Assembly: GCA_028876385.1 (NCBI GenBank)
Contig: JAGWSF010000062.1
Location: forward strand, 1-64,000
From: Acidobacteriota bacterium
GTDB lineage: Bacteria > Actinomycetota > Acidimicrobiia > Acidimicrobiales > Palsa-688
Length of the DNA stretch: 64,000 bases
Direction: 5' to 3'
Below are positions 1-64,000 of the stretch, piece after piece. The position numbers and the translations under genes are program-made. Within the stretch, counting starts at the first letter, position 1. The number at the start of each line of letters is the position of its first letter. Under the pieces are notes generated by a model. It was not told the DNA's origin and did no database searches. It worked only from the letters and a program-made list of their open reading frames with translations.

Positions 1-60
1 CCCTGATCGGTCCCCCCGCCGGACCCTGATCGGTCCCCCGCCGGGCCTGATCGGGCCGGA
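1..60. repeat. Short tandem repeat, about 22 bp x 2.7
   Basis: Two nearly identical units (1-23 and 24-45), each starting CCCTGATCGGTCCC and ending CCGCCGG, are followed by a partial third copy starting CCTGATCGGG at 46. They lie just downstream of the minus-strand ligase that ends at 88. The role is unknown; it may be a slippage product or a 3' structural element. Confidence 0.8.
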
Positions 61-87
61 GGACCAGGGCCGGATCAGCGGACCGGT

Positions 88-1578
88 TCAGTCGGAGGCG
101 AGTTCCTGGCGGATCACCCGGCGGAGCAGCTTGCCGGTCTCGTTGTAGGGCATCTCGTCGCGGAACTGGACCAGCTTGGGGGCCTTGGTGGAGCGCAGAT
201 GGTCCCGGACCCACTGCTGGAGTTCCTCGGCGCTGCACGACGCCCCCGACTCGAGCACGACCGCGGCCGCCACCGCCTCTCCCCACTCGGAGTCGGGAAC
301 CCCCACCACGGCCGCCTCGGCCACCGCCGGATGGCGCATCAACGTGTCCTCGATCTCACCGGGTGACAGGTTCTCGCCTCCCCGGACGATGACGTCGTCG
401 AGCCGCCCGTCGAGGTACAAGAACCCGCCCTCGTCGAGATAGCCGGCGTCGCGGGTGCGGAACCAGCCGTCCTCGGTCAGGGCGCTGCGCCCGAGGTACT
501 CGCCGGCGACCTGCTCACCCCTGACCCAGACCTCACCGCGCTCGCCCTGAGCGAGGGCCACCCCGTCGGGGTCGCGGATACCCACCTCCACCGTCGGCAG
601 CGGACGGCCCACCGAGCCCAAACGGGAACGCACCGCCGGGTCGGCACTGGCCAGGGCCTGGCGATGGTCGTCGGGGGTCAGAACCGACACCGTGGAGCTG
701 GTCTCGGTCAGGCCGTAGGCGTTGACGAAGTTGACGTCGGGCAGGACCTTCATGGCCCGCTCGATGGTCTCCACGGGCATCCTCCCGCCTCCGTAGGAGA
801 GATGGCGCAGGGAGGACATGTCGCAGCCGGTGTCCTCCACCCGGTCGAGGATACGGCCGAGCATCGTGGGGACCACCATGGCCTGGGTGACCCGCTCGCT
901 CCTGACGGTGTCCACCCAACCCTCGGGGTCGAACCCGGGCATGTAGACCATTCGTCGGCCGCTGTAGAGCGACGACAGGATGGATGAGATGCCGGCGATG
1001 TGATACGGCGGAACGCTGATCAGCTGGGCCTCGTCCTCGCCGGCGGCGAGGAATTCCACACTCCCGATGATGTACGACACCAGGTGGCGGTGGCGCAGGA
1101 CTGCGGCCTTGGGTTCCCCGGTGGTCCCCGAGGTGAAGAGCAGCACGGCGATCTCGTCTGGCTCCACCCAGGGCAGATCGGCGTCGCCCGCCCCTCCCCC
1201 GGGAGGATCGAGGACCTCGGCGCGGGGGATGACGGTGAGTCCCGCCGCCGACACCCGGGACGCGGTGTCCTCGCCGGCCACCACCACACCGGGCTCCACC
1301 CGGGCCAGGATGGACGCCAACTGGTCGTCGGTGAGGCGGTAGTTGACCGGCACGAACGGCAGGCCGGCCAGCGCCGCGGCGAACAGTGAGATGGGCACGG
1401 CCTCGGAGTTGAGGTCGAGCAGCACGACGTACTGGGCGTTCGACTGCCGGAACCGTTCGGCCACCACCCGGGCCCGCTGCAGCAACCCGGCCCCGGTGAA
1501 GCCGCCCGCCTGTGAGCCGAGCACGATGCGGTCGCCGGCGCCGTCAGCGACCATTTCCAGGAGCATGGCTAAGTTCAT
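88..1578 (-). CDS. AMP-dependent acyl-CoA synthetase (class I adenylate-forming)
   Basis: Predicted to activate a carboxylic acid to its acyl-CoA through an acyl-adenylate in the cytoplasm. The 496 residues carry the family motifs in order: P-loop LLFTSGTTGEPKA (about 145-157), the AYGLTETSS motif, the hinge GRLDDVIVRGGENLSPGEIE (about 390), and a C-terminal NETGKLLRR with the catalytic lysine. The N-terminal domain is slightly short for a fatty-acyl ligase, as in small-acid ligases. The ATG at 1578 has a minus-strand -10 box TAATCT (1593-1588) ending 9 bases before it, so the mRNA is probably nearly leaderless. The acid substrate cannot be read from sequence. Confidence 0.9.
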   Translation of the reverse strand: MNLAMLLEMVADGAGDRIVLGSQAGGFTGAGLLQRARVVAERFRQSNAQYVVLLDLNSEAVPISLFAAALAGLPFVPVNYRLTDDQLASILARVEPGVVVAGEDTASRVSAAGLTVIPRAEVLDPPGGGAGDADLPWVEPDEIAVLLFTSGTTGEPKAAVLRHRHLVSYIIGSVEFLAAGEDEAQLISVPPYHIAGISSILSSLYSGRRMVYMPGFDPEGWVDTVRSERVTQAMVVPTMLGRILDRVEDTGCDMSSLRHLSYGGGRMPVETIERAMKVLPDVNFVNAYGLTETSSTVSVLTPDDHRQALASADPAVRSRLGSVGRPLPTVEVGIRDPDGVALAQGERGEVWVRGEQVAGEYLGRSALTEDGWFRTRDAGYLDEGGFLYLDGRLDDVIVRGGENLSPGEIEDTLMRHPAVAEAAVVGVPDSEWGEAVAAAVVLESGASCSAEELQQWVRDHLRSTKAPKLVQFRDEMPYNETGKLLRRVIRQELASD

Positions 1579-1605
1579 GACGCCCCGAGATTAGTGGTGA
1601 CGGCC

Positions 1606-3018
1606 TCAGGGGTGGCGGGGCAGGCGGGCCGAGTAGATGGAATACCCGTCCACGTGGCGGGCGACGGCGGTCGCCAGGAAGGTGGCGATCACGACCGGGA
1701 CCATCAAAGACAGTCCACTGCTGGTCAACTCGACCACCAGCACCAGACCGGCCAGAGGTGCCTGTAGGGCGGCGCCGAGCATGGCGGCCGACCCGACGAG
1801 GGCGAACGCCCCGACCGGCGACCCCGGCCACATCCAGGTCCAGCCCAGCCCGGCGAGGGCACCGAACACCGCGCCGGTACTCATGAACGGGGTGAACAGG
1901 CCGCCCTGGGCTCCGCTGCCCAGGCACAGAGCCGTGACGAGAGGCTTGAGGGCCCACAGCCCGAGCAGCACCCCGGCCGAGCCGATACCGAGGAAGGCCC
2001 GGTCGGCCATGTCCTTACCGTTTCCGAACAGCCCGGGGAGAGCCAGACCGGCGACGCCGAGCAGACCGAAGGCCACGGTCGGGGCGACGATGGTCGCCCG
2101 ACCCTCCAACCGATGGTGCGAGACCCAACCGATCAAGCGGATGTAGAGGCTGGCCAGAGCCCCGATCACCGGTCCGGCGACCAACGAGAAGCCCAGCACC
2201 GTGGCGCTGAAGCGGAAGTCGGGGATGTTCACGTAGGCCGGATGATGAGGAAGGTAGAGCCATGACACCGCGGTAGCCACCGCGCTGCAGGCCAGGGCGG
2301 GCAGGACGACGGGGAGGGCGATGGTGCCGAGCATGACCTCCGAAGCGAACAGCGCCCCTCCGAGCGGAACGTTGTAGACGCACGCCAGCCCGGCGCCGGC
2401 CCCGCACGCCACCAGGAGGCGCCGGTGGGCCGGGCTCATCCGGAACAGCCCGCTGGCCATCTCGCCCGACACCCCGCCCATGGCCTTGGGGGCGGCTTCG
2501 CGGCCGATGGAGGCACCCATCCCGATCACCACCTCGGAGATGGCCCCGGACAGGAGGGTCCGCCGGAACGAGAGCCGGCCCCGACCGGTCCATACGATCT
2601 CGTCGACGTCGGAGCGTTCCCCCGCCGTCCAGCGCCGCAGCAGGTACCAGGCGGGGCCGCCGAAGGCGCCGGCGACGAGCAGAGAGACCACCCGGCGCAG
2701 CCCGCTCGCCGCCGTGACCCGGGTCTGGAAGTCTCCCGGCCCGGTTCCGAAGGCCAGGTGCTGGAAGCTGAACAGTATGAACATCATCAGGTCCCCGAAC
2801 AGACCGGTCGCCACCCCGGTCAGGACCAGCGCCAACCAGAAGCGGGCGCTGTAGGGGGTGTCACCGTCGCCGGTGACGTTGGGTTGCTCCGTGGCGCCCC
2901 GTCCGGAGGGCAGGCGCCGGCTGATGAGGGGCGGAGGGACCCGAACCCGTCGCAGCAACTCGTCGTCGCCGGGAACGGAACGGCGGGTGAACCTCAAGGA
3001 CGTGGTCCGGGCGGGCAC
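1606..3018 (-). CDS. CLC-family chloride channel / H+:Cl- antiporter
   Basis: Polytopic membrane protein with many hydrophobic helices. It has the CLC filter motif GREAA (a GREGP variant that keeps the gating glutamate) and GGLFTPFMSTGAVFG (the GxFxP motif); the usual GSGIP motif is not recognisable. The open frame runs up to 3270, but the first 80 or so residues are low-complexity and overlap the divergent MFS gene, so I use the in-frame GTG at 3018 (470 aa); a TTG at 2997 is an alternative. The retained glutamate suggests proton-coupled exchange rather than a pure channel, by analogy with characterised bacterial CLCs. Confidence 0.82.
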   Translation of the reverse strand: MPARTTSLRFTRRSVPGDDELLRRVRVPPPLISRRLPSGRGATEQPNVTGDGDTPYSARFWLALVLTGVATGLFGDLMMFILFSFQHLAFGTGPGDFQTRVTAASGLRRVVSLLVAGAFGGPAWYLLRRWTAGERSDVDEIVWTGRGRLSFRRTLLSGAISEVVIGMGASIGREAAPKAMGGVSGEMASGLFRMSPAHRRLLVACGAGAGLACVYNVPLGGALFASEVMLGTIALPVVLPALACSAVATAVSWLYLPHHPAYVNIPDFRFSATVLGFSLVAGPVIGALASLYIRLIGWVSHHRLEGRATIVAPTVAFGLLGVAGLALPGLFGNGKDMADRAFLGIGSAGVLLGLWALKPLVTALCLGSGAQGGLFTPFMSTGAVFGALAGLGWTWMWPGSPVGAFALVGSAAMLGAALQAPLAGLVLVVELTSSGLSLMVPVVIATFLATAVARHVDGYSIYSARLPRHP

Positions 3019-3087
3019 CGGGTCATGGCACCGGGCGACGGTACCACCGGAGGCCTCACCTACCGGGACACCGGTCCGACCCGAACC

Positions 3088-3163
3088 CCCGACCGGCGGG
3101 AACCCCGGAGAAGTGGACCTCCCGACCGGCGGGAACACCGGATGACCGGGTGGTGTTCGAACA
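3088..3163. promoter_or_regulatory. Intergenic region with 33-bp-spaced direct repeat and TGTTCGAACA palindrome
   Basis: CCCGACCGGCGGGAAC occurs exactly at 3088-3103 and 3121-3136, a 33 bp period (about three helical turns). The perfect palindrome TGTTCGAACA (3154-3163) ends seven bases before the MFS ATG. This arrangement between divergent transporter genes is operator-like, but the regulator is unknown. Confidence 0.5.
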
Positions 3164-3169
3164 GGGGAT

Positions 3170-4648
3170 ATGACGGAAATGCCGCAGAAGCCGCGCGTCC
3201 CCGATTGGGTCGTGCTGGCCATCGCTTGTGTCGCCCAGTTCATGGTCGTGCTCGACGTGTCCATCGTCAACGTGGCCCTGCCCTCGATCGGTCGGGACCT
3301 GCACTACAGCGCCACTGGCCTGCAGTGGGTGGTGAACGCCTACGTCCTCACCTTCGCCGGTTTCTTGCTCCTCGGGGGCCGAGCCGCTGACATCTTCGGG
3401 CGGCGGCGGGTCTACCTGCTCGGCCTCGCCGTCTTCACCCTCGCCAGCCTGGCCGGGGGACTGGCCCAGAACTCCGGCTGGCTGACGGCCGCCCGCGCCG
3501 TGCAGGGCGTCGGAGGAGCCATCCTCTCCCCCGCCACCCTGACCATCATCGTCACCACCTTCTCGGGTCCTCGACTGGCCCGCGCCCTCGGGGTGTGGAG
3601 CGCCGTGGCCGGGGCCGGGGGGGCGGCCGGGTCGCTGCTCGGTGGGGTTCTCACCGCGGAGATCTCGTGGCGTTGGGTGCTCTTCGTCAACATCCCCATC
3701 GGCGCGGCCGGCATGGTGGCGGCCGCCGCCTACCTGACCGAGAGCCGCCGGGCGTCCGGTGACCGGCCCCGCCTCGACGTCGCCGGCGCCTTCGCCGTGA
3801 CCGGTGGCCTCGGCGCCTTGATCTACGCCATCGTGGGCACCAACACCCACTCGTGGGGGTCCACCCAGACCATCGTGTTCCTGCTGGTGGCGGCCGCCCT
3901 GCTGGGTGCCTTCGTCCTCATCGAGGCCCGCCTGGCCAAGGCCCCCCTGGTCCCCTTCCGGCTGTTCGCCAACCGGTCGGTCACGAGCGCCAACCTGGTC
4001 ATGTTCCTCATCGGTGCGGCCTTCTTCTCGTTCTGGTACTTCCTCTCGCTCTATCTGCAGAACGTGCTCGGCTACAGCGCGCTGCGAGCCGGGTTCGCCT
4101 TCTTCCCCCTCGCCGTCTTCATCATCGTCGGGGCGCAGGCCAGCTCACGGCTCATCGTGCGGGTCGGCGCCCGCCCTCTGCTGCAGGCCGGGACGCTGGT
4201 CGCGGTAGCCGGGTTCGCCTGGCTGTCGGCTCTCGGGCCCCACAGCTCGTACTGGGTTCACGTCGTCGGTCCGGCCTGCATGGTGGCCCTGGCCCTCGGG
4301 CTGCTGTTCACGCCGCTGGCGTCCGCCGCCACCCACGGCGTGCACTACAGCGAAGCGGGCCTGGCCTCGGGGGTCCTCAACACCTCCCGCCAGATGGGCG
4401 GTTCGCTGGGTCTGGCCGTGCTGGCGACCATCGCCACCTCGGCCGCCCACTCCTCGACGGGTAGCCCGGCGGCGGCTCTCACCCACGGCTACAGCCGGGC
4501 GTTCATCGTCGCCAGCGTGATAGCCGCCGCCGCCTTCGTGTTCTCCTTCGCCGTGCCGAGCGCTCGGCGCGCCCACCCCGAGACCGATGACGCGGCTACG
4601 GGTCCCGCCGGCGACAGCGACACGCTGGCCAGCCTCGATCCCGCCTGA
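3170..4648 (+). CDS. MFS drug exporter, DHA2 (EmrB/QacA) type
   Basis: The 492 aa protein has about 14 hydrophobic segments. It has the MFS loop motif GGRAADIFGRRR after the second helix (about residues 65-76) and an early LDVSIVNVALPSI segment typical of EmrB/QacA proton antiporters. It probably exports hydrophobic or toxic compounds across the inner membrane. The start at 3170 has a short AGGGG four bases upstream; an ATG at 3179 is possible. It is divergent from the CLC gene. The usual neighbouring TetR regulator is absent. Confidence 0.92.
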   Translation: MTEMPQKPRVPDWVVLAIACVAQFMVVLDVSIVNVALPSIGRDLHYSATGLQWVVNAYVLTFAGFLLLGGRAADIFGRRRVYLLGLAVFTLASLAGGLAQNSGWLTAARAVQGVGGAILSPATLTIIVTTFSGPRLARALGVWSAVAGAGGAAGSLLGGVLTAEISWRWVLFVNIPIGAAGMVAAAAYLTESRRASGDRPRLDVAGAFAVTGGLGALIYAIVGTNTHSWGSTQTIVFLLVAAALLGAFVLIEARLAKAPLVPFRLFANRSVTSANLVMFLIGAAFFSFWYFLSLYLQNVLGYSALRAGFAFFPLAVFIIVGAQASSRLIVRVGARPLLQAGTLVAVAGFAWLSALGPHSSYWVHVVGPACMVALALGLLFTPLASAATHGVHYSEAGLASGVLNTSRQMGGSLGLAVLATIATSAAHSSTGSPAAALTHGYSRAFIVASVIAAAAFVFSFAVPSARRAHPETDDAATGPAGDSDTLASLDPA

Positions 4649-4672
4649 GCCCCGCCGGGGCCGGGACCGTCC

Positions 4673-4699
4673 GGGGCTGACGGGGCTGACGGGGGTGAC
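4673..4699. repeat. Three 9-bp tandem units (GGGGCTGAC)
   Basis: GGGGCTGAC at 4673-4681 and 4682-4690, then GGGGGTGAC at 4691-4699, in the gap between the convergent MFS and amidohydrolase genes. It is preceded by a CCCCGCCGGGG stem that could help termination. Confidence 0.75.
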
Positions 4700-4721
4700 G
4701 GATCAGTCGAGGCTGTCGGTA

Positions 4722-5897
4722 TCAGGCCAGGGGTCGGGCCAACTCCAGCGCGTTGTCGTGGAGGACCAGGCGGCGGTCCCCGTCGGACAGCACCTTGGTC
4801 TCGGGCAGATAGTCGAGCGGCTCGGGCAGCGACTCGATGTGGGGCCAGTCGGATCCGAACATGACCCGGTCGGCGCCCATCCACTCCACCACCGACTGCA
4901 GGTCGTCCTCCCAGAACGGGTTGATCCAGATGTGCCGGCGGAAGATCTCCACCGGGTCGTCGGCGAAGTAGCCCTTCATCTTGCGCTCCTGGGAGCGCAG
5001 CTTGCGGAACAGGTCGGGCAGGAACTCGGCGCCGTTCTCCACCGAGGCCACCCGCAGTCGGGGGAAGCGGGTGAAGTGATTGGCCAGCACCATCGACAGC
5101 AGGTAGTCGTGGACGGCCTTCTCGATGGCGAAGCTCTTGATGGACGGCACCGAGCCACCCTTGAAGGTGGCGGCGAAACCGTCCACGGCGTAGCCGTCGG
5201 AGCTGGGTCCACTGTCGCCGGCGTGCACGACCAGGGTGACTCCGGCTTCGTTGAGGCGGGCCCAGAACGGGTCGAACATCGGGTCGAACGGGCTACGCCG
5301 CCCGATCTCGGTCGTGGGGGCAGCGGTGCGCATCACGATGAGCCGGGCACCCTGGTCGAGCACCCATTCCAGCTCCTCGACCGCCCAGTCGACGTCGGCC
5401 AGCGTCAGGTACGGCGCCGAGATGATCCGCCCCTGGTAGTCGAACGGCCAGTCCTCGGCCAGCCACCGGTTGAAGGCCCGGAAGGTCTTGCAGACCGCCA
5501 CCGGGTCGTGCTTGAGCAACTCCTCGTAGATCATCCCGAGGGTGGGGAACATGAAACAGCCCTCCACGCCCTGACGGTCGAGCGTCTCGACCCGGGCGTC
5601 GGGACGGTGGTACTCGGGGCGGACCGGCTCGTGGTCCTTCAGTATCTCGAGCGGGTTGAGGCCGTTGGGGTTGCCGCGGAAGTACTCGCTCAGGCAGCCG
5701 GGCTTGGCCACCGGGTCGAACGTGGCGTTGGCCACGGCCCGGCTGACCCGTCCGCCTATGACGTGGTACTGACGGCCGTCGATGGTCGCCCACTGCACGC
5801 AGCGGGGGCCGTCCTGCTTGGCCAGGTGCCTGGTGAAGGCGTCGGTCGCCTCGTAGTAGTGGTTGTCGCCATCCCACACCGGTCCCGTCGTATCCAT
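4722..5897 (-). CDS. Amidohydrolase-2 family metal-dependent hydrolase
   Basis: TIM-barrel protein of the PF04909/COG2159 group, which includes ACMSD-type decarboxylases. The first-strand motif is DGDNHYYEATDAFTRH, the middle metal-binding strand is TLVVHAGDSG, and the terminal acid is in MFGSDWPH. It is a close paralogue of the gene at 26394-27587: both share the NHYYEA.DAFTRHL and DPV.KPG.L.EYFRG blocks. I chose the ATG at 5897 (391 aa) over an upstream in-frame ATG because a TACAGT -10 box (5909-5904) ends six bases before it. A palindrome AGAACGTGTTCT overlaps this -10 box. Hydrolase versus decarboxylase cannot be decided. Confidence 0.88.
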   Translation of the reverse strand: MDTTGPVWDGDNHYYEATDAFTRHLAKQDGPRCVQWATIDGRQYHVIGGRVSRAVANATFDPVAKPGCLSEYFRGNPNGLNPLEILKDHEPVRPEYHRPDARVETLDRQGVEGCFMFPTLGMIYEELLKHDPVAVCKTFRAFNRWLAEDWPFDYQGRIISAPYLTLADVDWAVEELEWVLDQGARLIVMRTAAPTTEIGRRSPFDPMFDPFWARLNEAGVTLVVHAGDSGPSSDGYAVDGFAATFKGGSVPSIKSFAIEKAVHDYLLSMVLANHFTRFPRLRVASVENGAEFLPDLFRKLRSQERKMKGYFADDPVEIFRRHIWINPFWEDDLQSVVEWMGADRVMFGSDWPHIESLPEPLDYLPETKVLSDGDRRLVLHDNALELARPLA

Positions 5898-5903
5898 GAC
5901 ACA

Positions 5904-5920
5904 ACTGTAGAACACGTTCT
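5904..5920 (-). promoter_or_regulatory. Leaderless promoter with KstR-like palindrome
   Basis: The minus-strand -10 hexamer TACAGT (5909-5904) lies six bases before the amidohydrolase start. It is abutted by AGAACGTGTTCT (5920-5909). The wider word CAGAACGTGTTCTA fits AACnnGTT, the core of the mycobacterial KstR consensus TnnAACnnGTTnnA, with one flank mismatch. A repressor there would block RNA polymerase. Confidence 0.6.
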
Positions 5921-5983
5921 GCTTTTGGGGAAGAGGCGGCCCGTCTGGCCGAAGCCGGTCGACCTACGTAGCATCGGGGGGTC

Positions 5984-7087
5984 GTGGCCTCCTCGTCGCT
6001 GCTCTACCCCTACACGCTGGGGATGATGGCCGCCGTCAACCCGTGCGGTTTCCCTCTGCTGCCCGCCTACTCGGAGCTGTTCGTCGGCGCCGCCGGCGAG
6101 CACGACGGGCTGGCGGCACGCTCGCTGAGGGCGGTCGTGGGGGCGCTTTACGCCACCGTCGGGTTCCTGGTGCTCTTCGGGGTCCTCGGGTTGCTCACCG
6201 AGGCGGGCTGGTCGGCGGCGGTCGGGAGGTCGGCGACGGTCGCCAGCTACGTGATGGTCGGCTTCGGCGTCGCCATGGTCGCCATCGGGGTGCTGACCTT
6301 GACGCGCCGGTCGTTCAAGCTTCCCCTCCCCGAGCTCGGCACCGGCGCCGGGCTGAGGCGGCCCGCCGGCCTGGCGGTGTTCGGCTTCTCCTACGGCGTG
6401 GCATCCATCGGCTGCGCCCTACCCCTCTTCGTCGGCGGGGTGGCCGCCAGCTTCAGCCAGAGCGGCTCGTTGCGGGGGGTGACCGGCCTGCTCGCCTACG
6501 GCCTGGGGATGGGCACCATCCTGGCCGCTTTGGCCGTGGGGATGGCCGTAATGGGACGCGGTGCGGGGCGGCCGCTCAGAAGGCTGTCGCGCTGGGTGCC
6601 GCAGGCCGGCGGGGTACTGATGATCCTCATCGGTTCGTACCTGGCCTGGTACTGGGTGGCCGACATCGCCGCTCCGGGCCGGACCTTCGCCCCCCAGAGG
6701 CTGGTGGAGCGGCTCCAGTTGGACGTCGCCAACCCCATCGACGCCCACGCCCAGCTAATCGGGGCGCTCCTCGGGGCGGCGGTCATCGTGGCCGTGCTGG
6801 CCGGCGGACTGGCCCGACCGGCGCCGGCCCGGAGGAGGGAAGTACGAGACCGCCTCGGCGAGGGCCCGCTCGGCTTCGACGCTGCTGTCGCCGAGGGCCA
6901 CGGCGTAGCCGCCGGGACCCTCCAGGGGGCTGACGCTCCAACGCTCGGCGGCGGCGACCGGGGGGCGGCCGTCGCCGGCGGTCAGGGCGAACGCCACGGC
7001 TCGGTGGGCTCCGACCACCGCCGGCCCCTCCCAGCCGGGGTCACGGGTGTCCAGCGAGTGGCCGAACAGCGGCCGTCCGCCGACTGA
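5984..7087 (+). CDS. CcdA/DsbD-like thiol-disulfide membrane protein
   Basis: Integral membrane protein with about seven helices. It carries the paired CcdA cysteines in NPCGFPLLPAY (first helix) and SIGCALPLFVGG (central helix), the residues that pass reducing equivalents across the membrane for cytochrome c maturation or protein thiol reduction. The GTG at 5984 follows a TAGCAT -10 box (5969-5974) by 9 bases. The recognisable protein ends near residue 285 (about 6840). The frame then runs on for 80 low-complexity residues antisense to ureD before its stop, so the tail is doubtful and a lost stop or sequencing error is possible. Confidence 0.8.
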   Translation: MASSSLLYPYTLGMMAAVNPCGFPLLPAYSELFVGAAGEHDGLAARSLRAVVGALYATVGFLVLFGVLGLLTEAGWSAAVGRSATVASYVMVGFGVAMVAIGVLTLTRRSFKLPLPELGTGAGLRRPAGLAVFGFSYGVASIGCALPLFVGGVAASFSQSGSLRGVTGLLAYGLGMGTILAALAVGMAVMGRGAGRPLRRLSRWVPQAGGVLMILIGSYLAWYWVADIAAPGRTFAPQRLVERLQLDVANPIDAHAQLIGALLGAAVIVAVLAGGLARPAPARRREVRDRLGEGPLGFDAAVAEGHGVAAGTLQGADAPTLGGGDRGAAVAGGQGERHGSVGSDHRRPLPAGVTGVQRVAEQRPSAD

Positions 7088-7474
7088 GACCGCCAGTTCG
7101 CTGTGGAAGTGGCCCGGCCGTTCCCCTGACCGCCCGAGCACCACGACCTCCCGCCAGAAGAGCGACGCCGAGGCGTCGAGGTCGACCCGGGCCATCTGGT
7201 GGTGGTCGCTGCGCCCGGTCACCACCACCGGTTCGGGGCACCATTCCAAGCGGGCGTCGGCTCCCACCCCGACGTCGATGACCTGCTGACTGCCCCGGCC
7301 GGCCCACAGCACCGAGGCGGCGGTGGTGCGGATGGTGGCCGCCGCCCCGGGCCGCACCGTGACCGAGAGCAGCAGGTCGTCGTCACCGACCGGCGAAGCC
7401 GAGGTGCCCACCAGCCAGACTGCGCCGGCCGCCGCTCGAAACGCCACCGGAGCCGCTTCCCTCATGTGCTCCAT
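6755..7474 (-). CDS. ureD: Urease accessory protein UreD
   Basis: UreD (UreH) forms the UreD-UreF-UreG scaffold that loads nickel into apo-urease. Recognisable features are the N-terminal AAPVAFRAAAGAVWLVGTSA strand region and PGAAATIRTTAASVLWAG, matching the family's RTTAAT-type segment. It is the last gene of the operon, 38 bases after ureG. The coding frame stays open and UreD-like (SEASVTIGPGG) upstream of the ATG, but only a CTG is available there as a start, so the N-terminus is uncertain. The last 30 or so residues overlap the opposing CcdA-like gene and look non-homologous. Confidence 0.85.
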   Translation of the reverse strand: MEHMREAAPVAFRAAAGAVWLVGTSASPVGDDDLLLSVTVRPGAAATIRTTAASVLWAGRGSQQVIDVGVGADARLEWCPEPVVVTGRSDHHQMARVDLDASASLFWREVVVLGRSGERPGHFHSELAVSVGGRPLFGHSLDTRDPGWEGPAVVGAHRAVAFALTAGDGRPPVAAAERWSVSPLEGPGGYAVALGDSSVEAERALAEAVSYFPPPGRRRSGQSAGQHGHDDRRPEERPD

Positions 7475-7512
7475 CCGCCCGCCAGGGCCGATGGTGACCG
7501 AGGCCTCGGATC

Positions 7513-8109
7513 TCAGAGCAGGCCCTCGACCCAGCCGGTGACCGGAGCGGCGAGGGGGTCCTCGGCCAGGCTGACCATGACGAAAGGTCGGTCCCCGCGC
7601 TTGGCCGCGCTGTCACGTCGCATGACGTCCAGGTCGGCACCGACCATGGGGGCGAGGTCGGTCTTGTTGATGACGAGAAGGTCCGAGGAGGTGATGCCGG
7701 GGCCGCCCTTGCGGGGGACCTTGTCACCGCCGGCCACGTCGATGACGAATATCTGGTGGTCGATCAGCCCGTAGCTGAAGGTGGCCGTCAAATTGTCCCC
7801 GCCCGACTCCACGAGGACGACCTCGAGGTCGGGGAAACGCCCCTCCAGTCCCTCTACGGCCTCCAGGTTGGCGCTTATGTCGTCGCGTATGGCGGTGTGG
7901 GGGCAGCAGCCGGTTTCGACGGCCACGATCCGCTCGTCGGGCAGGACCGCCGCCCGGCGCAGGATGGCGGCGTCCTCGGCGGTGTAGATGTCGTTGGTGA
8001 CGGCGGCCACCGATCGTCCGGCCAGCCCCCGGCACAGGGCCGCCACGAGAGCCGTCTTGCCGCTGCCCACCGGTCCTCCGATCCCGATCCGTAGCGTTTC
8101 ACGAGGCAA
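7513..8109 (-). CDS. ureG: Urease accessory GTPase UreG
   Basis: SIMIBI-class GTPase that drives nickel insertion into urease. The 198 aa length is normal. Visible motifs are the P-loop GGPVGSGKT (residues 11-19), the nickel-binding CPH motif in [13 protein letters not shown], the [17 protein letters not shown] region and the guanine-specificity motif NKTDLAP. It overlaps the end of ureF by 11 bases and so is translationally coupled. Since ureE is absent from the operon, UreG may take nickel directly from another chaperone or by its own CPH site (inference). Confidence 0.96.
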
Positions 8110-8728
8110 AGAGACGAACCTCCCATAGTGCGTGGGACTCGGCGCCGATCTCGAGGAGCGGGGCGGCGGCGGCCGGGCGGCCCCTGCTGGTGGCGACGGC
8201 CTCGATCTGATCGGCCAGGCGGCCCAGCACCGACGCCACCGCGAAGGGGTCCAGGCCGAGCAGCCGGGTGGCCGCCCACGCCGGTCCGGTCACCGACGCC
8301 GAGGCCGCCAGCAGGGCCGCGTCACCGGCGCCGAGCCCGGCGGCGAGAGCCACCGCCCCCAGCGCCACCGGCCACATCGGCGCGTCCGGTAGGCCGGCGA
8401 GAATATCGGCGCCCTGCGGCCAGACCGAGCGAGCGGCGCGGGCCACGCCGCGACCCTGGGCCCGGCTGGCCCGGCGCTGGGCTTGAGACGGCGTCCGGGC
8501 GGCCACCTCGGCGTCCAACCGGGCCCGGTCGGCGCCCTCCTCGGCGGACGCGGCGGCGAAGGCCGCGTCCACCCGCCCGGTGGTGTGGAGGCGGCCTACC
8601 AGCCACCCCTCCAGGGTGCCGACGTCCCCCACGGCGCGGCGCGCCACGGCCTCCTCCAGGCCACCGGAGTGGGCGTAGCCGCCGGTCGGCAGCCGGCTGT
8701 CCGCCAACAGAAGGAAAGCGGCGTTCAC
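8099..8728 (-). CDS. ureF: Urease accessory protein UreF
   Basis: All-helical protein that gates GTP hydrolysis in the UreDFG nickel-loading complex. The family N-terminal signature [20 protein letters not shown] is present, followed by alanine-rich helices ending near WEVRLFAS; 209 aa is normal to slightly short. It starts four bases after the ureC stop and overlaps ureG by 11 bases. Confidence 0.93.
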
Positions 8729-8732
8729 GGTG

Positions 8733-10427
8733 TCAGAAGAGGAAGTAGCGCTGGGCCATGGGCAGCACGGGAGCGGGGTCCTCCGTGACCACTTCGCCGT
8801 CGACGCGCACCTCGAAGCTGTCGGGGTCCACGTCGATGCGGGGGCGGGCGGTGTTGTTGGGCAGGTCGTCCTTGGTGAGGCGCCGGGTGTCGGTCACCGC
8901 CACGAGAGGTTTGTCGGCGCGCAGTCGGCCGGCCAGACCATCCTCGAGGGCGGCGGGGGCCACGAAGGTGAGCGACGTCCGGGGTCCACCGGCGAACATG
9001 GGCCGAGCCCAAACCGGTTGGGGCGTCGGGATGGACGCGTTGGCATCTCCCATCTGGGCCCAGGCGATCACGCCGCCTTTGATCACCAGGGCCGGCCGTA
9101 CCCCGAAAAAGGCCGGGTCGTAGAGCACCAGGTCGGCCAGTTTGCCGGGTTCCACCGACCCGATCTCGTGGTCGAGCCCGTGGGCTACCGCCGGGCAGAT
9201 GGTGTACTTGGCGACGTACCGGCAGGCCCGCTCATTGTCCGACAGCCCTCCGAAGCGGCGTTTGCCCACGTGGGCGGTCTGCCAGGTGCGCAGGGCGACC
9301 TCCCCGATGCGCCCCATGGCCTGCGAGTCCGAGCCGATCATGGAGATGGCCCCGAGGTCGTGGAGCAGGTCCTCGGCGGCGATGGTCGAGGGGCGGATCC
9401 GGGACTCGGCGAACGCCAGGTCCTCGGGCACCGACGAGCTGAGATGGTGGCACACCATGAGCATGTCGAGGTGCTCGTCGATGGTGTTGACGGTGTGGGG
9501 GCGGGTCGGGTTGGTCGATGACGGCAACACGTTGGCCTCGGCCGCCACCTTGATGATGTCGGGGGCGTGGCCGCCCCCGGCCCCTTCGGTGTGGTAGGTG
9601 TGGATGGTCCGCCCGGCGATGGCGGAGAGCGTGGTCTCGACGAACCCCGCCTCGTTGAGGGTGTCGGTGTGGATGGCCGCCTGGACCCCGGCCGCGTCAC
9701 ACACCCTCAGGCAGGCGTCGATGGCGGCCGGAGTGGTGCCCCAGTCCTCGTGCAGCTTGAAACCGCCCGCCCCTCCCCTCAACTGCTCCCAGAGGCCTTC
9801 CTCCGAGCGGGTGTTGCCCTTGCCCAGCAGCACGACGTTCACCGGCCAGGCGTCGAGGGCCTCGATCATGGCCCCCAGCCACCAGGCTCCCGGCGAGACC
9901 GTGGTCGCCCGGGTGCCCTCCGCCGGTCCGGTGCCCCCACCGATGACGGTGGTGACCCCCGCCGCCAGGCCTTCCTCGACGATCTGCGGACAGATCAGGT
10001 GGACGTGACAGTCGATGACCCCGGCGGTCAGGATCTTCCCGTTACCGGCGACGATCTCGGTGGACGGGCCGATGTGCAACCCGGGGGTCACACCGTCCAT
10101 GGTCGCCGGGTTGCCGGCCTTGCCGATGGCCACGATCCGCCCGTCCCGCACGCCGACGTCGCCTTTCACCACGCCCCAGTGGTCGAGGACCACCGCTCCG
10201 GTGATCACCAGGTCGGCGGCCCCGTTGGCGCGGGTGGTGACACCCTGGCCCATCGACTCGCGAATGACCTTCCCGCCCCCGAAGACCACCTCGTCGCCGG
10301 CCCGCCCCGGGCCCCCGCAGCGGTCCTCGGTGACCTCGATCCACAGGTCGGTGTCGGCCAGACGGACACGGTCACCGACGGTAGGCCCGTAGAGCGCGGC
10401 GTAGCGGCGGCGGTCGATCTCAGACAC
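8733..10427 (-). CDS. ureC: Urease subunit alpha (catalytic, nickel-binding)
   Basis: Hydrolyses urea to ammonia and carbamate at a di-nickel site. All key elements are visible: HVH (141-143) for nickel, the carbamylated lysine K224 in [20 protein letters not shown], the flap region MVCHHL with the acid-base histidine, and GSDSQAMGR with the last nickel-binding Asp. The 564 aa length is standard. It overlaps ureB by 8 bases. Nothing suggests loss of activity. Confidence 0.98.
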
Positions 10428-10680
10428 GGGTGCCTCCGTAGGCGACGACGGCGACCTCGCGGTGCACCCCGGGCTCGAAGCGGACGCTCGTCCCGGCCGG
10501 CACCGCCAGGTGGCACCCGGCCGCGGCGGCCCGGTCGAACTCGAGCGCGGCGTTGGCCTCGGCGAAGGGGAAATGGGAGCCGACCTGCACCGGGCGATCC
10601 CCGGTGTTGACGACGGTCAGCACCAACCCCTCGGCGATCACCACGGGTTCGGAGCCGACCCGGATCTCACCGGGGATCAC
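10420..10680 (-). CDS. ureB: Urease subunit beta
   Basis: Small structural subunit, 86 aa, at the lower end of the family range. It begins with the family-typical [18 protein letters not shown] and contains [26 protein letters not shown], the conserved loop that packs on the alpha subunit. The GTG start overlaps the ureA stop (GTGA). Confidence 0.96.
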
Positions 10681-10979
10681 GGTATGGGCTGGTGGACCGT
10701 CACCAGCTTGGTCCCGTCGGGGAAGGTGGCCTCGACCTGCACCTGTTCGAGCATCTCGGGTACCCCCTCCATCACTTCGGCCCGGGTGAGGACGTGGCGG
10801 GCGCTGGACATGAGCTCGGCCACCGAACGGCCGTCCCGGGCGCCTTCGAGCACGTAGCTCGAGATGATGGCCACCGCTTCGGGGTGGTTGAGCACCACCC
10901 CCCGGGCCCGCCGGTCGCGCGCCACCATGGCGGCGACGCTCAGCAGAAGCTTGTCCCTCTCATGAGGCGAGAGTTGCAC
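10677..10979 (-). CDS. ureA: Urease subunit gamma
   Basis: First gene of the urease operon, 100 aa, with the gamma-subunit core [38 protein letters not shown] and a [18 protein letters not shown] end. The GTG at 10979 is preceded by a minus-strand -10 box TAGAGT (10992-10987) with a 7-base gap, so the operon mRNA is probably leaderless. No NtcA- or GlnR-like site was recognised in the 47-base gap to the next gene. Confidence 0.97.
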
Positions 10980-11026
10980 GGTTTGGACTCTAGGCCCCGG
11001 CGCCGTGGACCCCCGCCTCGAGTGTT

Positions 11027-12811
11027 TCAGCCGATGGTCAGGGCGGTTTCATCCTCGTGAACAGCACCGACCGGCCAGACCACGATCGGCCCCACGTCGA
11101 AGCGGACGCGGTCGCCGACCGGCTCGGTGGTACGGGCCCGCAGCTCTCCCCCGGGCAACCCGAGGGTCAATACGGTGACGCGGCCCAGGCTGGCCCGGTC
11201 CACGACATCGGCCTGGTAGCGGCCCTGCTCGCCGACGATGACGGTCTCGGGCCCGGCCCCCCAGAGCACCGCCCGGCCGGGCGCCGCCGATGCGCCGTCG
11301 GCCTCGAAGCGCTGGTCGCCGCACATCACCCCGCCCTCGACGGCGGTCCCCTCCAGGAGGTCGAACCCGAGCAGCCGGGCCACCTCGGGGCGCGACGGCC
11401 GGGTGAAGACCTCGGCCGTCGGGCCGGCCTGGAGGAGACACCCGTCGGCGAGGACGACCACCTCGTCGGAGAGCATGGCCGCCTCCTCGGCGTCGTGGGT
11501 GACCAGCACCGTGGACAGACCGGCCATCTGGAGCCGGCGGACCTCCCTTCGCATCTCGGCTCGCACCGGTGCGTCGAGAGCCGAAAACGGCTCGTCGAGC
11601 AGCAGCAGCCGGGGCTGGCGGGCCAGCGCCGAGGCCAGGCTGACCCGCTGACGTTGACCTCCCGACAGCTGGTGCGGACGGCGCCCCTCGAGGCCGCCCA
11701 GGCCGAGGGCGTCGACCCAGTAGGCGGCCAGCGCGGCGTCGGCGTCGACCCCGAACAGCACCTGGCGACCGACTTCGAGATGAGGAAAAAGGGACTGCCC
11801 CTGGGGCACATAGCCCACCCGGCGGTCCTCCACCCGGGGCTGAGGGAGCCCGCCGTAGGTGACGTGTCCGGCGCCGGGGACGAGCCCGGCGATGGACCGC
11901 AGAGTCAGGGACTTACCCGAACCGGAAGGCCCGAGAATGGCCAGGCGGTGGGCCCGGGCCTGGTGGGCGACCCTCAGGTGGAAGGTGCCGGCCCGGACGT
12001 CGAGGTCGAATCCGACCGGGACGGCGGCACCCGGCTCGGGCGGCCGGGGCGGACCGAGGCGGGGCGTGGGCCGCCGCAGGCGGACCTGGGACAAACCCAC
12101 GGCGACCGCCGCCGCCCCGATCACCAGGATCGTGGGGGCCTGGGTGGTGGGGATGCCCGACGCCGAGAACTGGACGTAGGTGTAGACCGGCAAGGAGAAG
12201 GGGTGGTAGGCCACGACCACGTTGGCGCCGTACTCGCCGATGGCTCGGAGCCAGGTGAGCAGCAACCCGACCCGGATACCGGACGAGGCGACGGCCAGGT
12301 CGACGGAGAAGAACCGGGCCAGAGGCCGGTGCCCGAGGGACGCGGCCAGGTCGTCGAGGGAACGGTCCACGGCGGCGAACGATGCCCGCGCCGAGAGAAT
12401 GAGGAAAGGCGCCGCCACGAAGATTTGGGACAGGACCACGCCGGCCACCGAGGAGGTCAACCGCCCGTGGAACCATCCGCCCACGGTGGTGTAGGGCCCG
12501 ATGAGGTAGACGATCAGGATCCCGCTCATGACCGGGGGCAGCCCCAGGGGCAGGGCGATGAGCCCCTGGACGAGGATCGAGCCGCGGCCGGGGTGGCGGG
12601 CCAGGGCCAAAGCCAGGGGAAGGCCGAGCACGGCGATCACCGCGGTGGCGATGGTGGCGCTCTCCACCGATGTCCGCAACGCCGGCCACAGACCGGGCTC
12701 GGCGAAGCCCCGCTGCGACGACGTGGACACCCGTACAGCGAAGGCCACCAGGGGTACGGCCAGGTAGACGACCAAGAGCCCGCCCAGCCAGGCGAACGGG
12801 CCTCGGCGCAT
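11027..12811 (-). CDS. Fused molybdate/tungstate ABC transporter, permease plus ATPase (ModB-ModC)
   Basis: Single chain joining an inner-membrane permease (about residues 1-245, with an EAA-type loop [17 protein letters not shown]) to an ABC ATPase and C-terminal TOBE-like domain. The ATPase has Walker A GPSGSGKS (about 294-301), the Q-loop in [10 protein letters not shown], signature [12 protein letters not shown] and Walker [13 protein letters not shown]. The YHP-containing loop resembles WtpB-type tungstate permeases. ModB and ModC are normally separate. I chose the ATG at 12811 because a TAGGAT -10 box (12824-12819) ends seven bases before it; the box overlaps an upstream ATG at 12820. 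No periplasmic binding protein is encoded in this window. Confidence 0.85.
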
Positions 12812-12859
12812 CAGGCCCATCCTAGTGCGGTAGTCAGGCGACGACTACGGCGCGGAGGG

Positions 12860-13384
12860 TCAGCGGTAGCGGCGGAGGAAGTCCACCGTCGCCGCCGAGG
12901 AGGCGATACGCCAGTCGAGGACCACCCGGTCGAAACCCGCGGCCTGGTTGCGTTCGGATCGCAGGGAACGCAGCTGGGCGTTGACCCGTTCCCGCTGGGC
13001 CGCCACGAGCGGGCCCGGGTCGACCCCGGCCCGGTCCAGGAGGGCCAGCTTGAGCAACAGCAACGAGCGCACATCGCGGACGTGGTCGACGGGTTCGGCG
13101 AGCCAGCGCTCCAGCGCCCGGCGCCCCGCCGGGGTCGCCGCGAACACCGTCCGCACCGGGCCGCGGGCCCCCGACTCGGTGCCCTGCTCGACGATCAGCT
13201 CCAGTTGGGCCAGCTTCTTCACCACCTGGTAGACGACCGGCCGCGGCAAGGTCCAGATCCGCCCGAGCTGGCCTTCGGGGCCGAGCCGCTGAGCGACCGC
13301 GAAGCCGTGCGTTGGTTCTTCGGCCACGACCCCCAGCACCGCCCAGTCCCCGGGGGTGAGGCCTAGGAGGCGGTCGGCGGTCAC
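12860..13384 (-). CDS. PadR-family transcriptional regulator
   Basis: Winged-helix regulator: LLGLTPGDWAVLGVVAEEPTHGFAVAQRL, then recognition helix RPVVYQVVKKLAQLELI, wing residues and TPAGRRALERWLAEP, followed by a helical dimerisation region. I prefer the GTG at 13384 (174 aa, normal for PadR); in-frame GTGs at 13450 and 13495 would add residues with no similarity to the fold. An AT-rich TTATTA stretch near 13440 would then be its promoter. Its neighbours suggest it could control the ModBC fusion or the divergent hydrolase, but no operator is obvious. Confidence 0.8.
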   Translation of the reverse strand: MTADRLLGLTPGDWAVLGVVAEEPTHGFAVAQRLGPEGQLGRIWTLPRPVVYQVVKKLAQLELIVEQGTESGARGPVRTVFAATPAGRRALERWLAEPVDHVRDVRSLLLLKLALLDRAGVDPGPLVAAQRERVNAQLRSLRSERNQAAGFDRVVLDWRIASSAATVDFLRRYR

Positions 13385-13515
13385 CTCGAGAGTCTGGCGC
13401 GCCGACCACCGCGGAGGCGACAGCAACCGCCCGATCTGGTAATAACGCACGTCATGCAGGCTCGAGCTTCCGAGGCGGACGGAGCCGGGTTCCACCCGGC
13501 GCCGGCTGGCCCCCC

Positions 13516-14394
13516 GTGACCGCCGACGTGTGGTTCGCCGGCCGGGACGGCAATCGCCTGGCCGCCGACGGGGCCGGCCCCGCCGACGGGCCGCCGGTGG
13601 TCCTGCTCCACGGAGGCGGCCAGACCCGCCATTCCTGGGGCACGACCCTCACGGCCCTGGCCCAGGCCGGATGGCGGGCCTATTCGCTGGACCTGCGCGG
13701 CCACGGGGAGAGCGAATGGGCGCCCGACGGCGACTACACCCTCGACGCCTTCGCCGGCGACGTGGCCGCCGTCGCCGGGTACCTGGACCCGGCCCCGGCG
13801 CTGGTGGGGGCCTCTCTCGGGGGCCTGGCGTCGCTGGCCGCCCTCGGGGCCGCCACCGGACGCCTGGCCACCTCGCTGGTCCTCGTCGACGTGGCCCCCC
13901 GCATCGAGGCGGCGGGGCGCGACCGTATCGCCACCTTCATGACCGAGCACATGGACCACGGTTTCGCGTCCCTGGAGGAGGTGGCCGACGCCATCGCCCG
14001 CTACAACCCCCACCGGCCCCGCCCCCGGGATCTGTCGGGCCTGCAGAAGAACCTGCGCCGGCGCGACGGTCGCTGGTACTGGCACTGGGACCCGCAGTTC
14101 GTGCGGGGCGGCCTCGGCGCCCCCGACGAGACTCGCACCTCGATGATCGACACCGGTCAGCTCGAAGCGGCGGCCCGACGGATCGACGTCCCGGTCTTGG
14201 TGGTGCGGGGCCGCATGAGCGACCTGCTGAGCGAGGAGGGAGCCAGGGAGCTGCTCGAGCTGGTCCCCCACGGAGAGATGGTGAGCGTGGCCGGCGCCGG
14301 GCACATGGTGGCCGGTGACCGCAACGACCTCTTCAACGACGCCGTGGTGGGTTTCCTCGACCGTCACCGGCGTCGGCCGGGATCGCCCTCCTGA
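13516..14394 (+). CDS. Alpha/beta hydrolase
   Basis: The 292 aa alpha/beta-fold hydrolase has the oxyanion motif LLHGGGQTRHSW, the nucleophile elbow GASLGG (Ser), an Asp-bearing strand near LVVRGRMSDLL, and the catalytic His in GAGHMVAGDRND. It is close to epoxide-hydrolase or esterase-like proteins; the catalytic serine favours an ester, thioester or C-C bond hydrolase over an epoxide hydrolase. GTG start, divergent from the PadR gene. Substrate unknown. Confidence 0.87.
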   Translation: MTADVWFAGRDGNRLAADGAGPADGPPVVLLHGGGQTRHSWGTTLTALAQAGWRAYSLDLRGHGESEWAPDGDYTLDAFAGDVAAVAGYLDPAPALVGASLGGLASLAALGAATGRLATSLVLVDVAPRIEAAGRDRIATFMTEHMDHGFASLEEVADAIARYNPHRPRPRDLSGLQKNLRRRDGRWYWHWDPQFVRGGLGAPDETRTSMIDTGQLEAAARRIDVPVLVVRGRMSDLLSEEGARELLELVPHGEMVSVAGAGHMVAGDRNDLFNDAVVGFLDRHRRRPGSPS

Positions 14395-14478
14395 GAAGCC
14401 GCTGCGGAAGGTGGCGCTCGGGGCGGCGTCCCGCCCGCACGTGAGCGCGGTGGCTGCTTTCCCGTAGGTTCTGGGGTC

Positions 14479-15237
14479 ATGGAGATAGACGGCAAGAAAG
14501 CAGTGATCGTCGGGGGCGCTTCGGGCATGGCCCGGGCCTCGGCGGAGATCCTCAAGGGAAGAGGCGCCTCCGTGGCCATCCTCGACCTGCCCACCTCGGC
14601 CGGCGCCGAAGTGGCCGAGAGCCTCGGTGGCAGCTTCCACCCCCTCGACGTGACCGACGAGGAGCAGGTCGCGGCGGCGCTGGCCGACGCCGTGGGCGCC
14701 CTCGGCGGACTTCACATCGCGGTCAACACCGCCGGCGGGGGGATCGCCAAACGGACCCTCACCAAGGAAGGACCCCACCCCCTGGCCGATTTCCGGCGGG
14801 TGGTCGAGCTCAACCTGATCGCCACCTTCAACCTCAACCGCCTGCAGGCCGAGTACATGTCGGCCAACGAGCCCGAGGACGGGGAGCGCGGCGTGATCGT
14901 CGACACCGCCTCGATCGCCGCCTTCGAGGGCCAGATCGGCCAGGTCGCCTACTCGGCGGCCAAGGCCGGTATCGCCGGGATGGTCTTCACCATGGCCCGC
15001 GACCTCGGCAACCTCGGGATCCGGGTGCTGGCCATCGCCCCCAGCCTGTTCAGCACCGGTATCACCGCCGGGATACCCGACGAGTTCGCCGACGCGCTGA
15101 CCAAGGATGCGGCCTTCCCCAAGCGCATGGGCCGTCCCGAAGAGTACGGCCGCCTGGTCGCCGCCATCGTGGAGAACCCGATGCTCAACGCCTCGACCAT
15201 CCGCCTCGACGCCGGCCAGCGTTTCGCCCCCCGCTGA
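14479..15237 (+). CDS. SDR oxidoreductase (3-hydroxyacyl-CoA dehydrogenase type II-like)
   Basis: Rossmann-fold dehydrogenase of 252 aa. It has the cofactor motif GGASGMARASAE near the N-terminus, an acidic residue after the second strand (ILDLP) favouring NAD, VNTAGGG, a serine in DTASIAAFEGQ and catalytic YSAAKAG. Its overall layout (insertion after NTAGGG, C-terminal RMGRPEEYG) resembles HSD17B10/3-hydroxyacyl-CoA dehydrogenase type 2. A TAGGTT -10 box (14465-14470) ends eight bases before the ATG. It could supply the dehydrogenase step of beta-oxidation (inference). Confidence 0.88.
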   Translation: MEIDGKKAVIVGGASGMARASAEILKGRGASVAILDLPTSAGAEVAESLGGSFHPLDVTDEEQVAAALADAVGALGGLHIAVNTAGGGIAKRTLTKEGPHPLADFRRVVELNLIATFNLNRLQAEYMSANEPEDGERGVIVDTASIAAFEGQIGQVAYSAAKAGIAGMVFTMARDLGNLGIRVLAIAPSLFSTGITAGIPDEFADALTKDAAFPKRMGRPEEYGRLVAAIVENPMLNASTIRLDAGQRFAPR

Positions 15238-15270
15238 GCGCCCCGTCGCTGACCGCCGGGTCAGGCGGGA

Positions 15271-15296
15271 CCGGCCGGGCGCCTCTGTCCGGCCGG
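15271..15296. terminator. Bidirectional hairpin between convergent genes
   Basis: CCGGCCGG at 15271-15278 and again at 15289-15296 (self-complementary arms, 10-base loop) lies between the SDR stop at 15237 and the enoyl-CoA hydratase stop at 15298. There is no U-tract, as is usual for GC-rich actinobacterial terminators. Confidence 0.55.
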
Positions 15297-15297
15297 C

Positions 15298-16077
15298 TCA
15301 GCGACCCTTCCAGACGGGGTCGCGCTTTTCGACGAAGGCGGTAGCTCCCTCCTTGGCATCCTCGCTGCCGAAGATGGTCGGCGTCCACTCCTCGAGAAGG
15401 CGCCGGGCGTCGGCCATGTCCCCAGCCGACGCCCGCACGATCTTCTTGCTGGCGGCGACCGCCAACGGACCGTTGCGGGCTATGGCCTCGCCCAGAGCCA
15501 CCGCCTCGTCCACCACCCTCTCGGCGGCCACCACCCGGTTCACCAACCCCAACTCGTAGGCCCGGGCGGCGTCGATCTGCTCGCCCGTCAACGCCAGCTC
15601 CAAGGCCACGGCCACCGGGATCCGCGAGGCCAGCAGCACGCCGCCCCCGGCGGCGATGAGTCCCCGCTTCACCTCCGGGATCCCGAAGCGGGCGGTGTCG
15701 GCGGCGACGACGAGATCACACGACAGGAGCAGCTCGAAACCACCGGCCACGGCCGTGGCCTGAGCCGCCCCGATGACGGGGACCGTCGCCCCCCCTTCGC
15801 GCAGCAGGCGGTAGAACATCCGGCGGTCGGCTTCCTCTTCCGGTGCCCCACCCCGACCCTCGGAGAACGCTCTCAGGTCCATACCGGCGCAGAACGCCCG
15901 ATCGCCCGTGCCGGTGAGCACTACGGCGCGGATGTCGGGGTCGGCCTCGACTCTGGCCAACGCCCGCCCCAGTGCCGCACTCAACTCCGGCGAGAGGGCG
16001 TTGCGGGCCTCCGGGCGGTTGAGTCGGAGCACCTCCACCGCGCCGCGCCGCTCGGTTACCAGAACCGTCTCGTCCAC
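15298..16077 (-). CDS. Enoyl-CoA hydratase (crotonase family)
   Basis: The 259 aa crotonase-fold protein keeps both catalytic glutamates of enoyl-CoA hydratase, in AVAGGFELLLSCD and GIPEVKRG. It also has the CoA-binding RAFCAGMDL oxyanion segment and a C-terminal KRDPVWKGR typical of the family. The open frame extends to 16917 but is the antisense of the next gene there. The GTG at 16077 has a strong GGGAGGGG Shine-Dalgarno and marks where homology begins. A TAGCGT -10 box lies about 28 bases upstream on the minus strand, so this gene has a leader. Confidence 0.92.
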   Translation of the reverse strand: MDETVLVTERRGAVEVLRLNRPEARNALSPELSAALGRALARVEADPDIRAVVLTGTGDRAFCAGMDLRAFSEGRGGAPEEEADRRMFYRLLREGGATVPVIGAAQATAVAGGFELLLSCDLVVAADTARFGIPEVKRGLIAAGGGVLLASRIPVAVALELALTGEQIDAARAYELGLVNRVVAAERVVDEAVALGEAIARNGPLAVAASKKIVRASAGDMADARRLLEEWTPTIFGSEDAKEGATAFVEKRDPVWKGR

Positions 16078-16192
16078 TGACCCCTCCCGTCGCCCGTCGT
16101 CCCCGGTAACGCTACCCCCACCCGCCCGACCACCCGAAGAAGCGGCCGGTGGGCCTGTGGCGCCGGGCGCCCCGGCCACATAGGTTGATCGT

Positions 16193-18349
16193 ATGCCCAT
16201 CGCCATTTCCGATGACCACCAGGCTCTAGCCGAAACGGCCCGGGACTTCCTAGCCAAAAGCGGTGCTCGAAGCGCCAACCGGGCCCTCCTCGAAGCCGCC
16301 TCGGAAGGCCTGCCTACCTTCTGGGCCGAGATGGCATCCCTCGGCTGGTTGGGCCTGCACCTGCCCGAGGACCTGGGCGGCTCGGGCTTCGGCCTGCCCG
16401 AGCTCGTAGTCGTGGTGGAGCAGCTCGGCCGGGCCATCTGCCCCGGGCCGTTCGTCCCCACCGTCATCGCCAGTGCCACCATCGACGAAGCGGGGAGTGA
16501 CGGGTTGCGCAGTGCTCTGCTTCCCGGGCTGGCCGACGGGTCTCGAACCGCGGCGATCGGCCTGCGGGGCGAGCTGAGCGTGTCGGGCGGCACCGTCTCG
16601 GGCCGGGCCCCCGGCGTGCTCGGAGCCCCGACGGCTGACCTGCTCGTCGTGGTGGCCGGCGACGACGTGGCGGTGGTGGAGCGTGCCGCGGACGGCGTGA
16701 GGCTCGAGGAGCTGTCCAACCTCGACCCGGCCCGACGCTCGGCGCATGTCACCTTCAGCGGCGCACCGGCGCAGGTCATCACCGGCGGTCGGCAGATACT
16801 GGTCGACACGGCCCGGGTCCTCCTGGCCGCCGAAGCCACCGGGGTGGCCTCCGCCACCACCGAGATGGCCGCCCAGTACGCCCGTGACCGCATCCAGTTC
16901 GGGCGCCCGATCGGCACCTACCAGGCCGTCAAGCACCACTGCGCCAACATGGCCGTCGCCGCCGAGCTGGCCACCTCGGCCACCTGGGACGCGTCGCGCG
17001 CCGGGCACAGCGGCCCCGCGGAGCGGGCCTACAGCGCGGCTATCGCCGCCACCCTGGCCGTGCCGGCGGCGGTGGAGAAAGCCCAGACCAACATCCAGGT
17101 GCACGGAGGCATCGGGTTCACCTGGGAGCACGACGCCCACCTGTACCTCCGCCGGGCGGCGGCCATCGCCGCCCTGCTCGACACCGATCAGACGGCCCGT
17201 GACGTCACCGACCAGGCCCGCGCCGGGGTGGTCCGCAGCCGAGCCGTGGACCTGCCCCCGGAGGCCGAGACCATACGCCAGGAGGTGGTGCGCTTCGTCG
17301 AGCAGGTCAAGGACATGAGCCGCGAGGACCGGCGGACGGCCATGCTCGAAAGCGGCTACGCCGTCCCTCACTGGCCGACGCCCTGGGGCCGCAACGCCGG
17401 AGCGGTCGAGCAGCTGGTGATCGAGCAGGAGTTCGCCGCGGCGGGGATCCACAAGCCGCAGTACGGGATCACCGGCTGGGTGATCCTGACTCTGGTGCAG
17501 CACGCCACCGAGGACCAGATCGCCCGCTGGGTGGCCCCGGCCCTGGCCCAGGAGGTCATCTGGTGTCAGCTGTTCAGCGAGCCCGACGCCGGCTCCGACG
17601 CGGCGGGCATCAAGACCCGCGGTAAGCGGGTGGAGGGCGGCTGGCTGGTCAACGGCCAGAAGGTGTGGACGAGCGGGGCCCATCTGGCTTCCTACGGGCT
17701 GGCGACCATCCGCACCGACCCCGACGTGCCCAAGCACAAGGGCATCACCATGATGGTGATCGACATGCACGGTCCGGGGGTCACGGTGCGCCCGCTGCGC
17801 CAGGCCACCGGTGACTCGGACTTCAACGAGGTGTTCTTCAACGACGTGTTCGTCCCCGACGACGACGTGGTCGGCCCGGTGGACGGCGGCTGGACCGTGG
17901 CCCGGGCCACTCTCGGCAACGAGAGCGTGAGCATCGGTGGCGGAGGGGGAGGTCTGAGCATCCCCCACGACGCCCTCCTCCAGTCCTACGACGCCGCCCC
18001 CGAACGCCTGGCCGGGGGCGCCGAGCGCCTGGGCCGGTACATCGCCCAGCAGCAGGCCACCGAACTGCTCAACATGCGCAGCGCTCACCGGGCCGTGGCC
18101 GGAGGCGAACCGGGCCCGGAGGGAGCCATGACCAAGCTGGTGCTGTCCGAGCTGGTACAGGAGGCGGCCCGCATCCTCTTCGCCGTCGGCGGCGTCGACT
18201 CCGCCTTCCTCGACGGCCCGGGGATGCCCGGGGCGCGGGCCACGCTGGGCAGTCGGGCCCTGTCCATCGCCGGTGGGACGTCGGAGATCAAGCGCAACCA
18301 GATCGGCGAGCGCATTCTCGGCCTGCCCCGCGACCCTCTGATCAACTGA
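16193..18349 (+). CDS. Double-length fused acyl-CoA dehydrogenase (FadE34-like)
   Basis: The 718 aa protein contains two acyl-CoA dehydrogenase modules. The N-terminal half (about 1-345) has LPEDLGGSGFGLPELVVVVEQLG, RDRIQFGRPIGTYQAVKH and QVHGGIGFTWEHD. The C-terminal half (about 350-718) has FSEPDAGSD, NGQKVWTSGA and GGTSEIKRNQIGERILGLPR. The usual EGT catalytic glutamate of MCAD is AGGT here. The architecture and length match fused alpha-beta enzymes such as mycobacterial FadE34 (ChsE3) of steroid side-chain oxidation. The ATG follows a TAGGTT -10 box (16181-16186) by six bases. It sits just before the DUF35-thiolase gene in the same direction. Substrate not determined. Confidence 0.9.
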   Translation: MPIAISDDHQALAETARDFLAKSGARSANRALLEAASEGLPTFWAEMASLGWLGLHLPEDLGGSGFGLPELVVVVEQLGRAICPGPFVPTVIASATIDEAGSDGLRSALLPGLADGSRTAAIGLRGELSVSGGTVSGRAPGVLGAPTADLLVVVAGDDVAVVERAADGVRLEELSNLDPARRSAHVTFSGAPAQVITGGRQILVDTARVLLAAEATGVASATTEMAAQYARDRIQFGRPIGTYQAVKHHCANMAVAAELATSATWDASRAGHSGPAERAYSAAIAATLAVPAAVEKAQTNIQVHGGIGFTWEHDAHLYLRRAAAIAALLDTDQTARDVTDQARAGVVRSRAVDLPPEAETIRQEVVRFVEQVKDMSREDRRTAMLESGYAVPHWPTPWGRNAGAVEQLVIEQEFAAAGIHKPQYGITGWVILTLVQHATEDQIARWVAPALAQEVIWCQLFSEPDAGSDAAGIKTRGKRVEGGWLVNGQKVWTSGAHLASYGLATIRTDPDVPKHKGITMMVIDMHGPGVTVRPLRQATGDSDFNEVFFNDVFVPDDDVVGPVDGGWTVARATLGNESVSIGGGGGGLSIPHDALLQSYDAAPERLAGGAERLGRYIAQQQATELLNMRSAHRAVAGGEPGPEGAMTKLVLSELVQEAARILFAVGGVDSAFLDGPGMPGARATLGSRALSIAGGTSEIKRNQIGERILGLPRDPLIN

Positions 18350-18392
18350 TCCGGCGACGGGCGGGACGGGCGCGATCCTTAGGATGCCGCCC

Positions 18393-20105
18393 ATGACCGA
18401 AGTGGCCCCCGTAACGGCCCGCAACCTCCCGCCCCTCACCGACGATAACCGGGCCTTCCTCCAAGGGGGACGGGAGGGGCGTCTGATGGTGGGGCGTTGT
18501 CCCGGGTGTGGGCGGTGGGCGCTTCCCCCTCACACCGTGTGCCCCGACTGCGGGCAGGGGCTGCTCGCGGTCGCGGCGAGCGGCCGGGCCCGCCTGCTCA
18601 CCTGGACGACCAACAGTCACCCCTACCACCCTGACCTCCCCGTCCCCTATCTGATCGCCGTCGTCGTCCTCGTCGAGCAGGACGACCTGCGCCTGGCCAC
18701 CAATCTGATCGGCTGCACGGAGGCCGACATTCGCCCGGGCATGGAGCTGGCCGTCGCCTTCGAGAACCACGGCGAGTCCTTCTACCCGGTCTTCCGCCCG
18801 GTCGATGCCGCCGACGGGGCCACGGGGTCGGCGACGACGCCCCGGCTGCCGGAGGCCGCCGAGGCCACCCCGACCGCAGGGATCGACCGGGCGGCGGTCG
18901 GAGGCGGCCGGATGGCGTCCGGAAAGGCGCGGCCGGCAGCGGCACCGGAGCGGGGGGCGGTCATCTCCGGCATCGGGATGTCCCGCATCGGTCGGCGCAC
19001 CGGGCAGGCCCACGCCGACATGACCATGGCGGCGGTGAGGGAGGCCATCGCCGACGCCGGGCTGGCACCCGGCGACATCGACGGAGTGGCCTCCCTCGGC
19101 GACACCCCGCCCGCCGAGGTGGCCCGGGCGCTCGGTATCGAGCCCCGCTTCCACGGGGGCGGCGTCGACGACGGGGGCCTGCTGGCCCCGGTCATGGCGT
19201 CGGCCGTAGCCATCGGCGAGCAACGGGCCCGCCACGTAGTGGTCTACCGGACGGTGCAGATGCTCGGCGGCGGCATGGCCCCGACCGAGGGCGCACAACG
19301 GCCGGCCGGCGACGCCCTGGCCGCGCTCGGGCGGGTGATGGTCGACGCCGGGGATCTGCTGGCGGCCAACGCCTTCTCGGCCGCCAACTGGCTGGCCCTG
19401 ACCGCCCGCCGGCACATGGACCTGTACGGCACCACCAAAGAGCAACTCGGGTGGCTGGCCGTCAACTCCCGCCGCAACGCCGGGCTGAACCCCGCCGCCG
19501 TCTACCGGGACCCCATAACCATGGACGACTACCTGGCCGCCCGCCCGGTGTCGAGCCCGTTCGGGCTGCTCGACTGCGATGTGCCCGTCGACGGTTCCAT
19601 CGCCTTCGTGCTGTCCAGCGCCGCCTACGGGCCCGACGCCCCCCACCGCGCCCCGCGCCTCGAAGCCATCGGCGTCTCGCCCGGTACGGGCGGGTGGTTC
19701 CACCGTCCCGACTACCCGAGGATGGCGTCCTGGGACGCGGCCGCGGACTTGTGGAGCCGCACCGAGTTGAGGCCCGGGGATGTGCAGATGGCCCAGCTCT
19801 ACGACGGGTTCACGTTCCTGACCCTGGCGTGGCTGGAGGCCCTCGGGCTGTGCGGAGAGGGCGAATCGGGTCCGTTCGTCGAGGGGGCCAGTCGTATCTG
19901 CCTCACCGGCGAACTCCCCCTCAACACCTACGGGGGTCAGCTGTCGGCCGGTCGTATGCACGGCTACTGGGTGCTGCACGAGGCCTGCCTGCAGATGCGC
20001 GGCCAAGCCGGCGACCGGCAGGTTCCCCGGACCCCCGAGGTGGCGGTGGTCGGGGTGGGTGGCGGCCCCATCGCCGGGTGCCTGCTGCTCACCGGTCCCC
20101 GCTAG
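18393..20105 (+). CDS. DUF35 (OB-fold/Zn ribbon) fused to thiolase-fold aldolase-like domain
   Basis: An N-terminal DUF35 domain has the zinc ribbon CPGCGRWALPPHTVCPDCG and an OB fold. A low-complexity linker leads to an SCP2-type thiolase fold (about residues 190-570). The thiolase half lacks the nucleophilic cysteine (GGGVDDGGL where the Cys loop should be) and reads GGQLSAGRMHG where thiolases have GxxxGHPxG. That combination matches Ltp2-type retro-aldolases, which work with a DUF35 partner (ChsH2) in steroid side-chain cleavage. I chose the ATG at 18393 (570 aa) because TAGGAT (18380-18385) ends seven bases before it; the -10 box itself contains an in-frame ATG. Aldolase function is inference. 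Confidence 0.85.
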   Translation: MTEVAPVTARNLPPLTDDNRAFLQGGREGRLMVGRCPGCGRWALPPHTVCPDCGQGLLAVAASGRARLLTWTTNSHPYHPDLPVPYLIAVVVLVEQDDLRLATNLIGCTEADIRPGMELAVAFENHGESFYPVFRPVDAADGATGSATTPRLPEAAEATPTAGIDRAAVGGGRMASGKARPAAAPERGAVISGIGMSRIGRRTGQAHADMTMAAVREAIADAGLAPGDIDGVASLGDTPPAEVARALGIEPRFHGGGVDDGGLLAPVMASAVAIGEQRARHVVVYRTVQMLGGGMAPTEGAQRPAGDALAALGRVMVDAGDLLAANAFSAANWLALTARRHMDLYGTTKEQLGWLAVNSRRNAGLNPAAVYRDPITMDDYLAARPVSSPFGLLDCDVPVDGSIAFVLSSAAYGPDAPHRAPRLEAIGVSPGTGGWFHRPDYPRMASWDAAADLWSRTELRPGDVQMAQLYDGFTFLTLAWLEALGLCGEGESGPFVEGASRICLTGELPLNTYGGQLSAGRMHGYWVLHEACLQMRGQAGDRQVPRTPEVAVVGVGGGPIAGCLLLTGPR

Positions 20106-20157
20106 AAGAGGGGCTCGCTCTCGATGGCCTCTGCGAGGGGCTCCCTCTGAGAGGCCA

Positions 20158-20173
20158 GCCGCCGGCGGGCGGC
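20158..20173. terminator. Hairpin between convergent genes
   Basis: GCCGCC, loop GGCG, GGCGGC lies between the thiolase-fusion stop (20105) and the aldo/keto reductase stop (20178). Just upstream, GAGGGGCTC recurs at 20108 and 20135, a 27-base direct repeat. Confidence 0.45.
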
Positions 20174-20177
20174 CCGG

Positions 20178-21155
<978 letters not shown>

Positions 21156-21337
21156 CCGACCACTCTAAGCAGCGGAAGTGGCCCGAGCGGAAGCGGCCGG
21201 GCCCAGACCTGGACCCCTGCGGACAGCACCCGGGCCCGGGCCGCGGTCCTGCCCAGCGGCACGGCCGGTCCCGGGGCGTGGAGCGACCGCCCCGGGAGCC
21301 TTTAGCATCGGGCCGACAGACAAGACAGGGGGATCGG

Positions 21338-23068
21338 ATGCACGATCTGGTGATTCGAGGCGGCACCGTGGTCGACGGGACCGGGGCGCCGGCGCGCTCG
21401 GCGGATGTGGCGGTGACCGATGGTCTGATCCGCGAGGTGGGCCGGGTGGACGGATCGGGCCGCCGGGAGATCGACGCCGACGGGGCCCTGGTCACGCCCG
21501 GCTTCGTCGACGTGCACACCCACTTCGACGGCCAGGTCACCTGGGACCCGAGCCTCAGCCCGACCGGCTGGCACGGCGTGACCACGGTCGTCATGGGCAA
21601 TTGCGGGGTCGGCTTCGCGCCCTGCGAACCCTCCCGCCGGGAGTGGCTGATCGGCCTGATGGAAGGGGTGGAGGACATCCCCGGAGCGGCCCTGGCCAGC
21701 GGCATCAAGTGGGCGTGGGAGAGCTTCCCGGAGTACCTCGACGCCGTCGAACGGGCCCCCAAGGCGCTCGACGTCGGCACCCAGGTGCCGCACGGCGCCA
21801 TCCGGGCCTTCGTCATGGGCGAGCGGGGCGCCCGCAACGAGCCGGCTACCGCCCAGGACATCGAGGCCATGGCCGCCCTGGTGCGCGAAGGGATCGCCGC
21901 CGGCGCCCTCGGCTTCTCGACCAGCCGGACCCTGGCCCACCGGGCCATCGACGGCGAGCCGGTACCCGGCACCTTCGCCGCCGAGGACGAGCTGTTCGGT
22001 ATCGGCCGGGTCCTCGGTGAACTCGGGACCGGCGTGTTCGAACTGGCCGCGGCGGGTGCGCTCGGCGAGGACCTGGCTGCTCCCGAGAAGGAGATCGCCT
22101 GGATGCGCCGCCTGGCCGCGGAGTCCCACCGGCCGGTGTCGTTCGTGCTCAACCAGAACAACGCCGATCCCGACCAGTGGCGCAAGCTCTTGGACCTGGT
22201 CTCCGAGGCCAACGCGGCGGGGGCTCCGCTGCGACCGCAGGTCACGGCCCGCACCGTGTCGGTGCTGCTCGGCTTCCAGACCTTCCACCCGTTCTCCTTC
22301 ACCCCGGTATGGACCGAAGCCCTGCTCGGGCTGCTCCCCTGGGAGGAGCAGGTGGCCAGGATCCAGGCCGACGACGACCTGCGCCGCCGCCTGATCGAGG
22401 GGGCGCGCGCCGTGGAGAGCGACGCCATGATCCAAGGTTTCATGTCACCGGGCCGCACCTACGTGCTCGGCGACCCCCCCAACTACGAGCCGGCCCCCTC
22501 CGACAGCGTGGCCGGGATCGCGGCATCGCGCCGGGCCGACGTGTGGACGACCTTCCTCGACGTACTCCTCGAGGACGGCGGCCGCCAGCTGCTGAACGCG
22601 CCGGTTTTGAACTACAGCAGCGGGGACCTCGAAGCGACCAGGGCCATGCTGGTCCACCCGGACACGGTGTTCGGCCTCGGCGACGGCGGCGCCCACGCCG
22701 GCCAGACGTGCGACGCGTCGACCACGACGTTCATGCTCAGCTACTGGGCCCGAGACCGCCGCAACGGCCGCATACCTATCGAGGAGGCGGTACGCCAGAT
22801 CACGGCGGTCACCGCCGACCTGTACGGGCTCGGCGACCGGGGCCGGCTGGTGCCGGGCCTGACCGGTGACATCAACGTCATAGACGCCGAGCGCATCGGG
22901 CTGCACCGCCCCGAGCTGGTCCACGACCTGCCGGGAGGCGCCCGCCGCCTGATTCAGCGGGCCGAGGGTTACGAGTACACCGTCAAGTCCGGCCAGGTCA
23001 CCTTCGACCACGGAGAGAGCACCGGCGCCGTTCCCGGCGCCCTGATCAGAGGAGCCAGAGCCAAATGA
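21338..23068 (+). CDS. N-acyl-D-amino-acid deacylase-like amidohydrolase
   Basis: Urease-superfamily hydrolase, 576 aa. It starts MHDLVIRGGTVVDGTGAPARS, has metal motif VHTHFDGQVTWDP, NCGVGFAP (position of the bridging cysteine in D-aminoacylases) and FGLGDGGAHAGQTCDAS (last Asp/His). I chose the ATG at 21338 for its AGGGGGAT ribosome site and TAGCAT -10 box at 21303-21308; the longer open frame upstream is antisense to the reductase. First gene of a four-gene operon. In many actinobacteria such proteins accompany catabolic clusters and need not act on D-amino acids. It is similar to the gene at 55715-57415. Confidence 0.87.
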   Translation: MHDLVIRGGTVVDGTGAPARSADVAVTDGLIREVGRVDGSGRREIDADGALVTPGFVDVHTHFDGQVTWDPSLSPTGWHGVTTVVMGNCGVGFAPCEPSRREWLIGLMEGVEDIPGAALASGIKWAWESFPEYLDAVERAPKALDVGTQVPHGAIRAFVMGERGARNEPATAQDIEAMAALVREGIAAGALGFSTSRTLAHRAIDGEPVPGTFAAEDELFGIGRVLGELGTGVFELAAAGALGEDLAAPEKEIAWMRRLAAESHRPVSFVLNQNNADPDQWRKLLDLVSEANAAGAPLRPQVTARTVSVLLGFQTFHPFSFTPVWTEALLGLLPWEEQVARIQADDDLRRRLIEGARAVESDAMIQGFMSPGRTYVLGDPPNYEPAPSDSVAGIAASRRADVWTTFLDVLLEDGGRQLLNAPVLNYSSGDLEATRAMLVHPDTVFGLGDGGAHAGQTCDASTTTFMLSYWARDRRNGRIPIEEAVRQITAVTADLYGLGDRGRLVPGLTGDINVIDAERIGLHRPELVHDLPGGARRLIQRAEGYEYTVKSGQVTFDHGESTGAVPGALIRGARAK

Positions 23069-23526
23069 GCATCGCCACCGGCGCCGCCCCCACCGCCGTC
23101 CACCTCGGAGTGGACGAGATCCCCTTCGCCGATCTGGGGGGCGGCAACCTCATCCGGGTGCTGCAGGTCCGGGAGAAGGAGAGCCTCTGGATCATCGAGA
23201 ACGTGTTCCAGGCCGGCTTCGAAGTGCAGACCCACCGCCACACCGGGCCGGTCTGGGGTTACACGAGCTCAGGCGGCTGGAAGTACAAGGAGTACGACTA
23301 TGTCAACCGGGCCGGATCGTTCCTCTACGAACCGGCCAACTCGGTCCACACGCTGCAGTGCATCGAGGACGACACCCGGGTCTGGTTCCACATGCTCGGC
23401 ATGAACCTCAACCTCGACGCCGACGGCAATGTCGAGTCGGTCAGCGACGGCGCCGGGACACTGGCCCACTACCTGGCTCTCTGCGAGCAGCAGGGACTGG
23501 GTCGCCCGTCCGTGCTCACCGACTGA
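23065..23526 (+). CDS. Cupin dioxygenase, 2,4'-dihydroxyacetophenone dioxygenase family
   Basis: Single-domain cupin of 153 aa whose metal ligands are visible: QTHRHTGPVWGYT (two His, with a distal acid site) and PANSVHTLQ. The block HRHTGPVWGYTSSGGWKYKE and the YVNRAGSFLYEPA stretch are characteristic of the dihydroxyacetophenone dioxygenase family, Fe-dependent enzymes that cleave the C-C bond next to an aryl ketone. The ATG overlaps the upstream stop (ATGA). Location directly before a hydroxyacetophenone-monooxygenase-like gene supports a role in aryl or alkyl ketone breakdown. The true substrate is not proven. Confidence 0.87.
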   Translation: MSIATGAAPTAVHLGVDEIPFADLGGGNLIRVLQVREKESLWIIENVFQAGFEVQTHRHTGPVWGYTSSGGWKYKEYDYVNRAGSFLYEPANSVHTLQCIEDDTRVWFHMLGMNLNLDADGNVESVSDGAGTLAHYLALCEQQGLGRPSVLTD

Positions 23527-23542
23527 TCCCGCCCTGACCGAG

Positions 23543-25477
23543 TTGCGTAACCCACACGCCGGGGAGCCTTTCGACACCCCGGACGACGAGATCGCGGCCG
23601 CGCTTCGGGATGTGAGCATCCCGACGCTGATGCTCTCGCTCGTGCACATGTCCGGTGACCCCGAACTGATCCGGGGAGCCCTGCGGCCGGCCGGCCTTTT
23701 CCTCAACGAGGTTCAGGGCTTCATGTCCGAGGAGGACAAGGAGCGGGTGCGGCAGCTGGCCCTCCCCATCATCGCCGACTACCGCGACCGCGGCTGCCCC
23801 GAGCCCGAGCCGGTGTCGGCGGAGCTGCTCCGGGAGATGATGTCCTGGCTGGCGTGCGCCGACGTGCCCCTCGAATACGTGCCGATGCTCATGGAGGAGA
23901 TGGAGCTCGACGGCACCGACGCCCGGCGGGCGCAGCCCGCCGCCGGCGATGACCGGGAACAGTTCCCGGTGGTCGTCGTCGGCTGCGGAGAGTCGGGGCT
24001 GCTGGCCGGGATCCGGCTCAAAGAGGCCGGTATCCCCTTCACCATCGTCGAGAAGAACGCCGGTCCGGGAGGAACGTGGTGGGAGAACACCTACCCCGGC
24101 GCCCGTGTCGACGTCGGCAACCACTTCTACTGCTACAGCTTCGAGCCGAGCGACCACTGGAGCGAGTACTTCGCCCGCCAGCCCGAGCTGCAGGCCTACT
24201 TCACCTCGGTCATGACCAAGCACGGCATCGAGCCCCACGTACGCTGGCAGACCGAAGTGGTGGCGATGGTGTGGGACGACGCCACCGGGGTGTGGACCGT
24301 AACCGTGCGCGACCCTCGCGGCGAGCTGTCCGAGTTGACAGCCCGGGCCGTGATCAGCGCCGTGGGCCAACTCAACCGGCCTCACATCCCCGACTTCCCC
24401 GGCCGGGACACGTTCGCGGGCCCGTCGTTCCACTCAGCGCGGTGGGATCACCGCGTCGAGATCTCCGGTAAACGGGTCGCCATGATCGGCGCCGGCGCCA
24501 CCGGTTTCCAGATCGCTCCCGCCATTGCCGCGGAGGTCGGTCACCTGTCGATCTTCCAGCGCACCGCGCAGTGGATGTTCCCCAACCCCAACTACCACGC
24601 CCTGGTGGGTCCCGGGGTGCGTTGGGCGCTGCGCCACCTCCCGTTCTACGGACGCTGGTACCGCTTCTTGATCTTCTGGCCGGCCTGCGACAGCGGCCTG
24701 CAGGGAGCCCGCGTCGACCCGGAATACCCCGACCAGCAGCGCGCCGTCTCCGAGCTCAACGAGCTCACCCGCCAACACTTCACCCAGTGGATAGAGAGCC
24801 AGGTGGGCGACGATCCCGAGTTGCTGGCCAAGGTCGTGCCCGATTACCCGGCCACCGGCAAACGGACGCTCCAGGACAACGGGAGCTGGCTGCAGACCCT
24901 GCGCCGGGACGACGTGGAGCTGGTCCGCGCCGGAATCGAGCGCATCGAAGAGGACGCCATCGTCACCGTCGACGGTGAGCGTCACCCCGCCGACGTCATC
25001 GTCTACGCCACCGGCTTCCACTCCAACCGCTTCCTCTACCCGATGACCATCGTCGGCCGAGACGGGGTCGACCTGCGGGAGATGTGGGGTGAGCGGCCGG
25101 CCGCCCACCTCGGGATAACCGTGCCCGGATTCCCCAACCTGTTCATGATGTACGGGCCGGGGACCAACCTGGCCCACGGGGGCAGCCTGATATTCCACTC
25201 TGAGTGCCAGATGCGCTACATCAGCGCCTGCCTGGAGGTGCTCATCTCCGGGGGGTTCAAGGCCATGGAGCCCCGCCGGGACGTCTACGAGGATTGGCAC
25301 CGCCGCACCCAGGAGGAGATCCGGACGCTGGTCTGGGCCCAGCCCTCGATCCACCACTCGCACTTCAAGAACGCCTACGGCGAGATCCACACGCTCAGCC
25401 CGTGGCGCCTCGTCGACTACTGGTCCTGGACCAAAGCGCCCGACCTGGGCGACTTCGATTTCACGCCGATGGCCTGA
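23543..25477 (+). CDS. Flavin-containing Baeyer-Villiger monooxygenase, 4-hydroxyacetophenone monooxygenase-like
   Basis: An N-terminal helical extension of about 130 residues (DDEIAAALRDVSIPTLMLSLVHMSGDPELIRG) precedes the FAD-binding motif VVVGCGESGLLAG. The BVMO fingerprint FAGPSFHSARWD, a second Rossmann motif MIGAGATGFQIAPAIA and a C-terminal MYGPGTNLAHGGS block follow. The extension and length of about 640 aa match HAPMO-type BVMOs, which turn ketones into esters with NADPH and O2. The frame is open upstream, but the cupin stop at 23526 and loss of similarity favour the TTG at 23543; CTG 23534 is the alternative. The fingerprint ends in D rather than P, as in several type I enzymes. Confidence 0.88.
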   Translation: MRNPHAGEPFDTPDDEIAAALRDVSIPTLMLSLVHMSGDPELIRGALRPAGLFLNEVQGFMSEEDKERVRQLALPIIADYRDRGCPEPEPVSAELLREMMSWLACADVPLEYVPMLMEEMELDGTDARRAQPAAGDDREQFPVVVVGCGESGLLAGIRLKEAGIPFTIVEKNAGPGGTWWENTYPGARVDVGNHFYCYSFEPSDHWSEYFARQPELQAYFTSVMTKHGIEPHVRWQTEVVAMVWDDATGVWTVTVRDPRGELSELTARAVISAVGQLNRPHIPDFPGRDTFAGPSFHSARWDHRVEISGKRVAMIGAGATGFQIAPAIAAEVGHLSIFQRTAQWMFPNPNYHALVGPGVRWALRHLPFYGRWYRFLIFWPACDSGLQGARVDPEYPDQQRAVSELNELTRQHFTQWIESQVGDDPELLAKVVPDYPATGKRTLQDNGSWLQTLRRDDVELVRAGIERIEEDAIVTVDGERHPADVIVYATGFHSNRFLYPMTIVGRDGVDLREMWGERPAAHLGITVPGFPNLFMMYGPGTNLAHGGSLIFHSECQMRYISACLEVLISGGFKAMEPRRDVYEDWHRRTQEEIRTLVWAQPSIHHSHFKNAYGEIHTLSPWRLVDYWSWTKAPDLGDFDFTPMA

Positions 25478-25516
25478 CTCGGCGATACTGCTCGACTTCA
25501 CGAGAAGGGGTTTGAT

Positions 25517-26356
25517 TTGTCATCTCAGCAAGATCGATCCGGCGGGAGTCTGGCCGGTCGCGGCATCCTGGTGACCGGCGGCGGAACCGGTATCGGTAAG
25601 GCGTGCGCGGCGGCCGCCGCCCGGGAGGGCGCGCAGGTGGTGATCTGCGGGCGGACCCAGAGCCGCCTCGAGGAGGTCGCCTCGACCCTGCGGGACGAGG
25701 GGCTGCACGTGGAGCTGGTCGTCGCCGACGTCACCGTGGAGGACGACGTGGCGGCCGCCGTCGAGGCCACCGTCGCCTTCGCCGGCAACCTCCGGGGGGT
25801 GGTGGCCAACGCCGGTGGGGGCGGCGGCCTGATGCCGTATCACCTCCAGGACGTGGCCGAGTACCGGAGGGTGCTCGACCTGAACGTGGTCGGGACGATG
25901 CTGTGCGTCAAGCACGCCGTGCCCAAGATGGTCGCCGCCGGAGGTGGGAGCTTCGTCGGGATGTCCTCGATCGCGGCCACCGCGACCCACCCGGTGTTCG
26001 GCGCCTACCCGGTGGCCAAGGCCGCCGTCGACGCCATGATGCGCAACGCGGCCGACGAGTACGGGCCGGCCGGGGTGCGCTTCAACTCGGTTCAGCCGGG
26101 TTTCGTCACCACTGAGATCATGGAGGGGATACCCCGCGACAGCTCGGTCTACGAGAGCTATCTGGTCAACACTCCGCTCGGAGGGGTGTCCGCCCCCGAG
26201 GACATCGCTTCGGCGGTGACGTTCCTGCTCGGACCCGCCGCCGGGCGCATCACGGGCCAGCACCTCGCCGTCGACGGCGGCCACAACCTGCGTTCGGGGC
26301 CCGATTTCAGGCCGTTCACCGGCCTCGGCCCCGATCAGCTCCTCGCTCGGGAGTAG
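25517..26356 (+). CDS. SDR family oxidoreductase
   Basis: The 279 aa Rossmann protein has TGGGTGIGKACAAAAA for cofactor binding, CGRTQSRLEE (Arg after strand two, favouring NADPH), NAGGGGGL, the catalytic serine in GMSSIAATATH, and YPVAKAAV (Tyr, Lys). It starts at TTG 25517 with a clear GAGAAGGGG Shine-Dalgarno eight bases upstream. Last gene of the amidohydrolase-cupin-BVMO operon, where it may oxidise an alcohol released by ester hydrolysis (inference). Confidence 0.9.
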   Translation: MSSQQDRSGGSLAGRGILVTGGGTGIGKACAAAAAREGAQVVICGRTQSRLEEVASTLRDEGLHVELVVADVTVEDDVAAAVEATVAFAGNLRGVVANAGGGGGLMPYHLQDVAEYRRVLDLNVVGTMLCVKHAVPKMVAAGGGSFVGMSSIAATATHPVFGAYPVAKAAVDAMMRNAADEYGPAGVRFNSVQPGFVTTEIMEGIPRDSSVYESYLVNTPLGGVSAPEDIASAVTFLLGPAAGRITGQHLAVDGGHNLRSGPDFRPFTGLGPDQLLARE

Positions 26357-26359
26357 CCG

Positions 26360-26384
26360 GCGGCGGCCGCGCCGCGGCCGCCGC
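26360..26384. terminator. 25-base near-perfect GC palindrome
   Basis: Twelve-base complementary arms (26360-26371 and 26373-26384, all G/C) meet at a single central base, between the convergent SDR (stop 26356) and amidohydrolase (stop 26394). It is probably a shared terminator; as DNA it could also form a cruciform. Confidence 0.6.
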
Positions 26385-26393
26385 TGCGTGTGG

Positions 26394-27587
26394 TCAGGCG
26401 CTCCGCCGGCGCGCCAGGTCCAGACCGTTGTCCCGCATCACGAGACGGCAGTCCTCGTCGCTGTAGGCGAAGTTCTTCAGGTCCTTGACGTAGCTCGCCG
26501 GCTCGGCCAGTCCCTCGGCGTGAGGGAAGTCCGATCCCATCAGGATGCGCTCGGCGCCGATCACGTCCCGCAGGCGGTCCAGTTCGTCCTCGTAGAAGGG
26601 GGACACCCAGACGTGGCGGCGGAAGGTCTCGCGGGGGTCCTCGGGGTAGGCCCGGGGCGTCTGGCCGAAGGACTTCTTCAGCTTCTCGAACAGGTGGAAC
26701 ACCCAGGCCGATCCGGTCTCGATGGACGCCACGCGCAGATTGGGGAAGCGGTGGAACAGGCCGTGGGCCAGGAAGCTGGCGAAGGTGTCCTGGTGGTGAT
26801 CGGATGACACGATGGAGCGGAACGGGTTCTGGCGAAAAGCCTGCGACTCACTGGCCTCGCCCCAGTCGGCCAGGTAGGTGGAGTAGTAGCTGTCGCCCCC
26901 GTGCAGGCAGACCGTGACCCCTGACTCGTTCACCACCGACCAGAACCGGTCGTAGGCCGGGTCGGCGGGCGAGCGTCCCGTCCCGTTGGCCACGACGGGA
27001 CCTCCGACCATGACCAGGAACCGGGCGTCGTGGTCGACCGCCCAGCGCACCTCCTCCTCGGCCGCCGCCGGGTCGATGAGCGTGATGTACGGGGCGGCGA
27101 AGATGCGCTCCCGGTAGGCGAACCCCCAGTCCTCCTCCATCCACCGGTTGAACGCCCGGAACGCGGCGACCGCCGCCGGGGGGTCGTGGCGCAGTGACTG
27201 CTCCATCCCGACGCCGAGGGTGGGAAGGAAGATGGCCCCCTCCATGCCCTGACGGTCCATGAGGGCCAGGCGGGCATCGCGATCCTGGTACTCGGGATGG
27301 TCGGTCAGGGCGTCGAGCTCGCCGAACAGCTCCGGCGAGTCGGCGCCTTTGGGGTTCCGGCCCCTGAAGTACTCGTCCAGAGCGCCCGGCTTGGACACCG
27401 GATCCCAGGTGGGGTTGGGAATGAACCGATTGATCCGGCCTCCGACCAGCAGCCTGGTCTTGCCGTCCACCTCGGCCCACTGCATGGCCCGCTTGCGGAA
27501 CTCGGGGTCGAGGTGGCGGGTGAAGGCGTCGCGCGCCTCGTAGTAGTGATTGTCGCAATCGAAGATCTCGAACTCGATGTCTGCCAT
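26394..27587 (-). CDS. Amidohydrolase-2 family metal-dependent hydrolase
   Basis: The 397 aa paralogue of the gene at 4722-5897 has FDCDNHYYEARDAFTRHLD at the N-terminus, WDPVSKPGALDEYFRG, the middle-strand VCLHGGDSYY and the last-strand MGSDFPHAEGL. As in its paralogue the usual HxH is DNH. It has a proper leader with GGGAGGGA before the ATG, and a -10 box TAATCT (27629-27624) that overlaps the promoter of the divergent CoA-transferase. Likely hydrolyses or decarboxylates a catabolic intermediate; no substrate can be named. Confidence 0.88.
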   Translation of the reverse strand: MADIEFEIFDCDNHYYEARDAFTRHLDPEFRKRAMQWAEVDGKTRLLVGGRINRFIPNPTWDPVSKPGALDEYFRGRNPKGADSPELFGELDALTDHPEYQDRDARLALMDRQGMEGAIFLPTLGVGMEQSLRHDPPAAVAAFRAFNRWMEEDWGFAYRERIFAAPYITLIDPAAAEEEVRWAVDHDARFLVMVGGPVVANGTGRSPADPAYDRFWSVVNESGVTVCLHGGDSYYSTYLADWGEASESQAFRQNPFRSIVSSDHHQDTFASFLAHGLFHRFPNLRVASIETGSAWVFHLFEKLKKSFGQTPRAYPEDPRETFRRHVWVSPFYEDELDRLRDVIGAERILMGSDFPHAEGLAEPASYVKDLKNFAYSDEDCRLVMRDNGLDLARRRSA

Positions 27588-27623
27588 GTGCGGCTCCCTC
27601 CCAGTGGCTCCGGCTCCACCGTA

Positions 27624-27643
27624 GATTAGAGTCCGGTTCTAAT
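27624..27643. promoter_or_regulatory. Overlapping divergent -10 boxes inside a palindrome
   Basis: The minus-strand -10 TAATCT (27629-27624) and plus-strand -10 TAGAGT (27627-27632) overlap by three bases. Both lie in the inverted repeat ATTAGA-7-TCTAAT (27625-27643), whose right arm runs into the CoA-transferase ATG (27642). The two genes can hardly be transcribed from this site at once. Confidence 0.6.
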
Positions 27644-28886
27644 GCCGATCACTACCGGTACAGGGCCGCTCAGCGGCGTGAAGGTCGTCGAGCTGGGGGT
27701 CTGGGTGGCGGGGCCCGCGGCGGGCGGGGTCATGGCCGACTGGGGAGCCGACGTGATCAAGATCGAGCCGCCGACGGGCGACCCGGCCCGGACCTTCCGC
27801 CGCATGCTGGGCGGGGATCTCCCGTCGAACCCGGTGTTCGAGCTGGACAACCGCTCCAAGCGCAGCGTCTCGGTGGACCTCTCCAGCGAGGCGGGACGCC
27901 AGGTCGCCTACGACCTGATCGACGGGGCCGACGTCTTCCTGACCAATATCCGCATGGCCGCGCTGGAACGGGCCGGGCTCGGCCCGGAGGTCCTGCGGGC
28001 CCGCAACCCGCGCCTCGTCTACGCCATCCTCACCGGGTACGGCCTGACCGGGCCCGACGCCGGGCGGCCGGCCTACGACATAGCGGCGTTCTGGGCCCGC
28101 AGTGGCGTCGCCGCGTCGCTCACCCCGCCCGGGGGCAACCTGCCGTTCCAGAGGGGGGGCATGGGCGACCACTCCGCCGGGGTGACCATGGCCGGCGCGG
28201 TCAGCGCCGCGCTCTTCGCCCGGGAGCGCACCGGGCGGGGCGAGCTGGTCACCTCGTCGCTGCTGCGCCAGGGCGCCTACACCATCGGCTTCGACGTGAA
28301 CATCGCCCTGATGTGGGGGCTTCCGGTGCGGGTGGGGACGCGGACCACCATGGGGAACCCGGCCATCAACAACTACACCGCGGGCGACGGGCGGCAGTTC
28401 TGGATAGTGGGCCTCGAAGGCGCCCGGCACTGGCCTCCTCTGGCCCGGGCGGTCGGGCATCCGGAGTGGATCGACGACGAGCGTTTCGCCGGGCCGGCCG
28501 AGCGGGCCGCCAACGCAGCCGGGCTCATCGCCGAACTGGACGCCATCTTCGCCACCCGCCCCCTGTCGGAGTGGGCCGAGATATTCGCCACCGAGCCCGA
28601 CTTCTTCTGGGCGCCGGTCCAAACCGTCGACGAGCTCATCGCCGACCCGCAGTTCATCGGGGCCGGCGGTCTGGTGGACGTCCCCGACGAGTCGGGGACC
28701 ATGACCATGGTGGCTTCACCGGCGGACTTCACGGAGCACCCGGCCGGCCCCCGCTACCGGGCCCCCAACCTCGGCGAGCACACCTTCGAGGTGCTGGGCG
28801 ATCTCGGCTACGACCGCGCCCGCATCGACGACCTGGTCGCCGGCGGCGTCGTCTTCACCGAGCAGACGGCGCGCGGGCCGGACTGA
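27642..28886 (+). CDS. Class III CoA-transferase (CaiB/BaiF)
   Basis: Transfers CoA between acyl groups through aspartyl intermediates. The 414 aa protein has KVVELGVWVAGPAAGGVMADWGADVIKIEPP at the N-terminus, the NRSKRSVSVDL block, and the catalytic Asp in RGGMGDHSAGVTMAGAVSAAL. The second domain ends YRAPNLGEHTFEVLGDLGYD, as usual. It starts 9 bases after a TAGAGT -10 box. It heads a three-gene operon with the DUF2236 and kinase-like genes. Acyl donor and acceptor are unknown. Confidence 0.92.
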   Translation: MPITTGTGPLSGVKVVELGVWVAGPAAGGVMADWGADVIKIEPPTGDPARTFRRMLGGDLPSNPVFELDNRSKRSVSVDLSSEAGRQVAYDLIDGADVFLTNIRMAALERAGLGPEVLRARNPRLVYAILTGYGLTGPDAGRPAYDIAAFWARSGVAASLTPPGGNLPFQRGGMGDHSAGVTMAGAVSAALFARERTGRGELVTSSLLRQGAYTIGFDVNIALMWGLPVRVGTRTTMGNPAINNYTAGDGRQFWIVGLEGARHWPPLARAVGHPEWIDDERFAGPAERAANAAGLIAELDAIFATRPLSEWAEIFATEPDFFWAPVQTVDELIADPQFIGAGGLVDVPDESGTMTMVASPADFTEHPAGPRYRAPNLGEHTFEVLGDLGYDRARIDDLVAGGVVFTEQTARGPD

Positions 28887-28891
28887 TCGGC

Positions 28892-29686
28892 ATGGAGCGG
28901 CTGGACGGCCTTGGAGCGGTGCTGGCCGGGCCGGCCAACGTGGTCATGCAGCTCAGCTGGCCTCCCGTCGCCTACGGCGTGCTCGAAAGCAGCGTGGCGT
29001 CGGGACGGCTCGGCGACCATCCGCTAAAACGCTTCCGCACCACCTTCACCTATCTCGCCGTCGCCACCCTCGGCGGTGACGACGAGCGGCGACACATGAG
29101 GTCGGAGGTGGGCCGGGCCCATCAGTCGGTCCGTTCCGGGCCCGGCCACCCGGTGGGCTACGACGCGTTCGACCCGGACCTCCAGCTGTGGGTCGCGGCC
29201 TGCCTGTACCGGGGCGCGGAGGACGTGGCCAGGCGCTTCTTCGGGCCCATGGCCGGCGCCGAAGCCGACGCCTTCTACCGGGACGCCGCAGCCCTCGGCA
29301 CCACATTGCAGGTGCGACCCGAGACGTGGCCGGCGGACCGGGCCGCTTTCGAGGAATACTGGGCCGGCGGTCTGAAGCGGATATCGATCGACCCGAAGGT
29401 CCACCGCTACCTGTGGGATGTGATCACCTCGGGTTTCCTGCCGGCCCCCGCCGGCGCCGTCCACGGGCCGTGGAACCTCTGGCTGACGACCGGGTTCCTG
29501 GCCCCGGAGTTCCGCCTGGCCATGGGCCTCGCATGGTCAGCCGCCGACCAGGCCCGCTTCGACTCCGCCATCGCCGCGATGGCCCTGGCCCGCCGTCTAC
29601 TCCCCGGCCCGGCCCGGCGGTTCCCCCTCAACTGGTTCCTCTGGGACTTCCGGGTGCGGTCCCTCCTGGCCCGACCGGTAGTCTGA
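28892..29686 (+). CDS. DUF2236 (MpaB-like) oxygenase-family protein
   Basis: The 264 aa protein of the oxygenase-MpaB/DUF2236 group is related to latex-clearing heme proteins. It shows an N-terminal MQLSWPPVAYGVLESS, RFRTTFTYLAVATLGGDDERRH (HxxVxG-like region), GYDAFDPDLQLWVAACLY and a tryptophan-rich C-terminus. The open frame begins at 28313 inside the CoA-transferase; I use the ATG at 28892, five bases after the previous stop, where similarity begins. Heme binding and an oxidative role are known for some family members only. Confidence 0.78.
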   Translation: MERLDGLGAVLAGPANVVMQLSWPPVAYGVLESSVASGRLGDHPLKRFRTTFTYLAVATLGGDDERRHMRSEVGRAHQSVRSGPGHPVGYDAFDPDLQLWVAACLYRGAEDVARRFFGPMAGAEADAFYRDAAALGTTLQVRPETWPADRAAFEEYWAGGLKRISIDPKVHRYLWDVITSGFLPAPAGAVHGPWNLWLTTGFLAPEFRLAMGLAWSAADQARFDSAIAAMALARRLLPGPARRFPLNWFLWDFRVRSLLARPVV

Positions 29687-29704
29687 GGCACAGGGGAGGT
29701 GTTC

Positions 29705-30769
29705 ATGGAAGGCGTGTGGGATCCCGACCAGGTCGGGCCCGAATGGATGACCGCGGTGCTCGACGCCGGTGGCGGCCTCGGTGGAGGTCGCGTCACCGCG
29801 GTGGTGGGCACACCCATCGGTACCGGCCAGGTCGGCTGCAACATCCGCTACCAGCTCACCTACGACCGTCCCGGCGGCGGCCCCTCATCGGTCGTGGTCA
29901 AGTTCGCGTCACGTTCGCAGACCAGCCGGGCGGCCGGGGTGCAGACCCTGACCTACGAGACGGAGGTCGCCTTCTACCGCGATCTGGCCACCACTGTGGA
30001 GGTGTGCCGCCCGCACTGCTACTTCGCCGATGTCCAGCCCGGAACGGCCAACGTGGTCCTCGTGCTCGAGGACATCGACGCCGCCCCCGGCGACCAGCTG
30101 GCCGGCTGCACCCCCGACGCGGTGGTGGCGGTGATGGAGCAGGCAGCCCGGCTCCACGGGCCGCGCTGGGCCGATCCCACCCTGCTGGACCTGCCGTGGC
30201 TGGCCGCCAAAGCCGCCGACCCGCCCGACGTCGGAGCCATCGTGGCGCTCCTCTGGCCGGAGTTCTGTCAGCGCTACCGGGCCCAGCTGACCGAGGAGTC
30301 CCTCGAGGTCGGCGAGCGACTGGCCCGGCCCTCTACGTGGCTGTCCGACGACCCCGGGCCGCTCACGGTGTGCCACAGCGATTTCCGCCTGGACAACCTG
30401 CTCTTCGGCGACCCGACCGGAGGTCGTCCCGTCATCGTCGTCGACTGGCAGACGGTGCGCATCGGCCCGGGGGTCTCCGACGTGTCGTACTTCCTGTCGG
30501 CCGCTCTGAACCCCCTCGATCGTCGCCGCGTCGAAGCGGACATGGTGCGGACCTATCACGAGCGGCTGTGTGCCTACGACATCGGCGACTACCCCCTGGA
30601 GCGCTGCTGGCAGGATTACCGCCGGCACAGCTTCTCCGGCTTCTTCATGGCGGTGGCGGCGTCGATGATGGTGGAGCGCACCGAGCGGGGGGACCAGATG
30701 TTCGTGACCATGGCCAACGGCGCAGCCGCTCAGGCCGTGGACCTCGGCGCCACCGAGTTCCTGCGCTGA
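29705..30769 (+). CDS. APH-type phosphotransferase (kinase-fold protein)
   Basis: The 355 aa protein has the aminoglycoside-phosphotransferase/choline-kinase fold: VVVKFASRS (ATP-binding lysine), LEDIDAAPGDQLAG hinge, the catalytic loop VCHSDFRLDNLLFGD and the metal-binding IVVDWQTVRIGPGVSDVSYFL. Proteins like this, often beside acyl-CoA metabolism genes (ACAD10-like kinases), may phosphorylate hydroxylated acids; it is not evidence of antibiotic resistance. The ATG at 29705 is chosen for GGGGAGG seven bases upstream; an in-frame GTG at 29699 is weaker. Confidence 0.83.
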   Translation: MEGVWDPDQVGPEWMTAVLDAGGGLGGGRVTAVVGTPIGTGQVGCNIRYQLTYDRPGGGPSSVVVKFASRSQTSRAAGVQTLTYETEVAFYRDLATTVEVCRPHCYFADVQPGTANVVLVLEDIDAAPGDQLAGCTPDAVVAVMEQAARLHGPRWADPTLLDLPWLAAKAADPPDVGAIVALLWPEFCQRYRAQLTEESLEVGERLARPSTWLSDDPGPLTVCHSDFRLDNLLFGDPTGGRPVIVVDWQTVRIGPGVSDVSYFLSAALNPLDRRRVEADMVRTYHERLCAYDIGDYPLERCWQDYRRHSFSGFFMAVAASMMVERTERGDQMFVTMANGAAAQAVDLGATEFLR

Positions 30770-30803
30770 AGGAGGTGGCGCGGCCCCGGGCCGGCGTTCA
30801 GCG
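30764..30803. terminator. Hairpin shared by convergent genes
   Basis: CGCTGAA (30764-30770) pairs with TTCAGCG (30797-30803), enclosing a second CGGCC/GGCCG stem. The arms cover both stop regions (30769 and 30798). Confidence 0.5.
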
Positions 30804-31910
30804 AAGGGGCGGGTCGACCAGACCGGTTAGTCCGGTCGGGGCGTGGGCCCCGAAGTGCAGCTGCTCGAGCACGCCGATGCCCTCGTGGTCGCCGAGGCGG
30901 GCCCGGCACAGCGACTGCACGTGGATCGAGGACGGTTCGAGCGGGTCGAAGTCCTCCAGGGCGGTGGTCTCCCCCCCGACCTCGAGCTCGCCGTGCAGCG
31001 AGCCGTGGCCCCACTGCGGGTGGGTGTAGCCGATGCCTCTCATCCGGAACGTGTAGAGCGGCTCCAGTTCCAACCGTTGGGGTGCTCCCCCCGCCGAGTT
31101 GAAGGTGAAAGCGGAGCGGCGGGCGACCCGGGTTCCGGGCTTCCAGTCGATCTCGTAGGCGATGTCGGACAGGTGCTCCACGTCGGGCGCGCCTCCCCAG
31201 GTCGGGGCGCCGTCGGCGAGGACCGGGACCCTGAGGCCCTGCTCCAGCCAACGCCGGCCGTCGGCGTACTCGAACATGGCCATGTGGGTGCAGAAGTGCT
31301 CGAAGTGGATGGGAGCCCACAGCCAGAAGACCTGCGGGACCTGCGGCTCGAAGTTGGTGGCCAGCTGGGCGCCCACGCCGCGCTGGCCCCACGACCGGTC
31401 GCGCACACCGTAGGCCTGATCCACCCCGATGGTTCGCCCGGCCGCCCCGATGGACCCCGACCAGTGCCCCCACTGGGTGAGTCGGGTGGAGTCCATGACC
31501 CGGCGGGTCCCCGAGGTGATGGTGTTGCGGGGCTCCTCGACCGCCACGGTGCGGGCCTCGAACATCAGGTCGGCGGTCAGATCGAAATCGTTTGGTTCCA
31601 CCGTAAGCCGGACGGTGCGCAGCGGTTCGATGACCTCCACTGCGAGGGGTCCGACGCGAGTGGCCCGGTCGAGCGGCATGCGCCCGGACGCGAACACCGA
31701 ACGCTGCACCCCGCCGGAGATGACACTGAAGGCGGCGTCGATGACGGCCCGGTTGGGGTAGTGGCCCATGGCCGCGGCGAAGAAGGTGGAGCCGTCCCTG
31801 CTGAAGCCGTTGAAGAAGTAGCGGTCGTAGTGGTTGGGGTCGCCGCTCGACGGGTGGGCGATGGGGTCAGCCGTCTGATGGATCGGGTAGTCGTCGTAGG
31901 GCGTGAGCAC
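30798..31910 (-). CDS. Lipocalin-like (CrtC/AttH-related) protein of unknown function
   Basis: The 370 aa all-beta soluble protein has no signal peptide. A block reading DQAYGVRDRSWGQRG and HPQWGHGSLHGELEVGGE, with many tryptophans, resembles the lipocalin-like fold of hydroxyneurosporene hydratases and DUF7064-type proteins. No catalytic function can be assigned. The GTG at 31910 is preceded by a TAACTT -10 box (31922-31917) with a six-base gap, so it is transcribed alone. It converges with the kinase-like operon and may bind a hydrophobic ligand (inference). Confidence 0.68.
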   Translation of the reverse strand: MLTPYDDYPIHQTADPIAHPSSGDPNHYDRYFFNGFSRDGSTFFAAAMGHYPNRAVIDAAFSVISGGVQRSVFASGRMPLDRATRVGPLAVEVIEPLRTVRLTVEPNDFDLTADLMFEARTVAVEEPRNTITSGTRRVMDSTRLTQWGHWSGSIGAAGRTIGVDQAYGVRDRSWGQRGVGAQLATNFEPQVPQVFWLWAPIHFEHFCTHMAMFEYADGRRWLEQGLRVPVLADGAPTWGGAPDVEHLSDIAYEIDWKPGTRVARRSAFTFNSAGGAPQRLELEPLYTFRMRGIGYTHPQWGHGSLHGELEVGGETTALEDFDPLEPSSIHVQSLCRARLGDHEGIGVLEQLHFGAHAPTGLTGLVDPPLR

Positions 31911-31936
31911 CCGAGAAAGTTAAGCAGAGGCGGGGT

Positions 31937-33220
31937 TCATTCCCGGGTCTCGGCGCACCCCACGGCGTTCCCGCCTCCGTTCTTGATGGCGTAGAGCGCC
32001 ACGTCGGCGGCCCGCAGCAATTGGTCCGGCTCGACCCCGCTGTGGGGATGCACGGCCAGGCCGACCGAGGTCGTCTGATCCCAGTCGGCGATGAGATCGT
32101 TGCGGCACGCTTCGGTGGTGGAGTCGACGATGCTCTGGACGAGTTCCTCGCCGGCGTGGTGGTCGAGGCCGGGGCAGATGAGGAGGAACTCCTCTCCCCC
32201 GATCCGGGCCACCGTGTCGGACCTACGGACCGAGGCCCGCAGGTGGGCGGCGAACTGGACCAGGACGCGGTCCCCGGCGGCGTGGCCGAACTGGTCGTTG
32301 ACCTGCTTGAAGCGGTCGAGGTCGAACCAGGCGATGGTCAGCACGTCCTGGTTGATCCTGGCCAGGGCCACGGCCATGTCGAGTGCCTGCATGGCCTGGC
32401 GGCGGTTGGCGATCCCGGTCAGGGGATCGGTGTGCGCCTCCTCGAGCAGACGGCGTCGGTCCTCGGCCTTGCCGAGCGCCTTACCGATCTGCTCGACCAC
32501 GTCGGTCAGGACCGCCCGATCCGATGCCGGCGCGGTGGCCGACCACCGGGCCGCGATCCGGATCACTCCCCCCTCGACGGTCGTCGTCGCCCATTCGCCC
32601 TCAGGGCGTAGTCCGGCGGCGAGGGAGAAGGGGCTCTCGAGGGCGGTGTGGACGATCTCCAGGGCCACGCCGACCACGTTGGGCAGATAGGCCAGCGCCT
32701 CGACCAGCGCCTGCAGGGTGTCGGGGCTCGGGTCGTCGGCCAGGGCCGTGGTCAGGCGGGCGGTGTCGGCCAGGGCCGCCTGCCGGCGGAGCCGCTCGCT
32801 CTCCACGACGGCCAGCAGGCCGCTCGAGACCTGCTCGGCGACGGCCTCGACGAACTCGGGAGGGCCGAGCTCGGGTGAGTCCAGGGTCAGCACCACCTCA
32901 CCGGACCCGTGGTCGGCCAGCGCCAGCGGGGCGGCGACCGCTGGACCTTCGCCCGGCCCGGCCCGCACGGCCTCCACCGCGGGCAGCCCCTCCACCTCGA
33001 ACCACACCCGGCACGAGCTGACGGGGAGGAACTGCTCCAGGACCTCGACGACCATACCGGCGTAGCTGGCCATGTCCATCCCCGTGCCCGACAGGCGGGC
33101 CAGCTCGAGGAGGCACTCGGTGTGAACGAGGCGGATCATCAAAGCGGCCTGGTCGGATTCCCGGAAGGCTTTGAGCTGGTTGGCTTCACGCTGGGCCAGC
33201 TCCCGCAGAGCGCTCATCAT
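31937..33220 (-). CDS. GAF-type sensor diguanylate cyclase (GGDEF)
   Basis: Makes cyclic di-GMP. The 427 aa protein has an N-terminal GAF-like sensory region (about 20-250) and a C-terminal GGDEF domain with WFDLDRFKQVNDQFGHAAGD, active-site GGEEF (341-345) and an inhibitory RxxD site (RRSD, 332-335) five residues upstream, so product inhibition is likely. No transmembrane segment is seen. Its start overlaps the stop of the upstream HDOD gene by four bases, so the two are translationally coupled. Confidence 0.93.
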   Translation of the reverse strand: MMSALRELAQREANQLKAFRESDQAALMIRLVHTECLLELARLSGTGMDMASYAGMVVEVLEQFLPVSSCRVWFEVEGLPAVEAVRAGPGEGPAVAAPLALADHGSGEVVLTLDSPELGPPEFVEAVAEQVSSGLLAVVESERLRRQAALADTARLTTALADDPSPDTLQALVEALAYLPNVVGVALEIVHTALESPFSLAAGLRPEGEWATTTVEGGVIRIAARWSATAPASDRAVLTDVVEQIGKALGKAEDRRRLLEEAHTDPLTGIANRRQAMQALDMAVALARINQDVLTIAWFDLDRFKQVNDQFGHAAGDRVLVQFAAHLRASVRRSDTVARIGGEEFLLICPGLDHHAGEELVQSIVDSTTEACRNDLIADWDQTTSVGLAVHPHSGVEPDQLLRAADVALYAIKNGGGNAVGCAETRE

Positions 33221-34026
33221 GCCGTCTCAGCCAGGGCCGCCAACCTCTCGTAGCGGCGCTCGGTGTCTCTGATCAGCTTGTCGGGCCGCAGCGGAACCTT
33301 CAGCTCGGCGATCAGGGCGTCGAGGGGCGCGATGGGCTCGGTCGGTGCGACGTCGTCGAGACGCGCCGCCACGGCCTCGCCGATCATCACCACCTGGGTC
33401 AACCGTCCCACCGTGCGCGGCGGGGAATGATGGTCCCGGATGGCCTCGACGAGGCTCTCGGGGAAACCCCAGCGGGCCGCCGCATCGGCGCCGATGTGGG
33501 CGTGGTCGGCGCCGAAGGCCGCTCTCTCCCGGTGGAGCAGCGACGACGGCTCCCGGCGCCGGCCGAGCGCGTCGAAGGCCTCCCGGTCGCCGAAGTGCTG
33601 GACGGCGCTTCCGATGTCGTGGAGTATGCCGACGGTGAACGCCTCGTCGGGCGAGACGCCGAGGGCGGGTGCAGCGGCCGACGCGGCGGCGGCCACCGAC
33701 AGGGCGTGGCCCCAGAAGTCGTGGGGGCCGAGGTCGACGTCGTCACGGAACAGCGGGAAGGCCCCGGCCGCCACGATGGCTCGCACGGTGTGGATGCCGA
33801 GCAGCATGACGGCCCGCTCGACCGACACCGCGGGCTCGCGCCCGGCGTGGGCCGCCGAGTTGGCCAGGCGCAGGATGCGGGTGGACAGGCCGGGGTCGAG
33901 GGACACCACCGTGGCGATGGCGGCCACCGAGGCCTCGGGGTCCTCGACGCTCTCCAGGACGCGCTGGGCCACCAGCGGGCGTACCGGCATCTGACGCAGC
34001 AGATCGTCTATGCGATCCAGAATCAT
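33217..34026 (-). CDS. HDOD-domain signalling protein
   Basis: The 269 aa helical HDOD protein has LLRQMPVRPLVAQRVLESVEDPEASVAAIATVVSLDPGLSTRILRLANSAA, VMLLGIHTVRAIV and TVGILHDIGSAVQ. HDOD domains resemble HD hydrolases but usually lack full catalytic sites and act in signalling scaffolds. The coding frame is open to GTG 34032, but the GATAAT -10 box (34041-34036) ends nine bases before the ATG at 34026, which I use. Coupled to the GGDEF gene, it probably tunes c-di-GMP production in response to an internal cue (inference). Confidence 0.88.
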   Translation of the reverse strand: MILDRIDDLLRQMPVRPLVAQRVLESVEDPEASVAAIATVVSLDPGLSTRILRLANSAAHAGREPAVSVERAVMLLGIHTVRAIVAAGAFPLFRDDVDLGPHDFWGHALSVAAAASAAAPALGVSPDEAFTVGILHDIGSAVQHFGDREAFDALGRRREPSSLLHRERAAFGADHAHIGADAAARWGFPESLVEAIRDHHSPPRTVGRLTQVVMIGEAVAARLDDVAPTEPIAPLDALIAELKVPLRPDKLIRDTERRYERLAALAETA

Positions 34027-34112
34027 CTCCACCTGATTATCGGTGACCTGCCTGCCCGACTACAGCCATTGCCCGCGGCACCGACTCTGCAAATCTCCGG
34101 AACCGTCGCTTT

Positions 34113-34163
34113 CCGGACAAAAAAATGTCCGGTCATGGCCCGACAAGGGCGGTACAAACCGCC
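34113..34163. other. Two hairpins in a 249-base intergenic region
   Basis: CCGGACA (34113-34119), six A, TGTCCGG (34126-34132) forms a perfect seven-base stem. GGCGGT (34148-34153), ACAA, ACCGCC (34158-34163) forms a second. They follow the stop of the minus-strand carbonic anhydrase gene and precede the HDOD gene. They may be a composite terminator for the first gene; I found no gene in 34027-34275 and no known riboswitch pattern. Confidence 0.55.
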
Positions 34164-34275
34164 TGCCCCACCTGGAAGCGACCGTAAGTCACCAACCGCC
34201 CATGGGGCCCATCCGCCCCATTCTCAGAGGTCTCCGACGGCCGGCCACCCCGGCCTCGGCAGCCCCTCGGGCCGG

Positions 34276-34794
34276 TCAGTCGAGGCGGCGCAGACCGGAG
34301 CGGTAACGACCGCAGTTGTCGATGTACATCTGGGCCATCAGAGCTATGGTCTCGGCGCTCGACCGGTCGGGTTTGACGACGGCGGGCACACCCACGGCCA
34401 GGGCCGCAGCCGGTACGACCATGTCGTTGGTCACCACCGCCCCGGCGCCGACCGTGGCGCCGCGGCCGATGACCGCCCGGTGCAGGACGGCCGCTCCCAC
34501 CCCGATCAGGGCCAGGTCCTCGACGGTGCAGCCCTCGAGGTGGGCCAGATGCCCGATCACGACCCGTGCCCCGACGATGGTGTCGAGCTGGGCGGTGGCG
34601 TGCAGGACGGCGCCGTCCTGCACGTTGCTGCCCGCTCCGACGGTGATCGACCCGTAGTCACCCCGGATGACCGCCTGGGGCCATACGCTGGCCCCCGGCC
34701 CGAGCACCACCCGCCCGATCACCGTGGCATCGGGGTGGACGTAGGCCGTCCCGTCGATGTCGGGCACCAGCTCTCCGATTGCGTAGACGGCCAT
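34276..34794 (-). CDS. Gamma-carbonic anhydrase family protein (left-handed beta-helix)
   Basis: The 172 aa hexapeptide-repeat protein is built almost wholly of the gamma-class core: RGDYGSITVGAGSNVQDGAVLH and IGHLAHLEGCTVED. H65 and H82 are in place, but the residue that is normally the third zinc histidine (HGC) is Glu87, with a nearby His85 as a possible substitute. Activity as carbonic anhydrase is therefore uncertain. The ATG at 34794 follows a TAGCGT -10 box (34807-34802) by seven bases; the longer frame to 34869 lies upstream of the promoter. Confidence 0.87.
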   Translation of the reverse strand: MAVYAIGELVPDIDGTAYVHPDATVIGRVVLGPGASVWPQAVIRGDYGSITVGAGSNVQDGAVLHATAQLDTIVGARVVIGHLAHLEGCTVEDLALIGVGAAVLHRAVIGRGATVGAGAVVTNDMVVPAAALAVGVPAVVKPDRSSAETIALMAQMYIDNCGRYRSGLRRLD

Positions 34795-34853
34795 CCCGGC
34801 AACGCTAATCGTCCCGACGACGGGATCACGGCCCTCACCTCTAATCTGAGCCC

Positions 34854-36206
34854 ATGGTCGCCACCGCACCCGCCGCCGATCTGGTCCCCCAGGAGAGGCG
34901 CCTTGTCACCGCCCTCCCCGGCCCCCGCTCCCAGGCTCTGGCCGCCCGCCGGGTGGCGGCGGTGGCACCGGGGGTTTCCTCCACTCTGCCGGTCTATGTG
35001 GAGCGGGCCGGCGGAGCCGTCCTGGTGGACGTCGACGGCAACCACCTGATCGATCTCGGCTCGGGGATCGCCGTCACCAGCGTGGGCCACGCCGTCCCCG
35101 AGGTGGTGGCCGCCGTCGCTGGACAGGCCTCCCGTTTCACCCACACCTGCTTCATGGTCGGACCCTACGAAGGCTACGTGGAGGTCTGCGAGGCCCTGAA
35201 CCGGCTCACCCCCGGGACCCACGACAAGCTCTCGGCGCTGTTCAACTCGGGTGCCGAGGCGGTGGAGAACGCGGTGAAGATCGCCCGACACGCCACCGGA
35301 CGCCAGGCCGTGGTCGTCTTCGACCACGCCTACCACGGGCGGACCAACCTGACGATGGCCCTGACCGCCAAGTCCCACCCCTACAAGCAGGGATTCGGAC
35401 CTTTCGCCCCGGAGATATACCGGGTCCCGATGTCCTATCCGCGGCGCGATCCGGCCGGTATGAGCGGCGCCGAGGCCGCCGCCAGAGCCCTCGGGATGGC
35501 TGAGAAGCAGGTCGGAGCGGGCACCATCGCGGCCGTGCTCATCGAGCCCATCCAGGGTGAGGGGGGCTTCGTCGTGCCCGCACCGGGTTTCCTCGCCGCC
35601 ATCTCGGAGTGGTGCCGGGCCAACGACGTGCTGTTCATCGCCGACGAGGTCCAGACCGGCTTCTGCCGGACGGGAGCGTGGTTCGCCTGCGAGGACGAGG
35701 GCGTGGTTCCCGACCTGATCACCACGGCCAAGGGCATCGCCGCCGGTCTGCCCCTGGCCGGGGTGACCGGCCGGGCCGAGATCATGTCCCACGTCCACGT
35801 GGGAGGCCTGGGCGGCACCTACGGCGGCAATCCCGTGGCCTGCGCCGCCGCCCTGGCGAGTATCTCGGTGATGGAGGACGGCGACCTGGCCGCCCGGGCC
35901 CGGCGGGTGGGCGAAGCTCTCCGGTCGGCGCTCGGCGCTGCGGCCGACCGCCATGACGGCATCGCAGAGGTGCGGGGCCGGGGGGCCATGCAGGCCATCG
36001 AGTTGGTCCGGCCCGGCTCGATCGAGCCCGATCCGCAGGCCGCGGCGGCGGTCGCCGCGGCCTGCCACCGCCAGGGCGTGGTCGTCCTGACCTGCGGGAC
36101 GTGGGGCAACGTGATCAGGCTGCTGCCCCCGCTGACCATCGGCGACGACCTGCTCGCGGAGGGCCTGTCGGTGCTGGTGGGAGCGCTCGACGAGGTCCTC
36201 GGCTGA
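34854..36206 (+). CDS. Class III PLP aminotransferase (4-aminobutyrate aminotransferase-like)
   Basis: The 450 aa fold-type I enzyme has LFNSGAEAVENAVKIAR (phosphate-binding), YHGRTNLTMALTAK, IEPIQGEGGFVVP, ADEVQTGFCRTG (PLP-ring Asp) and the internal aldimine Lys293 in TTAKGIAAGLPLAGV. The set GxEAVENAVK, EPIQGEGG and DEVQTG is that of GabT-type omega-aminotransferases, transferring an amino group from 4-aminobutyrate or another omega-amino acid to 2-oxoglutarate. TAATCT (34842-34847) is six bases before the ATG. It is divergent from the carbonic anhydrase gene and has only one base between its stop and the opposing gene. GabT is likely but not proven. Confidence 0.9.
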   Translation: MVATAPAADLVPQERRLVTALPGPRSQALAARRVAAVAPGVSSTLPVYVERAGGAVLVDVDGNHLIDLGSGIAVTSVGHAVPEVVAAVAGQASRFTHTCFMVGPYEGYVEVCEALNRLTPGTHDKLSALFNSGAEAVENAVKIARHATGRQAVVVFDHAYHGRTNLTMALTAKSHPYKQGFGPFAPEIYRVPMSYPRRDPAGMSGAEAAARALGMAEKQVGAGTIAAVLIEPIQGEGGFVVPAPGFLAAISEWCRANDVLFIADEVQTGFCRTGAWFACEDEGVVPDLITTAKGIAAGLPLAGVTGRAEIMSHVHVGGLGGTYGGNPVACAAALASISVMEDGDLAARARRVGEALRSALGAAADRHDGIAEVRGRGAMQAIELVRPGSIEPDPQAAAAVAAACHRQGVVVLTCGTWGNVIRLLPPLTIGDDLLAEGLSVLVGALDEVLG

Positions 36207-36207
36207 T

Positions 36208-37467
36208 CTACTCCTCGTCGAGGCCGAAGCGCTGCGAGTAGAACGCCAGGGCCCGGCGGCGCTCGTCGCGGTCGAGACCGAGCCGGTCCATCTCGTAGAC
36301 GACCGAGCCGTGGCGGCCGCGGGGGTGTTCGGCCATGAACGCGGCCATCGCCTCCCGGGCCTCGTCGGTCATCGGCTGGCCGGCCAGGGCGTAGATGCGG
36401 TCCACCATGGCCATGTCGTCGGCCATGAACTCCGGGAAACGGACGTCGATGGAGGCCGCCGCGGGCAGGACGTCACGGTCGGTCACGCATGATCTCAGCA
36501 TGCGTTCCAGCCGGTCGGCCCAGTAACGACCGATGGCCGCGGCGTCGACCCGGTCACGGCTGAGGCGGGCCGAGTAGGCCAGCATGGTGACCATGGAGGT
36601 GGTGACCGACACCGGGTCGCGGTGGGTCACCACGAAGGTGGCGTCGGGAAAGGTGGCCGCCAGCGCCGGGAACTGCTCCAGGTGCTGCGGTGACTTGAGG
36701 ACCCAGCGCCGCCCGCCCCGCTCGGCCTGCAGCACCTTCAGGATGCGCAGCAGGTAGGCGTAACTGGACCGCTGGTCGTGGGAGAGGTAGTAGTCCCGCC
36801 AGGTGGGCATGGGAGCGACGGTCTCGAAGAGCATGGTCGAAAAGTCGATGGCGAGGAGCTGGATCTCCTCGTGGGAGTGATCCACGGTCATCTCGTGCAT
36901 GCGCTTGAAGTACGGCATGGCGTTGTCCACCATCCACAGGGCCTGCTCGGTGCGGGCCCGGCGCGGGTCGGGCTGGCCGGGGCCCGGACGTTCGGACTCG
37001 GCCAGGAGCGGCTCGAGGCTCTCCCAGTAGGGCAGGCACCGAAGGGCGGGGTCGGCGGACATCAGGTTGTGGAGGTGGGTGGTGCCGGTGCGGGGCAGAC
37101 CGCAGATGATGATCGGCGCCTCGATCTTCTCGTCGAGGATCGACGGGTCCCGCTTGATCCGGTCCTCGATCAGGAGGCGGTTGCGCAGCAGACCGGTGAG
37201 CAGGGCGTGTTGGGCCATGACCCCGGCCGGGCTGAGGGCCGCCTCGGTGGTGAGCGCCCGGCAGAGGACGTCCAGGCGCTCCACGAAGTCGGTGGCCCCG
37301 AAGTCGTCCAGGCCGGTCTGGGCCCGGGCCGCCTCCATGAGCGGTTCGGGCGCCAGTTCGAGACCGGCCCCGGCGTCGGCCATCATGGCCAGGACGGCGC
37401 GCACGTCGTCGCTGAAGCGGGGCTCCTCGAGGTCTTCGATCACTACGGGAGCGGGGCGGTCGCTCAC
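36208..37467 (-). CDS. PAPS-dependent sulfotransferase family protein
   Basis: The 419 aa protein has the 5'-phosphosulfate loop GLPRTGTT (123-130) and the 3'-phosphate strand FVVTHRDPVSVTTSMVTML. It has an N-terminal helical extension of about 110 residues, common in bacterial family-3 sulfotransferases of actinobacteria. The GTG at 37467 overlaps the upstream DUF1214 stop (GTGA), so translation is coupled. The acceptor (lipid, steroid or carbohydrate) is unknown; genuine sulfotransfer needs PAPS, whose synthesis genes are not here. Confidence 0.86.
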   Translation of the reverse strand: MSDRPAPVVIEDLEEPRFSDDVRAVLAMMADAGAGLELAPEPLMEAARAQTGLDDFGATDFVERLDVLCRALTTEAALSPAGVMAQHALLTGLLRNRLLIEDRIKRDPSILDEKIEAPIIICGLPRTGTTHLHNLMSADPALRCLPYWESLEPLLAESERPGPGQPDPRRARTEQALWMVDNAMPYFKRMHEMTVDHSHEEIQLLAIDFSTMLFETVAPMPTWRDYYLSHDQRSSYAYLLRILKVLQAERGGRRWVLKSPQHLEQFPALAATFPDATFVVTHRDPVSVTTSMVTMLAYSARLSRDRVDAAAIGRYWADRLERMLRSCVTDRDVLPAAASIDVRFPEFMADDMAMVDRIYALAGQPMTDEAREAMAAFMAEHPRGRHGSVVYEMDRLGLDRDERRRALAFYSQRFGLDEE

Positions 37468-38537
37468 CTGAGGGAGTCCAGGGTCACGACCTGCACCTCG
37501 GGCCGCGGCGGGGTTTGATCGGGGAGGAACCAGCGGAACCATATGCGACCCTTGCGGTGGCCGGCCGTAGAAACCCAGTTGGGGTGGGCCGGGTCACCCG
37601 GGGAGATCACTATCACCCATGACCCGTCGGGCTCGTAGGTGACCTGAGCACCGTTGATGGTGACCCGCTCGTAGTCGTAGTTGTAGGTGTGCAGGAACGG
37701 GTTCCACAGGCACATGTTCCAGAACACGCATTCCGGCGAGCGGCCCCGCAGCACCAGTGCCTGGTCGTCGGCGAGATCGAAGCTGCCCATGGCGTAGGCC
37801 GCGTCGCCGGCGGCCCAGCCGTAGGTCGTGGTCGGCACCGGGTAGGGGGGGTCGATGGTGTTCGGCTCGCCGAGAGCCAGGGGCACGATCTTGGACTGTT
37901 CACGAACCCACGTGAGGGCGGCCCGGAACCGCCGCGCCAGGTCGGTGTCGCTGTCGCGGCGGGTGTCGGGCCCACCCTCGGCGACGATCTCCCACCGGGC
38001 CCGCCGGCCGTGGGCGGGGTCGTCGAGGTAGTCCCTCGTCAGGGCGCACACGGCGTCGGGTTCGAGCTTGATCCACGGCCGCCCGTCGCCGGGGTCCTCG
38101 CTGGAGAGCACCATCTCGATGACCCCGTCGGCGTCGGGGGGAGCCTCCCGGCTGTTGAGGCTGCCGACGATGCGCTCCGAGTAACGCCCGTCGTCGGGTC
38201 CGCCGTACACGGTGAGCGACAGGTACACGGCGTCACCGATACGGCAGCGGACCCGGTAGGAGCGGGTCGGATCGATCGGGGCGAAGCAGTAGAAGGCGTC
38301 GGCATTGTCCCCGCCCCACTTCTTGTAGGGCCCGACGATGTCCACGAAGCGGGGGCGGTCGGCGTCGGACCAGACGTAGACGTCGGTGGCCACCTGGAGG
38401 ATGGAGAGGATCCACCGGTGGGCCTCGAGCAGCGTCACCTCGTCGTCGGGCCCGCTCAGCGCCCCGACCAAACGGGCCTGCAGCGACTTCAACTCGTCGA
38501 CCAGCTCGGCGAACGCCGCCTCGGTCTCTTTGGCCAC
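37464..38537 (-). CDS. DUF1214-domain protein
   Basis: The 357 aa protein has a C-terminal DUF1214 jelly-roll-like domain (TYGWAAGDAAYAMGSFDLADDQALVLRG, CVFWNMCLWNPFLHTY and a final GRIWFRWFLPDQTPPRPEV). The N-terminal half contains ATDVYVWSDADRPRFVDIVGPYKKWGGDNADAFYCFAPIDP. No enzymatic motif is recognised. Homologues sit near sulfotransferases in actinobacteria. I used the GTG at 38537, because a TACACT -10 box (38588-38583) lies downstream of the longer ORF start at 38600. Confidence 0.72.
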   Translation of the reverse strand: MAKETEAAFAELVDELKSLQARLVGALSGPDDEVTLLEAHRWILSILQVATDVYVWSDADRPRFVDIVGPYKKWGGDNADAFYCFAPIDPTRSYRVRCRIGDAVYLSLTVYGGPDDGRYSERIVGSLNSREAPPDADGVIEMVLSSEDPGDGRPWIKLEPDAVCALTRDYLDDPAHGRRARWEIVAEGGPDTRRDSDTDLARRFRAALTWVREQSKIVPLALGEPNTIDPPYPVPTTTYGWAAGDAAYAMGSFDLADDQALVLRGRSPECVFWNMCLWNPFLHTYNYDYERVTINGAQVTYEPDGSWVIVISPGDPAHPNWVSTAGHRKGRIWFRWFLPDQTPPRPEVQVVTLDSLR

Positions 38538-38677
38538 TGCTGATCCCCCGATCGAAACGCTCGGCTCGTGCCGGCGCCAGGCAGTGTATTCACCGCTCAC
38601 CGGGGCCGCCCACCGCCGTCACGCCCACCGCCGCCCCGCCCACCGCTCCCGGCCCTGGGCGGGGAGGCGAACCGGGC

Positions 38678-39586
38678 TCAGGTCGGCGGCAGCTCGTCGA
38701 TCTGCAGCGCGGCGAGGCGACCCATGAGCCCGTCCAGGGCGTCGCCGGCGAGGGGCAGGCGGGGCGGACGGGTCGCCGGGGCGCCCCGACCGAGCCGGCT
38801 CAGGACGGCCTTGGTGGCCCGGATCCCGCCGTGCCCGTAGAGCAGATGGGACAGCCTCAGCACCCGGGCCGCGGCGTCGAGGAGCCGGCCCGCGTCGCCG
38901 GTGTCGTGGGCGGCGCCCACCGAGGCGCACAGTCGGGGGGCCAGGTTGGCCTCGGAGCAGAGAAATCCTCGCCCGCCCAGAGCCAGGGCCACCAGGGCCT
39001 GGCCGGGGCCGCCCACGTGCACCTCGCAGCGTCCGGCCAGAGCGCCGATCACGTCGTCGAGATAGGCCGGGTCGGGTTGGGTGCAGTTGACGCCGACCAT
39101 GTGGGGATAGCGCTCGGCGCACGAGGCCAGCAGGTCCACCGGCAGGCGGTAGCCGACCGACTGGTGGGTGGACACCACGCAGTCGATCTCGGCGGCGTCG
39201 AGCACCTCGTTCAGGTAGCGCTCCAACTCCGCCGGCGTCGGCCGGTGGCCGTGACCCACGTCCAGCGAGTACACCTGCGCCGCGCCGAGCCCGGCGGCGC
39301 GGGCCCCGGCCAGGAACCGCGACATCTCGGCGGCGGTGCGCGGTTCGACACCCATGGCCCGGACCGGGGCGCCGGGTGGGAACTCCTCGGCGGCGATCTC
39401 CTGGATCCGGCGCACCTCCGCTTCGCTCAGCGTGTAGCCCTCCCCGCTGCCGCCGCCCCCGACGTAGACGCCGACGCCGGCGCCGACCAGCCGCTGCAGG
39501 TGGCTGCGCAGGGAGGCCTCGTCGAGCGCCCCCGACTCGTCGAAAGGCGTGATGCTGATGGCGAAGCAGCGGGGGGTGTCAGCCAC
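38678..39586 (-). CDS. DapA-fold (DHDPS/NAL superfamily) protein lacking the Schiff-base lysine
   Basis: The 302 aa (beta/alpha)8 protein of the dihydrodipicolinate synthase/N-acetylneuraminate lyase superfamily has AISITPFDESGALDE at the start and GGSGEGYTLSEAE (the GTTGE-type loop, 45-49). The strand that normally carries the catalytic lysine (VGIKE-like) reads MVGVNCTQP, with Asn167 at the lysine position, and the YNVP tyrosine position is not tyrosine (VVSTHQS). It cannot use the standard Schiff-base mechanism. The GTG at 39586 overlaps the amidohydrolase stop; the longer ORF upstream is antisense-like. A non-enzymatic or different catalytic role is open. Confidence 0.83.
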   Translation of the reverse strand: MADTPRCFAISITPFDESGALDEASLRSHLQRLVGAGVGVYVGGGGSGEGYTLSEAEVRRIQEIAAEEFPPGAPVRAMGVEPRTAAEMSRFLAGARAAGLGAAQVYSLDVGHGHRPTPAELERYLNEVLDAAEIDCVVSTHQSVGYRLPVDLLASCAERYPHMVGVNCTQPDPAYLDDVIGALAGRCEVHVGGPGQALVALALGGRGFLCSEANLAPRLCASVGAAHDTGDAGRLLDAAARVLRLSHLLYGHGGIRATKAVLSRLGRGAPATRPPRLPLAGDALDGLMGRLAALQIDELPPT

Positions 39587-40673
39587 CGAAGCCGTAGAGG
39601 CGTTGGGCGTTGCCGTGCAGGATGGCCGCCCGGTCGGCGGCGGGCAGGCCGGCCATCGACGCCTGGATGGTGCGCCACGAGTAGGGGTAGTCGGCGCTGA
39701 TGTGGGGGTAGTCGCTGGACCACAGCACCCGCTCGGCACCCACGAAGCCAAGGTTGCGCAACCCGAACGTGTCGGTCATGTAGCCGAAGTGGAAGTGCCG
39801 CTCGATGTACTCGCCGGGGGTCTGGGCCAGCCCGAACCGGCTCACCGGCTCGAGGCGGTGGTAATTGTTGTCTATCTGCTCGCGGACGTAGGGCACCCAG
39901 CCGAAGTCCACCTCGGCGAAGACCACGTCGAGCTCGGGGAAACGGTCGAACATGCCCGAGAAGACCATCTCGATCATCCGGTTGGGGGCGTCGAAGAACC
40001 TTCCGTAGCCGGGCAGCTTGGCCCGGTGGGCGGCGGGCATGGACTGGGTGAGGCTGACATGGATACCGAGGGGGATACGCCGCTCGGCCAGCACTCCCCA
40101 GACCTTGTCGTCGTCGGGCTCGAGGGTCAGGGTGCCGTGGGGGTAGCAACCCATCACCACGCCCCGCATCCCCGGCCGGTCCATGACCCGTTCGATCTCG
40201 GCGACGGCGTGTTCCACCCCCCGGTTGGGCAGCATGGCCAGGCCCCCGAAACGTTCGGGGGCGTGACCGACGAACTCGGAGATCCAGTCGTTGTAGGCCC
40301 GCACCATGGCCAGGTGGTACTCGGCGTCGCGGTGGGCCACGAGCGCCCCCGACAACCGCGGGGTGGGGTACAGCACCTCGGCGTCGACGCCGTCGCGATC
40401 CATCTCCTCGAGCCGGGCCACCGGATCCCAGCCCCCGCGGCGCATGTCCTCGAAGCGCATCCAGCCTTTCATCTGCTCGGGCTCGAGCCCGGCGCAGGCG
40501 TTCATGCCGAAGTTGATGGGGTCATCGACGCCTTCGATCACCCAGGCGTCGCCCTCCTCGAAGCGCTCGATGCGCGGCGCCCGGTCGCGCATGGCCGACG
40601 GGACTCTGCTGGCCCACAGGTCGCCCGGCTCGTTGACGTGGCTGTCCGCCGATATGAGTCGGTAATCGGGCAT
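39579..40673 (-). CDS. Amidohydrolase-2 family metal-dependent hydrolase
   Basis: The 364 aa PF04909 protein has SADSHVNEPGDLW (DSH first motif), a barrel of about seven strands and the last-strand WSSDYPHISADYPYSW. The ATG at 40673 is chosen because TAGGGGGAT is an ideal ribosome site; the frame extends to 40709 without similarity. A -10 box TAACGT is about 40 bases upstream. It is translationally coupled to the DapA-fold gene by overlap, so the two probably act on the same substrate. It differs in sequence from the paralogues at 4722 and 26394 and is closer in its first motif to 48844 and 50262. Confidence 0.88.
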   Translation of the reverse strand: MPDYRLISADSHVNEPGDLWASRVPSAMRDRAPRIERFEEGDAWVIEGVDDPINFGMNACAGLEPEQMKGWMRFEDMRRGGWDPVARLEEMDRDGVDAEVLYPTPRLSGALVAHRDAEYHLAMVRAYNDWISEFVGHAPERFGGLAMLPNRGVEHAVAEIERVMDRPGMRGVVMGCYPHGTLTLEPDDDKVWGVLAERRIPLGIHVSLTQSMPAAHRAKLPGYGRFFDAPNRMIEMVFSGMFDRFPELDVVFAEVDFGWVPYVREQIDNNYHRLEPVSRFGLAQTPGEYIERHFHFGYMTDTFGLRNLGFVGAERVLWSSDYPHISADYPYSWRTIQASMAGLPAADRAAILHGNAQRLYGFGG

Positions 40674-40759
40674 GTATCCCCCTACAGGTGAAGTGACTCC
40701 GTAGCCCACGTTAGGCCGGTATCCGGGGTCCCGTCGAAGCCTTCCCGTAACATCGGGCG

Positions 40760-42217
40760 GTGACCAGCCAGGTGACGTACGGGAGCGGGGAGGACGAGTA
40801 CTCGGCCTTCAAGGTCGAGCAGCGGGGGATTTCACTGGTCCCCGAGGACGAGCGCCCGATGCGGCCGGCCAACCTGTTCTGGCTGTGGGCCGGGGCTATC
40901 TGGAACGTCGAGTTCCTCGTCTACGGGGCGCTCATCATGAGCTTCGGGCTCTCTTTCGGCGAGGCCGTGATCGCCATCGTGGCCGGCAACCTGTCGTACA
41001 CCCTGCTCGGGTTGGCCAGCCTGCAGGGTCCCCGCACCGGCACGACGGCCTTCATGGTGAGCCGGGCTCCGTTCGGCCCGAACGGCAACCGCCTGCCGTC
41101 GCTGTTCAACTGGCTCACCCAGGTCGGCTTCGAGGTGGAAGGCCTGGTGCTCATAGTGTTCGTGCTGGAGGCCATGTTCGCCCGGGGCGGCATCCAGTCC
41201 GGCACCGGGCTGAAGATCGTCTTCATCGCCGCCACGGTCGCCCTGCAGTTCGTGGTGCCTTTCCTCGGGCACCCGACGATCACCCGGCTGCTCAACTACC
41301 TGTCGGTCGTGTTCATCGCCGTGTTCGTGGTGATGGCCGTCCTGGTGATACCCCACGTCGACCTGCACCATCTGGCGGCCACCCGGCGGGCGCAGCACAG
41401 TCCGACCTCCGCCACGTGGCAGGTGGTGACGACGGCGGCGGTGCTGGTGATCGCCGCCGGAGGCCTCGGTTGGACCGAGAACGCCAACGACTACAGCCGT
41501 TACCTCCCCCGTTCGACGCGCTCCACCAGCACCTTCTGGGCGGCCACCCTGGGCGCCGCCATCCCGTCGATCCTCCTCGAGCTGCTGGGGGCCGCGGCCT
41601 ACGCGGTGAGCCCCGACGCCACGCAGGTCACAGGCGTCCCTTCCTCTTTCGCCAGCTGGTTCTTCTGGCCGTTCCTGATCCTCACCCTCCCCCAGCTGTT
41701 CGCCATCAACTCCCTCGACCTCTACTCGTCGGGGGTCACCCTGCAGGCCATGGGGGTACCGGTCAACCGTCTGGGCGCTGTGGTGGTCGACACCATCGTG
41801 GCCGCCGGCGTGACCGCCCTGGTCATCTTCAAGGGCAGTTTCCTCAACGACCTGTCGGGGTTCCTCGGCTACATCGTCGTCTGGCTGGCGCCGTGGTTCG
41901 GCGTGGTCATCACCGACTGGGTCCTGAGGAAGGGGCGCTACCACCCCCCGTCGCTGGTGATCGAACGCGGCGGCGCCTACTGGCGTCAGGGCGGGGTCCA
42001 CTGGAAGGCGGTCATCGCTCTGGTCGCGGGCGGGGTGGCGGCCACCTTGTGGATCAACGGCACCGGATACCAGCCGGCCTACCTGAGCCCCCTCTCGTCG
42101 GCGACCGGGGGAACCGACTTCTCGTGGGCGGTCGGTATCGTCGTGGCGGCGGTCGCCTACTGGATCATGTGCCGCCGGACGGTTCCGGCCGAGGTCGCAG
42201 CCGGTCCGCAGGGCTGA
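40760..42217 (+). CDS. NCS1-family permease (nucleobase/allantoin/hydantoin type)
   Basis: The 485 aa protein has about 12 transmembrane segments. It has the NCS1 N-terminal block RPMRPANLFWLWAGAIWNVEFLVYGALIMSFGLSF, then GPRTGTTAFMVSRAPFGPNGNRLPS (substrate-site region) and a GGLGWTENANDYSRYLPRS loop. Sodium- or proton-coupled import of a purine, pyrimidine, hydantoin or related compound is expected. The GTG at 40760 follows a TAACAT -10 box (40748-40753) by six bases. No urea or hydantoin enzyme other than urease lies nearby. Confidence 0.9.
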   Translation: MTSQVTYGSGEDEYSAFKVEQRGISLVPEDERPMRPANLFWLWAGAIWNVEFLVYGALIMSFGLSFGEAVIAIVAGNLSYTLLGLASLQGPRTGTTAFMVSRAPFGPNGNRLPSLFNWLTQVGFEVEGLVLIVFVLEAMFARGGIQSGTGLKIVFIAATVALQFVVPFLGHPTITRLLNYLSVVFIAVFVVMAVLVIPHVDLHHLAATRRAQHSPTSATWQVVTTAAVLVIAAGGLGWTENANDYSRYLPRSTRSTSTFWAATLGAAIPSILLELLGAAAYAVSPDATQVTGVPSSFASWFFWPFLILTLPQLFAINSLDLYSSGVTLQAMGVPVNRLGAVVVDTIVAAGVTALVIFKGSFLNDLSGFLGYIVVWLAPWFGVVITDWVLRKGRYHPPSLVIERGGAYWRQGGVHWKAVIALVAGGVAATLWINGTGYQPAYLSPLSSATGGTDFSWAVGIVVAAVAYWIMCRRTVPAEVAAGPQG

Positions 42218-42253
42218 GCCGCAGCGGTCCGCAGGGCTGAGCCACAGCGGTCC
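42202..42253. repeat. 23-bp tandem duplication across the permease stop codon
   Basis: A 23-base unit beginning CGGTCCGCAGGGCTGAGCC occupies 42202-42224 and 42225-42247 (one mismatch), with a partial third copy from 42248. The first copy contains the stop codon, so the second repeats the gene's last codons and stop outside the frame. Confidence 0.8.
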
Positions 42254-42260
42254 GCTCAGC
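42236..42260. terminator. Bidirectional hairpin
   Basis: GCTGAGC (42236-42242) and GCTCAGC (42254-42260) form a seven-base stem with an 11-base loop between the convergent permease (stop 42217) and SDR (stop 42256) genes. Confidence 0.6.
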
Positions 42261-43017
42261 TCGTGAGCAAACCACCGTCGACGGGGATGGACACTCCGGT
42301 GACATACGACGAGGCGTCCGAGGCGAGGAAGACCACCGCCGCCGCCAACTCGGCGGGGTCGCCGGCGCGCCCGACGAGGACCCGTCCCATCTGCGACTCG
42401 AGGTACCCCTCGGGATACTGCTCGGTCATCTCGGTGACGAAGAACCCGGGAGCGACCAGGTTGACCCGGATCCCCTTGCGTCCGGTCCACTGCTGGGCCA
42501 GGTCCCGCGTCAGGCCGACCAGGCCGGCCTTGGTGGCCGAGTAGGCAGCCTGCGGCAACCCGGCGGTGGTGAAGCCGAGGACGCTCCCGATGTTGATGAT
42601 GCTCGACCCGGGCCGCATCACCCGGCCGCAGGCCTGGGCCATCCAGTAGGCGCCGTTGAGATTGACGTCGACGACTTGGCGGAACTCCTCGGGCGTCTCG
42701 CGCGTGGCCGGACGGGCGGTGCCCACGCCGGCGTTGTTGACCAGGACGTCGACCCGGCCGAAGGCGGCCATGGTGGCGTCCACCAGACCCTGGCAGTCCT
42801 GCGGCGATGAGACGTCGGTGGTCACTGAAATGCAGCGTCGGCCCTCGCCCTCCACCAGTCGGGCCGTGCCGGCCAGTCGATCCAACCTCCGGGCGCCGAG
42901 GGCCACGTCTGCGCCGGCGGCGGCGAGGTGCTCGGCGAAGGCCACGCCAAGACCCGACGAAGCTCCTGTCACTATCGCCACCTTGCCGTCGAGGCGGAAC
43001 CGGTCCAAGATCGTCAC
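42256..43017 (-). CDS. SDR family oxidoreductase
   Basis: The 253 aa classical short-chain dehydrogenase has VTGASSGLGVAFAEHL, VNNAGVGTARPA, NIGSVLGF (Ser) and YSATKAGLVGLTRDL (Tyr, Lys), ending with SYVTGVSIPVDGGLLTS. The residue after strand two is Arg (GARRLDRL), which favours NADPH. The GTG at 43017 has AAGGAGGAG seven bases upstream and a TAGCTT -10 box further back. The alcohol or ketone substrate is unknown. Confidence 0.9.
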   Translation of the reverse strand: MTILDRFRLDGKVAIVTGASSGLGVAFAEHLAAAGADVALGARRLDRLAGTARLVEGEGRRCISVTTDVSSPQDCQGLVDATMAAFGRVDVLVNNAGVGTARPATRETPEEFRQVVDVNLNGAYWMAQACGRVMRPGSSIINIGSVLGFTTAGLPQAAYSATKAGLVGLTRDLAQQWTGRKGIRVNLVAPGFFVTEMTEQYPEGYLESQMGRVLVGRAGDPAELAAAVVFLASDASSYVTGVSIPVDGGLLTS

Positions 43018-43084
43018 TCGCTCCTCCTTGCCTGCCGTTGGCCCCGGGTCAAGCTAGCGGGCCCGAGCGGGGCCGGACGAGCGG

Positions 43085-43951
43085 TCACGGCTGAGGGGAG
43101 CCGACCCCGCCGCCGGCGGACCCCCCGGCGGCGTGGTGGGCCACGTCCACCGGATGGTCGCGGTCGACGCGCTCGAACTCGGGCGGGCGCCGAGCGGCGA
43201 GAGCGGCGAACGCCTCGAGATTGGCCGGCCGCCCGAGCAGCCGCCGAAAGGCCTCGTCCTCCCGGGCCCGGGCGGCGTGGATGGCGTCGCGGTGCCCGGC
43301 GGTGATGGTGCGTTTGGTCTCGACGAGAGAGGCGATGGGCTTGGACGCCAGCAGAGCGGCCACCGCCATGGTCTGGGTGGTGAGCTCGTCGGGGGGACAG
43401 ACCTTCCAGGCCAGACCCATGGACAGGCATTCGGCGGCGTCGAGCCACTCCGAGCTCATGAGCAGCCACGTGGCGTTCTGGCGGCCCACCAGCAGCGGGA
43501 GCAGGTAGCTGCTGCCGGCTTCGGGCGCGACGGCCAGATCGGTGAACGGGCAGCGCAGGCGCGCCGACTCGGACATGACGACCAGGTCGGCGAAGCCGAG
43601 GACGGTCACCCCGACGCCGAGGGCCAGGCCGTTGACCGCGCAGATGAGCGGCTTGGGGAAGCGGGTGAGTTCGTCGATCATGGCCGGGAACATCGACGGC
43701 GGTCCTCCCGTCTCAGTGGTGCGCGTCGCCATCTCGATCACGTCGGTACCGGCCGAGAAGGCCCGACCGGTACCGGTCAGCACGACCACGGCTACGTCGG
43801 GGGCGGCGGCGGCCTGGCGCAGAGCGGCGGTGGTCAGACCGTAGAGCTCCTCGTTGAAGGCGTTGAGGGAGCTCGGACGGTTGAGCACGAGGGTGCGGGT
43901 CCGCCCCACATCCTCGACTAGGAGGAGGGAGCCGTCGGAATCCTGTCGCAT
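43085..43951 (-). CDS. Crotonase-fold protein, enoyl-CoA delta-isomerase (PECI)-like
   Basis: The 288 aa crotonase has a normal oxyanion segment (SAGTD) but lacks both glutamates of enoyl-CoA hydratase: the GGGCE-type position is Thr116 (LGVGVTVLG) and the PE-type position is Phe136 (RCPFTDLA). The stretch PFTDLAVAPEAGSSYLLP with Glu144 matches the single catalytic base layout of peroxisomal-type delta3,delta2-enoyl-CoA isomerases. A double-bond shift rather than hydration is the better prediction. The ATG follows a minus-strand TAACTT -10 box (43963-43958) by six bases. Confidence 0.87.
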   Translation of the reverse strand: MRQDSDGSLLLVEDVGRTRTLVLNRPSSLNAFNEELYGLTTAALRQAAAAPDVAVVVLTGTGRAFSAGTDVIEMATRTTETGGPPSMFPAMIDELTRFPKPLICAVNGLALGVGVTVLGFADLVVMSESARLRCPFTDLAVAPEAGSSYLLPLLVGRQNATWLLMSSEWLDAAECLSMGLAWKVCPPDELTTQTMAVAALLASKPIASLVETKRTITAGHRDAIHAARAREDEAFRRLLGRPANLEAFAALAARRPPEFERVDRDHPVDVAHHAAGGSAGGGVGSPQP

Positions 43952-44054
43952 CCGGGCAAGTTAGCGCCACCGCCGCCCCGCTCGACTTGTCCGGCGTCGG
44001 GCCGTAAGGTGCCAGCCCAGCGCGCTGGTCGCCCTGTGGAGCAGGAGGGGACGC

Positions 44055-45116
44055 ATGGTCAAACTCGGTTACCGGCTGGATCTCTACCGATCGGCCGACC
44101 TCGAGGTGCCGATGGAGGCCATCCGCCGGGCCGAGGACCTCGGCTTCCACTCGGTGTGGACCGCCGAGGCCTACGGCGCCGACGCCATCTCCCCCCTCGC
44201 CCACGTCGGGGCTCTGACCCGGCGGATCAAGCTCGGAACGGCCATAGCCCAGCTCGCGGCCCGCCCGCCGGCCACGCTCGCCATGCAGGCGATGACCGTG
44301 GACGCGCTCTCGGGCGGAGGTCGGGTCATCATCGGGATCGGCGTCTCGGGACCGCAGATCGTCGAGGGCTGGTACGGCCAACCCTGGGGTAAGCCCAACG
44401 CCCGGCTGCGCGACTACATCGAGATCACCCGCAAGGTGCTCGACCGACGGGCCCCCGTCACCCACGAGGGGTCGGAGATCTCGCTCCCCTACACCGGCCC
44501 CGGCGCCCTCGGGCAGGGCAAGGCCTTGAAGTCCATTCTCCACCCGGCAGCCCGCATACCGATCTGGTTGGCGTCGCTCGGTCCGCGCAACACCGAGCTG
44601 TGCGCCGAACTTTGTGACGGCTGGCTCCCGATGGGCATGGGCCCCGAGGGGGTTTCGCCCTTCGCCGACGTACTCGACCGGGGTCGCTCGAGGCGTCCAC
44701 CCGACGAAGCGGACCGGCCGTTCGAGGTGTTCGGTGGCTGCACCGTCCGTATCACCGACGACGTGCGCGGCGCGCTCGACGCCATGAAGCCCTTGACGGC
44801 CATGTACGTCGGCGGGATGGGGAGCGAGAGCCATCACTACCACCGCGAGGCCATGGCCCGGCGGGGTTTTCCTGAGGAGGCGGCGCGCATCGGCGAGCTC
44901 TGGAGGGCCGGACGCAAGGACGAGGCGGTGGGGGCGGTACCCGACGAGTACCTGGAGCAGAGTGCCCTGCTCGGGTCGCCGCAGCGCATACGCCAACGGT
45001 GGGACTCGATGGTCCCGCCCGGCGTCACCGGAATGATCGTGGGCACCGATCAGATCGAGGCGCTCGACCTGATGGCCGATCTGGCCGGGACCCGCGACCA
45101 GGTCGGGGCCGAGTGA
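44055..45116 (+). CDS. LLM-class F420-dependent oxidoreductase
   Basis: The 353 aa bacterial-luciferase-like (beta/alpha)8 protein begins VKLGYRLDLYRSADLEVPMEAIRRAEDLGFHSVWTAEAYG, with VGALTRRIKLGTAI, GGGRVIIGIGVSGPQIVEG and LGPRNTELCAELCDGWLPM. These residues fit F420-dependent enzymes of actinobacteria better than flavin luciferases. It has a clear leader: -10 TAAGGT at 44005-44010 and AGGAGGGG before the ATG. First gene of an operon with the crotonase and hotdog genes. Probably oxidises or reduces a CoA ester or alcohol; substrate unknown. Confidence 0.9.
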   Translation: MVKLGYRLDLYRSADLEVPMEAIRRAEDLGFHSVWTAEAYGADAISPLAHVGALTRRIKLGTAIAQLAARPPATLAMQAMTVDALSGGGRVIIGIGVSGPQIVEGWYGQPWGKPNARLRDYIEITRKVLDRRAPVTHEGSEISLPYTGPGALGQGKALKSILHPAARIPIWLASLGPRNTELCAELCDGWLPMGMGPEGVSPFADVLDRGRSRRPPDEADRPFEVFGGCTVRITDDVRGALDAMKPLTAMYVGGMGSESHHYHREAMARRGFPEEAARIGELWRAGRKDEAVGAVPDEYLEQSALLGSPQRIRQRWDSMVPPGVTGMIVGTDQIEALDLMADLAGTRDQVGAE

Positions 45117-45916
45117 TGAGCGAGGAACTGATCCTCGTCGACCGGCCGGCCGAGGGGGTGGCCCGCATCACCCTCAACCGCCCGGAGAAGCGCAACGCCA
45201 TCTCGACGCCGTTGAGGGTGGCCCTGCTCGAGCAGCTGCGGGCCCACGACGCCGACGACGAAGTGCGGGTCACCGTCCTGCGCGGTGCCGGCCCGTGCTT
45301 CTCGTCGGGATACGACCTGGGGGGCGGCCCGCTGATGGAAGGCTCACCGTTCTACTCGGCGCCGGGCCCGGGGGTGTGGGCCAGGCAGGCCAACGACACC
45401 TGGTTCAGCGTCTGGGACCTGGCCAAACCGGTCATCGCGCAGATACACGGCTACGCCATCGCCGGGGCCACCGAGATGGCGTCGGCCTGTGACCTGGTCT
45501 ACGTCGCCGACGATGCCCGCATCAGCTACCCCATAGTGAGGGTGGCCTCGCCCCCCGACTGGCAGTACCACACCGTGCTGCTCGGGCTGCGGCGGGCCAT
45601 GGAGCTGATGCTCACCGGAGACGCCATAGACGGGATCGAAGCCGCCCGGATCGGCTTCGCCAACCGCTCCTTCCCCGCCGACCGCCTCGAGGAGGAGGTG
45701 CTGCGCATCGCCGAGCGGGTGGCCGGGGTACCGAGCGACCTGACCCAGTTGAACAAGCGCTCGGTGCACCGGGCCTTCGACGTCTGGGGGGCGCGGGCCG
45801 CCATTCGGGCCGGCACCGAGTTGCAGGCCCTGGCCTCGCACACCGCGTCGGCGGCCCGTTTCGCCGAGAACGCCCTCGAAGCAGCCAAGCAGGCCCAGCG
45901 ACCCCGACCCGAATGA
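45116..45916 (+). CDS. Enoyl-CoA hydratase/isomerase family protein
   Basis: The 266 aa crotonase has LNRPEKRNAISTPLRVALLEQL, a SSGYDLGGG oxyanion region and IHGYAIAGATEMASACDL, which keeps one glutamate in the hydratase position. The second position is YPIV rather than PE, so the second glutamate is missing. It has an aromatic-rich insertion (FYSAPGPGVWARQANDTWFSVWDLA). Its ATG overlaps the LLM gene stop by one base (TGATG). Its own stop begins the relay of tiny frames described at 45914-45974. Confidence 0.87.
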   Translation: MSEELILVDRPAEGVARITLNRPEKRNAISTPLRVALLEQLRAHDADDEVRVTVLRGAGPCFSSGYDLGGGPLMEGSPFYSAPGPGVWARQANDTWFSVWDLAKPVIAQIHGYAIAGATEMASACDLVYVADDARISYPIVRVASPPDWQYHTVLLGLRRAMELMLTGDAIDGIEAARIGFANRSFPADRLEEEVLRIAERVAGVPSDLTQLNKRSVHRAFDVWGARAAIRAGTELQALASHTASAARFAENALEAAKQAQRPRPE

Positions 45917-45974
45917 TGCCGGCCCGAGTTATGCCGGCCAACGGATGCCGGCCCGAGTGATGCCGGCCCGATGA
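45914..45974 (+). repeat. 15-bp tandem repeats forming a stop/start relay
   Basis: Four near copies of ATGCCGGCCCGAGTG start at 45916, 45931, 45945 and 45960, followed by the next gene's ATG at 45971. The crotonase stop TGA overlaps ATG 45916. That 14-codon frame stops at 45960 on the A of ATG 45960. That 4-codon frame stops at 45974, overlapping ATG 45971 as ATGA. Confidence 0.75.
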
Positions 45975-46897
45975 CCCCCGCCGAGACCACTGCCCCGTCC
46001 GGGTCGGTGCGCCTCCCTTTCTGCGACCTCAATCACCTGGAGGTGCTGGAGGTGGGTGGCGGACGGGCCCGCTGCGCCACGACCGCGGGCCCCTGGCTGG
46101 CCGGGAGCGACGAGTTCGGGATCCCCTCGGCGGCGGCGGCCCTCGCCGACATGGTGCTGATGTACGCGTGCTCCACCCGGTCGACTCCGGGGATGATGCC
46201 CGTCACCGCCACCTTGCGCGTCGACCTGTGGACCGATCCACCGCCGGTCGGTTCCAGGCTGGTGGGCGAAGCCGAGGTGCAGGGTGCCGACGGCGACCTC
46301 CTGCTGGTCAGCGGGCGCATCGGGGTCGGCGGGCGCACCGTGGCCACGGCGACCATCCGGTCGATGCTGGTGCCCCTCGTCATCGGTCCGGGCCCATCAC
46401 TTCCCGGGGCGACCCCCGTCTCACCGGTGGCGGCTGAGACGCCCCATCCGAGCGCGACTCCGACGGCCCGTTCGAGCGCGGCCGTGCCTGAGGCTCCGAC
46501 GCCGGCGGTTGATGCGGTGCTGGCGCTGCCCGCCGCCGTCCTGGCCGGGATGGAGCTGGTCGCGTTGGGAGACGAGCGGATCGATCTGACGGCCCGTCCC
46601 GGTGCCGACCTGGAGAGGACCGGCGGGGTCCTGCACGGAGGTGCGGTTCCCCTCCTGTCCGGCCTCGCCTCGAGCGCTCTGCTGGCCGCCACGATCAGGA
46701 CGCAGCAGCGGCCCCGACGCCTCGATCTGACCGCCGACTACATCCGCCCCACTCCGATGGGTACCTCCCTGTCGGTCACCTCGACCATCGTGCAAAGGAC
46801 TCGCCGCCTGATCAAGATCCACTCCGAGATACTCGATGCCGGGGGCCGGATCACGGCCCGCGTCTACGAGACGGCGGCCTTGGATTCGACCGCCTGA
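45971..46897 (+). CDS. Double-hotdog thioesterase-like protein
   Basis: The 308 aa protein consists of two hotdog repeats joined by a Pro/Ala-rich linker (about residues 140-185). The first repeat has LPFCDLNHLEVLEVGGGRARC and an asymmetric SAAAALADMVLMYACST helix. The second has ERTGGVLHGGAVPLLSGLASSALLAATI, the PaaI/HGG-type active-site helix. A single-chain double hotdog usually hydrolyses acyl-CoA thioesters. It is third in the LLM-crotonase operon. The GATG/ATGA-type spacing suggests coupled translation with the crotonase. The substrate is unknown. Confidence 0.8.
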   Translation: MTPAETTAPSGSVRLPFCDLNHLEVLEVGGGRARCATTAGPWLAGSDEFGIPSAAAALADMVLMYACSTRSTPGMMPVTATLRVDLWTDPPPVGSRLVGEAEVQGADGDLLLVSGRIGVGGRTVATATIRSMLVPLVIGPGPSLPGATPVSPVAAETPHPSATPTARSSAAVPEAPTPAVDAVLALPAAVLAGMELVALGDERIDLTARPGADLERTGGVLHGGAVPLLSGLASSALLAATIRTQQRPRRLDLTADYIRPTPMGTSLSVTSTIVQRTRRLIKIHSEILDAGGRITARVYETAALDSTA

Positions 46898-46987
46898 CCC
46901 AGTCGACCCGGCCGCGGCCGTGAGCCGTCGGGTCGGGGGCGCAACGGCAGCTCACCGGCCGTCTGGGGCTCACCAGGACGGCGGTCG

Positions 46988-47097
46988 TTGCCATTCTAGT
47001 TAAAATAGATATGATTGAGGAGCGACACGAAGGGGCGCCCTGAAAGCCTGGTTGACACGGCCCGGCCGAGACCGTAGGTTGCCAATGATAACTAGTT
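46988..47097 (+). promoter_or_regulatory. AT-rich intergenic promoter region before the SnoaL-like gene
   Basis: A near-consensus promoter TTGACA (47052-47057), 17 bases, TAGGTT (47075-47080) lies upstream of the gene at 47136. A second possible one, TTGCCA (46988-46993), 16 bases, TATGAT (47010-47015), lies before it. The palindrome AACTAGTT (47090-47097) sits at the predicted start of transcription, and its half CTAGTT recurs at 46996-47001. Confidence 0.65.
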
Positions 47098-47135
47098 TAG
47101 GCCACGGTCCGGTCAGGCCACATCAAGGGGGACCC

Positions 47136-47768
47136 ATGGGTGATTCCAGCATCGAGGCGCTCGAAGCCAAGATCGAGGCGCTCGAGAAGCGCGTCCGCGA
47201 GCTGGAGGACGTGCGGGAGATCAATGAGGTCTTCCGCAAGTGGCACTACGAGTGCACGGGTGGTTTCAACGGCATCCAGGCCGGCCGGATGGAGGCCCTG
47301 GATGTCCTGACCGAGGACGCGACCATCGAGATCCAGGCGCTGCACGAGCCCGGCAAGGGCCCCAAGGGGCGGGAGGAGTACACCAAGTACTGGGACTTCT
47401 ACTTCGGCGACGCCGGACCCCTCCCCTACGTGTTCCAGACCAGCTTCGACCAGAAGATCCGTGTCGAGGGCGACACCGCGGTCCAGGACTCCAACCAGCT
47501 GGGTATCTTCCAGCCCCGTAACTCCCCGCCCCGCCTCAGCCTCTCACGACGCACGAACTGGCTGGTGCGGACACCGGACGGGTGGAAGATCCAGAAGACC
47601 TACGGGGACAGCGCCTTCGCCACCACCTTGGCCGACCTACTCGGTCCGCTGAACCCGCTGCCCGAACCCGAGCACCGCCTGCAGTGGACCCACCCCGAGG
47701 TGGCCGAACCGGTCGATCCGATGGGGCCCATCTCCGGTGCCGAAGGGTCCTCACAGATCGAGAGCTGA
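47136..47768 (+). CDS. SnoaL-like (NTF2-fold) protein with N-terminal coiled coil
   Basis: The 210 aa protein begins with a heptad helix (IEALEAKIEALEKRVRELED), then an NTF2-like domain with EDATIEIQALHEPGKGPKGREEY and FDQKIRVEGDTAVQDSNQLGIFQ, and NWLVRTPDGWKIQKTYG. SnoaL-like folds include polyketide cyclases, dehydratases and steroid isomerases; no catalytic residue is decisive here. The ATG at 47136 is chosen for AAGGGGG six bases upstream. Transcribed from a strong-looking promoter of its own. Confidence 0.8.
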   Translation: MGDSSIEALEAKIEALEKRVRELEDVREINEVFRKWHYECTGGFNGIQAGRMEALDVLTEDATIEIQALHEPGKGPKGREEYTKYWDFYFGDAGPLPYVFQTSFDQKIRVEGDTAVQDSNQLGIFQPRNSPPRLSLSRRTNWLVRTPDGWKIQKTYGDSAFATTLADLLGPLNPLPEPEHRLQWTHPEVAEPVDPMGPISGAEGSSQIES

Positions 47769-47886
47769 CATCGGGCCCTCCCGCCACCGAGAGGGACCGG
47801 CGACATCCATGAACTATCCAGCTGGGTCGCTAACTGCCGGCGGGTCCCTCGGGCTGAGGTGACGACGCCCACCCGTAACCTGCCTC

Positions 47887-47914
47887 TTGCGATCTATACA
47901 GATTCCTGTACAGT
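47887..47914 (+). promoter_or_regulatory. Toxin-antitoxin promoter with operator palindrome
   Basis: TTGCGA (47887-47892), 16 bases, TACAGT (47909-47914) precedes the antitoxin ATG by seven bases. Inverted repeat TACAG-ATTC-CTGTA (47897-47910) overlaps the -10 box and is a natural site for autoregulation by the antitoxin. Confidence 0.65.
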
Positions 47915-47921
47915 TGGGGAC

Positions 47922-48251
47922 ATGGGTTTGCTGGAGAACCATCCCCGCGTGCTGTCGGTGACGGAGGCCTCGACGCGAGGTGTCGCCGGTCTGCTCAAAG
48001 ATAGCGAGCGCGGCACTGACACCGTCGTGGAACGCCACGGAAAGCCCGTTGCGGCCGTGGTCAGTATCCGCCACTTCGAGGACTTCCGTGAGTTCGAGCG
48101 AGACCTACGATCCGCTGCGCTCGTCCTCAGCCGGGCAGCCACCGACACCGGACGGCGCGCCGACTTGGACAGCGTCATCTCGAGCCTCGGCTTCAGCCGG
48201 GAGGAACTGGTTGCGGAACTTCGTGAGGACCAGGCCGCCGGGCGAGAGTGA
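47922..48251 (+). CDS. Phd/YefM-type antitoxin
   Basis: The 109 aa protein has an N-terminal Phd/YefM DNA-binding fold: VLSVTEASTRGVAGLLKDSERGTDTVVERHGKPVAAVVSIRHFEDF. A C-terminal helix (SVISSLGFSREELVAELREDQAAGRE) probably wraps the toxin. The ATG at 47922 follows a TACAGT -10 box and the palindrome described above. It overlaps the toxin gene by four bases (GTGA), so both are made together. It is expected to repress its own promoter with the toxin, as in characterised type II systems. Confidence 0.88.
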   Translation: MGLLENHPRVLSVTEASTRGVAGLLKDSERGTDTVVERHGKPVAAVVSIRHFEDFREFERDLRSAALVLSRAATDTGRRADLDSVISSLGFSREELVAELREDQAAGRE

Positions 48252-48802
48252 CCGACTCGAAACCGGCAGCCTACGTACGCCTCACGGACGCGGCGCTCGA
48301 CGATCTCCACCGGCTCGCCGCCAGCGTCCCTCAGGCGTTGCGCTGGGCGCTGAAGAAGATGCTGCTCCTCGAGGAAAGCCCAGACGCCGGCGAGCCTCTC
48401 CTCGGCAACCTCATCGGTTGGCGGAAGCTCACCGTCGGCGACCGCGACTGGCGCATCGTATGGCGCCACACCACCGACGAGACGGCCACTCCCGTCATCG
48501 AGATCGCCGAAGTCTGGGCTGTCGGTGCCCGCTCGGATAAAGAGGTGTACGTCGAAATGGCCGCCCGGGTTACCTCCATGCCGGCCACGCCACACGCCGT
48601 AGATCTGGCCGAGGTCATAGAGCGGTTCGGGAAGCTCCGAGCCGGCATCACTCCCGCCACACCACCTACCGGCGAGAAGCTGCCTGACTGGCTAGTGAAC
48701 CAACTCGTCCACACCGCTGGGTTGCAGCAAGCGGTCGTCGACGCCATGACTCTTCAGCAGGCTGTCGACGCCTGGACCGACTGGACGACCAAACCCCACT
48801 GA
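48248..48802 (+). CDS. RelE/ParE-family toxin with C-terminal extension
   Basis: The 184 aa protein has an N-terminal RelE/ParE fold: VRLTDAALDDLHRLAASVPQALRWALKKM, then WRKLTVGDRDWRIVWRHT and IEIAEVWAVGARSDKEVY. RelE/ParE toxins are usually 85-110 aa; here an extra 85 or so residues follow (VDLAEVIERFGKL and LPDWLVNQLVHTAGLQQAVVD), with no known domain recognised. The GTG start overlaps the antitoxin stop. Base composition is less GC-rich than the neighbours, suggesting transfer. RNase or gyrase target cannot be told apart. Confidence 0.85.
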   Translation: MTDSKPAAYVRLTDAALDDLHRLAASVPQALRWALKKMLLLEESPDAGEPLLGNLIGWRKLTVGDRDWRIVWRHTTDETATPVIEIAEVWAVGARSDKEVYVEMAARVTSMPATPHAVDLAEVIERFGKLRAGITPATPPTGEKLPDWLVNQLVHTAGLQQAVVDAMTLQQAVDAWTDWTTKPH

Positions 48803-48807
48803 GAGTC

Positions 48808-48824
48808 GCATGCCGGCAGCATGC
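48808..48824. terminator. Hairpin GCATGC-CGGCA-GCATGC
   Basis: Self-complementary GCATGC arms (48808-48813 and 48819-48824) with a five-base loop lie between the convergent toxin (stop 48802) and amidohydrolase (stop 48844) genes. Confidence 0.5.
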
Positions 48825-48843
48825 CCGACGCTGCGCCCCTCCC

Positions 48844-50136
48844 CTACTTCGGCGCGGCGGCCGCCCGGCCCCGGCTGGTGATCTCCCGCCACAGGTCGAG
48901 ATCCCGGTCGGTGGCCGCCCGCCCGACCCGGGTCACGACATCCACGTCAGGAGACTCGGCCCGCAGCGCAGCGGCGGTGCAGCTCTCCCTGGGGCGGTGG
49001 GCGAAGGGGTCGAACTGGTAGTGGCGCATGGCGTTCTCGTGGCTGATCTTGGCCACGGCTTCCTCCGGGACGCCGTCGAGCAGGGTGGCCAGCGCCTCCG
49101 GGGCGCCGGGCCAGGTCCCGTCGGAGTGGGGGAAGTCGGACTCCCAGCACAGATTGTCCACATTGAGATCGTCGAGCAGCTTGATCGATATCGGGTCGTT
49201 GATCATGCAGCAGAGGATGTGCTTGTTGAAGATGTCGGTGGGCCCGGTGTAGGAACCGAAGTCGTGCTGTATCCACCCCGAGTGCCGATCGTTGACGTGC
49301 TCGGCCCGCCAGAGGAAGTACGGGATCCACCCCACGTCCCCCTCGGTGATGGAGAACTTGAGGTTGGGGAAGCGGTCCCAAAAGGGCGCCCAGACGAGGT
49401 CCACCAGCGTGTAGATGGACATGGCCGACGACGTCGTCATCTGCACCCCGGCCGGGGCGTCGGCGGGGGCGGGTACGCTCCTGGACGACGAGCCCAGATG
49501 GCAGCAAAGCACCGTCTCCTCGTCAGAAGCGGCGGAGAAGACCGGGTACCAGTAGTCCGAGAAGATCGAAGGCATCGAGAGAGCCTCAGGGTTCTCGCTG
49601 AACGTTACGGCGTGGCAGCCCTTGGCCGAGAGCCGTTTGATCTCCTTCACCGTTTCCTCGACATCGAACAGCGGCAGGATCCCGCAGGGGATGAAGCGTC
49701 CCGGGTGGGCGCCGCACCATTCGTCGATATGCCAGTCGTTGTACGCCTTGATCATGATGAGGTTGAGGTCCCGGTCCGGGCCCTGGTTGAGCACCTGCCC
49801 GGAGAAGCCCGTGAAGTTCGGGAAGTTGAGACCGGCCAACTGGCCCCCGGCGTTCATGTCGCGGACCCGTTCGTGGACGTCGTAGCAGCCCGGTCTCATC
49901 TCGTCGTAGCGGGCGGCGTCGACGTTGTAGAACTCCCGTGGTTTGCCGGCGACGGCGTTCAATCCCAGGTTGCGGCCCTTGACCCCCCCGTACCACCACT
50001 GCTGGCCGCCGTCGGCGTCGGTGACCACGCGGGGCGCCTCGGCGCGGTAGCGCTCCGGGACGTGGCCGTCGAACATGTCGGCCGGCTCGCAGATGTGGTC
50101 GTCGACACTGATGAGGATCATGTCGTCGGGTTTCAT
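48844..50136 (-). CDS. Amidohydrolase-2 family metal-dependent hydrolase
   Basis: The 430 aa PF04909 protein has ISVDDHICEPADMFDGHVPERYRAEAPRVV (DDH first motif), AMSIYTLVDLVWAPFWDRFPNLKFSITEGDVGWIPYFLWRAEHVNDRH and WESDFPHSDGTWPGAPEAL at the end. The VDDHI.EPADMF start is that of the gene at 50262, a sister subfamily. It is separated by 125 bases from the next gene and has its own -10 box TAGAAT near 50190 and GGGGGGAAC before the ATG. Substrate unknown; may be a hydrolase or a metal-dependent decarboxylase. Confidence 0.88.
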   Translation of the reverse strand: MKPDDMILISVDDHICEPADMFDGHVPERYRAEAPRVVTDADGGQQWWYGGVKGRNLGLNAVAGKPREFYNVDAARYDEMRPGCYDVHERVRDMNAGGQLAGLNFPNFTGFSGQVLNQGPDRDLNLIMIKAYNDWHIDEWCGAHPGRFIPCGILPLFDVEETVKEIKRLSAKGCHAVTFSENPEALSMPSIFSDYWYPVFSAASDEETVLCCHLGSSSRSVPAPADAPAGVQMTTSSAMSIYTLVDLVWAPFWDRFPNLKFSITEGDVGWIPYFLWRAEHVNDRHSGWIQHDFGSYTGPTDIFNKHILCCMINDPISIKLLDDLNVDNLCWESDFPHSDGTWPGAPEALATLLDGVPEEAVAKISHENAMRHYQFDPFAHRPRESCTAAALRAESPDVDVVTRVGRAATDRDLDLWREITSRGRAAAAPK

Positions 50137-50261
50137 TGGCGTTCCCCCCTGGGCTTCTGGTCCCGACCGGACCGCCCTGAATTGGTCATCATTCTAAATA
50201 CCCACGGCCATCCGGGCGGCTCGCCTCGCCGGACCGGCGCCGGGTGGGTCTTGGGGCTGGG

Positions 50262-51473
50262 TCAGTCGCCCTCGGGCAGAACCCGTTGGGGCAGCGGGTG
50301 GCGGAACAGACGGGCGGCGTTCTCGCTGCAAAGGGCCCTCAGCTCCTTGGCTGGCAGGTGACCCCAGGCCCGGCGCAGGACCTCCTGGGTGTCTGGCCAG
50401 GTACTGTCGCCGTGGGGGTAGTCCACCTCCACCATTATGCGGTCGACGCCGATGGCGTAGCGGGTGTCGATCGTGGAGGGGTCGTCGATGGTGCAGAACC
50501 AGAAGTTGCGTCGCATGACGTCGGCCGGGCGCATGTCCCAGCCGAGGCCGTAGCCGGAGCGGTCGACGATGTTCTCCAGGCGGTCGAGCAGCATGGCCAC
50601 CCAGCCGATGCCACCTTCGCTCATGGCGATCTTCAGGTCCGGGTGGCGCAGCGGATGTCCCGACCACACCCACTCGGCGCAGGCCGACAGCGACAGCTGC
50701 CCGAAGAGGGTGGCCCCCAGCTGCAGGCGGGGCGCGCCGTCGGGGTAGCTGTAGAGGCCCGAGCTACCCACGTGGAGGCACGCCACCGTATCCGTCTCGG
50801 CGCAGGCCTCGATGATGGGGTCCCAGTGGTCGCGATCCCACAGGGAGGGCAGGCCGATGGCGTGGGGCCGCTCGGGGAGCGACACCGCCTTGAAGCCCCG
50901 CGCCGCGTTGCGCCGGATCTCCTCGGCGGCCACCTGGGGGTCGGCGAGGTAGGCGATCCCGAGCGGGATGATCCGCTCGGGATGCGGCTCGTACCACTCT
51001 TCGTGGAACCAGTCGTTCCAGGCCCGCACGCACGCCTGGCCCAGCTCTCTCTCCTTGGCCGCGAAGAAGACCCGACCGCAGAACCCGGTGATCATCGACG
51101 GGAAGTTGACCGAGGCCCACATGCCGCACACGTCCATGTCGGCGATGCGAGCATCCACGTCGTAGCAACCGGGCCTCATCTGCTCGAAGCGGAACGGCTC
51201 GTAGGCCACGGTCTCGGGCCGGCGGCCGGCGACGGCGTTCATCCCCACCTGGGTGAACAGATCGCCCTCGAACTCCCACACCTGGTGGCCCTCAGGTGTC
51301 TCCACGATCCTCGGAGCCCGGTCCTGCAGGCCGGTGGGCAACCGACCCTCGAAGGTGTGGGCCGGCTCCACCAGGTGGTCGTCGACCGAGATCACCGTGT
51401 AGAAGACCTCACGGGGCTCCGGCTCGGGCAGGAACAGCTCCGGATCGAGTTGCGCTCCAGCAGTCACATCCAT
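50262..51473 (-). CDS. Amidohydrolase-2 family metal-dependent hydrolase
   Basis: The 403 aa protein has VISVDDHLVEPAHTFEGRLPTGLQDRAPRIVETPEG (DDH motif), MITGFCGRVFFAAKERELGQACVRAWNDWFHEEW, SEGGIGWVAMLLDRLENIVDRSG and VEVDYPHGDSTWPDTQ. The ORF extends to 51704, but similarity begins at the ATG at 51473, which has AAAGG at proper spacing. It is 38 bases from the DUF35 gene in the same direction, so it is in the thiolase-DUF35 operon. With the fold's decarboxylase relatives, a role in trimming a beta-keto or aromatic acid is possible but unproven. Confidence 0.88.
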   Translation of the reverse strand: MDVTAGAQLDPELFLPEPEPREVFYTVISVDDHLVEPAHTFEGRLPTGLQDRAPRIVETPEGHQVWEFEGDLFTQVGMNAVAGRRPETVAYEPFRFEQMRPGCYDVDARIADMDVCGMWASVNFPSMITGFCGRVFFAAKERELGQACVRAWNDWFHEEWYEPHPERIIPLGIAYLADPQVAAEEIRRNAARGFKAVSLPERPHAIGLPSLWDRDHWDPIIEACAETDTVACLHVGSSGLYSYPDGAPRLQLGATLFGQLSLSACAEWVWSGHPLRHPDLKIAMSEGGIGWVAMLLDRLENIVDRSGYGLGWDMRPADVMRRNFWFCTIDDPSTIDTRYAIGVDRIMVEVDYPHGDSTWPDTQEVLRRAWGHLPAKELRALCSENAARLFRHPLPQRVLPEGD

Positions 51474-51511
51474 CCCAACCTTTCTTGGACCATGCCAGCC
51501 CCCATCCGACC

Positions 51512-51931
51512 CTACGCCCGCGGCGAAGCGTAAGGCAGCCAGATGTCCCCACCCGCGGGATGGAACGTCACCTCGAGAGGCATGTCCTCGCGGATGTCCT
51601 CGGCGGTGCAGCCCACCAGGGCGGTCACCAGCCACCACCCCTCCTCCACGGCCATGACCGCCGGGGCGTAGGGCGTTACGAACGAAGGATGCTGCGGCCG
51701 CCACACCACCGTCCAGGTGTGCAGTCGGCCCCGGCCGCTCGACTCCAGCCAGGTCAGGTCACCTCCCTGGCAGCGCCAGCAGCGCCTCAGCGGCCGAGGC
51801 GGGATGTGGCCGCAGTTGGCGCACTTCTGGTAGGTCAACCGGCCCTCGCGGGCGGCGTCCCAGTAGGGCCTCGACACCGGCGAGGGACTGGGCAGCGGGA
51901 TACCCGCCGGTTGGGGTGCGAGAACGCTCAC
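51512..51931 (-). CDS. DUF35 OB-fold / zinc-ribbon protein (stand-alone)
   Basis: The 139 aa protein has a zinc ribbon KCANCGHIPPRPLRRCWRCQ near the N-terminus, followed by the OB-fold strands GRLHTWTVVWRPQHPSFVTPYAPAVMAVEEGWWLVTALVGC. DUF35 proteins bind and stabilise thiolase-fold or MaoC-fold partners (for example ChsH2). The GTG at 51931 overlaps the stop of the upstream thiolase gene (GTGA). The ORF seen up to 52885 is only its antisense-like extension. It is the split counterpart of the N-terminal domain of the 18393-20105 fusion. Confidence 0.9.
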   Translation of the reverse strand: MSVLAPQPAGIPLPSPSPVSRPYWDAAREGRLTYQKCANCGHIPPRPLRRCWRCQGGDLTWLESSGRGRLHTWTVVWRPQHPSFVTPYAPAVMAVEEGWWLVTALVGCTAEDIREDMPLEVTFHPAGGDIWLPYASPRA

Positions 51932-53088
51932 GGCCGCTCCTTGCCGAGAAGGATCACATCGGTGAACAGCGCACCCGATCCACCGTTGCTGCAGACCACC
52001 ACTTCGGCTCCGGGCACCTGGCGGGTCGGGCACGTGCCCCGGATCTGCTGTACGCCTCTGATCACGCGCTGCAACTGCTGGGCGTTGACCCCGGGATGAC
52101 TGAAGGACATGGTGCCGCCGTCGGTGGTCACCGGGATGGCTCCGTCCGGCCCGATGTTGCCGTCTGCGACGAACGGGCCACCTTCCCCCTCGGCGCAGAA
52201 GCCCAACACCTCCATCTGCCGGATGATCTCGAACGAGAACGGGTCGTACAGTTCGGCCACGTCGACATCCTCCGGGCCGATGCCGGCCTGGCGGTAGGAC
52301 TGGGCGGCGGCGGCGGCCCCGACCCGGCCGGCCGGATCGCCGGTGCGGCCGGTCATCTCCCATACCGGGGCGATCTGGTAGGCCGGCCCGTACGAGTCGC
52401 TCCCCCCGCCCAGGATCCACGCCGGTGCCGGCTGTGCCGAACCGACGAGGTCGGCGTGGGCCAGGACCAGGCCGCACCCGCCCTCGCTGGTGGTGGCGCA
52501 GTCGAGGAGGTGGAACGGGTCGGCCACCATCCGCGAGGCCAGGATGTCCTCGGCCTCGAACGGCCCCCGCCCGTAGTAGACGGCTTGCGGGTTGACGTGG
52601 GCGTTGTTCCGGATGGTGGCCGCCACCGTGGCCATCTGCTCGGGGGTGGTGCCGTAGGTGAGCATGTGGCGCCGGGCCATGAGGGCGAACTCGGCGGCGG
52701 TGAACAGCCCGTAGCCGACGACCATCTCGTTGGCCGGTCGGGTCCATGGCGCGGTGGCCCGGCGGTCGGTGTAGACCGCCGCGCCTCCGGCTCCGAGCAG
52801 CACCACTCGGGCCTGGCCGCAGGCGATCATCTGGGCCGCCTGGAGGACCGCCGGTATGCCGAGCGGGTTGGGCACCCGGGCGCACGGCCCCATCCCGAAG
52901 GCCAGGACCATCTCCTGGCTGAAGTTGCCGATCACCGCGTCGACCTGGGCCGGGTCGATACCGGCGTCGGCGAGAGCCCCGGCGGCGCCCTCCAGGGCTA
53001 TCGATTCGGAGTCGTGACCCTCCAAGACGCGGGCCTGGGCGGTGTTGTGGACCCCGAGGATGGCCACGTCATGGTAGGGGTGTGACAC
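51928..53088 (-). CDS. Thiolase-fold (SCP2/acetyl-CoA acetyltransferase-like) protein
   Basis: The 386 aa thiolase-superfamily protein begins SHPYHDVAILGVHNTAQARVLEGHDS. The nucleophilic Cys loop of true thiolases is missing: the region reads RVPNPLGIPAVLQAAQMIACGQ, and the only visible cysteine lies in the following helix. The C-terminus reads FSHPGVNAQQLQRVIRG. It is paired with a DUF35 protein, as in Ltp2-ChsH2 type retro-aldolases, so cleavage of a beta-hydroxyacyl-CoA is a possible role. The GTG at 53088 follows TATAGT (53100-53095) by six bases. Order is thiolase then DUF35, the reverse of the fused gene. Confidence 0.85.
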   Translation of the reverse strand: MSHPYHDVAILGVHNTAQARVLEGHDSESIALEGAAGALADAGIDPAQVDAVIGNFSQEMVLAFGMGPCARVPNPLGIPAVLQAAQMIACGQARVVLLGAGGAAVYTDRRATAPWTRPANEMVVGYGLFTAAEFALMARRHMLTYGTTPEQMATVAATIRNNAHVNPQAVYYGRGPFEAEDILASRMVADPFHLLDCATTSEGGCGLVLAHADLVGSAQPAPAWILGGGSDSYGPAYQIAPVWEMTGRTGDPAGRVGAAAAAQSYRQAGIGPEDVDVAELYDPFSFEIIRQMEVLGFCAEGEGGPFVADGNIGPDGAIPVTTDGGTMSFSHPGVNAQQLQRVIRGVQQIRGTCPTRQVPGAEVVVCSNGGSGALFTDVILLGKERP

Positions 53089-53101
53089 CGCTGGACTATA
53101 T

Positions 53102-53115
53102 ATCCTTTGGAGGAT
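53102..53115. promoter_or_regulatory. Inverted repeat ATCCT-TTGG-AGGAT next to the thiolase promoter
   Basis: Five-base arms with a four-base loop lie directly upstream of the TATAGT -10 box of the thiolase gene and after the P450 stop (53152, minus strand). It could be a P450 transcript hairpin or an operator. Confidence 0.4.
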
Positions 53116-53151
53116 GGCGGGAGGGTAGGTGCCGGCCGAGCCGCGGCGGGG

Positions 53152-54351
53152 TCAGATCCGGATCGGGACCGAACTCCAGCCTCGGACGGTGCTGGTGTGC
53201 TGCTGCACCGCCGAGTCGACTTCGACGTCCCATTCGGGAAAGCGGGCCAGGGTCTCCTCGAGCCCGATGCGACCCTCCAGGCGGGCCAGCGCCGCGCCCA
53301 GGCAGAAGTGGATGCCGAAGCCGAACGACACGTGGCTGGCCTGGTCCCGGGTGACGTCGAAGCGGTCGGGGTCGGGGTAGCGCCGCTCGTCCCGCCCCGC
53401 CGCGCCCGTGAGCAGGAGCACCTTGGAGTCCTTGGGCACGGTTACGCCGTGCAGCTCGACGTCGCGCGTGGTCCACCGCCCCTGCACCGGCGACGGCGCC
53501 TCGAAGCGGAGCAGCTCCTCGACCCCGGCGGGGATCACCGAGGCGTCGTCGGCCATCATCTGGCGCTGGTCGGGGAAGGCCGGCAGGGTCACCGCCGCCC
53601 ACCCGAGGAGACGGGCCACCGTCTCGGTTCCGGCACTGACCAACAGGTTGCCGAATGCGGCTGCTTCCTCGTCGGTCAACTTGCGGCTGCCACCCTGCTC
53701 GTCGGGTATCTCGGCTTGGGTCAGGGCGGTGAACAGGTCGTCGCGGGGCGACCGGCGGCGGTCCTGCAGAGCGCTCGTGATGTACTCGAACAGCCATATC
53801 TGGGCGCCGAGGGAGACGTCGTTGACCATGCCCACGCCGGGCTCGATGTGGAAGACCGCATCGATGTACTTGCGCACCTCCTCGCGCTCGTCCTCGGGAA
53901 CGCCGAGCAGGGCCGAGATCACCGTCGAGGGCAGCTGCTGGGCGAACTCGACCACGTAATCGAAACCGGTCCCGCCCACGTGGGGATCGAGCAGACTCCG
54001 GCAGATGTCGCGGATGCGGTCCTCGAGCTCGGACACCCGCCTCGGGGTGAACGCCCGCGACACGAGAGCCCTCAGTGTGTCGTGCTGAGGGGGGTCCATG
54101 AAGATGATCATGTTGGTGGTCGCCAGGTCGGTACCCATGTGCTCCAAGACGGTGCCCTTGGCCGAACTGAACGTCTTGTGGTCGGTGTGGGCCGCCTGCA
54201 CGTCGGCGAAGCGGCTCAGGGCCCAGAAGTCGTAGCGCTCGTTGCGGTAGAGGGGCGCTTCGTCGCGCAGCCGCCGCCACACCTCGTAGGGGTCGGTGTC
54301 TATCTCGGTGTCGAAGGGATCCCAGTAGATATCCCCGGATGCTGTCGCCAT
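53152..54351 (-). CDS. Cytochrome P450
   Basis: Bacterial soluble P450, 399 aa. It has the I-helix oxygen motif LVSAGTETVARL (AGxET, with the acid-alcohol pair), K-helix EELLR (ExxR) and the heme ligand loop FGFGIHFCLGAALARLE with Cys349. Typical of actinobacterial CYP families for steroid, fatty-acid or terpene hydroxylation; electron donors (ferredoxin, reductase) are not encoded nearby. The ATG has AAGGAGCGG upstream and a TATAGC -10 box near 54363. It follows the DUF427-TesB gene by 72 bases but has its own promoter, so it is only loosely part of that operon. Confidence 0.95.
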   Translation of the reverse strand: MATASGDIYWDPFDTEIDTDPYEVWRRLRDEAPLYRNERYDFWALSRFADVQAAHTDHKTFSSAKGTVLEHMGTDLATTNMIIFMDPPQHDTLRALVSRAFTPRRVSELEDRIRDICRSLLDPHVGGTGFDYVVEFAQQLPSTVISALLGVPEDEREEVRKYIDAVFHIEPGVGMVNDVSLGAQIWLFEYITSALQDRRRSPRDDLFTALTQAEIPDEQGGSRKLTDEEAAAFGNLLVSAGTETVARLLGWAAVTLPAFPDQRQMMADDASVIPAGVEELLRFEAPSPVQGRWTTRDVELHGVTVPKDSKVLLLTGAAGRDERRYPDPDRFDVTRDQASHVSFGFGIHFCLGAALARLEGRIGLEETLARFPEWDVEVDSAVQQHTSTVRGWSSVPIRI

Positions 54352-54423
54352 GACCGCTCCTTGCTATATGACGGCGAAAGGTAACTGTTGCAGACCGGAC
54401 CGTGGGCCGGGCGGGCGGGCGGA

Positions 54424-55710
54424 TCACATGGCCCGGGTGGCGTCCTTGCCCTCGGTGGCGGGGATCATCTCCCTGATCATGGCCTGGAGGTGATAGGAGG
54501 CGACGAGCGTCCCGTCCCGGGTGAACACCCGGCCGTCTCCCTGGGCCAGTCCCCGCCCGGCCCAGATGGCCGGCGTGGAGTAGAGGAGCCACTCGTCGGC
54601 GCGGGCGTCGTCGTGGAAGGAAATGGACATGGCCACAGGACCGGTGGACAAGCTGACGTGGGCCCGGGCCTCCCCGTAGCCGGGATGGGGCAGCATGGCC
54701 GCGGCGATGGTCCAGTGCGTGGTCGCCTGGGCGATCAGCGCCGAACGCAAGCCCGGGTCGGCCGGGTCGTCGCGGAAGCGGACCCACGCGTTGATGACCG
54801 GTGGACCGGTCCGGTCGGGGTCCGGCGAGTAGGCGCCGTCGACGACACGCAGATCACGGCCGACTACCCCCATGTCGTAGGGCTCGGCGTCGCCCGGTCC
54901 GGCCACGTCGGGCATCTGCTCGCTGCTGCGGATGGTGTCGCCCGAGCCGGTGTCGAGAAGGACGAGGGCCGGAGCGATGAGCTTGCCCTGCTGGCTGACG
55001 CGCACCGCGACGGTCGAGAAGGTACGGCCCCGGCGCAGTGTCTCCACCTCGATGTCGAGCGACTCGGCGAAGCTGGCCGCTTTGGCGAAGGTGATCGACG
55101 CGAACGTGACGTGCTGGTCGGGCACCGTGCGCGACGCCGCGACGATGACCTCCCCGAGCAGCTGTCCGCCCTCCACCACGTCGCGTTCGCGGTGGTGGTA
55201 GCCCGGGGCCCGGAAGTGCCCGTCCCCGGCCGGCACCGCGTCGAGGAGCCGAACCAAATCGTCCTGGTCACCCCATGCGGGGAAACGGTTGACCGACACT
55301 CTCCCGTCGGGCCACACCGTCTCGACCTCCACCTCCACGCCGTCCTTCTCGTGGTAGACGCCGAGATGGCCGGCTATGGGAGCCACCTCGGGGAAGGGCT
55401 CCGGGTAGGTCCAGAACACGTCATCGACGGCTGCGTCCGGCCCCCGGTAGGACCAGTAGGACGCTCTCCCCTTGAACGGGCAGACGCTTCGGTGGTCGTT
55501 GACCTCCAATCGCTCGGTGCGCACATCGGCGACGGGGAAATAGAGCCGCTCCACGTGGTCGGTCTCGATCAGGCGCACCGCGGCGGTGCTCTCAGCGAGG
55601 ATCACGTCCCCGACCCGAACCCGGGCCGTCCCCTTGCACGGCACCGGGTAGATCTCGTAGGCCGGGTGATCGGGCCAGGCCGACCGGATGCCTTCGTTGA
55701 TGCTGGTCAC
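54424..55710 (-). CDS. DUF427 domain fused to TesB-like acyl-CoA thioesterase
   Basis: The 428 aa protein has an N-terminal DUF427 domain (about 1-120) with CPFKGRASYWSYRG and FWTYPEPFPEVAPIAGHLGVY. A TesB-like double-hotdog thioesterase (about 165-428) follows, including VEGGQLLGEVIVAASRTVP and VINAWVRFRDDP. The start is the GTG at 55710, five bases after the upstream D-aminoacylase stop (55715); the longer open frame overlaps that gene. DUF427 has no known activity. Joining it to a thioesterase suggests it helps recognise the acyl-CoA. It probably releases a free acid in the same pathway as the P450. Confidence 0.85.
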   Translation of the reverse strand: MTSINEGIRSAWPDHPAYEIYPVPCKGTARVRVGDVILAESTAAVRLIETDHVERLYFPVADVRTERLEVNDHRSVCPFKGRASYWSYRGPDAAVDDVFWTYPEPFPEVAPIAGHLGVYHEKDGVEVEVETVWPDGRVSVNRFPAWGDQDDLVRLLDAVPAGDGHFRAPGYHHRERDVVEGGQLLGEVIVAASRTVPDQHVTFASITFAKAASFAESLDIEVETLRRGRTFSTVAVRVSQQGKLIAPALVLLDTGSGDTIRSSEQMPDVAGPGDAEPYDMGVVGRDLRVVDGAYSPDPDRTGPPVINAWVRFRDDPADPGLRSALIAQATTHWTIAAAMLPHPGYGEARAHVSLSTGPVAMSISFHDDARADEWLLYSTPAIWAGRGLAQGDGRVFTRDGTLVASYHLQAMIREMIPATEGKDATRAM

Positions 55711-55714
55711 CGGA

Positions 55715-57415
55715 TCAGGCCTGGGCCGAGGAGATGACCCGTCCCGGCAACGCCCCGGTCGGCTGGCCTCCCACCTGCACGGCCCGCCCGGCCACAAAGG
55801 TGGCCCGGTAGCCACCCTCTCCCCTCCGCAGGCGCATCCCTTCCCCGGGTAGGTCCTCGACGAATCCGTCCTGGTCGTAGTGCAGCTCGTCGAGTGCGAA
55901 CACCGCCAGGTCAGCCACCGCGCCTTCGGTGATGCGGCCACGGCCTCCGAACCCGAACAGATCGGCCTGACGGCCGGTGAGGGCGTGAACGGCGGCCTCC
56001 AAGGTCAGATCCTGGCGCTCTCGCACGTGGCGGGTGAGCAGAAGTGTGCTGTCACCGGAGGCGCAGAGCATCTGCATATGGGCGCCCGCGTCGGAGGAGC
56101 TGATGAGCACGGTGGGGTCCGTGAGCACGGTGGCCACCGCCTCGACGTCGGCGTTGGCCACCCCTTGGGCGACCAGGCCGGGTCGGCAGGCGTTGGCCAG
56201 CACGAAGTCGGCCAGCACGTCGGAGGGGTGACCGCCCGTCTCGGCCACGAGGTCGGCCAGGGTCCGACCCCGCCAGCGCTCCTGGTCGGCACCGACGACC
56301 TCTACGAAGCGGACCTTCTCGGGTCGGCGGTGGGGGAACAGCGCCCGCTCCACGGTGTCCCACTCCTGGCGCGCCGCCTCCCGCCATTCCGGGTCTGAAA
56401 GCAGGGTGGCTTTGGCTTCCTCGCCGCGGGCCGCCACGACCCGGTGCCAGCCCCGGGGTAACGACATGAACATCATCGACGAGTCCCAGTTGAGCCGGAA
56501 GTCCACGGTACGGGGCGACAGCTGCGGGTAGAAAGGCACCCCTTCGCGCTGGAGCCGGCGAGCCAACTCCATCCAACGCACCACGAACGACGGATCGCGG
56601 TCCGACACCGCGAACCCCGTCCAGGTGAGCGGTAGGCGGCGGGCCCCGCAGCGCCGGGCGAGGGACTCCATCCGGTCGAACTGGCCCTCCTTGTCCAAGA
56701 GCGCGGGGACGATCTCCACGAGCCCCCGGCCGAAACCGCCGATGGCATCGAGCAGGGCGTCGACCTCGGCGTCGTCGGCCTGTCGGGACGGCACCGGGCG
56801 CCCCTGGGAGTCGACGTCGAGATGGGAGGTGGACAGCCCCCAGGCCCCGTCGGCCATGGCCGTAGCCAGGATCGACGCCATCGCTGCGGTCTCGTCGGGA
56901 CGGGCGATTCGGGACCACGCGTCGGCGCCCATGACGGCCAGACGGATCATGCTGTGGCCGACCAGGGGCGCCAGGTTGGCTCCCGTCCCCACCCGGTTGA
57001 CCGCCTCGGCGTACCCGGCGTAATCGGACCAGTCCCACGGGACGCTGTCGTCGAAGAGGTGGCGGGGAACGTCCTCTATGTAGGCGAACAGGTCGGAGAT
57101 GTCGGTCCGGGTGGCGTCCGAGACCGGGTACAGGCTGAGACTGCAGTTCCCCGTCAGGAGGGTCGTCACCCCGTGAAGCGGCTCGGGGTCGAGTGAGGGG
57201 TCCCAGAACACCTGGGCGTCGACGTGGGCGTGGGTGTCTATGAATCCCGGGGCGACCACCGCTCCGCCGGCGTCGAACACCTCCTCGCCGTCGGGGCGCA
57301 GCGACCCGGCCACCTCGGCGATACGCCCGGCGCGAATGCGCACATCGGCCCGTCGCTGCGGCGCTCCCGTCCCGTCGACCACTGCACCACCGCGGATGAG
57401 CAGATTCCCGTCCAT
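55715..57415 (-). CDS. N-acyl-D-amino-acid deacylase-like amidohydrolase
   Basis: The 566 aa PF07969-type amidohydrolase starts MDGNLLIRGGAVVDGTGAP, with metal motif DTHAHVDAQVFWDPSLD, GNCSLSLYPV, a metal strand around SDAGAHMQMLCASGDS and C-terminal GRGRITEGAVADLAVF. It resembles the gene at 21338-23068 but is not a near duplicate. The ATG at 57415 is preceded by AGGGGGG; the ORF extends to 57454. It shares the region with the divergent BKACE gene and probably drives the DUF427-TesB gene. Deacylation of N-acyl-D-amino acids is one option among several for this family. Confidence 0.87.
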   Translation of the reverse strand: MDGNLLIRGGAVVDGTGAPQRRADVRIRAGRIAEVAGSLRPDGEEVFDAGGAVVAPGFIDTHAHVDAQVFWDPSLDPEPLHGVTTLLTGNCSLSLYPVSDATRTDISDLFAYIEDVPRHLFDDSVPWDWSDYAGYAEAVNRVGTGANLAPLVGHSMIRLAVMGADAWSRIARPDETAAMASILATAMADGAWGLSTSHLDVDSQGRPVPSRQADDAEVDALLDAIGGFGRGLVEIVPALLDKEGQFDRMESLARRCGARRLPLTWTGFAVSDRDPSFVVRWMELARRLQREGVPFYPQLSPRTVDFRLNWDSSMMFMSLPRGWHRVVAARGEEAKATLLSDPEWREAARQEWDTVERALFPHRRPEKVRFVEVVGADQERWRGRTLADLVAETGGHPSDVLADFVLANACRPGLVAQGVANADVEAVATVLTDPTVLISSSDAGAHMQMLCASGDSTLLLTRHVRERQDLTLEAAVHALTGRQADLFGFGGRGRITEGAVADLAVFALDELHYDQDGFVEDLPGEGMRLRRGEGGYRATFVAGRAVQVGGQPTGALPGRVISSAQA

Positions 57416-57475
57416 GCCAGCGACCCCCCTGTAGAGACCAAGCCTCCGGGGCACGTTAGTTAAAAGAATGACAGG

Positions 57476-57505
57476 TTGAGACCGGCCGCGGTCGTGGGCT
57501 TATGA
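57476..57505 (+). promoter_or_regulatory. Promoter of the BKACE gene
   Basis: TTGAGA (57476-57481), 18 bases, TATGAT (57500-57505), then 9 bases to the GTG start. Upstream, TAGTTAAAA at 57457-57465 is an exact match to the word at 46997-47005. Confidence 0.65.
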
Positions 57506-57514
57506 TCGGCGCCG

Positions 57515-58405
57515 GTGAACGACTACCCGCCGGTGATCATCGAGGCTGCCATCAATGGTATTACCACCCGGCAGCGCAATCCCCATGTGCCCCTCACCCC
57601 CGACGACATCGCCGCCGACGCCCTCGCCTGCATCGGAGCCGGTGCGTCGATCATCCACCACCACATCGACCTGGTCGGTGTGGACGAGGAGACCGCGGCG
57701 GACCGCTATCTGGAGGCCTGGCGGCCGGTTCTGGCGGCGCGGCCCGACGCTCTCCTCTACCCGACGGTGCACGTCGGGCCTCCCCGCAGCTACGAGCACC
57801 ACATCCCGCTGGCGGCCAGCGGGATGGCCCGCATCGGCATCGTCGACCCCGGTTCGGTGAACCTCGGAGGACGAGGGGCTGACGGCCTGCCGGCGGGAGG
57901 GATCGTCTATGGGAACTCCTTCGAGACCATCGCCCGGGCCTTCGCCCTGTGCGAGCAGCTGCGCCTCGGACCGAGCATGGCCATCTACGAGCCGGGCTTC
58001 CTGCGCACGGTGATGGCCTACCGGTCGGCCGGCCGCCTACCCGCCGGCGGGCTGGTCAAGCTGTACTTCTCCGGGGACGACGGCTACATGGGGGCGCCCT
58101 TCGGTCTGCCGCCGACCGCGACCGGGTTGGCCGCCTACCGCGAAATCCTCGGCGACTCGGGACTGCCCTGGGCCGCGTCGCTGGTGGGCGGCGATCTCGG
58201 CCGCAGCGGGCTGGCCGAACTCGCCGTGGCTCAGGGCGGCCATCTCCATGTCGGCATCGAGTTCTACGGCGGTGACCGCAGTCCGACCAACGTGGAGCTC
58301 GTCTCCGAAGCCGCCGAGCTGTGCGCCCGCCTGGGGCGCCCCGTCGCCACCCCCGACCAGGCAGCCGCCATCCTGGGGCTTCCCCGCCCCCGTCCCGGTT
58401 CGTAG
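57515..58405 (+). CDS. Beta-keto acid cleavage enzyme (BKACE, DUF849)
   Basis: Zinc-dependent enzyme family that condenses a beta-keto acid with acetyl-CoA to give acetoacetate and a CoA ester. The 296 aa protein has IIEAAINGITTRQRNPHVPLTPDDIAADALACIGAGASIIHHHID (metal-binding histidines), LLYPTVHVGPPRSYE, an EPGFLRT motif and the late HVGIEFYGGDRSPTNVELV block. It starts at a GTG 9 bases after a TATGAT -10 box. No neighbour fixes the keto-acid; the family is known for many substrates, from 3-keto-5-aminohexanoate to dehydrocarnitine. Confidence 0.9.
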   Translation: MNDYPPVIIEAAINGITTRQRNPHVPLTPDDIAADALACIGAGASIIHHHIDLVGVDEETAADRYLEAWRPVLAARPDALLYPTVHVGPPRSYEHHIPLAASGMARIGIVDPGSVNLGGRGADGLPAGGIVYGNSFETIARAFALCEQLRLGPSMAIYEPGFLRTVMAYRSAGRLPAGGLVKLYFSGDDGYMGAPFGLPPTATGLAAYREILGDSGLPWAASLVGGDLGRSGLAELAVAQGGHLHVGIEFYGGDRSPTNVELVSEAAELCARLGRPVATPDQAAAILGLPRPRPGS

Positions 58406-58448
58406 GCGGCGGCCGCCCGGGCCGGAAACGGGAAGGCCTCGGAGCAGC

Positions 58449-59384
58449 TCAGGTCGCGGCGGCCCGAAACGCCTCGGCCACCTCGTGGAGGCGGTCGGAG
58501 ACCGCGGCCTCGTCGTCGGGCAGCCGCATGCGGATACGGAAGTCCGTGACGCCCGCCTCGGCCAGCCCGGGAACCTGTTCCATGGTCCGGGAGCGGTCGA
58601 AGCCGCCGGCGTCGTCGAGGTACTCGCGCAGCGTGCCGACCACCCCTAGCTCGGAGGGGTCACGTCCGAACCCCTCGACCGCAGCGCGCATCCTGGCGAT
58701 GCCACCCACGATGTCGGCGGCGTCCTCACCCCAGGGAATCCAGCCCGTACCGAAGCGGGCCAGGCGTTGCATCGACCGGGCGTTGACCCGTCCGCTCACC
58801 CAGATCGGCACGCCACCCTCCTGCAGGGGTTTGGGCATCTGGTGGATGTTCTGGAACGCCAGTTCCTCGCTCTGATACGACACCCGGCGCTCGGTCCAAA
58901 GGGCCTGGCACACCTCGAGGGTGTGGTTGAGCAGGCGACCGCGCTCGTCGAAGTCGAGTCCCGCCGCCTCGTACTCCTCGCGCTGCCACCCGACGCCGAC
59001 GCCGATGTCGAGCCGGCCGCCTGATAGCACATCGATGGTCGAAGCCATCTTGGCCAGCACCACCGGGCGCCGCAGCGCGGCCAGCAGGATGTTGGTGCCG
59101 AAGCGGACCCGCGAGGTGACCGCCGTGAGGTGGGCGATCGTGATGATCGGGTCGAGCCACGCCCCGTCGGGACCGGTGGGCTGGCGGCCGCCGGTAGCTC
59201 CCCCCTTGCGGGGGTCGCCGTAGGCGTCGAGATCCTCACCGAAGACCACGTGGTCGGAGATGACCAACCGGTCGAAGCCGGCCTGGTCGGCCATCCGGGC
59301 GAATCGGACCAGGGCGGCCCAGTCGCCCCGCTCGTCGGGGACGAAGGATTGGAGGGCGGTGGACAGCTGAATGGCTCGGTTCAT
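58449..59384 (-). CDS. LLM-class F420-dependent oxidoreductase
   Basis: The 311 aa luciferase-like protein has MNRAIQLSTALQSFVPDERGDWAALVRFARMADQAGFDRLVISDHVVFGED, ITIAHLTAVTSRVRFGTNILLAALRRPVVLAKMASTID, SGGRLDIGVGVGWQREEYEAAGLDF and PIWVSGRVNARSMQRLARFGTGWIPWG. These match F420-dependent TIGR03619-like enzymes. The ATG at 59384 follows a TACGTT -10 box (59396-59391) by six bases; the longer frame upstream belongs to the antisense of the CoA-transferase. Probably an alcohol or enoyl oxidoreductase; substrate unknown. Confidence 0.91.
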   Translation of the reverse strand: MNRAIQLSTALQSFVPDERGDWAALVRFARMADQAGFDRLVISDHVVFGEDLDAYGDPRKGGATGGRQPTGPDGAWLDPIITIAHLTAVTSRVRFGTNILLAALRRPVVLAKMASTIDVLSGGRLDIGVGVGWQREEYEAAGLDFDERGRLLNHTLEVCQALWTERRVSYQSEELAFQNIHQMPKPLQEGGVPIWVSGRVNARSMQRLARFGTGWIPWGEDAADIVGGIARMRAAVEGFGRDPSELGVVGTLREYLDDAGGFDRSRTMEQVPGLAEAGVTDFRIRMRLPDDEAAVSDRLHEVAEAFRAAAT

Positions 59385-59439
59385 ACCAAGAACGTAATCA
59401 CCGCGACGGTGGCGGCGAAGTGTGCGCCGTCGGTGACAC

Positions 59440-61845
59440 TCAGAGGCCGGCCGGGCGGTCGCCGATGACGCCCGCGGCGCGCAGAGCTTCGAACTCCTGC
59501 TCTCCCAGTCCCAGATCGCCGACCAGCACCTGGTGGTTGTGCTCGCCGAGGAGCGGCGCGGGGCGGTGCAGCCAGCGGTCCACCGAGGCGAACCGGAAGG
59601 GCATCCCCGGCACCGGCTGGCGCCCCACGACCGGGTGGTCCAGCTCCTCGAAGAACCGGCGGGCGGCGAACTGCGGGCGCTGGCTGAGGAACCGTTGGTC
59701 GGCGACGAGGCCGGCCGGCACCCCGGCCGCGGCGAGCTGGTCGGCGGCCGTTTCGGCGCCCCGGGCGGCAACCCACTCCGACAGGCGCCGGTCGAGCTCG
59801 TCGTGGCGTGCCCGGCGCCCCGAGTGGGTGGCCAGCGCCGGGTCGGCGGCCCAGTCGGAGGCTCCCAGGGCTCGGCAGAGGGCGTCGAAGTGCTCGTCGC
59901 GCTCGACCGACACCGCCAGCCAGCTCCCGTCGTCTCGCCGGTAGAGGCCCTGCGGGGCGGCCCAGGCCGAGCGGTTGCCCTGACGTCCCATCACGTGCCC
60001 GTACTTGCCGTACTCGACGATCTGCTCGGCGGCGGCGTTGAGCGCGGCCTCCACCATGGTGGATTCGACCATCACCCCTTGGCCGGTCTGGCGCCGCACC
60101 TCCAGGGCCACCAGCGCGGCGAACACGGCGTGGACGCCGGAGACGATGTCGCAGGGGCCTCGCTGGATCCGCGGCTGGTCGTCGACATGGCCCGTGACCC
60201 AGGCCAGTCCCGTCACCTGCTCCATCGTCTGGGCGAAGCCGGTCCAGTCCCGCCACGGTCCGTCCAGCCCGAAGGCCGGCATGCGGACCAGGACCAGATT
60301 CGGGTTGAGATCGTGCAGCGCCTCCCAGGTCAGACCGAAATTGCCCATCACGCGTGGGGTGAAGTTCTCGATCAGCACGTCGGCCCAGCCGATCAGCTCG
60401 TCGAGGGCCCGGCGCCCGGCGTCGGCCCGCAGATCGAGGGTGACGCCCCGCTTGTCGGTGTTGATCGACAGGAACTGGCTGCTGCACTCCCACCAGTCGG
60501 GGAACTTCTGCGCCAGGGCGCCCCCGGTGGCTCGCATGCCGTCCATGCGGGTCGTCGCCTCCAGGTGGACCACATCGGCGCCGAGGGTGGCGAGGAAGTG
60601 GGCGGCGAGCGGTCCGGCGAACCACGCCGTCATGTCCAGAACCTTCAATCCGGCGAGCGGCAGAGACGGATTCCCGCCCCCTCTGGGCGCCGGTTCGGCC
60701 CAGTCGACGGTGCCGGTGTGCTCCCCCGGTTGCGGTACGGGACCGAAGACCGGCCGGTCGACGCCGGTGATGGTGTAGGGGCAGCGGGGCTGGGCGAAGC
60801 CCCCCGACGGGTTGGGCTCGAAGACGCCGCGGGCCACGAACTGGGGGTTGGCCCGCACCGTTTCGGCGTTGGCGACGGGGGCTACGGGGATGCGCAATTC
60901 GACGGCCCGCTCGATGACCTCCTCGGTGGTGTGCTTGGTGGTCCACTCCTGAACCAGGTGGTTCCACTCCTCGAAGTAGTTCCAGCGGTCCTTGGCCAGC
61001 GTGAAGCGCTCGTCGCCGATCAGTTCGGGGCGATCGATCAGCACCAGGAAGTCGTCGAGTTGCTGGCGCGAGTTGGTGGTGAACCCCACCCAGCCGTCGG
61101 CGGTGGGCTCGATGGAAGGAATCTCCACCCGCGCCACAGGGGCCCGGCGGGCCATCTCGGGGGTGACCCCGTCGAGTCGGGCCATCAACTCGGCGTGGCA
61201 GCTGAAGCTGCCGACCGCCGCCGACTCGGTCAGTGAGACATCGACGTGTTCGCCGGCCCCGCTCCTGCGGGCCGTGCCGGCGGCCGCCAGCGCGGCGGTG
61301 GCGGCATAACCGCCGGCGACGAACTCGAACACCCGACCGCCGACCCCGAACGGCTCGCCGCCGGGTAGGCCGCGGCCGCTGACGCAGCCGCTCTCGGCTT
61401 GCACCACCAGATCTCCGCCCGGCCGGCCGGCCCAGGGGCCCGAACGGCCGTAGGGACTGATCGACACCACCACCACACCGGGCAGGCCCTTCAAACCACT
61501 GGACTCGAAGCGGGCCGGGTCGAGGTCCTCCACCACCACGTCGGCCCGACTCGCCAGTTCCATGATCGAAGGCTCCTCGACAGCACCGGTGACCGACCGC
61601 TTCGACGTGTTGAGGAACTCGAAGAGGGCTCCGTCACCGGCGGGGTCCTCGGCCGTAGCCGACCACCGCCGTAGCCGGCTCCCCTCCGGGGGTTCCACCT
61701 TGACCACGTCGGCCCCGGCGTCGGCCAGCAACTTGGTGCAGTAGCCGCCCGCCACCCCTTCGCTCAGGTCGAGTACCCGCAGCGGCCCCGCAGCCCAGGC
61801 GGACAGTGGTCCGCTCAGGCTCGCCGGCCGGGGATCGTCAGGCAT
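59440..61845 (-). CDS. Tandem (fused) class III CoA-transferase
   Basis: The 801 aa protein has two CaiB/BaiF modules in one chain (about 21-375 and 398-801). Each has a LKVLDM/LRVLDL N-terminal strand, GADVVKVEPP or GADVVHLEA, and a Frc-like block. The catalytic Asp motif is present in the second half (GPCDIVSG, Asp566), but the first half reads RVFEFVAGG with Glu174 at the aligned position. Only the second half is likely to be catalytic, so the protein may work as a built-in homodimer-like pair. It follows the SnoaL-like gene by 24 bases. Confidence 0.88.
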   Translation of the reverse strand: MPDDPRPASLSGPLSAWAAGPLRVLDLSEGVAGGYCTKLLADAGADVVKVEPPEGSRLRRWSATAEDPAGDGALFEFLNTSKRSVTGAVEEPSIMELASRADVVVEDLDPARFESSGLKGLPGVVVVSISPYGRSGPWAGRPGGDLVVQAESGCVSGRGLPGGEPFGVGGRVFEFVAGGYAATAALAAAGTARRSGAGEHVDVSLTESAAVGSFSCHAELMARLDGVTPEMARRAPVARVEIPSIEPTADGWVGFTTNSRQQLDDFLVLIDRPELIGDERFTLAKDRWNYFEEWNHLVQEWTTKHTTEEVIERAVELRIPVAPVANAETVRANPQFVARGVFEPNPSGGFAQPRCPYTITGVDRPVFGPVPQPGEHTGTVDWAEPAPRGGGNPSLPLAGLKVLDMTAWFAGPLAAHFLATLGADVVHLEATTRMDGMRATGGALAQKFPDWWECSSQFLSINTDKRGVTLDLRADAGRRALDELIGWADVLIENFTPRVMGNFGLTWEALHDLNPNLVLVRMPAFGLDGPWRDWTGFAQTMEQVTGLAWVTGHVDDQPRIQRGPCDIVSGVHAVFAALVALEVRRQTGQGVMVESTMVEAALNAAAEQIVEYGKYGHVMGRQGNRSAWAAPQGLYRRDDGSWLAVSVERDEHFDALCRALGASDWAADPALATHSGRRARHDELDRRLSEWVAARGAETAADQLAAAGVPAGLVADQRFLSQRPQFAARRFFEELDHPVVGRQPVPGMPFRFASVDRWLHRPAPLLGEHNHQVLVGDLGLGEQEFEALRAAGVIGDRPAGL

Positions 61846-61869
61846 GACCAGGAACGGGCATCGGCGGGA

Positions 61870-62361
61870 TCATTCTCTTCCGGTGGCCGGCGCGCGGGGC
61901 GGGACCGGGTTGATGGAACGCGTCTCGGTCCACTGCGTGAGTACCCGACGCTGGGCGAAGCGCCAGCCCCCGTCGGGCCCGCGCCGGTAGGTGTCGTCGT
62001 AGCAGATCACCATCACGTAGTCGGTCCCGCCCATGGTCGTCTGGTTGACGTGATGGGCCAGGCAGTAGGTCTGGCCGGTCGCACCGTCTCCGTCGACGCG
62101 GCAGACGTGGTTGCCGACGAAATGGAAGGTCCGGTCGAAGCGTCCGGAGAGGCGCCCGGGGATGGCCGCCAGGCGGTCCCGGCCTCGGGTCTCGGTCGGG
62201 GGGCCGGCCGACTCGGGACCGTAGTACACCTGCAGAAGAGCGTCCGGTTCGAAAAGCTCGGCGAATCCCTCCCCGTCCCCGGCATCCACGGTCATGGCGT
62301 AGCGGTCGACCAGGCGCCTGAGCGCGACGGCATCAGCGGCGTTCCCATCCACCAGGTCCAT
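61870..62361 (-). CDS. SnoaL-like (NTF2-fold) protein
   Basis: The 163 aa protein has RRLVDRYAMTVDAGDGEGFAELFEPDALLQVYYGPE, the NTF2/SnoaL N-terminal helix with cavity acids, then RTFHFVGNHVCRVDGDGATGQTYCLAHHV and DTYRRGPDGGWRFAQRRVLTQW. Enzymes of this fold isomerise or dehydrate steroid- and polyketide-like rings, but many are non-enzymatic. The ATG at 62361 is used; GTGs at 62367, 62373 and 62379 are in frame and cannot be excluded. It probably shares a transcript with the tandem CoA-transferase. Confidence 0.8.
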   Translation of the reverse strand: MDLVDGNAADAVALRRLVDRYAMTVDAGDGEGFAELFEPDALLQVYYGPESAGPPTETRGRDRLAAIPGRLSGRFDRTFHFVGNHVCRVDGDGATGQTYCLAHHVNQTTMGGTDYVMVICYDDTYRRGPDGGWRFAQRRVLTQWTETRSINPVPPRAPATGRE

Positions 62362-62392
62362 CCCCACCGCCACCCCCACATATCGAACGCGC

Positions 62393-62450
62393 TACCGACC
62401 GCTGACCTCTATCGGTAAAAGGATTGAAGTTTTAGGCTCCTGAGTATAAT
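62393..62450 (+). promoter_or_regulatory. Promoter and inverted repeat upstream of acyl-CoA ligase
   Basis: TATAAT (62445-62450) is a perfect -10 box; a TTGAAG at 62424-62429 has a short 15-base spacer. Inverted repeat TACCGA-13-TCGGTA (62393-62417) lies just upstream, between the divergent genes, and is operator-like. The 110-base leader that follows contains GGCGCC-5-GGCGCC (62453-62469). Confidence 0.6.
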
Positions 62451-62560
62451 CCGGCGCCTGTCGGGCGCCATCCGACGGGGCCGGCGCGGCTGACCCGGCC
62501 GAGCGACCCCGGCCGCCCCGGGGCCGTCCGGGGTGGAGACGGAAAGGGAGTAGAGGCCGG

Positions 62561-64000
62561 ATGACAGAGCACGACGAGGAGCCCATCGTCTCCATCCCGG
62601 GGGCCGTCCACCGCGCCGCCGCCCGGTTCGCCGACCTCGAGGCTCTGGTGGGCGACGGGCGGAGGCTGACCTTCGCAGAGATGGAGCGGGCCGCCGACCA
62701 ACTGGCCCGGGCCCTGATCAGCAGCGGTGTGGGCCCCGGCGACACTGTGGCCGTCTGGGCTCCCAACAGCGTGGACTGGGTACTGGTGAGCCTGGGGATC
62801 TACGCCGCAGGGGCGGTGCTGGTCACCATCAACACCCGTTTCAAGGGAGAGGAAGCCGCCCACGTCCTGCGGGCCTCGCAGGCGGCCCTCCTCTTCACCG
62901 TCACCGACTTCCTCGGCACCGACTTCCCGGCCCTCCTGCACGATGTCGGACCTCTGGAGCACCTACGCGAGATCATCGCCATCGACGGCCCCCCTCGCGA
63001 CGGCGTGACCCCGTGGGCTGCCTTCGCAGGGCGCGCCGCCGATACCGCTTCGAGCGAGGTCACCGCCCGAGAGTCAGTACTAGCTGGTGACAGTATTAGC
63101 GACATCATTTTCACCTCGGGGACCACGGGCGTCCCCAAGGGGGCCATGCTGGCCCACGGAGCGAGCGTGCGCACCTACCGGGCCTGGTCGGAGCGGGTCG
63201 GCCTGCGCACCGGCGACCGGTACCTGGTCGTCTACCCGTTCTTCCACACCGCCGGCCTCAAGTCCGGTGTCCTGGCCTGCATCCTGACCGGGGCCACCGT
63301 GGTGCCACATGCCGTCTTCGACGTCCCGTCGGTCATGCGTCTGGTCGTCGAGGAGCGCATAAGCGTCCTCCCGGGACCACCCACCGTGTTCCAGTCCATC
63401 ATGAACCATCCCGACCTGGTCAGCTTCGACCTTTCCACGCTGCGTCTGTCTGTGACCGGCGCGGCGTCCACTCCCGCCGAGGTCATCAGGCGGATGCGCG
63501 ACGACCTGCACATCGGCAGCATCGTCTGCGGCTACGGCCTCACCGAGACCCACGGCACGGTGAGCATGTGCCACCACCGCGATCCCCTCGAGGTGGTGGC
63601 ACAGACGGTGGGCCGTCCCCTCGACGGTGTGGAGGTACGGATCGTCGATCACGACGACCGGGATGTCCCGGCCGGCCGGCCCGGCGAGATCGTGGTCCGG
63701 GGCTACAACGTGATGAAGGGTTATTTCGGCGACCCCCAGGCGACCGCCGACGCCTTCATGGGCGACGGATGGTTGCGCACCGGTGACATCGGGCTGATGG
63801 ATGACCGCGGCTACATCCGCATCACCGACCGCAAGAAGGACATGTTCATAGTCGGTGGCTTCAACGCCTACCCGGCGGAGATCGAGAACATCATGGTGGA
63901 GCACCCCTCGGTGGCCCAGGCCTCGGTCGTCGGGGTACCCGACGACCGACTCGGGGAGGTCGGCCTGGCTTTCGTCACGGCCCGATCGGGCCAGCGGGTG
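62561..64000 (+). CDS. AMP-dependent acyl-CoA synthetase, partial (runs off the window)
   Basis: An open frame of 480 codons without a stop reaches the window end, so the C-terminus is missing. It starts at ATG 62561 after GGAAAGGGAG. Features are the N-terminal VHRAAARFADLEALVGDGRRLTFAEME, P-loop FTSGTTGVPKGAMLAH (about 183-198), YGLTETHGT, WLRTGDIG, and the hinge RKKDMFIVGGFNAYPAEIE. This is the fatty-acid-CoA ligase layout of FadD3/FadD17-like proteins; the final catalytic lysine region lies beyond the window. It differs clearly from the ligase at 88-1578. It has a leader of about 100 bases, unlike most genes here. Confidence 0.93.
   Translation, partial: MTEHDEEPIVSIPGAVHRAAARFADLEALVGDGRRLTFAEMERAADQLARALISSGVGPGDTVAVWAPNSVDWVLVSLGIYAAGAVLVTINTRFKGEEAAHVLRASQAALLFTVTDFLGTDFPALLHDVGPLEHLREIIAIDGPPRDGVTPWAAFAGRAADTASSEVTARESVLAGDSISDIIFTSGTTGVPKGAMLAHGASVRTYRAWSERVGLRTGDRYLVVYPFFHTAGLKSGVLACILTGATVVPHAVFDVPSVMRLVVEERISVLPGPPTVFQSIMNHPDLVSFDLSTLRLSVTGAASTPAEVIRRMRDDLHIGSIVCGYGLTETHGTVSMCHHRDPLEVVAQTVGRPLDGVEVRIVDHDDRDVPAGRPGEIVVRGYNVMKGYFGDPQATADAFMGDGWLRTGDIGLMDDRGYIRITDRKKDMFIVGGFNAYPAEIENIMVEHPSVAQASVVGVPDDRLGEVGLAFVTARSGQRV

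Follow-up and report, generated by a model that had tools for sequence, protein, structure and literature searches.

The window, the whole 64,000-nt stretch of DNA analysed here, carries on its forward strand (18393..20105) a gene whose product, judged by its sequence, is a single-chain member of a large, uncharacterised thiolase-superfamily clade beside Ltp2 and thus close to known aldolases of steroid side chains. We give a probability of about one half to the reading that this protein is a cysteine-independent, retro-aldol-type C–C lyase of a bulky acyl-CoA, with an Ltp2-like pocket. We would class it neither as an Ltp2 nor as a thiolase: defining residues of each were looked for and are replaced.

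A DUF35 domain and a thiolase fold in one chain

The gene is a single uninterrupted frame that ends with a stop at 20105 and starts at ATG 18393, giving 570 aa, or at the alternative ATG 18384, giving 573 aa. Three Pfam domains score above their cut-offs: a zf-ChsH2 zinc ribbon at residues 24–54 (18462..18554, +), OB_ChsH2_C, the OB-fold half of DUF35, at residues 60–124 (18570..18764, +), and Thiolase_C_1 at residues 438–558. In the translation the ribbon has the spacing C-x2-C-x10-C-x2-C (C36, C39, C50 and C53), and on sequence alone both the four-cysteine zinc ribbon and the OB fold of a ChsH2-type DUF35 are present. A linker (residues 138–185; 18804..18947, +) leads into the thiolase-fold half (residues 186–570; 18948..20102, +), which was delimited by Pfam, sequence and fold matches. 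The nearest NCBIfam models, ‘lipid-transfer protein’ and ‘acetyl-CoA acetyltransferase’, both lie well below cut-off.

The ortholog in the congeneric genome G002 is likewise fused and is 92% identical to the window protein. With the Pfam order and the single frame, it confirms what the first-pass annotation had read from the sequence, namely that DUF35 is joined at the N-terminus and that both partners occupy one chain. An assembly artefact, in which a missed stop or a frameshift joins two genes, could draw on a split paralog with overlapping TGATG in the same genome; however, the two orthologous genes come from independent genomes and measure 1710 nt each, with zero indels and with the linker open in both. 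The fusion is therefore real and no assembly slip, and we find the artefact very hard to credit. An internal translation start at a methionine of the linker (GGRM) was also considered and dropped, because the congener carries Asn at that site. Between the two genes Ka/Ks is 0.15 for the thiolase half, 0.48 for DUF35 and 0.64 for the linker; the value for the thiolase half indicates purifying selection.

Among 397 genomes of the order, six match the window protein at E 1e-125 or better. Full 570-residue matches at high identity are limited to two congeners (100% and 92%), and one more match spans residues 12–567 at 45% identity and contains an internal stop. At that threshold G001, the third of the congeneric genomes searched, gave no match.

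The thiolase half resembles Ltp2

The comparison of a predicted structure with Ltp2, which the first-pass annotation had proposed, was carried out on an AlphaFold2 model built from 29 clade sequences (alignment A1; mean pLDDT 81.8, pTM 0.85). Confidence is low in two stretches of the model, residues 141–180 of the linker, with pLDDT below 50, and residues 292–309. Ltp2 (6ok1_A) ranks first in a Foldseek search and is also the best fold match by VIA-align, with Z 49.2 and an rmsd of 1.6 Å over 361 residues; these matches span residues 183–570 and so compare the thiolase half, without the DUF35 half. Sal (Z 45.5, 2.4 Å) and the putative thiolase 4u4e (Z 45.3, 2.1 Å) follow, and the other structures among the matches listed reach Z 43.3 at most. 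By phmmer against the PDB, the thiolase half again finds 6ok1_A best, at 151 bits, and among DUF35 chains the best match is the ChsH2 partner of Ltp2, 6ok1_B, at 62 bits. Identity to Ltp2 in the fold alignments is 31–33%.

An altered set of catalytic residues

In a MAFFT alignment with the solved thiolase 7yvy, Asp260 (19170..19172, +) occupies the column of the nucleophilic cysteine. The motif YDGF (residues 470–473; 19800..19811, +) places Tyr470 at Ltp2 Tyr294 and Gly472 at Ltp2 His296 and Sal Cys304, and Arg521 (19953..19955, +) stands at Ltp2 Tyr344, Sal Gln352 and the GHP histidine of 7yvy. The nucleophilic cysteine and the GHP motif are thus missing, as had been noted at first pass; the description of the domain as ‘Cys-less’ was wrong as worded, since the thiolase half holds five cysteines (395, 487, 503, 532 and 563). 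The two catalytic columns examined, the nucleophile column and the third position of Y/HDxF, contain no cysteine. All 29 proteins of A1 carry Cys395, and a cysteine stands at this site in Ltp2 and 4u4e as well.

These replacements are shared across the clade. In an 83-row alignment the nucleophile column holds cysteine in 7yvy and in three paralogs from the window's own genome, and in 0 of the 64 YDGF rows; the Tyr/Gly/Arg set occurs in all 64, and the arginine in 0 of the 19 other rows. Tyr470, Gly472 and Arg521 are invariant in 29/29 clade proteins of A1. That alignment omits L067, whose frame is oddly long, and L072, a diverged member; YDGF and the arginine are present in these two as well. 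At the locus level YDGF appears in 102 of 103 loci in the frame read, and GGQLSxGR in 103 of 103; the named loci were found by patterns, one of which fixed GGQLSxG but left the arginine free.

For what the individual residues do in Ltp2 and Sal, we follow PMC12329534. There, the tyrosine equivalent to Tyr470 proves essential for Sal, and the authors state the same for Ltp2; His296 of the Ltp2 YDHF motif forms the oxyanion hole and Tyr344 is the catalytic acid; and replacement of Sal Cys304 by Ala, Ser or His abolishes activity. From the Ltp2 trio Tyr294/His296/Tyr344, the base alone is kept, as Tyr470, with Gly472 and Arg521 in the other two places. As aligned, the Tyr470/Gly472/Arg521 set matches neither Ltp2 nor Sal. 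The kinship with Ltp2 and ChsH2 drawn in the first-pass annotation stands in that these are the nearest solved relatives (Ltp2 by sequence and fold, the ChsH2 DUF35 by sequence), and it breaks down at His296 and Tyr344, which are replaced. In the open-access literature we found no account of an Arg/YDGF aldolase, which is no proof of absence; among the matches listed there for YDHF, YDCY or YDGF, only the Sal paper was recognisable as concerning this family.

Fusion arose more than once

A scan of genome contigs returned at least 581 relatives, from which we kept 80 named loci: 36 of the closest type, here A-type (L093–L128), and 44 that are more distant (L129–L172). The titles of 30 of the 36 A-type loci name Mycobacterium, Mycolicibacterium or Mycobacteriaceae. 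A quick tree of 83 rows comprised 9 of the 36 A-type loci, 24 of the 44 others, 46 proteins from further genomes and four PDB stretches; its 9myr row holds the C-terminal part only, and several paralogs sit on long branches. The clade, including its diverged split member L072, has an SH-aLRT of 99 in this tree. The thiolase half from G053, a genome of the same order, groups with that of a Candidatus Microthrix parvicella MAG at zero-length end branches, which makes an Acidimicrobiia bacterium the likely source of the window.

Fused proteins fall into three groups on the tree: the window genus, a large B-type clade with members from Mycobacterium, Nocardia, Rhodococcus, Streptomyces, Actinocorallia, Acidimicrobiia and others, and a protein of the window's own genome that lies beside Ltp2. 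Three changes in fusion state are needed, and the AU test rejects one common origin (p-AU 1.6e-36). By blastp, 0 of the 36 A-type loci are fused, against 40 of the 44 other named loci, and the four unfused loci of L129–L172 lie outside the B-type clade. One B-type fused protein, L067 (G001:C145), lies in an 820-aa open frame, in which additional N-terminal residues may precede the zinc ribbon. We rejected the fusion itself as a novelty, given these 40 loci, the three changes on the tree and the statement, in print since 2010, that DUF35 homologs are fused to thiolase-superfamily members (PMC2954200). The single-chain layout emphasised at first pass is accordingly real, although it is neither unique nor new, and the window's own genome holds a further example (L019, below).

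The own-genome split paralog is of the same subtype, its thiolase 68% and its DUF35 55% identical to the window protein, with the two genes overlapping at TGATG. An exclusive grouping of this paralog with the window pair is neither supported nor rejected (p-AU 0.36). By tblastn the A-type loci have a DUF35 match upstream of the thiolase and on the opposite strand in 36/36 cases; in the own-genome split paralog and in G003 the DUF35 gene is codirectional with the thiolase, and it is plausible that such a codirectional pair was a step towards fusion.

A closer relative of Ltp2 in the same genome

In the genome that carries the window (G000), 20 zf-ChsH2 matches were counted, and a single 155-kb contig (C51) accounts for six. 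The paralogs in this genome show the motifs YDHF, YDCF, YDCY, YDAF, YDPF, YENF and YDGF side by side. One of them, at C39:68319-69968 (L019/L181), is a single-chain DUF35–Ltp2 protein by Pfam and scores 415 bits to 6ok1_A. Like the window protein, it has DUF35 N-terminal to the thiolase fold in one chain. Unlike the window protein, it is much closer to Ltp2 and keeps a tyrosine at the 344 position, with YENF replacing YDHF; on the tree it is a fusion separate from that of the window protein. To go by these residues and scores, L019/L181 is a better candidate than the window protein for the single-chain retro-aldolase that the first-pass annotation had in mind. Matches that also span its DUF35 region occur in three of the 61 genomes searched (G000, G002 and G003, in G003 from residue 32), and the remaining ones, among the matches listed, start at residue 158 or later. 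The gene adjoins others that read as amino-acid biosynthesis.

The gene neighbourhood

Directly upstream of the window gene, a double-domain acyl-CoA dehydrogenase of 718 aa (16193..18349, +) ends 34 bases before ATG 18384; such a neighbour suggests a bulky cyclic substrate. An SDR of the type II 3-hydroxyacyl-CoA dehydrogenase (HSD10) kind (14479..15237, +) has as its best PDB match 1so8, a 3-hydroxyacyl-CoA dehydrogenase type II, at 240 bits. Between the two, in the window as in its congener, lies a crotonase-type enoyl-CoA hydratase on the reverse strand (15298..16068, −), with EchA19 as its best NCBIfam model, below cut-off. The neighbours as a whole include acyl-CoA dehydrogenase, hydratase, CoA-transferase and monooxygenase genes. 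When ten of them were scanned with NCBIfam (E 1e-10 or better), the crotonase was present, and neither MaoC nor an aldehyde dehydrogenase appeared among the matches listed; no second thiolase appeared among these ten either. A MaoC hydratase partner, as ChsH1-ChsH2 is for Ltp2, may lie farther away in the genome.

Part of this arrangement recurs. Of the 36 named A-type loci, 21, all with Mycobacterium in their titles, have relatives of both the SDR (68–73% identity) and the double acyl-CoA dehydrogenase (55–58%) close to the thiolase; among the 44 other named loci the count is 0. In 17 of the 21, no more than about 650 bases lie between the end of the dehydrogenase and the thiolase match, and in the other four (L104, L105, L117 and L126) the gap is 2.1–2.9 kb. 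Three of the other 15 A-type loci (L093, L097 and L114) have short upstream flanks, so that missing genes there are uninformative. Searched for in the same 36 A-type loci, the window's crotonase, aldo-keto reductase and monooxygenase find no match that reaches 40% identity. Across 23 clade loci, a tally of 117 neighbours from crude gene calls counted SDR 10 times, Amidohydro_2 and the DUF35 OB fold 9 times each, acyl-CoA dehydrogenase 8, luciferase-like proteins and P450 7 each, and MaoC and aldehyde dehydrogenase 2 each; no hydratase partner of the ChsH1-H2 or Shy kind is prominent in it.

Other genes of the window and of the fused loci were read alongside. At 51512-53088 (−) the window holds a second, unfused DUF35/thiolase-like pair with YDPF and a histidine at the 344 position, and the genes around it read by eye as a P450 and two amidohydrolases. 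A 597-aa ABC protein at 11027-12820 (−) has, by reading, a permease-like N-terminal half and an ABC ATPase second half; Pfam detects the ATPase alone. In the Mycobacterium fused loci L133–L171, amidohydrolase-, alpha/beta hydrolase-, NAD-binding dehydrogenase- and P450-like genes recur, with labels given by reading the sequences.

Comparison with known systems

Unlike SCP2 and the classical thiolases, the window protein has Asp260 for the nucleophilic cysteine and Arg521 for the GHP histidine. IpfE is a DUF35 protein. The thiolase encoded by ipfDE in ibuprofen degraders is credited with the release of propionyl-CoA (PMC9195938); the system differs from the window protein in being two genes and in coming from Rhizorhabdus. 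Ltp2–ChsH2(DUF35) of Thermomonospora curvata (6ok1) shares with the window protein a thiolase fold without the nucleophilic cysteine, a four-cysteine zinc-ribbon DUF35 partner, here in cis, and the base tyrosine in YDxF, but it consists of two chains and has His296 and Tyr344 where the single chain of the window has Gly472 and Arg521. Sal–Shy(DUF35) of Comamonas testosteroni (9myr) likewise shares the fold, the DUF35, the base tyrosine and the loss of the nucleophilic cysteine. In contrast to the window protein, Sal requires Cys304, in YDCY, and has Gln352 (PMC12329534), and in Shy a MaoC hydratase is joined to the DUF35, whose zinc site is of the Cys3His type (PMC12329534, PMC11321319). Atf1 with ChsH4, from Mycolicibacterium neoaurum, resembles our system as an actinobacterial aldolase with a stand-alone 138-aa DUF35 (PMC10398937), but its two genes lie in a different operon, with a reductase and a regulator. 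The fused DUF35–thiolase proteins of PMC2954200 show the same domain fusion, and the passage of that paper that mentions them gives no catalytic assignment.

Proposed function and its alternatives

In the mechanism that we favour, a bulky acyl-CoA would be bound in an Ltp2-like pocket and undergo C–C cleavage independent of cysteine. Tyr470 would act as the general base on the beta-hydroxyl, in a retro-aldol reaction, and Arg521, in the place of the Ltp2 acid Tyr344 and of the GHP histidine, would hold the thioester enolate; protonation could come from Tyr470 or water, and the products would be a ketone or aldehyde and a short acyl-CoA. The fused DUF35 would act in cis as the staple, a part played in trans by ChsH2, Shy or ChsH4. 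Ordinary thiolysis is unlikely because the nucleophile and GHP are lost, and it is the retained tyrosine together with the Ltp2-like fold that favours retro-aldol chemistry, with Tyr470 as putative base and Arg521 as putative enolate clamp. The window protein may work like Ltp2 despite the missing residues; even so, the known mechanisms are not directly transferable, because His296, Tyr344 and the Cys304 and Gln352 of Sal are all absent. Since two of the Ltp2 residues are missing and the Cys304 mutants of Sal are dead, the clade may carry out other chemistry. The scan of ten neighbours, in which no MaoC or aldehyde dehydrogenase came up among the models listed, also counts against the retro-aldol reading.

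The strongest result against a retro-aldol reaction is the co-conserved dehydrogenase. An HSD10-type enzyme in the conserved set suggests a beta-keto substrate, whereas the Ltp2 and Sal pathways skip the 3-hydroxyacyl-CoA dehydrogenase step and cleave the beta-hydroxy compound (PMC12329534). We therefore keep as a serious rival, if one to which we give tentative credence, a cysteine-independent retro-Claisen cleavage, in which a beta-ketoacyl-CoA would be split by water or CoA without an acyl-enzyme and would close a beta-oxidation round of the double acyl-CoA dehydrogenase, the crotonase and the HSD10-like dehydrogenase. The 21/36 versus 0/44 distribution of the SDR and the 718-aa dehydrogenase speaks for it, as does the crotonase set between them in the window and its congener, but the 21 loci, being all Mycobacterium, may represent one lineage, the crotonase was not found in them, and the base tyrosine is that of the aldolases. 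We know of no thiolase-superfamily member that performs a retro-Claisen reaction without cysteine. HSD10-like enzymes also oxidise other hydroxyls, and the SDR may therefore act elsewhere in the pathway. Somewhat more doubtful is the broader proposal that the Tyr/Gly/Arg clade embodies a third, cysteine-free catalytic design of the superfamily, running a retro-Claisen reaction without an acyl-enzyme, rather than a retro-aldol one, on a substrate supplied by the HSD10-type dehydrogenase.

Two readings dispense with lysis altogether. Replacement of the nucleophile, of the GHP histidine and of two residues out of the Ltp2 trio would fit a protein that has no catalytic role and serves to bind acyl-CoA or as a scaffold, the part ascribed to PhlA within PhlABC (PMC2954200). 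The invariance of Tyr470, Gly472 and Arg521 in 29 proteins, the Ka/Ks of the thiolase half and the lack of a second thiolase among the ten neighbours scanned make this improbable. A biosynthetic condensing enzyme, working in the aldol or Claisen direction, seems slightly less probable yet: such chemistry can in principle run either way, and synthetic PhlABC-type relatives (PMC2954200) are among the fold matches, but the acyl-CoA dehydrogenase, hydratase, CoA-transferase and monooxygenase neighbours read as catabolic.

The NCBIfam labels nearest to the window protein are those of a lipid-transfer protein and an acetyl-CoA acetyltransferase, though the residues for thiolysis are absent. In the single-chain versions, co-expression of a DUF35 partner is no longer needed, and the residue triad and the recurrent gene set turn the choice between an aldolase, a retro-Claisen enzyme and a dead one into a directly testable question.
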